A stretch of 29,375 nt of DNA from positions 1-29,375 of the IMG/VR virus record IMGVR_UViG_3300030419_004218; one strand, 5' to 3'. This DNA is from a virus. Below the pieces are notes generated by a model. The model had not been told where the DNA came from and ran no database searches. It worked only from the letters and a program-made list of their open reading frames with translations. The stretch's first letter is position 1, and each line of letters begins with the position of its first letter. Shown piece after piece: positions 1 through 29,375 of this stretch. The translations under genes were made by a program, and so were the position numbers.

Positions 1-1
1 A

Positions 2-121
2 GCGACTAGCCTAATGGCTGCTGGTCTTCTAGATTCTTCGGACTGGGTTATAATCTCTGGATTATATCTTGGTGGCCAATCTGCTATTGATGCCATAGTG
101 AAACTAAAAGGACTAGAATAA
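2..121 (+). CDS. 3' end of a small, possibly holin-like membrane protein (partial)
   Basis: An open frame enters from the window edge and ends at TAA 119-121, giving the last 39 residues of a protein. The tail has a hydrophobic stretch (WVIISGLYLGG) followed by SAIDAIVKLKG. The downstream neighbours look like spanins, and lysis genes often cluster, so a holin or another small membrane lysis protein is plausible. That function is inference from hydrophobicity and context only. The start lies outside the window. The stop is separated by one base from the next ATG, so the two are probably in one operon. Confidence 0.5.
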   Translation, partial: ATSLMAAGLLDSSDWVIISGLYLGGQSAIDAIVKLKGLE

Positions 122-122
122 A

Positions 123-365
123 ATGAAAATCACAAAAGCAAGACTAAAGGAGATCATCAAAGAAGAGATAGAGGCTATCTCGGAAGAGGTTTATGATGAA
201 CAACCACGCAAAGCCTATGACGAGCTTAAAAATCTTTATAATGTTGGTAGAGCAGCGGTTCGATTGCCTATAAACATTGAACAAAAAATCAGCAACCTTG
301 CTGCTAAGGTGGCAGCAGGGGAGATGACCATGGCAGACGCCAAAGAAAAAGTAAGTGAAATGTGA
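123..365 (+). CDS. Small protein with the recurring MKITK...IIKEE N-terminal leader (copy 1)
   Basis: 80 residues of unknown function. The first 16 residues (MKITKARLKEIIKEEI) are nearly identical to the starts of the proteins at 2333, 8012 and 8857, while the rest is unrelated to them. The leader is a basic amphipathic helix-like segment containing I12-K13-E14, which fits the (L/I)-x-E cleavage rule of T4-type prohead protease gp21. The body (residues 20-80) is charged and probably helical. An AAGGA Shine-Dalgarno lies about ten bases upstream of the ATG. The stop overlaps the next ATG (362). The leader suggests capsid targeting (hypothesis); the neighbours suggest lysis. I cannot choose between them from sequence. 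Confidence 0.75.
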   Translation: MKITKARLKEIIKEEIEAISEEVYDEQPRKAYDELKNLYNVGRAAVRLPINIEQKISNLAAKVAAGEMTMADAKEKVSEM

Positions 366-742
366 AACAAAAGATCCTAGCATTCTGCCTTAGACACTGG
401 AAGGAGATCGGGCTTGTCCTGCTCCTTCTTGTTGTATTTGGCAAGTCGCAATACGATATGCGGAATGTTATCAAGGCTCACGAAGTATCAGAGCAGTCAC
501 TAAAAACACAAATAGAGACGCTCCAATCACTTCACGCCGAAGAGTTGAAACTACGAGATGAGGCTTTGGATCGCTATCGTCGTGATATGAAAGAACTAGA
601 ACAGCAGTATGAAGCCCGACAAATAGAGATCGAGAACTTGACGAGAGCAGAGAAAGAGGTTATAATAAAAGAGTTCAAGCAAGATAAGGCTCTGGTGGCC
701 CAGAGATTTATCGAAACCTATGGATTAAGATATGTTGAATAG
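362..742 (+). CDS. Membrane-anchored coiled-coil protein, probable i-spanin (Rz-like)
   Basis: 126 residues: a short basic N-terminus, one strong transmembrane segment (about residues 15-27, GLVLLLLVVFG), then a long charged heptad-like region (about 40-100) rich in E, Q, R and L. This is the architecture of an inner-membrane spanin: N-terminal anchor and periplasmic coiled coil that acts with an outer-membrane partner to fuse the envelope membranes at lysis. The start overlaps the upstream stop by four bases (ATGTGA), and the 3' end overlaps the next gene by 11 bases, reminiscent of nested Rz/Rz1 pairs. No sequence-level homology was tested. A tail-associated or other membrane coiled-coil protein is an alternative. 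Confidence 0.6.
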   Translation: MKQKILAFCLRHWKEIGLVLLLLVVFGKSQYDMRNVIKAHEVSEQSLKTQIETLQSLHAEELKLRDEALDRYRRDMKELEQQYEARQIEIENLTRAEKEVIIKEFKQDKALVAQRFIETYGLRYVE

Positions 743-1160
743 TTTATTTTTTCTTACGATGTTCTCGGTTGCTTATGCCGATGACCCTGACTTTACAATA
801 GTCGCAGAACAAGAACGCGCCCCCTTTGAGGGCGTTTTGCTTAGTGCCCCTGCTGCTGCGGAAGTTTTAACAAAATACGAAGAGCAGCAAATCAAGTGCG
901 ATCTTGAAGTAGAGTTCCAACTTGATAAGGCAGCCACCGAACACAAACTAGACAAAGACCTTATGAATGTTAGAATAGGGACTTTGACCAAAGAGCACGA
1001 CGAGATCGTGGCACAAAAAGATCTTGAGATCGAGAAATACAAAGAAGTAATCAAAAAGCAGTCACCCCAATATAAGTGGTTTTGGTTTGCTGGTGGCGTA
1101 GTGCTGGGTGGTGCTACTTATTATGGTATCCAGCAAGCCATAAATGTCAACAATCCATAG
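732..1160 (+). CDS. Exported coiled-coil protein with C-terminal membrane segment, possible spanin partner
   Basis: 142 residues. The N-terminus reads as a signal peptide (MLNSLFFLTMFSVAYA, probable cut before DD at about residue 17). The middle (about 45-110) is charged and helical with a single Cys near residue 55. The C-terminus carries an aromatic and hydrophobic segment (FWFAGGVVLGGATYYGI, about 116-136). It starts inside the i-spanin-like gene, so a lysis partner is the natural reading. Unlike a standard o-spanin it has no lipobox Cys next to the signal peptide, and it has a C-terminal membrane segment instead. It could be a non-canonical spanin or another periplasmic protein. Confidence 0.6.
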   Translation: MLNSLFFLTMFSVAYADDPDFTIVAEQERAPFEGVLLSAPAAAEVLTKYEEQQIKCDLEVEFQLDKAATEHKLDKDLMNVRIGTLTKEHDEIVAQKDLEIEKYKEVIKKQSPQYKWFWFAGGVVLGGATYYGIQQAINVNNP

Positions 1161-1380
1161 AATACAACCACCGATGAGCGTATCCACCCCATTAGGGACA
1201 GGATGGGCTCATTTTCTTATTGACTATGGGCACGACTGGAATACTTGCTGGGTTATTCAACTTTATGAAACAGGAGAAATTAAACATTTTGATGCGAATG
1301 ATGTTAGAATAAACGAGAACCCAACTTACGGAACAGAGAAACCTAATTTCCTAACACCAGATACGACAAAGGGTAACTAA
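1144..1380 (+). CDS. Small conserved-looking phage protein of unknown function
   Basis: 78 residues from the ATG at 1144, which overlaps the upstream gene. The ATG at 1174 would give a 68-residue product beginning MSVSTPLGTGWAHFLIDYG and avoids the overlap. Neither has a clear Shine-Dalgarno, so the start is uncertain. The core (WAHFLIDYGHDWNTCWVIQL then GEIKHFD) is compact and beta-like, ending in a polar tail. The stop TAA directly precedes the next ATG at 1381. I recognise no family. Confidence 0.6.
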   Translation: MSTIHRIQPPMSVSTPLGTGWAHFLIDYGHDWNTCWVIQLYETGEIKHFDANDVRINENPTYGTEKPNFLTPDTTKGN

Positions 1381-1758
1381 ATGAGCAAAGATCCAGATTA
1401 CATCGTCAGAGTAGAGCAGGCCATTACGAAGAAGTATGGCGAGGAAGCCATCCAGAATCCAAAAGCAAACTGGGATACTGAAAAAGAGAAGATGTATCTT
1501 GAACAGATGCGAGAACTCTACAAAAAACAAAAGAAAAATGACGAAGCAAACGATAAAGTAGAAGTAAATGGAATAAAGGTTTCCAAAAAACTACTTAATA
1601 GAGAGTCAAAGACAGGGTGTCCTGTTTGCGGCGCTTTCTCCCATAGTGCTCGTGATGATGTATCGCTTGTAAAGTTTGACTGCTGTTATGAATGTTACAT
1701 CAAATGGGTTGAGGGGAGAGAGGAACGCTGGAAAGAAGGATGGCGACCAAAACAATAA
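1381..1758 (+). CDS. Cys-rich, zinc-ribbon-like phage protein
   Basis: 125 residues. The N-terminal two thirds is highly charged and helical with many Lys and Glu. The C-terminal domain holds a C-x2-C pair (Cys80, Cys83; CPVC) and a second cluster CCYEC (Cys101, 102, 105), spaced like a zinc ribbon or treble clef, and then a Trp/Arg-rich end (KWVEGREERWKEGWRP). Metal binding is inferred from Cys spacing. I recall similar CCYECYIKWVE-type proteins in other marine phages, without a known function. It starts immediately after the preceding stop and is followed by the first ACTATTTA element. Confidence 0.7.
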   Translation: MSKDPDYIVRVEQAITKKYGEEAIQNPKANWDTEKEKMYLEQMRELYKKQKKNDEANDKVEVNGIKVSKKLLNRESKTGCPVCGAFSHSARDDVSLVKFDCCYECYIKWVEGREERWKEGWRPKQ

Positions 1759-1762
1759 AACC

Positions 1763-1770
1763 ACTATTTA
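1763..1770 (+). promoter_or_regulatory. Candidate late promoter element ACTATTTA (copy 1)
   Basis: Exact ACTATTTA in the 29-base gap between the zinc-ribbon-like gene and the gene at 1788. It starts 25 bases before that ATG. It is one of seven + strand intergenic copies that precede gene blocks in this window. Its promoter role is inferred from placement. Confidence 0.5.
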
Positions 1771-1787
1771 GGTAAAGGAATGAAATA

Positions 1788-2336
1788 ATGGCTACAACTT
1801 ACGAAATCATACAGGCTCTATCACAAGCCGCCGCAAACGCATACGACGGAGCACTCACCGAAGATGGTGAAGCCCTCAAAGCAGGACTAAAAAGAGAAGA
1901 GGGTAACCCTCTTATAGATAAGCGTGTTATGGATGGCTTTAGTGTAAAGTTTTATGGACCAATGATGTGTCTATCTTATATGTCCGAGGTTCAACTAAGA
2001 GAAGTATACGCTAATGGCTTTGAGGCAGGCGTAGAGGAACAGATGGCAGACATCGTAAAGTTCTTGAAGAAAGAGGCTCGCAAGTTGGGTGGCGGAACTA
2101 TTTCCCTCAAGCCCGAAGGCGAGATCGACATTCGTGTAGAAAACTCCTCCAGAGTTCGCTCTTGGGTCACGGCCAAAATGCACTACAGAATAGGTGGAAT
2201 GGAAAAGGTTGATGTTGTTGGAGAAGCAACAGAAGATCAGGTCGCCGCCGACTGGCAAAAGTTTATCTCCCAAGGTGGTCTTGGTACACGCCCACCAAAC
2301 GATAAGAGACCGGCAAATTCAGGAGAAAAGAAATGA
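1788..2336 (+). CDS. Unknown protein preceding the terminase block
   Basis: 182 residues, soluble, no membrane segment. The N-terminal part is Ala-rich and helical (EIIQALSQAAANAYDGAL). The middle looks mixed alpha/beta with an acidic patch, and the C-terminus is polar and basic (NDKRPANSGEKK). An AAAGGAA Shine-Dalgarno lies just upstream. It is first in the block behind ACTATTTA and overlaps the next motif protein by four bases. Its place two genes before the large terminase is where a small terminase might be expected, but I see no recognisable helix-turn-helix or gp16 feature, so I do not assign that role. Confidence 0.7.
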   Translation: MATTYEIIQALSQAAANAYDGALTEDGEALKAGLKREEGNPLIDKRVMDGFSVKFYGPMMCLSYMSEVQLREVYANGFEAGVEEQMADIVKFLKKEARKLGGGTISLKPEGEIDIRVENSSRVRSWVTAKMHYRIGGMEKVDVVGEATEDQVAADWQKFISQGGLGTRPPNDKRPANSGEKK

Positions 2337-2599
2337 AAATCACCAAAGCAAAATTAAAGCAGATTATCAAGGAAGAGATAGATAGTCTTACTTATGGCGT
2401 CGAATTAGGCACCACAGAGCCCCGCCACGATACTGGTATGCGAAGCCCAGAGCAAAAATTAATTGATGCCCTAGCCACACGCGCTCGTTTAGATCAGATG
2501 TCCCCAGAAGAACTGGAAGCCTTGGCTGCCGGCGATGAAGAAGTTATGGCTCTTATCCGTGACATTCAAGGCGACCCGATGCTTGAGCCAAGAATGTAA
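2333..2599 (+). CDS. Small protein with the recurring MKITK...IIKEE N-terminal leader (copy 2)
   Basis: 88 residues. Residues 1-16 (MKITKAKLKQIIKEEI) match the leaders at 123, 8012 and 8857. The remainder (from DSLTYGVELG on) is unrelated to the others, acidic and Met/Leu-rich, with a helical segment MSPEELEALAAGDEEVMALI. I12-K13-E14 is a possible gp21-type cleavage site; L8-K9-Q10 is not, so only the I-K-E site is shared by all four copies. It overlaps the upstream gene by four bases (ATGA). If the leader targets the prohead, the mature C-terminal part would be a small packaged protein; this is a hypothesis. Confidence 0.75.
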   Translation: MKITKAKLKQIIKEEIDSLTYGVELGTTEPRHDTGMRSPEQKLIDALATRARLDQMSPEELEALAAGDEEVMALIRDIQGDPMLEPRM

Positions 2600-2609
2600 A
2601 GTAAGATGA

Positions 2610-4190
2610 ATGCCAAGACTAACGAAAAAGCAAATACTCAAAGAAGTCGTTAAGTGCGGCAAAGATCCTTCTTACTTTCTCAAAAACTATGCCCGTATCT
2701 CTCACCCGATGCACGGGCTTATGTTGTTTAAGACCTATGATTATCAGGATCAACTACTAGAAGACTTTAACGACTATCGCTTCAACATCATCAACAAAGG
2801 TCGCCAGTTAGGTATCTCAACGATCACGGCTGGCTACATTGTTTGGATGATGCTGTTTCACAGAGATAAAGCCATCCTTGTTATGGCCACCAAGTTTGAG
2901 ACAGCAGGTAACTTGGTTCGCAAAGTCAAGAACATTATGAAGAACCTTCCTGATTGGATCAGGATAGCAAGTATCACGACAGACAACCGCACATCATTTG
3001 AGTTGTCTAATGGTTCTTCGATCAAGGCGGCTTCTACCTCTGGCGATGCTGGTCGTTCAGAAGCACTATCACTTTTAGTCCTTGATGAGGCAGCACACAT
3101 TGAAGGCTTGGAAGGTCTTTGGACTGGTCTATATCCTACACTATCCACAGGTGGTCGGTGTATCGCCATCTCAACCCCTAACGGCGTCGGTAACTGGTTC
3201 CACAAAACTTGCGTAGGTGCCGAGAACAATGAAAATAATTTTAATCTAACAACGCTAATGTGGTGGGTTCATCCTGAAAGAGATGAGCAATGGTTTAAGA
3301 AAGAAACCAGAAACATGACCCGCCGCCAGATCGCACAGGAGTTAGAATGTAACTTCAATACTTCTGGTGAAACTGTTATCGATCCAGACAACCTAGAATG
3401 GATCCTATCAAATGTAAAAGAACCAAAGCACAAAACTGGTTTTGACAGAAACTTTTGGATCTGGGAAGAGTTCGATCCAACCTGTAACTATCTTATTGCC
3501 GCAGACGTTGCCCGAGGCGACGGCGCCGATAGTTCAACATTTCACATTTTAAAAATAGAAACTATGGAAATAGTGGGAGAATACCAAGGCAAACCAACGC
3601 CCGACCTTTATGCGAATATGCTAAACCAAGTCGGTAGAGAGTTTGGTAATGCGATGATGGTTGTAGAGAACAATTCTATTGGTTATACTGTTATTGATAA
3701 ACTTATAGAATACGACTATCCCAACCTTTATTATTCAATCAAATCTACACACGAGTATATCGACCAACACCTTGGAGAACATAGGACTGGCGCAATCGCT
3801 GGTTTTTCCACGACATCAAAGACGAGACCTTTGATTGTAGCCAAGTTGGAAGAGTTTATAAGAAACAAACTAATTAAAACGTATTCTTCACGTTTGGCAA
3901 ATGAATTTAGAACTTTTATTTGGCATAACGGGAAGCCACAATCGATGAGAGGATATAACGATGACTTGGTGATGGCTCTCGCTATTTGCTGCTGGGTAAA
4001 AGACACAGCGCTCCAAGCAAGTGCCCGAGACCTAAACTATCAAAAAGCATTCGTTGATGCTATCATAACTTCTAGAACAACCTTCAACACACAGATAAAA
4101 GGCCAAATAGGCTACACAGGTGAGGACACAACTAGTAAAATGAACGAAGCAAAAGACAAGTATTCTCAATACATGTGGATAATAAAGTGA
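2610..4190 (+). CDS. gp17: Large terminase subunit, ATPase and nuclease (T4 gp17-like)
   Basis: 526 residues, slightly shorter than T4 gp17. It is the DNA-packaging motor that docks on the portal, translocates DNA with ATP and cuts the concatemer. The N-terminal ATPase has a Walker A-like loop GRQLGIST (64-71), Walker B LLVLDE (155-160) and coupling motif STP (188-190). The C-terminal RNase H-like nuclease has AADVARGDGADSS (Asp299), VVENNSIG (Glu353) and YNDD (Asp451/452). The Walker A loop lacks the Lys of the T4 pattern SRQLGKT and has Ile69 there, with Lys63 just upstream as a possible substitute. ATG 2610 is preferred over the out-of-frame ATG at 2606; the Shine-Dalgarno is weak. The portal gene follows directly. 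Confidence 0.95.
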   Translation: MPRLTKKQILKEVVKCGKDPSYFLKNYARISHPMHGLMLFKTYDYQDQLLEDFNDYRFNIINKGRQLGISTITAGYIVWMMLFHRDKAILVMATKFETAGNLVRKVKNIMKNLPDWIRIASITTDNRTSFELSNGSSIKAASTSGDAGRSEALSLLVLDEAAHIEGLEGLWTGLYPTLSTGGRCIAISTPNGVGNWFHKTCVGAENNENNFNLTTLMWWVHPERDEQWFKKETRNMTRRQIAQELECNFNTSGETVIDPDNLEWILSNVKEPKHKTGFDRNFWIWEEFDPTCNYLIAADVARGDGADSSTFHILKIETMEIVGEYQGKPTPDLYANMLNQVGREFGNAMMVVENNSIGYTVIDKLIEYDYPNLYYSIKSTHEYIDQHLGEHRTGAIAGFSTTSKTRPLIVAKLEEFIRNKLIKTYSSRLANEFRTFIWHNGKPQSMRGYNDDLVMALAICCWVKDTALQASARDLNYQKAFVDAIITSRTTFNTQIKGQIGYTGEDTTSKMNEAKDKYSQYMWIIK

Positions 4191-4197
4191 GTAAATA

Positions 4198-6177
4198 ATG
4201 GCACCACAAAAACCAAAACAAGGCGGAAACCCAGTAAACAGAGAGTCCCAGTTATTTAAGGCTCTCACTCGTTTGTTTTCTGGACCAATCATCAACTATC
4301 GTTCAGAGTCTGGGCGCAAAATACGAAGACAACATCTTGATAAGTTTTCTTCTCGTTTTCGTTCCGCTTCGGGACAGCAGTTCAAGAAGCAATCTTACAA
4401 CCCTCTTGACACTATCGCTGCTAATGCTATCGGAAACCAACGACGCTCAGAGCGATACATCGACTTCGATCAAATGGAATACACTCCAGAGATCGCTTCT
4501 TCTCTGGACATCTATGCAGATGAGATGACTACATTTTCTGATCTGTCTCCAATGCTCAATGTTCGTTGCGCCAATGATGAGATCAAAGCAGTTCTAAAAA
4601 TTCTTTACAAAAATGTAATGAATGTTGAATACAACTTGTTTGGTTGGTGCCGAACAATGTGTAAGTATGGCGACTTCATTCTTTATCTTGATATTGATGA
4701 CGAAGTTGGTGTCAAGTCAACTATCGCTCTGCCGCTTCAAGAGGTTGAGCGCCTTGAGGGCATGGACGCCACAAACCCAAACTATGTCCAATACCAGTGG
4801 AACTCTGCTGGTATGACTTTTGAGAACTGGCAAATCGCACACTTTCGCATTTTAGGAAATGATAAGTATGCCCCTTATGGAACTTCTGTTTTAGAGCCAG
4901 CCCGTCGTATTTGGCGACAACTTACTCTAATGGAAGATGCTATGATGGCTTACCGCATCGTTCGTTCTTCTGAACGCAAAGTCTTCAAGATCGATGTTGG
5001 TGCTATCCCGCCCCAAGAAGTTGAGCAATATATGCAGAAGATCGTGACCCAGTTGAAGCGACACACGATCGTGGATAAAGATACTGGTCGTATTGACCTA
5101 CGCTACAACCCACTCTCTATTGAAGAGGACTATTACATTCCCATTCGTGCTGGCTCGGTAACTGATATTCAGTCACTCGCTGGCGGACAAAACACAACTG
5201 CTATAGACGATGTAAAATATCTTCGTGACAAGTTGTTCTCCGCATTAAAAATTCCCCAGTCTTATCTTACTATGGGCGAAGGTGCGACAGAAGACAAGAC
5301 AACTTTGGCCACAAAGGACATTCGTTTCGCCAGAACCATCCAGCGTCTCCAGCGTACAGTCATTCACGAACTAGAAAAGATCGGAATCATCCACCTCTAC
5401 ACCCTTGGTTACAGAGGCGACGATCTTATAAACTTTAAACTCTCTCTTAACAACCCAAGCAAGATCGCTGAACTACAGGAACTAGAGCATTGGAAGACCA
5501 AGTTTGACATCGCAGCATCAGCGACAGAAGGCTACTTCTCTCGTCGGTGGGTTGCCGACAATATCTTTGGTATGTCTCACGAAGAGTTCCTACGCAACCA
5601 GCGCGAAATGTATTACGATCGCAAGCACGACGCAACCCTTGAGCAAGTTGTGGAAGCCGCTGCTGGCGGTGGTGGTGAGCCTGGTGGTCTGGATCTTGGT
5701 GGAGATGAAGGCGGTGGACTTGACCTCGGTGGCGATGAGTTGGATCTTGGAGGCGATGAAGGAGGCGGCGAAGAGCCAGCCGAAGAAGAAGGCGCCCTTC
5801 TCGCAGCACCTCCGGGCTCTCGTCCCTCGCCTCGTTTAGCCCCCTCTCTCGGCAAGAGGTCGAGAACAGGTAAAAAATATCTAACTAAAGGTGCCAAAGG
5901 CAAAGTCTATCAAAAGGTGTCTACAGATAAGAGACCCCAAGGCGCCAGAACCAGAAACTATACGAGCATCCCAACCCCTGAAATGGGCACAGACCGCTCC
6001 ACCTTCGCTGGCGCTTCGGAGTTAAGATCGCTTGCGAGAGGTATTTATGAGGAACAAGATCCTACTTACTTGAGAGATCAAGAAGAGGAGCAGACTTTAC
6101 TTGAAGTTAATAGTTCTGTAAAGTTGCTCATAGAGAGTCTGGAAGTAAAAGAAACGGAGACAAATAATGAAGAATAA
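4198..6177 (+). CDS. gp20: Portal vertex protein (T4 gp20-like) with Gly/Asp-rich C-terminal extension
   Basis: 659 residues, longer than T4 gp20. It forms the dodecameric ring at one capsid vertex that initiates prohead assembly and is the DNA channel. Family-typical stretches include the N-terminal SGRKIRR and YIDFDQMEYTPEIASSLDIYADE, the middle LEPARRIWRQLTLMEDAMMAYRIVRSSERKVF, and IPQSYLTMGEGATEDKTTLATKDIRFARTIQRLQ before the crown. After about residue 490 comes a low-complexity segment with repeated GGLDLGGDE units (about 495-530), then a basic tail (about 550-600) and an acidic end. That extension is not part of the conserved core and may be a flexible internal tail. It starts just after the terminase and its 3' end overlaps the next gene by 11 bases. 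Confidence 0.95.
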   Translation: MAPQKPKQGGNPVNRESQLFKALTRLFSGPIINYRSESGRKIRRQHLDKFSSRFRSASGQQFKKQSYNPLDTIAANAIGNQRRSERYIDFDQMEYTPEIASSLDIYADEMTTFSDLSPMLNVRCANDEIKAVLKILYKNVMNVEYNLFGWCRTMCKYGDFILYLDIDDEVGVKSTIALPLQEVERLEGMDATNPNYVQYQWNSAGMTFENWQIAHFRILGNDKYAPYGTSVLEPARRIWRQLTLMEDAMMAYRIVRSSERKVFKIDVGAIPPQEVEQYMQKIVTQLKRHTIVDKDTGRIDLRYNPLSIEEDYYIPIRAGSVTDIQSLAGGQNTTAIDDVKYLRDKLFSALKIPQSYLTMGEGATEDKTTLATKDIRFARTIQRLQRTVIHELEKIGIIHLYTLGYRGDDLINFKLSLNNPSKIAELQELEHWKTKFDIAASATEGYFSRRWVADNIFGMSHEEFLRNQREMYYDRKHDATLEQVVEAAAGGGGEPGGLDLGGDEGGGLDLGGDELDLGGDEGGGEEPAEEEGALLAAPPGSRPSPRLAPSLGKRSRTGKKYLTKGAKGKVYQKVSTDKRPQGARTRNYTSIPTPEMGTDRSTFAGASELRSLARGIYEEQDPTYLRDQEEEQTLLEVNSSVKLLIESLEVKETETNNEE

Positions 6178-6994
6178 ACACAACAAGAAGAGAAACACAG
6201 CATTCGTTTTTGAGGCTCTTTCTCGGGAAGCAACCATCGCTATTATTAAAGGCGACAAAGAAAGAAAAGAAAAAGTTGTTTCTATCGTCCGCAAACACTT
6301 TACGGGCGACTCTCTTCTACGCAAAGATTTAGAGTGCTATCGTTCTCTATGCGAAAATCAAAACTTGGATAAACAAACAAGCCAAAAGATCCTTGAAGCA
6401 GTGAAACTTTCAAAAAGATTAATCGATCCAGATGGACTTTTCAAGCAACAGACAGAAATGATAAACGACATCAATAAAGACCTGTCTCCCACAACATTTA
6501 ACAATTTTGTTCCAAACTATAAATCTCTTGCCACTATCGCAAAAATGTTCAACACTAACTCGCCAAAAGAATCAGTTATTCTTGAGAGCAGAGTTATTGA
6601 TGAAATGTGTGGCAAAATAGAAGAGTCTCAAATGAAGTCTATTGACAGCTTGACTTATTCTACTTTCGTCAAGAAGTTTAATGAACAATACGACAGCACA
6701 CTCCTATCAGAACAAAAAGAACTATTAAACAGATATATTTCTTCTTTTTCTCACGAAGATTTAGAAATGAAGATCTACCTCAATCGCGAACTCGGCAGAC
6801 TGAAAGAGTCGCTAGAGAAGGCAACAGAGGTAGAAGAGATCGCCAGCGACCCAGAGATGACCAAGAAAACCCAGTTGGTCAAGGAACGCTTGCAAAGTTT
6901 GGCAAACGAAACAACTCTTAACGAGGCGACCCTCTTCACTATTTTGAAGACACAAGAGTTAGTAAAGGAGATTTACGATGGCTGTAACAGTTAG
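6167..6994 (+). CDS. Unknown helical protein between portal and protease (prohead core position)
   Basis: 275 residues, almost entirely charged and helical, basic N-terminus (MKNKHNKKRNTAF), no membrane segment, no motif I recognise. It overlaps the portal gene by 11 bases and the next gene by 17, so it is tightly coupled to capsid genes. In T4 the space between genes 20 and 21 holds the prohead-core genes 67 and 68, so a core or assembly role is a positional inference only. The protein is larger than T4 gp67 or gp68, and I cannot see homology by eye. Confidence 0.75.
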   Translation: MKNKHNKKRNTAFVFEALSREATIAIIKGDKERKEKVVSIVRKHFTGDSLLRKDLECYRSLCENQNLDKQTSQKILEAVKLSKRLIDPDGLFKQQTEMINDINKDLSPTTFNNFVPNYKSLATIAKMFNTNSPKESVILESRVIDEMCGKIEESQMKSIDSLTYSTFVKKFNEQYDSTLLSEQKELLNRYISSFSHEDLEMKIYLNRELGRLKESLEKATEVEEIASDPEMTKKTQLVKERLQSLANETTLNEATLFTILKTQELVKEIYDGCNS

Positions 6995-7550
6995 AATCCT
7001 CCCAAGACCAACAGAGATAAATGTAAAAGTCTCCAAGGCCACACCTCCACCGACCATCACCCTTGAACTAGATATCCGCAAGTCCCTTAACGGAGATTTA
7101 ATGATCTTCGATCACGGAGACATTGATATCGTACTCTCTGGAAGAGACAAAAAGATTACCGCTTTTCCAAAACAAATGATGACCGACTTTACATACGGCG
7201 CACAGAACAGGCTTTTCAATCATTTGGCCCGCAAAGGCATCGTCACAATGGAGTCTATCCAAGGCGGTTCGTTTTACGGCGCCATGGAAGCAACATTACA
7301 AGAGCCAGCAGACGGAAAACTAAATGCCGCCAAGTATGCTCTCGTAAGTATTGAAAAGTTCATCACAGAAGAGCGTCCATACTTTGAGGCAACAGAAGCC
7401 GCAGTCGCAGGCTTTGAGCAGGAATACACAGAACCAGACAAAGAAGATTCAACAGAACTTGGAGAGGTGCCACAGCGCGCTGAACAAGGTTCTATCCGCA
7501 AGGGTTACATCCGAGATCCTTACACTTTCTCTTACATGTATACAATTTAG
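6978..7550 (+). CDS. Unknown soluble protein in the portal-protease interval
   Basis: 190 residues. The N-terminal half is beta-like (AVTVRILPRPTEINVKVSK, then ITLELDIRKSLNGDLMIFDHGDIDIVL). The central part is helical (YALVSIEKFITEERPYFEATEAAVAGFEQEY), and the C-terminus is polar and Tyr-rich (YIRDPYTFSYMYTI). A good Shine-Dalgarno (AAAGGAG) lies within the end of the upstream gene. No family recognised. Its position among head genes makes an assembly or virion role possible. Confidence 0.75.
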   Translation: MAVTVRILPRPTEINVKVSKATPPPTITLELDIRKSLNGDLMIFDHGDIDIVLSGRDKKITAFPKQMMTDFTYGAQNRLFNHLARKGIVTMESIQGGSFYGAMEATLQEPADGKLNAAKYALVSIEKFITEERPYFEATEAAVAGFEQEYTEPDKEDSTELGEVPQRAEQGSIRKGYIRDPYTFSYMYTI

Positions 7551-7555
7551 GAAGC

Positions 7556-7900
7556 ATGATGGAACTACTACTATTCGTTCTCATAGCCTACGGACTAACA
7601 CAAATTTTAGTCTACAGCGACATGCCCATAATAAAAAAGTTACGCCCTAAGAAGACCTCCTGTAAGGGCTACGGCAAGGTTTTTCATTGCCCTATGTGTA
7701 TGGGTTTCCATGTCGGGTGGTTTTTGCTCTTGCTTTCTCCTTGGACTGAACTATTTACATTTGACGTAAGTATTGCTAATGCTTTGTTGCTTGGCTGTCT
7801 TTCATCTGCCACCTCCTATGTTCTAAACATGGTATTTGGAGATGAAGGAATCAAAGTCAGGCATAGTTATAAACACGACAACTTTTATGGAGAGGAATGA
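7556..7900 (+). CDS. Small polytopic membrane protein with a CPMC motif
   Basis: 114 residues. Hydrophobic segments lie at about 3-21, 50-62 and 73-95, and a C-x2-C motif in the loop before the second one (HCPMCMGFHVGW, Cys45/Cys48). The CPMC-x-GF pattern next to a membrane helix resembles small phage and bacterial membrane proteins of the DUF1360 type, a tentative family match from memory. Metal or redox use of the Cys pair is inference. AGGAAG precedes the tandem ATGATG start. The stop TGA overlaps the ATG of the 21-residue microORF, so the two are translationally coupled. A copy of ACTATTTA lies inside the coding region (7750-7757), probably by chance. Confidence 0.75.
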   Translation: MMELLLFVLIAYGLTQILVYSDMPIIKKLRPKKTSCKGYGKVFHCPMCMGFHVGWFLLLLSPWTELFTFDVSIANALLLGCLSSATSYVLNMVFGDEGIKVRHSYKHDNFYGEE

Positions 7901-7965
7901 TGAACAACTACCTAACTAGCAAATGGGGTCTCCAGCCTGTTCGTTTATGCTGTAAGGGATCATAA
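7900..7965 (+). CDS. 21-residue microORF coupled to the CPMC membrane protein
   Basis: ATG at 7900 overlaps the preceding TGA by one base, with GAGAGGAA immediately upstream as a strong Shine-Dalgarno. It encodes MNNYLTSKWGLQPVRLCCKG plus a final Ser, ends TAA 7963-7965, and is followed within six bases by a terminator stem. The start signal and operon position are as good as those of accepted genes. The product is too short for any family call. It may be a real microprotein or the remnant of a longer gene. Confidence 0.4.
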   Translation: MNNYLTSKWGLQPVRLCCKGS

Positions 7966-7970
7966 CTCGC

Positions 7971-7991
7971 GCGGGTGATGCCCGCTTTTTT
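7971..7991 (+). terminator. Rho-independent terminator after the packaging/portal block
   Basis: Stem GCGGG 7971-7975, loop TGATG, stem CCCGC 7981-7985, then six T (7986-7991). It ends the transcription unit that starts near 1763. Confidence 0.85.
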
Positions 7992-8011
7992 ACTTTGAGA
8001 GAACAACAAAA

Positions 8012-8263
8012 ATGAAACTAACAAAAGCAAAACTAAAAGAATTAATTAAAGAGGAAATTGCTTCTACCATCGAAGCAGAAAGAGTCGTCAATTTTATCAA
8101 AGACCACCCACCCGTACACGCAGAACTTGTGTATCAAGATGATGGTTCTATAAAAATTAAAGTTGTCTCAAGGGTATATAACGTCAACACCCGCAAATCG
8201 AGCCAAGAAGTCAAATACATTGAACCCACTATGCGCGCAGCAAGAAGGTATCTGGAATATTAA
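8012..8263 (+). CDS. Small protein with the recurring MKLTK...LIKEE N-terminal leader (copy 3)
   Basis: 83 residues. Residues 1-16 (MKLTKAKLKELIKEEI) match the other leader copies with conservative I-to-L changes. The body (VNFIKDHPPVHAELVYQDD, then GSIKIKVVSRVYNV) looks like a small alpha/beta fold unrelated to the other three bodies. Both L8-K9-E10 and I12-K13-E14 fit the gp21 cleavage rule. It begins just after the terminator, and its stop is one base before the protease ATG, so it is made together with the enzyme proposed to cut it. No ACTATTTA element is seen upstream. Confidence 0.75.
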   Translation: MKLTKAKLKELIKEEIASTIEAERVVNFIKDHPPVHAELVYQDDGSIKIKVVSRVYNVNTRKSSQEVKYIEPTMRAARRYLEY

Positions 8264-8264
8264 A

Positions 8265-8870
8265 ATGAAACTACTACGAGAATACTACGAACTATGTGAA
8301 GGCGGCGTATGCCAAGACCTTCTCACCGAAGACGAAAAGCGTTTCGTTTCCAATGGTGGGATGATGTTGTCAGGCAAACTCCAAGAAGCCGACGTCCAAA
8401 ACGGAAATGGTCGTGTCTACCCTTATAAGGTTTTGATGAGAGAAGTCCAAAACTACAAAAAACTTGTAAAAGAAAACAGAGCGCTTGGCGAACTAGATCA
8501 TCCAGATGATTCCGTAATCAACTTGAAGAACGCTTCACATATGGTCACGGACATTTGGATGGAAGACAAATCTGTTATGGGCAAAGTCAAGGTTCTCAAC
8601 ACCCCATCAGGGCAGGTTCTAAAGTCTCTTGTAGAATCAGGTGTCAAACTTGGCATCTCTTCTCGCGGCATGGGCTCTGTGTCCGAAGCCGCTGGAAATG
8701 TTGTTGTCCAAGAAGACTTCCAGCTTATTTGCTTTGACTTTGTGTCAGAGCCTTCAACCCCAAATGCTTTTATGATGCGAGAAGCAAAAGAGTTCAAGAA
8801 CCAAGTGTTCACAAAAGCTGACCGCATCAACAGATTATTAAATGAGGTCTTAAAGGATGAAGATCACTGA
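8265..8870 (+). CDS. gp21: Prohead core protease (T4 gp21-like)
   Basis: 201 residues from ATG 8265. An in-frame ATG at 8163 lies inside the preceding gene and is rejected, since the preceding gene continues to 8263. It is a serine protease that matures the prohead by cutting scaffold, capsid and internal proteins after (L/I)-x-E. The family pattern is visible: GKLQEADVQNGNGRVYP (37-53), ALGELDHP with catalytic His79, DIWMEDKSVMGKVKVL, and GISSRGMGSV with the Ser132/133 nucleophile, then FDFVSEPSTPNAF (about 157-169) with a candidate acidic residue Asp158. Length is close to T4 gp21. Its 3' end overlaps the next motif protein by 14 bases. Confidence 0.93.
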   Translation: MKLLREYYELCEGGVCQDLLTEDEKRFVSNGGMMLSGKLQEADVQNGNGRVYPYKVLMREVQNYKKLVKENRALGELDHPDDSVINLKNASHMVTDIWMEDKSVMGKVKVLNTPSGQVLKSLVESGVKLGISSRGMGSVSEAAGNVVVQEDFQLICFDFVSEPSTPNAFMMREAKEFKNQVFTKADRINRLLNEVLKDEDH

Positions 8871-9504
8871 ATCTCGTTTAAAAGAGATAATAAAAGAAGA
8901 AGTTGATCTTGCCCTTAATGAAAAAAGTTATGCCGGCAAAGTTATTGATTTTTTAAAATCTTTGGCTCCTCCTGGCGAAGACTTAGAGATTTCAAAAACA
9001 AAAAAACCTGAAGACTCTGCTTCACCAATCGATTATGGACGCGAGATTTCTTACGCACCATCCCCAATATCACCGGAAGATTTGGTGATCAAAGAGCCAC
9101 CAGAAGACTCTTCATCACCCGCCCCTCCCTCGCCAGCCTACAATATATCTGACAAATTTAACCTTCGTTTTGCAAATACGCTTTATGATTCTTGGAAATC
9201 TAAGCGTGCAAATAAATCAAAAGATCGAGATATTTTTATTAATGATTTAAGCCTGTTTATAAATTTTGTTGCTCCATATTTACCATCTTATTATGTCAAG
9301 GAAGGATTTAAAATAGAAAAAATGTTTGATAGAGGCGAGTTTGTTGCTAGAAAACATGAGATAGAAAAAGCTTGGAAAAACGTTTCCCCCGAAGACCAAC
9401 GAGCAATTAACAGAATCTATACAGCCACCCAGGCAACCCAAGGACGCAAAAATAATATTTTGCTTCATATATTAAAAAACATAACAAAACGGGAAGATAA
9501 ATGA
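8857..9504 (+). CDS. Protein with the recurring MKITE...IIKEE leader, Pro-rich linker and helical domain (copy 4)
   Basis: 215 residues in three parts: leader MKITESRLKEIIKEEV (1-16) shared with the proteins at 123, 2333 and 8012; a Pro/Ser/Glu-rich linker (about 48-95, including SSSPAPPSPAYN); and a helical basic C-terminal domain (about 96-215, with RFANTLYDSWKSKRANKSKD and a long helical end). L8-K9-E10 and I12-K13-E14 both fit gp21 cleavage. It starts inside the protease gene and overlaps the next gene by four bases. It is the largest leader-bearing protein and the best candidate for an internal head protein or packaged effector. Function of the C-terminal domain is unknown. The coding sequence is visibly AT-richer than its neighbours, possibly a sign of separate origin. 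Confidence 0.78.
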   Translation: MKITESRLKEIIKEEVDLALNEKSYAGKVIDFLKSLAPPGEDLEISKTKKPEDSASPIDYGREISYAPSPISPEDLVIKEPPEDSSSPAPPSPAYNISDKFNLRFANTLYDSWKSKRANKSKDRDIFINDLSLFINFVAPYLPSYYVKEGFKIEKMFDRGEFVARKHEIEKAWKNVSPEDQRAINRIYTATQATQGRKNNILLHILKNITKREDK

Positions 9505-9932
9505 ACAAATCACAACTCAAAAAACTACTGAAGCCAGTAGTAAAAGAATGCATCCAAGAAGTCCTCATAGAAGAAGGTCTTCTTACAGAGGTAGTATCTC
9601 AGGTTACTGCTGGCTTAACAAAACAGCCAATAGTCGAGAACAAGCCAAAGAAAAAAAACGACAACCTATTTAATGAAGACCTGCAAATGAAGCGCAAGTC
9701 CAAAGAGGCAAACAAAAAACTACAAGAACATCGTAAAAAGTTATTGGATTCAATCGGTGGTGATGCTTACAACGGAGTCGATCTATTCGAGGGCACAGAG
9801 CCAATGAGAGAATCAGGAACCCCAGGGTCACCACATAGGCCAAATGTCCTAGGCGACGATCCAAACGATGCAGGCGTAGATATCAGTTCCCTCGTTGGAA
9901 ATGCAAGCAAAGTTTGGAAGGCACTCAAATAG
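9501..9932 (+). CDS. Small basic phage protein next to the protease, possible prohead core protein
   Basis: 143 residues. The N-terminus MNKSQLKKLLKPVVKECIQE is another Lys-rich amphipathic helix but not an exact copy of the leader. It is followed by VLIEEGLLTEVV, which contains two L-x-E sites (L-I-E and L-T-E). The middle is Lys/Asn-rich with a helical segment (KRKSKEANKKLQEHRKKLLD), and the end is Gly/Pro/Asp-rich. I recall similar short proteins in distant T4-type marine phages, without a known role. Gene order and cleavage sites make a prohead-core role possible. It overlaps the upstream gene by four bases. Confidence 0.7.
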   Translation: MNKSQLKKLLKPVVKECIQEVLIEEGLLTEVVSQVTAGLTKQPIVENKPKKKNDNLFNEDLQMKRKSKEANKKLQEHRKKLLDSIGGDAYNGVDLFEGTEPMRESGTPGSPHRPNVLGDDPNDAGVDISSLVGNASKVWKALK

Positions 9933-9940
9933 GATTAACG

Positions 9941-10189
9941 ATGAGCAAACGCAAAGGCGCCCATGTTGTAGTAAGAGAAAGAGAATGTCGTGGAAACCAC
10001 GAAAGAATGATTCGCAAGTTCATTAAGAAATGCAAGAAAGCGAAAATCTTAGATCAAGTTAGGGAAAGAAGATACTTCAAGAAGCCTTCTGATGTAAAGC
10101 GACATAAAAGAGAAGCAGCCATCCGTCGCCAACGCCGAGATGTAGCAAAGCAAAAGAGATTGCAAGCCAAGCGTGAAAGAAATAGTTAG
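9941..10189 (+). CDS. rpsU: Phage-encoded ribosomal protein bS21
   Basis: 82 residues from ATG 9941, preceded by AGGA at 9931-9934 overlapping the upstream stop. An in-frame ATG at 9914 would start inside the upstream gene and is less likely. The protein follows bacterial S21: a short beta start (HVVVRERE), helix with RMIRKFIKKCKKAKILDQVRERRYFKKPSD, compared with the E. coli pattern [26 protein letters not shown], then a Lys/Arg-rich C-terminal helix. bS21 sits on the small ribosomal subunit near the anti-Shine-Dalgarno and helps initiation. Phage copies are known in marine phages such as pelagiphages. A copy among late head genes may favour phage mRNA on host ribosomes; that role is inference. 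Confidence 0.9.
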   Translation: MSKRKGAHVVVRERECRGNHERMIRKFIKKCKKAKILDQVRERRYFKKPSDVKRHKREAAIRRQRRDVAKQKRLQAKRERNS

Positions 10190-10190
10190 G

Positions 10191-10198
10191 ACTATTTA
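10191..10198 (+). promoter_or_regulatory. Candidate late promoter element ACTATTTA (copy 2)
   Basis: Exact octamer two bases after the bS21 stop, starting 38 bases before the ATG at 10229. It opens the fibre/surface-protein cluster. Confidence 0.5.
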
Positions 10199-10228
10199 TT
10201 ACGAAGAAGACAAATACGGAGGTTTCTT

Positions 10229-10645
10229 ATGGCTGAGTTTAAAAAATCTTGGAGAGCCGAAGTAGGCTTAAATCATGTGCCTGCATATCAGGTTAGTGGA
10301 AGACCATTTGCTAGTGGCTCAATCGATGCTTCGGTATCTGGTGGACATAAGGTAGAATTTCCATATATTACTAGATGGATCTATGTTGCTAACCACGGAT
10401 CCACAGCTTGTAGAGTAGGCTACTCACAGAATGGAGTTTTAGGCTCCAACTATCTTAGGGTTGCTCAGACCGACAACGACGCCAACTCGGCCCCTGCAAC
10501 TATTAGATTGGAAGTTAAGGTTTCAGAACTTTGGCTATCTGGTTCTGATAGTGTTGATGTGATGGCTGGTCTTACTACTGTTCCCATATCAAGAGTTAGT
10601 GGCTCAACTGGTCCAAGTTGGTCGGGCTCATCTGGAGTAGGCTAA
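10229..10645 (+). CDS. Small virion-type protein, unknown function
   Basis: 138 residues, soluble and beta-rich: SWRAEVGLNHVPAYQVSGRP near the N-terminus, FPYITRWIYVANHG in the middle, VKVSELWLSGSDSVDVMAGL later, and a Ser/Gly-rich end (SGSTGPSWSGSSGVG). The composition (Gly, Ser, Val, few Lys) matches exported or virion surface proteins. I recall similar proteins next to capsid genes in marine T4-like phages but no assigned role. It has a strong GGAGG Shine-Dalgarno, sits first behind ACTATTTA and is followed after three bases by a fibre-like gene, so a decoration or fibre-base role is possible. Confidence 0.7.
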   Translation: MAEFKKSWRAEVGLNHVPAYQVSGRPFASGSIDASVSGGHKVEFPYITRWIYVANHGSTACRVGYSQNGVLGSNYLRVAQTDNDANSAPATIRLEVKVSELWLSGSDSVDVMAGLTTVPISRVSGSTGPSWSGSSGVG

Positions 10646-10648
10646 CCG

Positions 10649-11293
10649 ATGGCTCAGTTTCGTTGGGCATATGTAAGTTGTCCTGATGATCCAGTTACTA
10701 TCGCTGGACCAACAGGTTCTTTGCAATTTCTAACCGGACCTGCTGCTTTAAGCGGCTCTTCAAATTTAATTTTTAATTCTTCCAGCAACACATTATATGT
10801 TACTGGAACCCTTTTAGTTTCTGGTACCATTAGTGCTAGTAGTTTTGTCGTAAATCAGACCGATACTGTTTCTGGATCTACCATATTTGGAAATAGTAAT
10901 GATGACACTCACCAAATTACTGGTAGCTTTTTTGTTGGCAAAGTATCAGAAGCACCAACATTTCAAGTTGTTCCAGATTTAAGCCAATCAATAACATATG
11001 GAATGAGACATACCTATAGAAGCATAACAACTTCTGGACAAACCTCTTCCACAGGTGATTATATTATTGGTTTTGGAGGTAGCGGTACACTACAATTTAG
11101 ATTACATTCAGCATCTGTTCACAATTCTGGAGCCATATTGGTTCTTAAAGATGAGTTATCAAGTCGCACTGGTCAGATTGTAATTTCTGCTTCAACTGGC
11201 GAAACAATAGATAACAATGGTGCCTATGGTCTAACTGGTTCTGCTCCCGCTATTTCTCTTTATTCAAATGGTGCTAACTGGTTCGTGTTCTAA
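10649..11293 (+). CDS. Short fibre-like protein with the shared C-terminal domain
   Basis: 214 residues, rich in Ser, Thr, Gly and Asn with short beta-strand repeats typical of trimeric phage fibres (SGSSNLIFNSSSNTLYVTG, LLVSGTISASSF). The segment SGSTIFGNSNDDTHQITGS is nearly repeated in the next gene (SGSTIFGDTNNDTHHFTGS). The last 60 residues (AILVLKDELSSRTGQIVIS, then TGETIDNNGAYG, ending SNGANWFVF) match the C-terminal domain of the proteins at 11309, 12637 and 15089. It is the smallest member of this set, with almost no shaft, and could be a short fibre or a chaperone-like cap. No Cys-rich or enzymatic motif. Confidence 0.75.
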   Translation: MAQFRWAYVSCPDDPVTIAGPTGSLQFLTGPAALSGSSNLIFNSSSNTLYVTGTLLVSGTISASSFVVNQTDTVSGSTIFGNSNDDTHQITGSFFVGKVSEAPTFQVVPDLSQSITYGMRHTYRSITTSGQTSSTGDYIIGFGGSGTLQFRLHSASVHNSGAILVLKDELSSRTGQIVISASTGETIDNNGAYGLTGSAPAISLYSNGANWFVF

Positions 11294-11308
11294 TAGGGAG
11301 GTTATTGA

Positions 11309-12544
11309 ATGGCTTATAACCTTCTCTCTGGAACAATTGTAGCAAACGAACAAGTTGTTTTCAAGCCTTCTGAAAATGGGGGCGCACACTCTAACGCCAT
11401 TGTTGGTGAGTTTCATGGTGATGGAACTTATCTCACAAATGTCTCACGAGTTGTCTCAAACGCCACCCCCGACTATGTGCTTACAGTTGGGGCAAATGCA
11501 GATAGCTTGGTTGGAGAACCAAACTTACAATTTAACGGATCCCGTCTCTATATTAATGGAAATATAGAGGCCACCGCCCTAAAGCTATCTTCGCTTTCTG
11601 CCGGACAAGCCACCACCTCTTCGTTTCTTGCTCTTGACGACAATAATAATGTTGTACTTACTTCATCAGCAGGTGGTCCAGACTATGCGATAGCCCAGGG
11701 ACCAATAAACTCTCTACAATTTCATTCAAGTCCTGGCGATATAAGTGGTTCTGAAAACATTACATTTTCAAGCAATACTTTAAATATTAACGGGGCGTTG
11801 GATGTCACCACAGGAGCCACAATAGGTGGGTCAATCTCGCTTTCTAGCAGCACAGGAATAACAATAACCGGCTCACTTGTGCCATCTGGCTCCACCGTAT
11901 TCAGTTTAGGCACTGCCGACAATCGTTGGAATGAACTTTATGTTGGCACGGGTTCGGTACACCTAGGTCCCGATTGTACACTAAGTTCAACCTCGGATGG
12001 GGTTCTGTTTAATAAAACCCTACATGTCTCAGGAAACCTTGTTGTGTCTGGAAATGTAGAGGCTCACGGTTTTGATATTGTCCAGACAAACCTTATTGAA
12101 ATAAACCAATCTGGTTCTACAATATTTGGGGATACAAATAACGACACCCACCACTTTACTGGATCTGTTTCTGTGTTCTCTTCCAGTACAGATCTGTTTG
12201 CCGTAGATGCCGAGAACAAAACAACAAAAATAAATACTGGTTTGACTCTCAATAGAGTCGCCGTAACATCAAACTATTCTGTGCTAAAATCAGACTACTA
12301 TATTGGCATAAATACATCTACTCCAAGCGCCATAATCACTGCAAGTTTACCAAACGCAAACACCCTCAACAGCGGTCAGACCTTTGTTTTCAAGGATGAG
12401 GGCGGCGCCTCAAATACTTACAATATCGTAATTGTGGCAGATTCGGGTCAAACAATCGACAATCAAAATAAAGTAATTTTAGAGTCTCCTTATGCTTCTT
12501 TAATGGTTTATACGGACGGGGCGTCCAAGTTCTTCATTACTTGA
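11309..12544 (+). CDS. Fibre-like protein with the shared C-terminal domain
   Basis: 411 residues. It begins MAYNLLSGTIVANEQVVF, close to the start of the 15089 product (MAYNVLKGSVQFINSD), so the two also share an N-terminal attachment segment. FHGDGTYLTNVS is the GDGxxLxNv motif common in phage fibre shafts. Middle repeats such as SGNLVVSGNVEAHGF, SGSTIFGDTNNDTHHFTGS and YIGINTSTPSA follow. The C-terminus (SGQTFVFKDEGGASN, then IVADSGQTIDNQ, SPYASLMVYTDGASKFFIT) is the shared domain. GGGAGG Shine-Dalgarno sequence upstream. Likely trimeric; whether it sits on tail or head cannot be told from sequence. Confidence 0.8.
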   Translation: MAYNLLSGTIVANEQVVFKPSENGGAHSNAIVGEFHGDGTYLTNVSRVVSNATPDYVLTVGANADSLVGEPNLQFNGSRLYINGNIEATALKLSSLSAGQATTSSFLALDDNNNVVLTSSAGGPDYAIAQGPINSLQFHSSPGDISGSENITFSSNTLNINGALDVTTGATIGGSISLSSSTGITITGSLVPSGSTVFSLGTADNRWNELYVGTGSVHLGPDCTLSSTSDGVLFNKTLHVSGNLVVSGNVEAHGFDIVQTNLIEINQSGSTIFGDTNNDTHHFTGSVSVFSSSTDLFAVDAENKTTKINTGLTLNRVAVTSNYSVLKSDYYIGINTSTPSAIITASLPNANTLNSGQTFVFKDEGGASNTYNIVIVADSGQTIDNQNKVILESPYASLMVYTDGASKFFIT

Positions 12545-12567
12545 TTTCTATATGTAAAATAGGGCAC

Positions 12568-12575
12568 TAAATAGT
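12568..12575 (-). promoter_or_regulatory. ACTATTTA octamer on the minus strand
   Basis: TAAATAGT on the + strand is the exact reverse complement of the candidate promoter element. It is the only intergenic copy in reverse orientation. On the + strand the overlapping CTAAATAG is partly similar to the T4 late TATAAATA box, so it might instead serve the 12637 gene. Function unresolved. Confidence 0.25.
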
Positions 12576-12580
12576 AGTAG

Positions 12581-12608
12581 AATGAGGGGTACTTTTGTGT
12601 CCCTCATT
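12581..12608 (+). terminator. Terminator-like hairpin after the 11309 fibre gene
   Basis: Perfect stem AATGAGGG 12581-12588 with CCCTCATT 12601-12608, 12-base T/G-rich loop, followed by GTCATTTT, a weak T-run. Probably a terminator or attenuator before the 783-residue repeat protein. Confidence 0.55.
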
Positions 12609-12636
12609 GTCATTTTCCATAGGAGGATTTTTATAA

Positions 12637-14988
12637 ATGGCTTACAAATTTCAGGTTGGACCCGCTACCCTTAGTGGCTCCACAAAATTCGAGGAAGAAC
12701 TTGAGGCTGCTGGTGGCTTCAAGCCCTCTGGTGTTTCTGACACCGCTCTAGATGTTGCTGCTGATAGTTTCTTTTTCCGTGACGCAGACGGTACTATGAA
12801 GCGCGATACAATGGCTGATTACGCTACTGCTATTGCTGGTGATGGTCTCGCTGCCTCTTCCGGTGTTCTCGCTGTCGGCGTTGATGATTCAACTGTCGAA
12901 CTAAACTCCGATGCTCTTCGCATCAAGGATGCTGGTGTTACTGGTGCTAAACTAAACACCGATGTTATCTCCGCTCAAACTGAGTTGGCTTCTGATGGCC
13001 TCGCTGCCGCTGACGAAATGATGATCAGTGATGGTGGTGTTCTAAAGAAGATTGGCGTTGACAATCTTTTCAAAGATGGTCCTGGTCTTCTAAGCGCTGC
13101 TGCTGTTGCAGTTGCAGACGACCACTTCATGTTCCTTGATGGTGGTGCTACTGGTGATACTAAGGTTGAATCAGTCGCCGACCTCATGACCGCTGTTGCT
13201 GGTAACGGTCTAGCTGCTGCTTCCGGTGTCCTATCTCTTGATAGCTCCGAAGTTGCTGACGCTGCTGTCGCTTCTGGTGACAAGTTCGTCTTCCACGATG
13301 CTACTGACGATAGCACCAAGAAAGAGTCTATCGATGATATCGCAACTCTTTTCGCAGGTGACGGTCTCACCGCTTCTTCTGCTGTTCTTGCTGTTGGCGC
13401 TGGTGCCCTCATCGATGTGCAGGCAAACCAGATCGATGTTGACCTAACCGAAGCCACCGAAGCCGCTATCGCTTCTGGTGACTATCTACTTTTCCTTGAC
13501 GGTGGTGCTACTGGTACTCACGCCAAAGAAAACATTGACGATATCGCCACCCTCTTCGCAGGTAGCGGTCTAGCTGCTGCTTCCGCTGTCCTTTCAGTCC
13601 AGGTCTCTGGTGCTGTTAAGGTTGCTTCCGACAAGGTCGGTATCTCTGGTTCTATCGCTGGTATTGGTCTTTCCTACGATGGTGCAGTTGACGCCATCGA
13701 TAGTATTGACCTTGACCTCAACGAACTAAGCGCTGGCGCTATCGCTCATGGCGACTCCATCGCTTTCATTGATGCCAACGACTCAAACGTAACCAAGAAA
13801 GAAGCTGTTGCTGACCTTGCTACCCTCTTCGCAGGTGACGGTCTTTCCGCTGCTTCTTCAGTTATGGCCCTCGACCTCAACGAACTAACCGCTGCTGCTG
13901 TTGACGTTGCTAACGATAGCTTTGCTATCATTGATGCTAACGACTCCAATGGCTCCCGCAAGGAAAGCATTGCTGACCTCGTGACTGCTGTTGCTGGCAA
14001 CGGTCTTGCTGCCGCTTCGGGCGTTCTTTCACTAGATGCTTCCGAAGTTGCTGGTGCAACCCTTGCTTCTGGTGACCATCTCGTGTTCCACGATGTCACT
14101 GACGATAGCACCAAGAAAGAAACAATCGACGATATTGCAACTTTCATGGCTGGTAACGGTCTTGCTGCTTCCTCTGGTGTTCTTGCACTAGATGCTTCCG
14201 AAGTTGCCGCCGCTGCTGTTGCTTCTGGCGACGCATTCGTGTTTGAAGATGCAACCGATAACAGCACCAAGAAAGAAACAATTGATGACATTGCTACCTT
14301 CATGGCTGGCGACGGTCTCATTGCTTCCTCTGGTGTTCTTGCTGTTAACGTTGCTGACATGGCAACTGCAATGACTGGTGATGTTGCTGATACCGATGAG
14401 TTCGCTATCTCCGACGCCGGCACCATGAAGAAGGTTGACTTCAGCGTTGTTCGCGATGCTGTCTTCGCTGATGTTTCAGGTGACGCTACTGTCGCTGCTG
14501 GTGGTGCTCTCACCATTGCTGCTACCGCTGTTGAAAGTGGAATGCTCAACAACAACGTCATCTCTGGTCAGACTGACATCGGTGGTGCTTTGGCTACCAC
14601 TGACGAAATTCTCGTCAGCGATGGTGGTACTCTCAGAAGAACCGACCTCTCCAGATTCGCTACCATGATGGCTGGTGATCAGCTTACCGCTGCTAGCGGT
14701 CAGCTTCACTTCCGCTTGGAAATCACCGAAATTGGCGATGGCGATACTCTTACTCAGGGTGTCCACTACCTTGGTGACCTTACCTCAAACGCTACCCTAA
14801 CCCTACCAGCTTCTCCTGATGTTGGTGATCAGGTTACCGTTAAGGCCAAGGGTCTCACTGGTGCTGTTGTCATCATCAACAAGGCTGGCTCACAGACTAT
14901 CGATGGCGAAACTTCCGTTACCATCGAATCACCTTATGGTGCTGTTAGCATGGTCTACGTTGCTAACAACGATTGGAGACTCATCTAA
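12637..14988 (+). CDS. Large repeat-built fibre protein with shared C-terminal domain
   Basis: 783 residues. The body is nine imperfect copies of a unit of variable length ending in AG(D/N/S)xL-x-A-(A/S)-S-x-(V/Q)-(L/M), most preceded by a segment of the type SGDxxxFxDATDDSTKKExIDDIAT. The last copy lies near residue 690. The C-terminus (about 710-783: TLPASPDVGDQVTVKAKG, SQTIDGETSVTIESPYGA) is the same domain as in the other fibre-like proteins. Codons are strongly biased to GCT, GGT, GTT and CTC, like the capsid gene and unlike the 15089 fibre, which suggests very high expression. The start has a near-perfect AGGAGG. The unit has its own terminator. A high-copy fibre, perhaps on the head, fits better than a six-copy tail fibre, but this is inference. 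Confidence 0.82.
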   Translation: MAYKFQVGPATLSGSTKFEEELEAAGGFKPSGVSDTALDVAADSFFFRDADGTMKRDTMADYATAIAGDGLAASSGVLAVGVDDSTVELNSDALRIKDAGVTGAKLNTDVISAQTELASDGLAAADEMMISDGGVLKKIGVDNLFKDGPGLLSAAAVAVADDHFMFLDGGATGDTKVESVADLMTAVAGNGLAAASGVLSLDSSEVADAAVASGDKFVFHDATDDSTKKESIDDIATLFAGDGLTASSAVLAVGAGALIDVQANQIDVDLTEATEAAIASGDYLLFLDGGATGTHAKENIDDIATLFAGSGLAAASAVLSVQVSGAVKVASDKVGISGSIAGIGLSYDGAVDAIDSIDLDLNELSAGAIAHGDSIAFIDANDSNVTKKEAVADLATLFAGDGLSAASSVMALDLNELTAAAVDVANDSFAIIDANDSNGSRKESIADLVTAVAGNGLAAASGVLSLDASEVAGATLASGDHLVFHDVTDDSTKKETIDDIATFMAGNGLAASSGVLALDASEVAAAAVASGDAFVFEDATDNSTKKETIDDIATFMAGDGLIASSGVLAVNVADMATAMTGDVADTDEFAISDAGTMKKVDFSVVRDAVFADVSGDATVAAGGALTIAATAVESGMLNNNVISGQTDIGGALATTDEILVSDGGTLRRTDLSRFATMMAGDQLTAASGQLHFRLEITEIGDGDTLTQGVHYLGDLTSNATLTLPASPDVGDQVTVKAKGLTGAVVIINKAGSQTIDGETSVTIESPYGAVSMVYVANNDWRLI
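12800..14740 (+). repeat. Nine-unit coding repeat in the large fibre gene
   Basis: Imperfect repeats of variable length, recognisable at protein level by AGDGLxASSGVL-type ends (nine copies) and at DNA level by near-identical stretches, for example GACGATAGCACCAAGAAAGA near 13306 and again at 14101. They arose by internal duplication and are a likely site of length variation between strains. Confidence 0.85.
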
Positions 14989-15021
14989 TATAACCTTCTG
15001 GTTTTAATCAGATTTCTCTTT

Positions 15022-15056
15022 GGGTGCCCTCCTATATGGGGGGCATCCTTTTTTTT
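15022..15056 (+). terminator. Strong rho-independent terminator after the repeat fibre gene
   Basis: 11-bp stem 15022-15032 with 15038-15048 (two G-U pairs), loop TATAT, followed by eight T (15049-15056). ACTATTTA begins six bases later. Confidence 0.92.
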
Positions 15057-15061
15057 ATTAA

Positions 15062-15069
15062 ACTATTTA
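15062..15069 (+). promoter_or_regulatory. Candidate late promoter element ACTATTTA (copy 3)
   Basis: Exact octamer between the terminator T-run and the ATG at 15089 (27 bases from element start to ATG). Part of a terminator-promoter couple. Confidence 0.55.
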
Positions 15070-15088
15070 TTGTTGTTCGGAGACAAAA

Positions 15089-17374
15089 ATGGCTTATAAT
15101 GTCCTAAAGGGCAGCGTTCAGTTTATTAATTCAGATAGTGGCTCCATTGAAAGCATGGTTGATGACTATAGCGATCAGACGATTGCTGGAGTAAAAACTT
15201 TTTCTGGGCTCTTGACGGCATCTGTTGGGCTATCTTCAAGTGCTTATTATGGAGATGGCACTGGTTTATCTAACCTGACAGCCTCAAAAGTAATTATCGC
15301 AAATGATGGAGATAATCGTGTTTTAACCTCAACAGGTGCGTCTGCTCTAAACGCAGAGCAAAACATGCAGTTCAATGGCTCTACGCTTTCAATTATAGGT
15401 GATATCTCTGCCTCAATTAATGTTTCAGGAACCGCTTTCTATGGCGCCGCCATAGGATTAACAAATGTTCCAGCGGCTGCTCTGGATGGTAATGTATCCG
15501 CAGCAAATATTGCTTTCGATACAAACTCTTTAAACAATAATTCTGGTAATCTTGAGGTAAATCTTTCCAGTTCTAGTGGACTTGAGAGTACATCAACAGG
15601 GATAAGAATAAATACTTCATTGGCGACCAACAAGTCTTCTCCTGCTAATAATGATAAGTTTATTATCGCTGATTCAGCAGATAGCAATAAACCAAAACAT
15701 ATGCTATATTCAGCGATCTCAACAGCAGTAGCCAGCAGCATCACAACATATCCCCCAGGCGGCAGTGATACAGAGATTCAATTTAAAAATGGAAGCGCCT
15801 TTAATGGAGATAGTAACCTAACGTTTAATGGAACCACGGATACCCTCACAACCGTAAATATAACGGCATCTGGCGACTTAGGTGTCGGTGCGAAGGTTTT
15901 TCACGTTGGCGACGAAGACACATACATCGACTTTACAACTGACGATATAAACTTTCAAGCCGGTGGCGTCAATTTCCTTGATCTTACCGAGGATACTCAA
16001 AACGAAGTAACTTTTAATGAAGGTGGTGTGGATATCGACTTTAGAGTTGAGACCGCCGACGAATCCCACATGCTCTTTATTGAGGGCTCTTCTAATAGGA
16101 TGAGCATCGGCGACAACACAGGATCCCCCGGCGCCACACTAGAAATTAAAAATCATGCTACTGCCGGCGCTCACGGCGTACCCCTTCTTCAGCTAAACAA
16201 TAACGACACCGACCAGCAGTGCGTTGATATTAATGCTAACAATATTGATGCGAATGTGGTCAATATAACAGCAAACGATGTAACAACAGCAAGAGTGCTT
16301 GCTATTGGTGCAGACGGACTAACAACTGGTAATGCGCTTTATGTTGATGATAATTCACCAAACACAGGAACAAGAAATACTGCGCTCATAATTCAGAATC
16401 ATACTGGGGCAATTAACGCCAAAGCGCTCGCAATTCAGTCAGACGGCGGCAAAACAGGAGTAAAGATAGACAAGAATTACTCCGATCTCACTGAAGCCTC
16501 AATAGTCGGCTTAGATATAGACTGGGATAAAACTGGCGCTTCCACCTCAGACAATACCATGTACGGTATCCAGCTTGATATGGATAACACCACAGCCACC
16601 AATGGCACCAACTATATGTATGGTTTGCACGTCACGCCGACGCTTACGCACGCTGCCAATGCCGGATCTAGCTTTGTATATGGCGCACTTATCAACGCAC
16701 AAGGCGGAACAAATGGTACCGCCTTCGTTCAAGGTGTAAGGATCGAAGCGGGCGGCGGCGATATTAACTACGGAATCCAGCTTGATGTTGAGGACGGTGG
16801 CGTGGATCTTAGAATTGAAAGTTCAGCCGATAACGGCGATTATTTCCAGATTCAAACCACCACCCACGGCGCAACCACATTCACAACGGTTGATGATAAT
16901 GCCACTGCTGCTCATCTTACATGCAGTATTGATGGAAACATTGTTCTAGATCCCGCTGGTGGTGTTGTTTCCGTTGATGGCAATCTTTCGGCTTCGATAA
17001 ATATTTCAGCATCTGCTTTCTATGGTGATGGAAGTAACTTACAAGGAGTGGGTGGCGGCTCAAATGCTTTTGATGCCTTTGAGGCAAACTTTAATGTTAC
17101 AGCAGATCATGATTTTATAGCGGTCGTTACAACTGGCTCAGCAATAACCGCTTCGCTTCCGACTGCTGGCACTTTTGACCCCGGAAAGAGATTTACTTTC
17201 AAAGATGTTAGTGGAAGTTGTTCTGGCTCCAACCATATTGTCATTAGTGCAAGCCAAAATCATAATGGTCAAAATATTGATGGACAAGGAGTTGTAAAGA
17301 TTCAAGCTGCTTACGGAGCTATTACGATAGCTACTGATGGCGCTACTCAATATTATATAGTGAGTGTGAACTGA
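15089..17374 (+). CDS. Long fibre protein with shared C-terminal domain
   Basis: 761 residues, Ser/Thr/Asn/Gly/Asp-rich beta repeats. The N-terminus (MAYNVLKGSVQFINSD) resembles the 11309 product. GDGxxL motifs occur at YYGDGTGLSNLTAS (about residue 55) and FYGDGSNLQGVG near the end, with a variant FYGAAIGLTNVP between. The central shaft (about 380-560) alternates short strands such as GNALYVDDNSP and GVKIDKNYSDLTEAS. The C-terminal domain (about 690-761: GKRFTFKDVSGSCSG, HNGQNIDGQGVVKIQAAYGA) is shared with three other proteins. Codon use is mixed and AT-richer than in the 12637 gene, implying lower expression. The stop TGA overlaps the next ATG by one base, so the next product is probably a partner. 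Confidence 0.83.
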   Translation: MAYNVLKGSVQFINSDSGSIESMVDDYSDQTIAGVKTFSGLLTASVGLSSSAYYGDGTGLSNLTASKVIIANDGDNRVLTSTGASALNAEQNMQFNGSTLSIIGDISASINVSGTAFYGAAIGLTNVPAAALDGNVSAANIAFDTNSLNNNSGNLEVNLSSSSGLESTSTGIRINTSLATNKSSPANNDKFIIADSADSNKPKHMLYSAISTAVASSITTYPPGGSDTEIQFKNGSAFNGDSNLTFNGTTDTLTTVNITASGDLGVGAKVFHVGDEDTYIDFTTDDINFQAGGVNFLDLTEDTQNEVTFNEGGVDIDFRVETADESHMLFIEGSSNRMSIGDNTGSPGATLEIKNHATAGAHGVPLLQLNNNDTDQQCVDINANNIDANVVNITANDVTTARVLAIGADGLTTGNALYVDDNSPNTGTRNTALIIQNHTGAINAKALAIQSDGGKTGVKIDKNYSDLTEASIVGLDIDWDKTGASTSDNTMYGIQLDMDNTTATNGTNYMYGLHVTPTLTHAANAGSSFVYGALINAQGGTNGTAFVQGVRIEAGGGDINYGIQLDVEDGGVDLRIESSADNGDYFQIQTTTHGATTFTTVDDNATAAHLTCSIDGNIVLDPAGGVVSVDGNLSASINISASAFYGDGSNLQGVGGGSNAFDAFEANFNVTADHDFIAVVTTGSAITASLPTAGTFDPGKRFTFKDVSGSCSGSNHIVISASQNHNGQNIDGQGVVKIQAAYGAITIATDGATQYYIVSVN

Positions 17375-18129
17375 TGGCAGGCTTGGTGCTGAGAAATGGA
17401 GTTTGGGTGGTAGAACCAGATGCAAATTTGGCCAACCTTGAACTAACGACTGTGGATATAACCGACGGCAGTTGGACCCTTGTTGATATTAATAGTGGTA
17501 TAAAAACCCAAGCTTTTGAAGACAATGCTGTCAAGATTACAACAAATGCTATTAGTGCGGGAACAATAAATATATTTGCAAATGCTGCCTACAATGGTCC
17601 AAGATGGTACAAAAAACTAACCGATGCAGATGGGGACCAACTTACTCAAAATGATGATTTTATTTTTATTGTTGTACAGCAACCGATGTCTTCATCAAAT
17701 CCGGCACCCCTGGGCTTCGGATGTGGCTATTCCTTAGATCCACTAGCAACTGGCTCAAACGCTCAAAACAATCAGGCTTGGAACGGATCGGCTGTCTATA
17801 ACGATGGTAGCAATACCAGTACAGGCAATGATAATGATTTTACTAATGCGCTTTTTTCTAATGGTGCAAGCGTCGGTGGCTCCAATCTAAATCATGATAG
17901 CATTGTAAGAGCAATTATAAGCTATAATAACAAAAGAGGCAACATGACTCATACAATTTCCAATAAAACAAATGTTACAGACAGGGCAGTAATAACATTT
18001 ACAGGGAGTGTAGACCTATATGTACAAGTCGGCTTGGGTGGTAGATATAATAATGTGTCGGCGCTAGAAGACGCCGAGCAAAAACAAAAGATCCAATATG
18101 GAGTTATAAAGTTGAGTATGGAACAATGA
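17374..18129 (+). CDS. Fibre-associated protein, possible tip adhesin
   Basis: 251 residues, beta-rich with no membrane segment. The N-terminus MAGLVLRNGVWVVEPDANL is followed by a jelly-roll-like run (NIFANAAYNGPRWYKKLTDA, FIFIVVQQPM), a Gly/Asn/Ser-rich middle (about 125-180) and a C-terminal strand region. Coupled by a one-base TGATG overlap to the long fibre gene, which is how fibre-tip adhesins or fibre chaperones are often arranged. No known lectin motif can be proved by eye. If it is an adhesin, it would be the host-range determinant of this cluster. Confidence 0.65.
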   Translation: MAGLVLRNGVWVVEPDANLANLELTTVDITDGSWTLVDINSGIKTQAFEDNAVKITTNAISAGTINIFANAAYNGPRWYKKLTDADGDQLTQNDDFIFIVVQQPMSSSNPAPLGFGCGYSLDPLATGSNAQNNQAWNGSAVYNDGSNTSTGNDNDFTNALFSNGASVGGSNLNHDSIVRAIISYNNKRGNMTHTISNKTNVTDRAVITFTGSVDLYVQVGLGGRYNNVSALEDAEQKQKIQYGVIKLSMEQ

Positions 18130-18335
18130 AAAGAGTAGATTTAGTAAAAAGAGCCATAGAGATATTCCCAGAAGGTCTTGAGATTGATGGAAAGAAAATA
18201 GAGCTATGTATCTCCTCTGATGAAATCAGTTCTTTACTCGCCTCTTACGATCCAACAGACTCCGAATCACCAGATATCGCAACCTGTAGAGCCTTGGCAA
18301 GACTTATTCTTGATGCTTTGCTCGCAGACGAATAA
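18126..18335 (+). CDS. Small acidic protein of unknown function
   Basis: 69 residues, mostly helical (KRVDLVKRAIEIFPEGLEID, then CRALARLILDALLADE), with net acidic charge. It overlaps the upstream gene by four bases (ATGA), and its stop lies inside the stem of the following hairpin. No family recognised. It could be an assembly chaperone for the upstream fibre proteins, by position only. Confidence 0.6.
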   Translation: MKRVDLVKRAIEIFPEGLEIDGKKIELCISSDEISSLLASYDPTDSESPDIATCRALARLILDALLADE

Positions 18336-18356
18336 AGTAACTGCTTTTACTTTATT
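18331..18356 (+). terminator. AT-rich 10-bp hairpin overlapping a stop codon
   Basis: Perfect stem AATAAAGTAA 18331-18340 with TTACTTTATT 18347-18356, loop CTGCTT. The stop TAA (18333-18335) lies in the left arm. The right arm is itself T-rich. ACTATTTA starts six bases later. Weak by GC content but placed exactly where other units have terminators. Confidence 0.5.
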
Positions 18357-18361
18357 TGCCT

Positions 18362-18369
18362 ACTATTTA
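18362..18369 (+). promoter_or_regulatory. Candidate late promoter element ACTATTTA (copy 4)
   Basis: Exact octamer starting 41 bases before the scaffold ATG, six bases after the hairpin at 18331-18356. Probably drives scaffold and major capsid genes, since no element lies between them. Confidence 0.55.
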
Positions 18370-18402
18370 AAATGAAAAACTATTTTATGGGAGTTTTTAT
18401 TC

Positions 18403-19596
18403 ATGTCTTCACTATTGGAACAGGCTATTGTTGACGCAAAAGCCTTGAAAGAGGCTGCGCTCAAGAACGCAGAAGCAACTATTATCGATAAGTATTCAGC
18501 AGAGGTTAAATCAACCTTAAACCAACTACTAGAACAAGATGAACTTGGTGGTCTAGAAGATATGTTGGGCGGCGCTGAAGAGGCTCCTGCTGCTGCCGAA
18601 GGAACTATGGAAGAGGAAGTTGCCTCTGATGAGATCGCAGAAGGTGTCCCCGATGCCTTTACCGAGGATGTCGCTGAACTTGATGGTGTTACTGAAGGCG
18701 ACGAAGCCACAGTCACAGTAGATTTCGCAGAACTCGCAGAAGCCCTCAAGTCTCTCCGTGAAGAAGTTGAGGGTGAAGATACCCTTGAAGAGGCCGGATG
18801 CCCTGGTGATCTTGATGATGAAGAGCCAACTCCAGTTGTAGAAGAAAAAGAAATAGAACTTGATGAAGAGGCTATTATGGAGATGGTTGCCAACATTCTT
18901 TCTGAAGATGAGGCTACTCTCGCTGATGATACAGAGGCTGGCGAGGCTGCTGCTATGGAAGCCGACGCCGACCAGATGGAAAAGGCTGGTCTTGAAGAAG
19001 CAGAGGAGTCAGAAGAGGTTGTAGAAGAGATCGAGATCTCCGACTCTCTCCTTGATGCTATTATGGAAAAACTTACTGTAGATATGGGTGCCTCCCTCTC
19101 TGGTTGGGCTGGTCGTTCCTCCGAGGACACCAAACACCAGATGGAGCTTGAGTTGGCAAAACGCCGCAGCACCGATATGGAAGAAGAACTAGATGCGCTC
19201 AAGCAAGCGCAAGAAGAACTAGTCTTCGAGAACAAGAAACTAAAAGAAACTTTGGCCAATTACAAGTCTGTAGTTGGTTCACTTAAGGAAAACGTGCAGG
19301 ATGTAAATCTTAGTAATGCACGTCTACTTTACACTAACCGAGTGCTTGGAAATACCTCCTTGAATGAGCGACAAAAACAAAGAATTGTCGAAGCGATTTC
19401 TAAAGCTGGTTCGGTTGAGGAAGCTAAGACAATACACGAGACACTTCAAAGTGCAGTGCAGGCTGGTCCAAAAGCCAGTCCAAAATCGCTGAACGAAGCT
19501 ATCACCCGTCCAAGCTCCATTATCCGTGCTTCTCGCAAAGAAGAGCCCAAAGTGGATCCCTTCACAGCGAGAATGCGTAAACTAGCAGGAATATAA
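18403..19596 (+). CDS. gp22: Prohead scaffolding core protein (T4 gp22-like)
   Basis: 397 residues, longer than T4 gp22. It forms the core on which the capsid assembles and is then degraded by the gp21-type protease. The N-terminal helix (MSSLLEQAIVDAKALKEAAL) is followed by a very acidic Glu/Asp/Ala-rich region (about 45-220), then a coiled coil (about 245-300, MELELAKRRSTDMEEELDAL onward), and a conserved-looking C-terminal end (NLSNARLLYTNRVLGNTSLN; basic tail ARMRKLAGI). Many L/I-x-E sites suit proteolytic removal. It lies immediately before the capsid gene, as gene 22 does in T4. The opposite strand carries a long open frame caused only by this acidic composition. Confidence 0.88.
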   Translation: MSSLLEQAIVDAKALKEAALKNAEATIIDKYSAEVKSTLNQLLEQDELGGLEDMLGGAEEAPAAAEGTMEEEVASDEIAEGVPDAFTEDVAELDGVTEGDEATVTVDFAELAEALKSLREEVEGEDTLEEAGCPGDLDDEEPTPVVEEKEIELDEEAIMEMVANILSEDEATLADDTEAGEAAAMEADADQMEKAGLEEAEESEEVVEEIEISDSLLDAIMEKLTVDMGASLSGWAGRSSEDTKHQMELELAKRRSTDMEEELDALKQAQEELVFENKKLKETLANYKSVVGSLKENVQDVNLSNARLLYTNRVLGNTSLNERQKQRIVEAISKAGSVEEAKTIHETLQSAVQAGPKASPKSLNEAITRPSSIIRASRKEEPKVDPFTARMRKLAGI

Positions 19597-19621
19597 ATCA
19601 AATTTTAAGGAGGATTTAAAA

Positions 19622-21484
19622 ATGTCTAGTATCGTACAGAGACTCACCGAAGGTGTAGTCAACCGTGATATGCGTGCAGAGTCCCACGCCCTTCTCAGCA
19701 AGTGGAAGAAAACAGGTCTCCTAGAGGGTCTAGAGACAGAGCGTCAGCAGAACACTATGTCTCGCCTACTCGAAAACCAGGCCAAGGAGCTACTCCGCGA
19801 GAGCACCTCAATGGCTGCTGGTGATGTGGAAGGCTTCGCAGCCGTCGCATTCCCAATCGTCCGCCGCGTGTTCGCTGGTCTAATCGCCAACGATCTCGTC
19901 AGCGTTCAGCCAATGAGCCTACCAAGTGGTCTCATCTTCTTCCTAGATTTCACCTTCTCTGGTGAGCTAGGTACTGGCTCCCAATCAAGCCGCATGGGTA
20001 ACATTGCCAACAAGTCTGTTTACGGCACCGATAAGGTTGCTTCTGAACTCACTGGCGGTGTAAACATAGTTGATACCTTTGGTGGAGACTTCTCTGGTCC
20101 TCGTCAATCTGCTCGCGGTTATGCTTATGCAAGCCCAACTGGCTCCAGCGTAGCTACCGCTAACCAGGCAGATGCAGCCGTCTCATCCTTGTTTAAGCTA
20201 GATGGCTCTGTTTCTGAGACCAGAAAGAAGCTAATTGATTTCGATCCTGATCTTCTTTCCGCAACCACAACAGGTATGATTGTTCTTGATATTGCTGAAG
20301 ATCACCTAACCGATATTGATTTCGACAATCTCTCAGCAGTGTCTCTAGAGGACATTATCAATGCCACCACAAGCGGTAACGATCTGCTTACTGCTCTTAA
20401 CGCCACAACTGGTATCGGTACCCTAACTGGTATTGATGCCTGTCAGATGGTGCGTCGCCTTACTCGTAGAGTTTCTAGCGACACTCGTGGTGCCCCATAC
20501 CAGTCCGGTATTACCTCACAGGCAGCAGCCGTTCGTCTCTTCATCGCAACAGACGAGCCCGCACAGCTTACTGAAAGTGATACTGCTGTGGCCCTTGGTG
20601 CTGCTCTTGATGCTGGAAAGATCAAGTTCCCTCTCAAGGACCAGATCGATGCTGCCGCTACAGTTGGTGCAGTTATTGGTGCCACTCCTTGGGGTCTCGA
20701 AGGTAACGCCGAAATCCCAGAGATCGACATCAAGGTGGATTCAATCGCAGTGACCGCTCAGACCAAGAAGCTCAAGGCCAAGTGGACCCCAGAGCTTGGT
20801 CAGGATCTCAACGCATACCACAACTTGGATGCTGAGGTCGAGCTTACCAGTCTTCTCTCCGAGCAGATTGCTCTTGAGATTGACCGTGAGATCCTAGCTG
20901 ACCTCGTGAACGGTGCTACCGCAGCTACCCGCTACTGGTCTCGTGCTCCAGGTCTATTCGTGGACTCAACCGGTACTCCTCTTGGTGCAGCAACTGCTGC
21001 TCCTGACTTCACCGGTACTGTCTCCGAGTGGTATGAGACTCTAGTTGAGACCATCAACGATGTGTCCGCTGCTATCCATCGCAAGACTCTACGTGGTGGT
21101 GCTAACTTCCTCGTCTGCGGACCTGAAGTTGCCAACATCCTTGAGTTCACCGCTGGCTTCCGTGCAAGCGTCACTCACGACGATGAGAAGGGTACCGTTG
21201 GCGCCCTCAAGGTTGGTTCACTAAGCAAGAAGTTTGATGTCATTGTTGACCCATACTTCCTCCGCAACGTGGTCCTAGTCGGTCGCCGTGGCTCTAGCTT
21301 CCTAGAGTCTGGTTATGTGTACGCACCTTATGTGCCACTACAGACCACTCCCACCATCTTCGGACCCGAAGACTTCGTGCCTCGCAAGGGCGTGATGACT
21401 CGCTATGCCAAGAAGATGGTTCGTCCAGACATGTACGGTCTAGTTATCGTGCGCGGTCTACTTGGTGAGGAATACACTACCTGA
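19622..21484 (+). CDS. gp23: Major capsid protein (T4 gp23-like)
   Basis: 620 residues, somewhat longer than T4 gp23. It forms the hexamers of the head shell. The N-terminal about 60 residues are a charged helical propeptide. LLRE at 57-60 fits the gp21 rule, so the mature protein probably starts at Ser61 (STSMAAGDVEGFAAVAFPIV). Family-typical blocks are KWTPELGQDLNAYHNLDAEV (about 386), the Glu-rich helix LSEQIALEIDREIL, RGGANFLVCGPEVANIL (about 495) and the C-terminal VDPYFLRNVVLVG with APYVPLQTTP. Perfect AAGGAGG at 19607-19613. Strong codon bias (GGT, CGT, CTC/CTA, ACC) fits the most abundant virion protein. It is co-transcribed with the scaffold and followed by a strong terminator. Confidence 0.95.
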   Translation: MSSIVQRLTEGVVNRDMRAESHALLSKWKKTGLLEGLETERQQNTMSRLLENQAKELLRESTSMAAGDVEGFAAVAFPIVRRVFAGLIANDLVSVQPMSLPSGLIFFLDFTFSGELGTGSQSSRMGNIANKSVYGTDKVASELTGGVNIVDTFGGDFSGPRQSARGYAYASPTGSSVATANQADAAVSSLFKLDGSVSETRKKLIDFDPDLLSATTTGMIVLDIAEDHLTDIDFDNLSAVSLEDIINATTSGNDLLTALNATTGIGTLTGIDACQMVRRLTRRVSSDTRGAPYQSGITSQAAAVRLFIATDEPAQLTESDTAVALGAALDAGKIKFPLKDQIDAAATVGAVIGATPWGLEGNAEIPEIDIKVDSIAVTAQTKKLKAKWTPELGQDLNAYHNLDAEVELTSLLSEQIALEIDREILADLVNGATAATRYWSRAPGLFVDSTGTPLGAATAAPDFTGTVSEWYETLVETINDVSAAIHRKTLRGGANFLVCGPEVANILEFTAGFRASVTHDDEKGTVGALKVGSLSKKFDVIVDPYFLRNVVLVGRRGSSFLESGYVYAPYVPLQTTPTIFGPEDFVPRKGVMTRYAKKMVRPDMYGLVIVRGLLGEEYTT

Positions 21485-21506
21485 TAGATAGGTATTCAAA
21501 CCTTAA

Positions 21507-21537
21507 GCCCCCTACTTCGGTAGGGGGTTTTTGTTTT
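21507..21537 (+). terminator. Strong rho-independent terminator after the major capsid gene
   Basis: Stem CCCCCTAC 21508-21515 with GTAGGGGG 21520-21527, a TTCG tetraloop, then T-rich tail to 21537. ACTATTTA begins seven bases after it. Confidence 0.95.
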
Positions 21538-21543
21538 GAGGGC

Positions 21544-21551
21544 ACTATTTA
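21544..21551 (+). promoter_or_regulatory. Candidate late promoter element ACTATTTA (copy 5)
   Basis: Exact octamer after the capsid terminator. It is unusually far (137 bases) from the next ATG at 21681, leaving a long leader. Confidence 0.5.
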
Positions 21552-21570
21552 AAGTAACTTGAAATATTCT

Positions 21571-21658
21571 CCTCTGGGCGAGGCCACTGCCCATAGAAAG
21601 GCTCATTGTCGAGGTGGCTGGTAATGAATCATTGAATAGGACAAGTTATTGCAATAAC
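21571..21658 (+). promoter_or_regulatory. Possible structured 5' leader before the capsid-surface gene
   Basis: The leader between the promoter-like element and the AAAAGGAG Shine-Dalgarno holds TGGGC 21575-21579 pairing with GCCCA 21589-21593. GCCAC 21583-21587 inside that loop can pair with GTGGC 21614-21618, a pseudoknot-like geometry. A 14-base perfect palindrome GTTATTGCAATAAC lies at 21645-21658. Not a known riboswitch as far as I can tell. Confidence 0.3.
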
Positions 21659-21680
21659 ATAATAAAAAGGAGAAAACATT

Positions 21681-22289
21681 ATGGGAAGTAGAAGAGTAGC
21701 CCGTAGAAGGCTATATGACTTAAATAAATCAGGTGAATCGCTAACCTCCACCGCTGGTGCTGGTATGGGGAGTAACATTGGCTCTCAATCAAGATTTCGT
21801 CAAGGTGAGCTAATCACCACAGACATCACAATTGACTTGGCTGCCGCCGCTGGTGCCACCCACTCTTTCTCTACCACCGGTACAGGAACAACTGCTGTTA
21901 AGGCAATCGGTGTTAGTTCATCAGGTGGTACGCACAGTAACGCACATATTATGCAGGTTAATGGTACCTCAAGCGCCAACGACGCAGTTGGTATTGTGGT
22001 TGCTGCTGAGCTAATCTGTGTTGAGGCACCCCTTGGTGGTGAAGATCACATTGGTGTGTGGTATGCCACAAATGCTAGTGGTTCCGGTAACGATATGCTT
22101 GGTGGTGGTGTGGCATTGATTGCTGCTGCCGACCAAGCACTAGGTACAGATGGTGAGAATCTAGATGTTGGTACTGATTTGGATGATAAATATCTTTATC
22201 TAGTTAGTTCTGGCTCAACAGACGCTGACTATACCGCAGGTAAGTTCGTTCTTAGGCTTTATGGTTACAACGTCTTTGATGACGTATGA
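21681..22289 (+). CDS. Probable capsid-surface (decoration-type) virion protein
   Basis: 202 residues. A basic N-terminus (MGSRRVARRRLYDLNKSGES) precedes a Gly/Ala/Thr/Ser-rich beta domain (IGSQSRFRQGELITTDITID; then AEYLICV-like strands AAELICVEAPLGGEDHIGVW) and ends DYTAGKFVLRLYGYNVFDD. The basic tail followed by a small beta domain, the place right after the capsid gene and the own promoter-like element with strong codon bias suggest an abundant head-surface protein in the functional place of T4 Soc/Hoc. There is no sequence match to Soc or Hoc that I can see. I recall similar proteins downstream of capsid genes in marine phages. Confidence 0.7.
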   Translation: MGSRRVARRRLYDLNKSGESLTSTAGAGMGSNIGSQSRFRQGELITTDITIDLAAAAGATHSFSTTGTGTTAVKAIGVSSSGGTHSNAHIMQVNGTSSANDAVGIVVAAELICVEAPLGGEDHIGVWYATNASGSGNDMLGGGVALIAAADQALGTDGENLDVGTDLDDKYLYLVSSGSTDADYTAGKFVLRLYGYNVFDDV

Positions 22290-22302
22290 TAGGAGTTTAT
22301 GA

Positions 22303-22461
22303 ATGAGTCGACATCTACATATAAAAAGAAAGAAGGCAGCAAAAAAAGAGGTAGTTGTAGAAGCTGCACCTGCCCCTAAAAAGGCTAAAGCTCGTGCTAA
22401 AAAAGCACCCGCTAAACCACGCAGAGCCGCACCAAAAAAGAAGGCTGCTAAAGCAGAATAA
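22303..22461 (+). CDS. Histone H1-like Lys/Ala/Pro-rich basic protein
   Basis: 52 residues from ATG 22303, with AGGAG at 22291-22295 seven bases upstream, stop TAA 22459-22461. The start is MSRHLHIKRKKAAKKEVVVE, followed by PAPKKAKARAKKAPAKPRRA and a Lys/Ala-rich end. The K/A/P repeats are like the C-terminal tails of histone H1 and bacterial H1-like proteins that coat DNA. Almost no other residue types occur after residue 20. It probably binds nucleic acid, perhaps condensing packaged DNA or bridging capsid and DNA; that is inference. An overlapping ATG at 22299 in another frame gives only 26 residues and is rejected. A terminator follows after about 20 bases. Confidence 0.75.
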   Translation: MSRHLHIKRKKAAKKEVVVEAAPAPKKAKARAKKAPAKPRRAAPKKKAAKAE

Positions 22462-22480
22462 TACAAACTAATGTTTGTTG

Positions 22481-22520
22481 GCCCCCCACCTTGATTGATG
22501 GGGGGCTTTTGTTTGTCTTT
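22481..22520 (+). terminator. Strong rho-independent terminator after the H1-like gene
   Basis: Stem GCCCCCCA 22481-22488 with TGGGGGGC 22499-22506, ten-base loop, then TTTTGTTTGTCTTT. A small upstream hairpin (ACAAAC 22463-22468 with GTTTGT 22473-22478) abuts it. ACTATTTA starts at 22523. Confidence 0.93.
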
Positions 22521-22522
22521 TC

Positions 22523-22530
22523 ACTATTTA
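22523..22530 (+). promoter_or_regulatory. Candidate late promoter element ACTATTTA (copy 6)
   Basis: Exact octamer three bases after the terminator tail, 30 bases before the ATG at 22553. Opens the neck gene unit. Confidence 0.55.
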
Positions 22531-22552
22531 CTACGAACAGGAGGCTCTATGA

Positions 22553-23830
22553 ATGCCTACAAACTTACAACCAAAATCTGAAACTAGTGCAGTTATTCTT
22601 TCATCCACAGGTTCCGCTTCTGATGTCGCATCAGCAGTTCCATTTGGGATGTATACGGGATCCGCAGCATTTATAACGGGCGCTGCCCTACAAGTAAATT
22701 TTGTATATAAACGCCTCGGTGGTGATGTTGTAGATGTTGAGCTTACAAATGCTAATGTTTATGCTGCCTATGAAGAAGCTGTTCTGGAGTATTCATATAT
22801 TCTAAACATGCATCAAGGCAAGAACATTCTTTCAGATGCTCTTGGAAAAGTAACAGGCACATTTAACCATTTAGGAGATTCTGTTTCAGGTCCTTCGGGC
22901 GTAAACCTACAGTATCCTAAAATCACCCTTTCTTATGCAAATAAAGTTGGCGACGGCGTAGCTACTATGGCTGGTATTGGTGGGACAACTCGTATCTATT
23001 CTGCTTCGTTTACGACTGTTAGAAATAAACAAGATTATGATCTTCAGTCCATCATTTCATCTTCTTCGGCATCTGGAGTAAACGATAACGGCGATGCTGT
23101 CGATTATGCTGGAAAAGTTTCTGACAGTAGGGTTATCATCGATAAAGTTTTTTATCGCTCTCCTGTGGCGATGTGGCGCTTCTATGGCTATTATGGTGGT
23201 ATGGGCGTCGTTGGAAACTACTCTACCTACGGGCAGTATGCTGATGATTCCACCTTTGAGGTAGTGCCGACTTGGCAAAACAAATTACAAGCAATAATGT
23301 ATGAGGATTCTCTTTATACAAGAGTTTCGCACTATTCTTATGAAATCATAGATAACAAATTGAGGCTTTATCCAAAACCTCGGGGAGAGGATAGTTTTGC
23401 TGGATATTTGGATCGAGTATGGGTCCGTTTTAGAATTGCTGATAACTCGTGGGGTGAAGCTGACGATACGAATACAGGAGTCGAAGGTGTCAACAATATC
23501 AATACGCTTCCATTTGATAACCTTCCCTATGAGAATATCAACTCTATGGGTAAGCAATGGATCCGCAACTATGCTCTCGCACTATGTAAGGAGATGCTGG
23601 GCCAAGTTCGCGGCAAGTTCCAGACTGTCCCTATTCCTGGCGAGTCTGTGACTCTCAACTATTCTTCGCTTCTTGCCGAGGCACAAAAAGAAAAAGATGA
23701 TTTACGACAGAAGCTAACAGATATGCTCAAAGAGATCGAATATGTTGAGCTAGCAAAGAAAGATCAAGAGAAGGTTACTGCTGTAGAAGAAACGCTACGA
23801 CGAAGCCCACTACCAATCTTCGTAGGATAA
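22553..23830 (+). CDS. gp13: Neck protein (T4 gp13-like)
   Basis: 425 residues, larger than T4 gp13. It would bind the portal after packaging and help close the head and join the tail. The N-terminal quarter is Ser/Ala-rich, FVYKRLGGDVVDVELTNANV (about 50-70) leads into a helical block (YAAYEEAVLEYSYILN). The middle (about 130-270) is beta-rich, and the C-terminus (INSMGKQWIRNYALALCKEM, LGQVRGKFQTVPIPG) is the most family-like part, followed by a helical tail with EKDDLRQKLTDMLKEIEYVE. GGAGG precedes the ATG at 22553; ATG 22549 is out of frame. The next gene follows after four bases. Confidence 0.75.
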   Translation: MPTNLQPKSETSAVILSSTGSASDVASAVPFGMYTGSAAFITGAALQVNFVYKRLGGDVVDVELTNANVYAAYEEAVLEYSYILNMHQGKNILSDALGKVTGTFNHLGDSVSGPSGVNLQYPKITLSYANKVGDGVATMAGIGGTTRIYSASFTTVRNKQDYDLQSIISSSSASGVNDNGDAVDYAGKVSDSRVIIDKVFYRSPVAMWRFYGYYGGMGVVGNYSTYGQYADDSTFEVVPTWQNKLQAIMYEDSLYTRVSHYSYEIIDNKLRLYPKPRGEDSFAGYLDRVWVRFRIADNSWGEADDTNTGVEGVNNINTLPFDNLPYENINSMGKQWIRNYALALCKEMLGQVRGKFQTVPIPGESVTLNYSSLLAEAQKEKDDLRQKLTDMLKEIEYVELAKKDQEKVTAVEETLRRSPLPIFVG

Positions 23831-23834
23831 ATAA

Positions 23835-24323
23835 ATGTCTAATGAATGGTCCAGACCAGATGCTCCTCCTCCTCCACTCTTTCTTGGAAAGAAAGAGCGT
23901 GACTTAGTAAAGCAAGTAAACGACGAACTGATCGAAAAAGTAATCGGTCAGCAGATACTCTATTATCCTATTGATCTTGAGACAACAAGCTTTCACGAAC
24001 TTTATGGCGAGGCAGTAGAAAAAACTTATTTGCCCCCGATACGAGTATATGCTCTCGTCAAGTTTGAACAAGACGATACAACTTATCTTGACTCCGTCGG
24101 CGTTGACAACCTATCGCAGATCACAGTTCACTTTCACAAAAGAAGATTAACCGAAGATCAAGATTTGTTTGTTCGAGAAGGCGATTTTGTTCTCTATGGG
24201 GACCTATATTACGAAATTGTGAAACTTTCCTCTTCTAGAAGGCTATTTGGCCAAGTAAATCACACATTTGAGATTTCTGCTCTATGTAAGAGAGCACGCA
24301 AGGGACTATTCGATGCTACCTAA
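23835..24323 (+). CDS. gp14: Neck / head-completion protein (T4 gp14-like, tentative)
   Basis: 162 residues, shorter than T4 gp14. A Pro-rich start (DAPPPPLFLGKKERDL) is followed by a helix (VKQVNDELIEKVIGQQ), then ILYYPIDLETTSFHELYGEA and LPPIRVYALVKFEQ, which loosely resemble the YIPREY...IFGED segment of T4 gp14, and a beta-rich C-terminus. Its place directly after the gp13-like gene and before the sheath-stabiliser-like gene supports a neck role. Homology to gp14 is tentative; another head-tail connector is possible. The 3' end overlaps the next start by 11 bases. Confidence 0.6.
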   Translation: MSNEWSRPDAPPPPLFLGKKERDLVKQVNDELIEKVIGQQILYYPIDLETTSFHELYGEAVEKTYLPPIRVYALVKFEQDDTTYLDSVGVDNLSQITVHFHKRRLTEDQDLFVREGDFVLYGDLYYEIVKLSSSRRLFGQVNHTFEISALCKRARKGLFDAT

Positions 24324-25200
24324 TAACTTTGACTTTGCCCAACTACCAGTAGATAAGAATGAATTTACTCTCAAAGAACTGGGTATGCTTGGTTCAAGTA
24401 TTGAGGATATCGATTATGCGATGGTATCTTGGTTAAAAGAGGATCTTGAACTCTCAACAATAACTAACGAGGGCAACAAGCGTGTGCCTGTGTTGTGGCA
24501 AACTCCCGAGAGAGCATTTCAAATAAAAAACGACAAAGACTTGCGCCACCCAGATGATCATAGCTCAGGAGCAATAACTTTACCCGTTGTCACTATTGAG
24601 AGAACAGGAATAACCAAAGATCCAGAAAGAAAAGGCGGGTTCCAGGCGCATCTTTATTCTAATGATCGTAATGGCCGCACAGGACGTATGGTTATAGCTA
24701 AGCGCATCAAGCAAGATAAGACAAGAAACTTTGCTGTTGTAGGCAATACACGCACAAATACTTCAGGAACTAGGCAGAAATACTTCCCGAGAGTTAACAA
24801 AAAAGTAGTCTATCAATTCTTGACCATTCCTATTCCAATCTATATCAATCTTGATTACAAGATAGTTGTTAAGACTGAATATCAACAGCAAATGAACGAT
24901 TTAACCCAACCCTTTATGACGAGAACAGGGCAAATAAATTCATTTGTAATGCGTAGAAATGGTCACCTCTATGAAGCTTTTATCGACCAGGGCTTCGCTC
25001 ATGCCAATAACGTCGCCAACCTCGGAGAAGACGAAAGGCAGTTTACTAGTGAAATAAGTATACGAGTATTGGGTTATCTCATAGGCGAGGGTGAAAATGA
25101 CGACCGCCCGATAATACGAAAAGAAGAAAATGCTGTTGAGATAACTTTTCCAAGAGAAAGCGTGGTTCCAAACGGAAACGATAACTTTTTTATGGACTAA
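24313..25200 (+). CDS. gp15: Tail sheath stabiliser / tail completion protein (T4 gp15-like, tentative)
   Basis: 295 residues from ATG 24313. The ATG at 24268 would add 15 residues encoded inside the preceding gene and is less likely. A helical N-terminus (NNFDFAQLPVDKNEFTLKEL) precedes a beta-rich core with VPVLWQTPERAF (as in gp15-type capping proteins), YQFLTIPIPIYINLDYKIVV, then a helix (EYQQQMNDLTQPFMTR) and ISIRVLGYLIGEG near the end. This order (strand pair, helix, strand) matches the T4 gp15 pattern, which caps the sheath at the neck. It is the last gene before the sheath gene. Moderate certainty. Confidence 0.6.
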   Translation: MLPNNFDFAQLPVDKNEFTLKELGMLGSSIEDIDYAMVSWLKEDLELSTITNEGNKRVPVLWQTPERAFQIKNDKDLRHPDDHSSGAITLPVVTIERTGITKDPERKGGFQAHLYSNDRNGRTGRMVIAKRIKQDKTRNFAVVGNTRTNTSGTRQKYFPRVNKKVVYQFLTIPIPIYINLDYKIVVKTEYQQQMNDLTQPFMTRTGQINSFVMRRNGHLYEAFIDQGFAHANNVANLGEDERQFTSEISIRVLGYLIGEGENDDRPIIRKEENAVEITFPRESVVPNGNDNFFMD

Positions 25201-25232
25201 ACATATCCTGAAGTCCGTTCAAGAAACAGGCT

Positions 25233-25240
25233 ACTATTTA
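25233..25240 (+). promoter_or_regulatory. Candidate late promoter element ACTATTTA (copy 7)
   Basis: Exact octamer in the 94-base gap before the sheath gene, starting 62 bases before ATG 25295. No strong terminator precedes it here; only a 4-bp CCTG/CAGG pairing (25207-25210 with 25227-25230) is visible. Confidence 0.5.
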
Positions 25241-25294
25241 CACTATGATTGAAAGTGCTTTTTAGCATGTTATTTACAAAGTGAGGATTAAGTA

Positions 25295-28156
25295 ATGCCC
25301 GTAAAAAGTTTTAAATTTGTATCTCCTGGTGTCTTCATCAACGAGATCGACAACTCGTTTAGACCCCGCCGCCCCGACGCTATCGGTCCTGTGATTATTG
25401 GACGCTCTGTTCGTGGTTTAGCAATGCAGCCAGTTAAGGTTGAGTCATATTCTGACTTCCTGACCATGTATGGTGATACTGTCCCTGGAAACGCAGGTGG
25501 AGATATTTATCGTGATGGAAACTATCAGTCACCAATGTACGGCACTTATGCCGCAAAGGCTTTCTTAAACGCATCAGTTGCCCCTGTAACCTATGTTCGC
25601 CTTCTTGGTGTCGAAAACGATAACAAAACTTCCGATGGTGTTGCGGGCTGGAAGACAACAAACGATCCCGCCTCGACAATTGGCTCGAACGGTGGTGCTT
25701 TTGGTTTGTGGGTTTTTCCTTCAAGTTCCGGTATTACTGGCGGCGAGGGCACTGCCTCTAACCTAGGTACTGGCTCTCTTGCTGCAATTTGGTATGTTGA
25801 TGAAGATGCTTCTGTGCAGCTTAGTGGTAGCGTAGCAAGAGCAGCCGCTTCAATAAAGAATGCCCAGGGTGTTGGAAAAGTTATTGAAAGCGATGCAGAA
25901 GGCAAATTTACAGTTGTGCTTGAAGGTGCTGTTGCATCTGATGATTCAAACAAGACCTTTACTTTCAACTTTGATGATTCGAGTGATAGGTTTATCCGAA
26001 AAGTTTTTAACACCAACCCTCAATTGGTTGCGGGTGGCGACTTTTATGCCTCCAATCTTGAAAGAAACTATTGGCTAGGCGAAACATTCGAGCAAGAGCT
26101 TAGAGATGGTGGCGAGGGCTCCCTTATTGGTAGCTCCACAAGCATTATTGGCACCAAGGTGTTTGGTGTTATCCAGGCAATCAGTAACGGGACAACTGGT
26201 CCGCACAAAATGAACACCTCGACACAGGAAGCTCAAACTGGCTGGGTTATTGGACAGGATCAGGGAGCCTCTTCTGCTTTTGTCGCTACCGCAACAGACA
26301 AACTCTTTAAACTAAAGGGTCGCGGGCACGGCGAATGGCTCAACAAGAACGTAAAGATTTCCATTGAAAAAATTCGTTATTCTAATACCGATACTACTGA
26401 GTATGGAACCTTCTCTATAGTGCTACGCTCCCTAACAGATACAGACAGCAACCCCGTTGTTCTAGAAAGATTTGATAACCTAACTCTAGATCCTACTTCG
26501 CCTAAATATATTGAAAAGGCTATTGGAAACCAATATTATTCCTGGGTAGAATCGGAAAGAAGATTGCGTCTCTATGGCGACTACCCAAACCAGTCAAAAT
26601 TTATATATGTAAGTGAAGTCAATGCTGGCAACCCTTCTTCTGTACCATTTGGATATTATGGTCCTCCAAATTTCTCTTCTGTGATCGATTGGAGTGGTTC
26701 TGCTTCAGATGACGCTATTACGAACAAATACCTTGATGCAGATAGTGTTTATGGCGCGGTAGCCAATCGTTTCCTTAGTGGCGTTATTGGCAACTTCACA
26801 GGCTCTCTGACTTGGCCCGTTGCGCGACTCCGTCACTCTGCATCAGATGGCGGAATGTCTGACCAGACAAACGCATATTTTGGTTTTCAAACAACCAGAA
26901 CCATAGACAGCACCCGTGGAGATATGTCCATGAAAGACTATCACAGGCGCTGGTTAGCTGATAGCTGGTCTGATACTGATGGTACTGGAACTGTAGGCTA
27001 CTCTTACATCTTTACAATGGACGATATTATCGTGAACACAACTGGAGCCTATTACTCCTCTGGTTCTCGTGTTGCTGGTACTTCTAGAACTAGTGGTTCC
27101 TACAAAGATCTTATTGATGATGGTTACGATCGCTTCACGATGCCTCTTTGGGGTGGCTTTGATGGCTTTGATATCACAAAACCAGATCCACTTTACAATA
27201 CTGGCATGAGTTCCACCTCAACTGATAAAACAAGTTACATTTATAACACTTATAAGCGTGCTATTGATACTGTGGCGGATCCAGAATTTGTGGATATGAA
27301 CCTCTTGGCAGTCCCAGGTCTTACTAGAGACGGACTAACAACACATATGGTAAATGTTTGTGAAGACAGAGCAGATGCTATGGCCGTTATTGACTTGCCC
27401 GATGTGTATAAGCCAAATCATGAGACCTATGATGATGGCGATAAGTCTAATCGACAAGGCGACTCTCCCACACAAGCTGCCAACAACTTGCGCACACGAA
27501 AAATCGACTCTTCTTACGGTGCAACTTATTATCCATGGGTCCAGTCCTTGGATGAGCCCACCGGGCAGTCCCTATGGGTACCACCTTCGGTAGCCATGAT
27601 GGGTACTCTAGCAAGTTCCGAGAAGTCCTCCCAGATTTGGTTTGCTCCCGCAGGCTTTAACCGAGGCGGACTCTCTGATGGCGCTGCTGGTATTCCAGTC
27701 ACAGGCGTTTCGCGCAGACTAACCTCCAAGGAGCGCGATATCCTCTACGAGGCTCGCATTAACCCAATCGCAAGCTTCCCAAGCACAGGTATCGTGGTCT
27801 TCGGACAGAAGACTCTACAAGAGAAGCCATCTGCCCTCGACAGAATCAACGTTCGTCGTTTGGTTATCTATCTTAAGAAGCAGATTTCCATCCTATCTAC
27901 ACAGATTCTTTTCGAGCAGAACGTTCAGGCTACCTGGACACGCTTCAAGGGTCTTATTGAACCATTCCTTGCAAATGTTAAGACAACATTCGGTATTACT
28001 GATTACCGACTCATTCTAGACGAGAGCACAACAACTCCAGACTTGATTGATCAGAATATCATGTATGCCAAGATTATGGTCAAGCCCGCTAGAGCAATCG
28101 AATACATTGCCATTGACTTTATTATTGCCTCCACAGGGGCCTCATTTGACGACTAA
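25295..28156 (+). CDS. gp18: Contractile tail sheath protein (T4 gp18-like)
   Basis: 953 residues, well above the 659 of T4 gp18. It polymerises around the tail tube and contracts on infection. The N-terminus VSPGVFINEIDNSFRPRR and VIIGRSVRGLAMQPVKVESY are typical of sheath proteins. The C-terminal core is clear: ASFPSTGIVVFGQKTL, RRLVIYLKKQISILSTQILF, VQATWTRFKGLIEPFL and a C-terminal strand region IMVKPARAIEYIAIDFIIAS. The excess length lies in the middle (about 100-620), as extra surface domains rich in Gly/Ser/Thr. GAGGA Shine-Dalgarno upstream. A hairpin follows the stop. Confidence 0.95.
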   Translation: MPVKSFKFVSPGVFINEIDNSFRPRRPDAIGPVIIGRSVRGLAMQPVKVESYSDFLTMYGDTVPGNAGGDIYRDGNYQSPMYGTYAAKAFLNASVAPVTYVRLLGVENDNKTSDGVAGWKTTNDPASTIGSNGGAFGLWVFPSSSGITGGEGTASNLGTGSLAAIWYVDEDASVQLSGSVARAAASIKNAQGVGKVIESDAEGKFTVVLEGAVASDDSNKTFTFNFDDSSDRFIRKVFNTNPQLVAGGDFYASNLERNYWLGETFEQELRDGGEGSLIGSSTSIIGTKVFGVIQAISNGTTGPHKMNTSTQEAQTGWVIGQDQGASSAFVATATDKLFKLKGRGHGEWLNKNVKISIEKIRYSNTDTTEYGTFSIVLRSLTDTDSNPVVLERFDNLTLDPTSPKYIEKAIGNQYYSWVESERRLRLYGDYPNQSKFIYVSEVNAGNPSSVPFGYYGPPNFSSVIDWSGSASDDAITNKYLDADSVYGAVANRFLSGVIGNFTGSLTWPVARLRHSASDGGMSDQTNAYFGFQTTRTIDSTRGDMSMKDYHRRWLADSWSDTDGTGTVGYSYIFTMDDIIVNTTGAYYSSGSRVAGTSRTSGSYKDLIDDGYDRFTMPLWGGFDGFDITKPDPLYNTGMSSTSTDKTSYIYNTYKRAIDTVADPEFVDMNLLAVPGLTRDGLTTHMVNVCEDRADAMAVIDLPDVYKPNHETYDDGDKSNRQGDSPTQAANNLRTRKIDSSYGATYYPWVQSLDEPTGQSLWVPPSVAMMGTLASSEKSSQIWFAPAGFNRGGLSDGAAGIPVTGVSRRLTSKERDILYEARINPIASFPSTGIVVFGQKTLQEKPSALDRINVRRLVIYLKKQISILSTQILFEQNVQATWTRFKGLIEPFLANVKTTFGITDYRLILDESTTTPDLIDQNIMYAKIMVKPARAIEYIAIDFIIASTGASFDD

Positions 28157-28160
28157 TAAA

Positions 28161-28183
28161 TGAAGGGGGGTTTTCCCCCCTCA
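28161..28183 (+). terminator. GC hairpin after the sheath gene, lacking a T-run
   Basis: Stem AGGGGGG 28164-28170, TTTT loop, CCCCCCT 28175-28181; flanking TGA and CA can extend it with a bulge. The following bases (CATGACTACTTA) are not a T-tract, so it may act as an mRNA-stabilising 3' hairpin or partial terminator between sheath and tube. Confidence 0.5.
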
Positions 28184-28189
28184 TGACTA

Positions 28190-28197
28190 CTTATTTA
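28190..28197 (+). promoter_or_regulatory. Variant of the late promoter element (CTTATTTA)
   Basis: In the gap before the tube gene, within GACTACTTATTTATG. One base differs from CTATTTA-type copies by insertion of T. Starts 31 bases before ATG 28221 and follows a hairpin, like the exact copies. Confidence 0.3.
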
Positions 28198-28220
28198 TGA
28201 ATAACAGGAGAACCTAACAA

Positions 28221-28811
28221 ATGCCTTTCTGGTCAACCGACTTTAGCCAAAATGCTGAACTCAAAGATCCCAAACGTAACTTTAGATTTATTGTTGAGTT
28301 TGGTGGAATCGATGCTACCCCCGGTGGTGCCGTCGCTTGGTATGCCAAGACCGCCGCCAAGCCCTCATTTGCAGTAGCAAATGCAGAGCACAAATACCTA
28401 AACCACACTTTTAATTATCCTGGTTCCATTACTTGGAATCCAGTAACTATAGTGATGGTAGATCCTGCTGATCCAGATATGTCAGCTACTTTTTCTGATA
28501 TAATGACACAGGCTGGCTATGCTCCTCCTACTGACACTACTGCACTGGGCACTGTGTCGAAGGCTAAGGCAGCAAGCGCCCTAGGTTCTGTTACAGTAAC
28601 ACAAATTGATTCTGATGGACTCCCACTTGAAACCTGGACTCTTTGGAACCCATACATCGAAGATATCAAATATGGTGAGTCACTAGCTTATGGTGATGAC
28701 GAGTTAACAGAGATTTCAGTCACCTTGCGATATGACTGGGCAAGGATTGAAACTACTAATGGTTCTGCTGCTGCTAAGGGTAGCGGTGGTAGAGAGTTCT
28801 TCAAACCATAG
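28221..28811 (+). CDS. gp19: Tail tube protein (T4 gp19-like)
   Basis: 196 residues, close to T4 gp19. It forms the hexameric rings of the inner tail tube inside the sheath. Family-like features: DPKRNFRFIVEFGGI (about 16-30) at the first strand, HKYLNHTFNYPGSITWNPVT (about 58-77), then VDPADPDMSATFSDIMTQAG, WTLWNPYIEDIKYGESLAYG (about 137-156) and ELTEISVTLRYDWARIE near the end. Position right after the sheath gene is the T4 order 18-19. An AGGAGAA Shine-Dalgarno lies upstream. The next gene begins 28 bases after the stop. Confidence 0.93.
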   Translation: MPFWSTDFSQNAELKDPKRNFRFIVEFGGIDATPGGAVAWYAKTAAKPSFAVANAEHKYLNHTFNYPGSITWNPVTIVMVDPADPDMSATFSDIMTQAGYAPPTDTTALGTVSKAKAASALGSVTVTQIDSDGLPLETWTLWNPYIEDIKYGESLAYGDDELTEISVTLRYDWARIETTNGSAAAKGSGGREFFKP

Positions 28812-28838
28812 AGACAATACTAATACGAGAGGTGCAAA

Positions 28839-29375
28839 TTGTCCCGAAATCAAGACCGCCTTGGAGGCGTTCACCAGAGAGATACAAGCCCCCCGCCGCA
28901 GGCAGGAGGGGGCTTTTCGTTCGTTGTGCCTACAGAGTTTGTAGATCTTCCATCACAGGGAAGATTTTATCCTGAAGGGCATCCACTACATAACAAAGAT
29001 ACTATTGAGATCAAGCAAATGACAACCAAAGAAGAAGATATTCTTACTTCAAGAAACCTTCTCAAAAAGGGTGTTGCCCTCGATAGACTAATTCAAAGCC
29101 TTATTGTTGATAAGTCTATCAACCCATCTACATTACTAGTTGGTGACAGAAATGCTATCATTATCTCAGCAAGAGTTTCTGGTTATGGAAACAAATATGA
29201 AACTAATGTAGATTGCCCAGCTTGCGAGACTAAACAAAAATATTCTTTTGATCTAAATTCTGCCAACATTGTTCATGGACAAACAAGAACAGATCTAGAG
29301 GCTACAGATAACGGTGACGGGACAATAACTTGTATCCTTCCACGCACAGAAGTAGAGGTTGTCGCTAAACTTCTT
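28839..29375 (+). CDS. Baseplate hub protein (T4 gp26 family-like), 5' part, cut by window end
   Basis: 179 codons are open to the window edge. The likely start is TTG 28839, with GAGAGGTG four bases upstream. An in-frame GTG about 96 bases later (VPTEFVDLPSQGRFYP) is the alternative. The protein has LPSQGRFYPEGHPLHN, then TIEIKQMTTKEEDILTSRNL, KKGVALDRLIQSLIVD, and a Cys pair in NVDCPACETKQKYSFDL, the layout of T4-type baseplate proteins of the gp26 / PF12322 kind (short tube-like start, helices, CxxC then a strand). The family call is from pattern memory. A terminator-like hairpin lies inside its N-terminal codons. It is the first baseplate gene after the tail tube. Confidence 0.68.
   Translation, partial: MSRNQDRLGGVHQRDTSPPPQAGGGFSFVVPTEFVDLPSQGRFYPEGHPLHNKDTIEIKQMTTKEEDILTSRNLLKKGVALDRLIQSLIVDKSINPSTLLVGDRNAIIISARVSGYGNKYETNVDCPACETKQKYSFDLNSANIVHGQTRTDLEATDNGDGTITCILPRTEVEVVAKLL
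28886..28917 (+). terminator. Terminator-like hairpin inside the 5' end of the baseplate gene
   Basis: Stem AAGCCCCC 28886-28893 with GGGGGCTT 28908-28915, inner GCC/GGC pairing in the loop, followed by TT. It encodes the odd PPPQAGGG stretch of the TTG-started frame. It is placed where the tube gene unit would be expected to end. Confidence 0.6.

Follow-up and report, generated by a model that had tools for sequence, protein, structure and literature searches.

The locus described here raises the question of whether four neighbouring fibre-like genes of one phage end in the same protein domain, and what such a domain could do at the tip of four different proteins. The window analysed is the virus record IMGVR_UViG_3300030419_004218 in full (29,375 bases). 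Pfam and PHROG matches identify T4-type terminase, portal, prohead protease, major capsid protein (MCP), sheath and tube genes in it. These T4-type genes (gp17, gp20, gp21, gp23, gp18 and gp19) are divergent in sequence, as is characteristic of the Far-T4 phages, and the nearest cultured terminases are those of Microcystis phage Mel-JY01 and Flavobacterium phage immuto (Immutovirus), with 43–45% identity. Judged by its gene families and terminase matches, the phage is a marine T4 relative of the Far-T4 kind. It resembles the known Far-T4 phages (Roux 2015, PMC4360716; Immutovirus, Mel-JY01) in the order of its head genes and in its T4-like portal, protease, MCP and sheath. Bacteroidetes have been linked in silico to marine Far-T4 genomes (PMC7198788). 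A search of genome contigs with a single protein did not find relatives.

A C-terminal domain common to four fibre-like proteins

All four predicted ORFs were confirmed at their coordinates on the plus strand, and we refer to them by gene position as slots B (gene at 10649), C (11309), D (12637) and E (15089). Slot B (10649–11293) encodes a fibre of 214 aa with the N-terminal tag MAQFRWAYVSC..AGPTGSLQF, slot C (11309–12544) one of 411 aa with a tag of the MAYNLLSGTV type, slot D (12637–14988) one of 783 aa with the tag MAYKFQxGxAxLSG and slot E (15089–17374) one of 761 aa with the tag MAYNVLKGxV. The C-terminal domains, on the same strand, were placed by alignment and profiles at 11048–11290 in slot B and 17114–17371 in slot E; those of slots C and D, for which AlphaFold models were obtained, are found at 12296–12541 and 14743–14985.

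Gene A (10229–10645, plus strand, 138 aa) is the first gene of the cassette and lacks the C-terminal domain. It is a candidate for a small virion protein with a decoration or anchor function. We found 75 homologous ORFs in the loci, mostly immediately 5' of slot B. The motif VGSYQVSGxPF, of the gene A type, is also present at the N-terminus of a >1000-aa ORF at the corresponding site of locus L187. At the other end is gene F (17374–18129, plus strand, 251 aa), which overlaps the slot E stop codon. Gene F has no family match and, among the fetched loci, is confined to a few close relatives. A different N-terminal tag is repeated elsewhere in the window: the ORFs at 123–365, 2333–2599, 8012–8263 and 8857–9504 begin with the near-identical sequence MKITKAKLKxIIKEEI, their proteins being otherwise different, and the related contig G001 has ORFs with similar starts.

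The C-terminal 80-mers of the four proteins were aligned in pairs and compared with 1000 shuffles. Five of the six pairs scored far above shuffled sequence, namely C-E (score 140, z 21.7), B-C (95, z 12.8), C-D (67, z 7.7), B-E (63, z 6.5) and D-E (54, z 4.9). The score of the remaining pair, B-D, is weak taken alone (36, z 2.1). This doubt was removed by slot-only profiles, made one per gene position from the sequences of other phages, since the B and D profiles match at an E-value of 7e-8. The other profile-profile comparisons, in which the window's E-type represents slot E, gave E-values of 2e-20 (B-C), 7e-17 (C-D), 4e-16 (C-E), 6e-8 (D-E) and 2e-7 (B-E). Control profiles built from the C-termini of neighbouring genes or from the fibres' own shafts reached less than 2% probability against the slot profiles. 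The original prediction of a shared domain, which had been staked on alignment scores against shuffled sequence, was therefore borne out directly for five pairs and through the profiles for B-D. On this sequence evidence, it is confirmed that the products of 10649, 11309, 12637 and 15089 share one homologous C-terminal domain of ~80 residues.

The residues by which the domain had first been recognized hold in part. SPY-x-A and GQTID describe slots C and D best, while slot B reads GETID...TGSAPAIS and slot E GQNID...QAAYGAI; one L, one K and an I-D pair are invariant in the window's four copies. The shafts had been called unrelated, which is correct for slot D versus the others. However, slots B and C share ~79 shaft residues (z 12.5), and slots C and E are similar in their N-terminal/shaft portion (z 6.3).

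Fold of the domain and its solved relatives

AlphaFold modelled the slot C domain with a mean pLDDT of 96.8 (119-sequence input) and the slot D domain with a pLDDT of 96–98 over its length, and the order of strands matches. These two divergent copies, run as monomers, are thus predicted to form the same eight-strand sandwich (pLDDT ~97), and sequence profiles place slots B and E in the same family. Both results agree with the proposal of one domain on different shafts.

Foldseek queries with the monomer models of slots C and D returned the same PDB neighbours: the gp34-like long tail fibre of phage KP1, TSP4, T4 gp10, T4 gp9 and the Pa223 capsid spike. The XD1 beta-sandwich was matched with a probability of 1.00, a TM-score (query) of up to 0.79 and E-values down to 1.3e-5. 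StcE and CpaA were weaker matches of both models, and 350 predicted viral proteins matched at E ≤ 1e-3. The relationship is also detectable by sequence, as an hmmsearch with the domain profile found 9f4a (gp34-type fibre) at E 1.8e-7 and TSP4 at 7e-4, with gp10 reaching only 0.11. Among the 119 members of the family, 51–52 matched the tail-fibre and baseplate families phrog_972/phrog_20556, and 30 matched PF07880 with E-values of 0.1 or less, the lowest being 2.5e-6. The slot C member of the window scored 18.4 bits with PF07880, for which the curated cut-off is 25. A phmmer search of slot C versus PDB had no match, so that a profile was needed, and neither slot C nor the domain consensus had a tblastn match among annotated phages at E 1e-3. 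The slot C protein of a relative gave weak tblastn matches in annotated phages, several of them to baseplate gp10-type genes. The models and profiles indicate that the domain is an XD1-type beta-sandwich as in T4 gp9/gp10/gp34, CBA120 TSP4 and the Pa223 capsid spike, a fold that was already known.

The XD1 domain has been described as a nine-stranded sandwich that is trimeric in TSP4 and gp9 and is regarded as a spacer (PMC8825819). T4 gp9/gp10 and CBA120 TSP4 (PF07880 region; 1qex, 5iv5, 7rej) have the same sandwich in a fibre or baseplate context, and their profile match to the window's domain is weak but significant. In these proteins XD1 is internal and followed by other domains, whereas in the window it is terminal in four tandem paralogues within a head-gene block. 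The internal position is a habit of the solved members, not a strict definition, and the window's family does not share it. The best match by both sequence profile and fold, with the two E-values of 1.8e-7 and 1.3e-5 given above, is the T4-type gp34 variant of Klebsiella phage KP1; such domains are found there inside a protein of >1200 residues, in contrast to the single C-terminal copy per protein in the window. The capsid spike of Pseudomonas phage Pa223 (9ny6), which was matched in fold by the C and D domains at E 5e-4 and 4e-5, demonstrates that an XD1-type fold occurs in a head-borne spike. However, Pa223 is another type of phage with a single spike protein, in which sequence similarity to our profile was not detected.

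One function suggested originally for the domain was that of a foldon. In the strict fibritin sense, both fold and size are wrong: the fibritin foldon is a ~27-residue beta-propeller-like trimer cap, while the window's domain has ~80 residues, eight strands and matches to another fold.

Recurrence of the cassette and possible place of the fibres on the virion

A profile search of other marine phage fibres had been proposed together with the original prediction. Across 2.2 Mb of related loci, it found 318 ORFs with the domain in 123 loci, one domain apiece. In 292 of the 312 ORFs that have a stop codon, the domain ends at most 5 residues before it. All domain ORFs are on the plus strand, a count that says little because the loci were oriented by the match, and the neighbouring structural genes run in the same direction. 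In Far-T4-like phages the domain recurs as a cassette of 3–5 genes between prohead protease and scaffold, in the order protease, A, B, C, D, E, scaffold and MCP, with an additional fifth gene X between E and scaffold in some loci. Many of the loci had been retrieved via the domain; as a control, we considered the loci retrieved by terminase alone that extend at least 3 kb beyond the protease (n=17). The domain was present in 16 of these 17 loci; near-duplicates such as L143/L146 and L193/L195 bring the effective number below 17. Only L187 lacked it. There, the cassette site is occupied by an A-like gene and by a fibre-like ORF of >1000 residues, which continues past the end of the retrieved DNA. 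The products of both (L187:18177–18545 and 18548–21571) have the N-terminal motif NVGSYQVSGxP in common, which suggests that this motif is an anchor tag itself.

We could also observe the domain in other settings. A second kind of locus (L057, L062–L080) contains a single domain gene shortly 3' of the sheath and tube genes, so the domain is not limited to the cassette. The 203-kb relative G001 carries a domain gene with a tail-fibre-like shaft outside the cassette (L245:8447–9778); in its baseplate region (68–104 kb), the XD1 domain was not found. Unlike the window, the records of Mel-JY01, immuto and LR756508 have no detectable domain, and the interval from protease to MCP contains no such cassette in Mel-JY01 or immuto. 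Fibres go unmentioned in the Far-T4 paper (PMC4360716). In the literature searched, we found no description of a Far-T4-like head block with four slot-specific fibre genes in tandem, each ending in XD1; this negative result is weak evidence.

We propose that the four proteins are probably separately anchored, homotrimeric fibres or spikes on the virion of a marine Far-T4-like myovirus, each with XD1 as its terminal knob. The observations behind this proposal are the homology, the fold of C and D, the C-terminal position, synteny, the slot lineages and the shaft indels. The short slot-specific N-terminal tag would anchor each subunit at its own site on the virion, and the repetitive shaft that follows would be free to change in length. 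At the distal end, the XD1 sandwich may close the trimer and keep it in register, and it would offer the outermost surface, a possible contact surface at the tip. The homotrimer is suggested by the trimeric state of gp9, gp10 and TSP4, the relatives with solved structures (PMC8825819), and by this homology the earlier idea of a trimer module gains support. As XD1 is an internal spacer in those proteins (PMC8825819), its function as a terminal domain is an extrapolation.

Since the genes are located among head genes, the head or neck is slightly favoured over the baseplate as the site of these fibres. It is quite possible, if a little short of an even chance, that they are capsid or neck fibres which, like those of head-fibre phages, attach weakly and reversibly to cells, flagella or particles. 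The cassettes sit in a head-gene neighbourhood, the fold is matched in the Pa223 capsid spike, and the head fibres of phage 7-7-1 have been proposed to consist of a shaft and a C-terminal knob (PMC12796354). However, gene position is indirect evidence, no capsid-binding motif was identified, and the domain carrier of G001 outside the cassette, with its tail-fibre-like shaft, weakens the assignment to the head. A more specific arrangement, in which 4–5 different fibres of the capsid or neck, with a fixed anchor and an XD1 knob lineage specific to each, would display several adhesive tips and leave final receptor binding to the tail, appears unlikely to us.

The same G001 gene, away from the cassette, would fit tail or baseplate adsorption fibres that are encoded in the head block and use their XD1 knobs as receptor-binding tips, possibly for surface glycans. 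This is conceivable, though clearly short of an even chance. The nearest profile families are tail-fibre and baseplate families, StcE and CpaA bind glycans with XD1-like domains of the same fold (PMC8825819), and XD1 is missing from the G001 baseplate region, so that other fibres of this fold are scarce. Yet every cassette seen has the protease–scaffold position, and the tips of slots C, D and E do not behave like fast-changing receptor tips. In slot D, the tip exceeds the shaft in conservation in 95% of pairs; the proportion is 89% in slot C, 74% in slot E and 63% in slot B. These percentages are descriptions and not tests, because the pairs are not independent. The slot B tip is barely better conserved than its shaft. 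For slots C, D and E, conservation at the sequence level usually differs from the classic pattern of a hypervariable tip.

Slot lineages, shaft changes and possible transcription units

A tree of 95 domains, built from few alignment columns and with long branches, joins the domains of slots B and D into one strongly supported group each. The five slot labels need 4 changes on this tree, which is the least possible, and the N-terminal tag is distinct for each slot. The heterotypic assembly considered at the outset finds no support here, as the slots keep separate domain lineages. The window's E-type domain groups with X, apart from the other slot E domains (support 97/90). We do not claim a domain swap in this sole candidate case, because a single slot-E clade is not rejected by the AU test (p 0.40). 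It is very improbable that the domain is exchanged among the four genes as a mobile cassette that generates phase or host-range variation; this grouping and the movement of shaft segments would be in line with it, but the lineages follow the slots.

Shaft segments do move. Slot E of the window contains an in-frame shaft insert of ~375 aa (15875–16999, plus strand) without counterpart in the relatives L110 and L006. Its flanks are nearly identical to those of L110 in protein and 88–91% identical in DNA. Many other, otherwise divergent Far-T4-like contigs have shaft segments that match the inserted block itself with ~80–86% DNA identity, and several of these contigs have scaffold and capsid genes directly after the matching segment. 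Each junction of the insert falls at a short S-A-S motif, and the mechanism may be recombination at motifs that are repeated in the shaft. We regard the insert as a movable shaft block. In slot D, the shaft consists of imperfect repeats of ~52 aa, with a 156-bp array at 13993–14342. Each slot retains its tag and tip lineage even though the shafts change.

A C-terminal position on shafts of varied length would also suit an intramolecular chaperone that is removed by cleavage once the trimer has formed, but this is the most improbable of the readings, as the fold matches structural and not autocleaving domains, Peptidase_S74 is absent from the Pfam matches of the four proteins, and neither it nor any other chaperone is among the families listed for the 119 members.

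The motif ACTATTTAW was found four times in the window versus 0.54 expected. It is located upstream of gene A (10191–10199), of slot E (15062–15070) and of the scaffold gene (18362–18370), in each case on the plus strand. The remaining copy, at 21544 (plus strand), is just upstream of the gene at 21681. Counted in distinct contexts in the related loci, 160 copies of the motif are on the gene strand and one is on the opposite strand, a count that is inflated because the loci are homologous. A ribosome-binding site plus ATG follows within 60 bases in 62% of cases, compared with 13% at random positions. In these phages, ACTATTTAW is likely the late promoter. As further sequence patterns, terminator-like stem-loops are found on the plus strand 3' of slot C (12581–12608), 3' of slot D (15022–15048, a strong one with a T-run) and 3' of the capsid gene (21505–21530). 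Taken with the putative promoter motif, these hairpins suggest that A-B-C, D, E-F and scaffold-capsid are transcribed separately.

What appears new in our findings is the arrangement, that is, a terminal XD1 on tandem slot-specific fibres in the head block, since the fold itself is known. Several hundred hitherto unannotated fibre genes of marine T4-like phages can now be assigned to a family with a known fold. The anchor tag and the tip lineage are fixed in each of the four slots, and the slots have remained together through the rebuilding of their shafts, which makes them a testable case of fibre modularity in which the ends are kept and the shafts swapped. The four-gene set is conserved in a large group of ocean phages, for which metagenomes are almost the sole source. 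Should the fibres prove to be head-borne, a multi-fibre head display would be added to what is known of this group.
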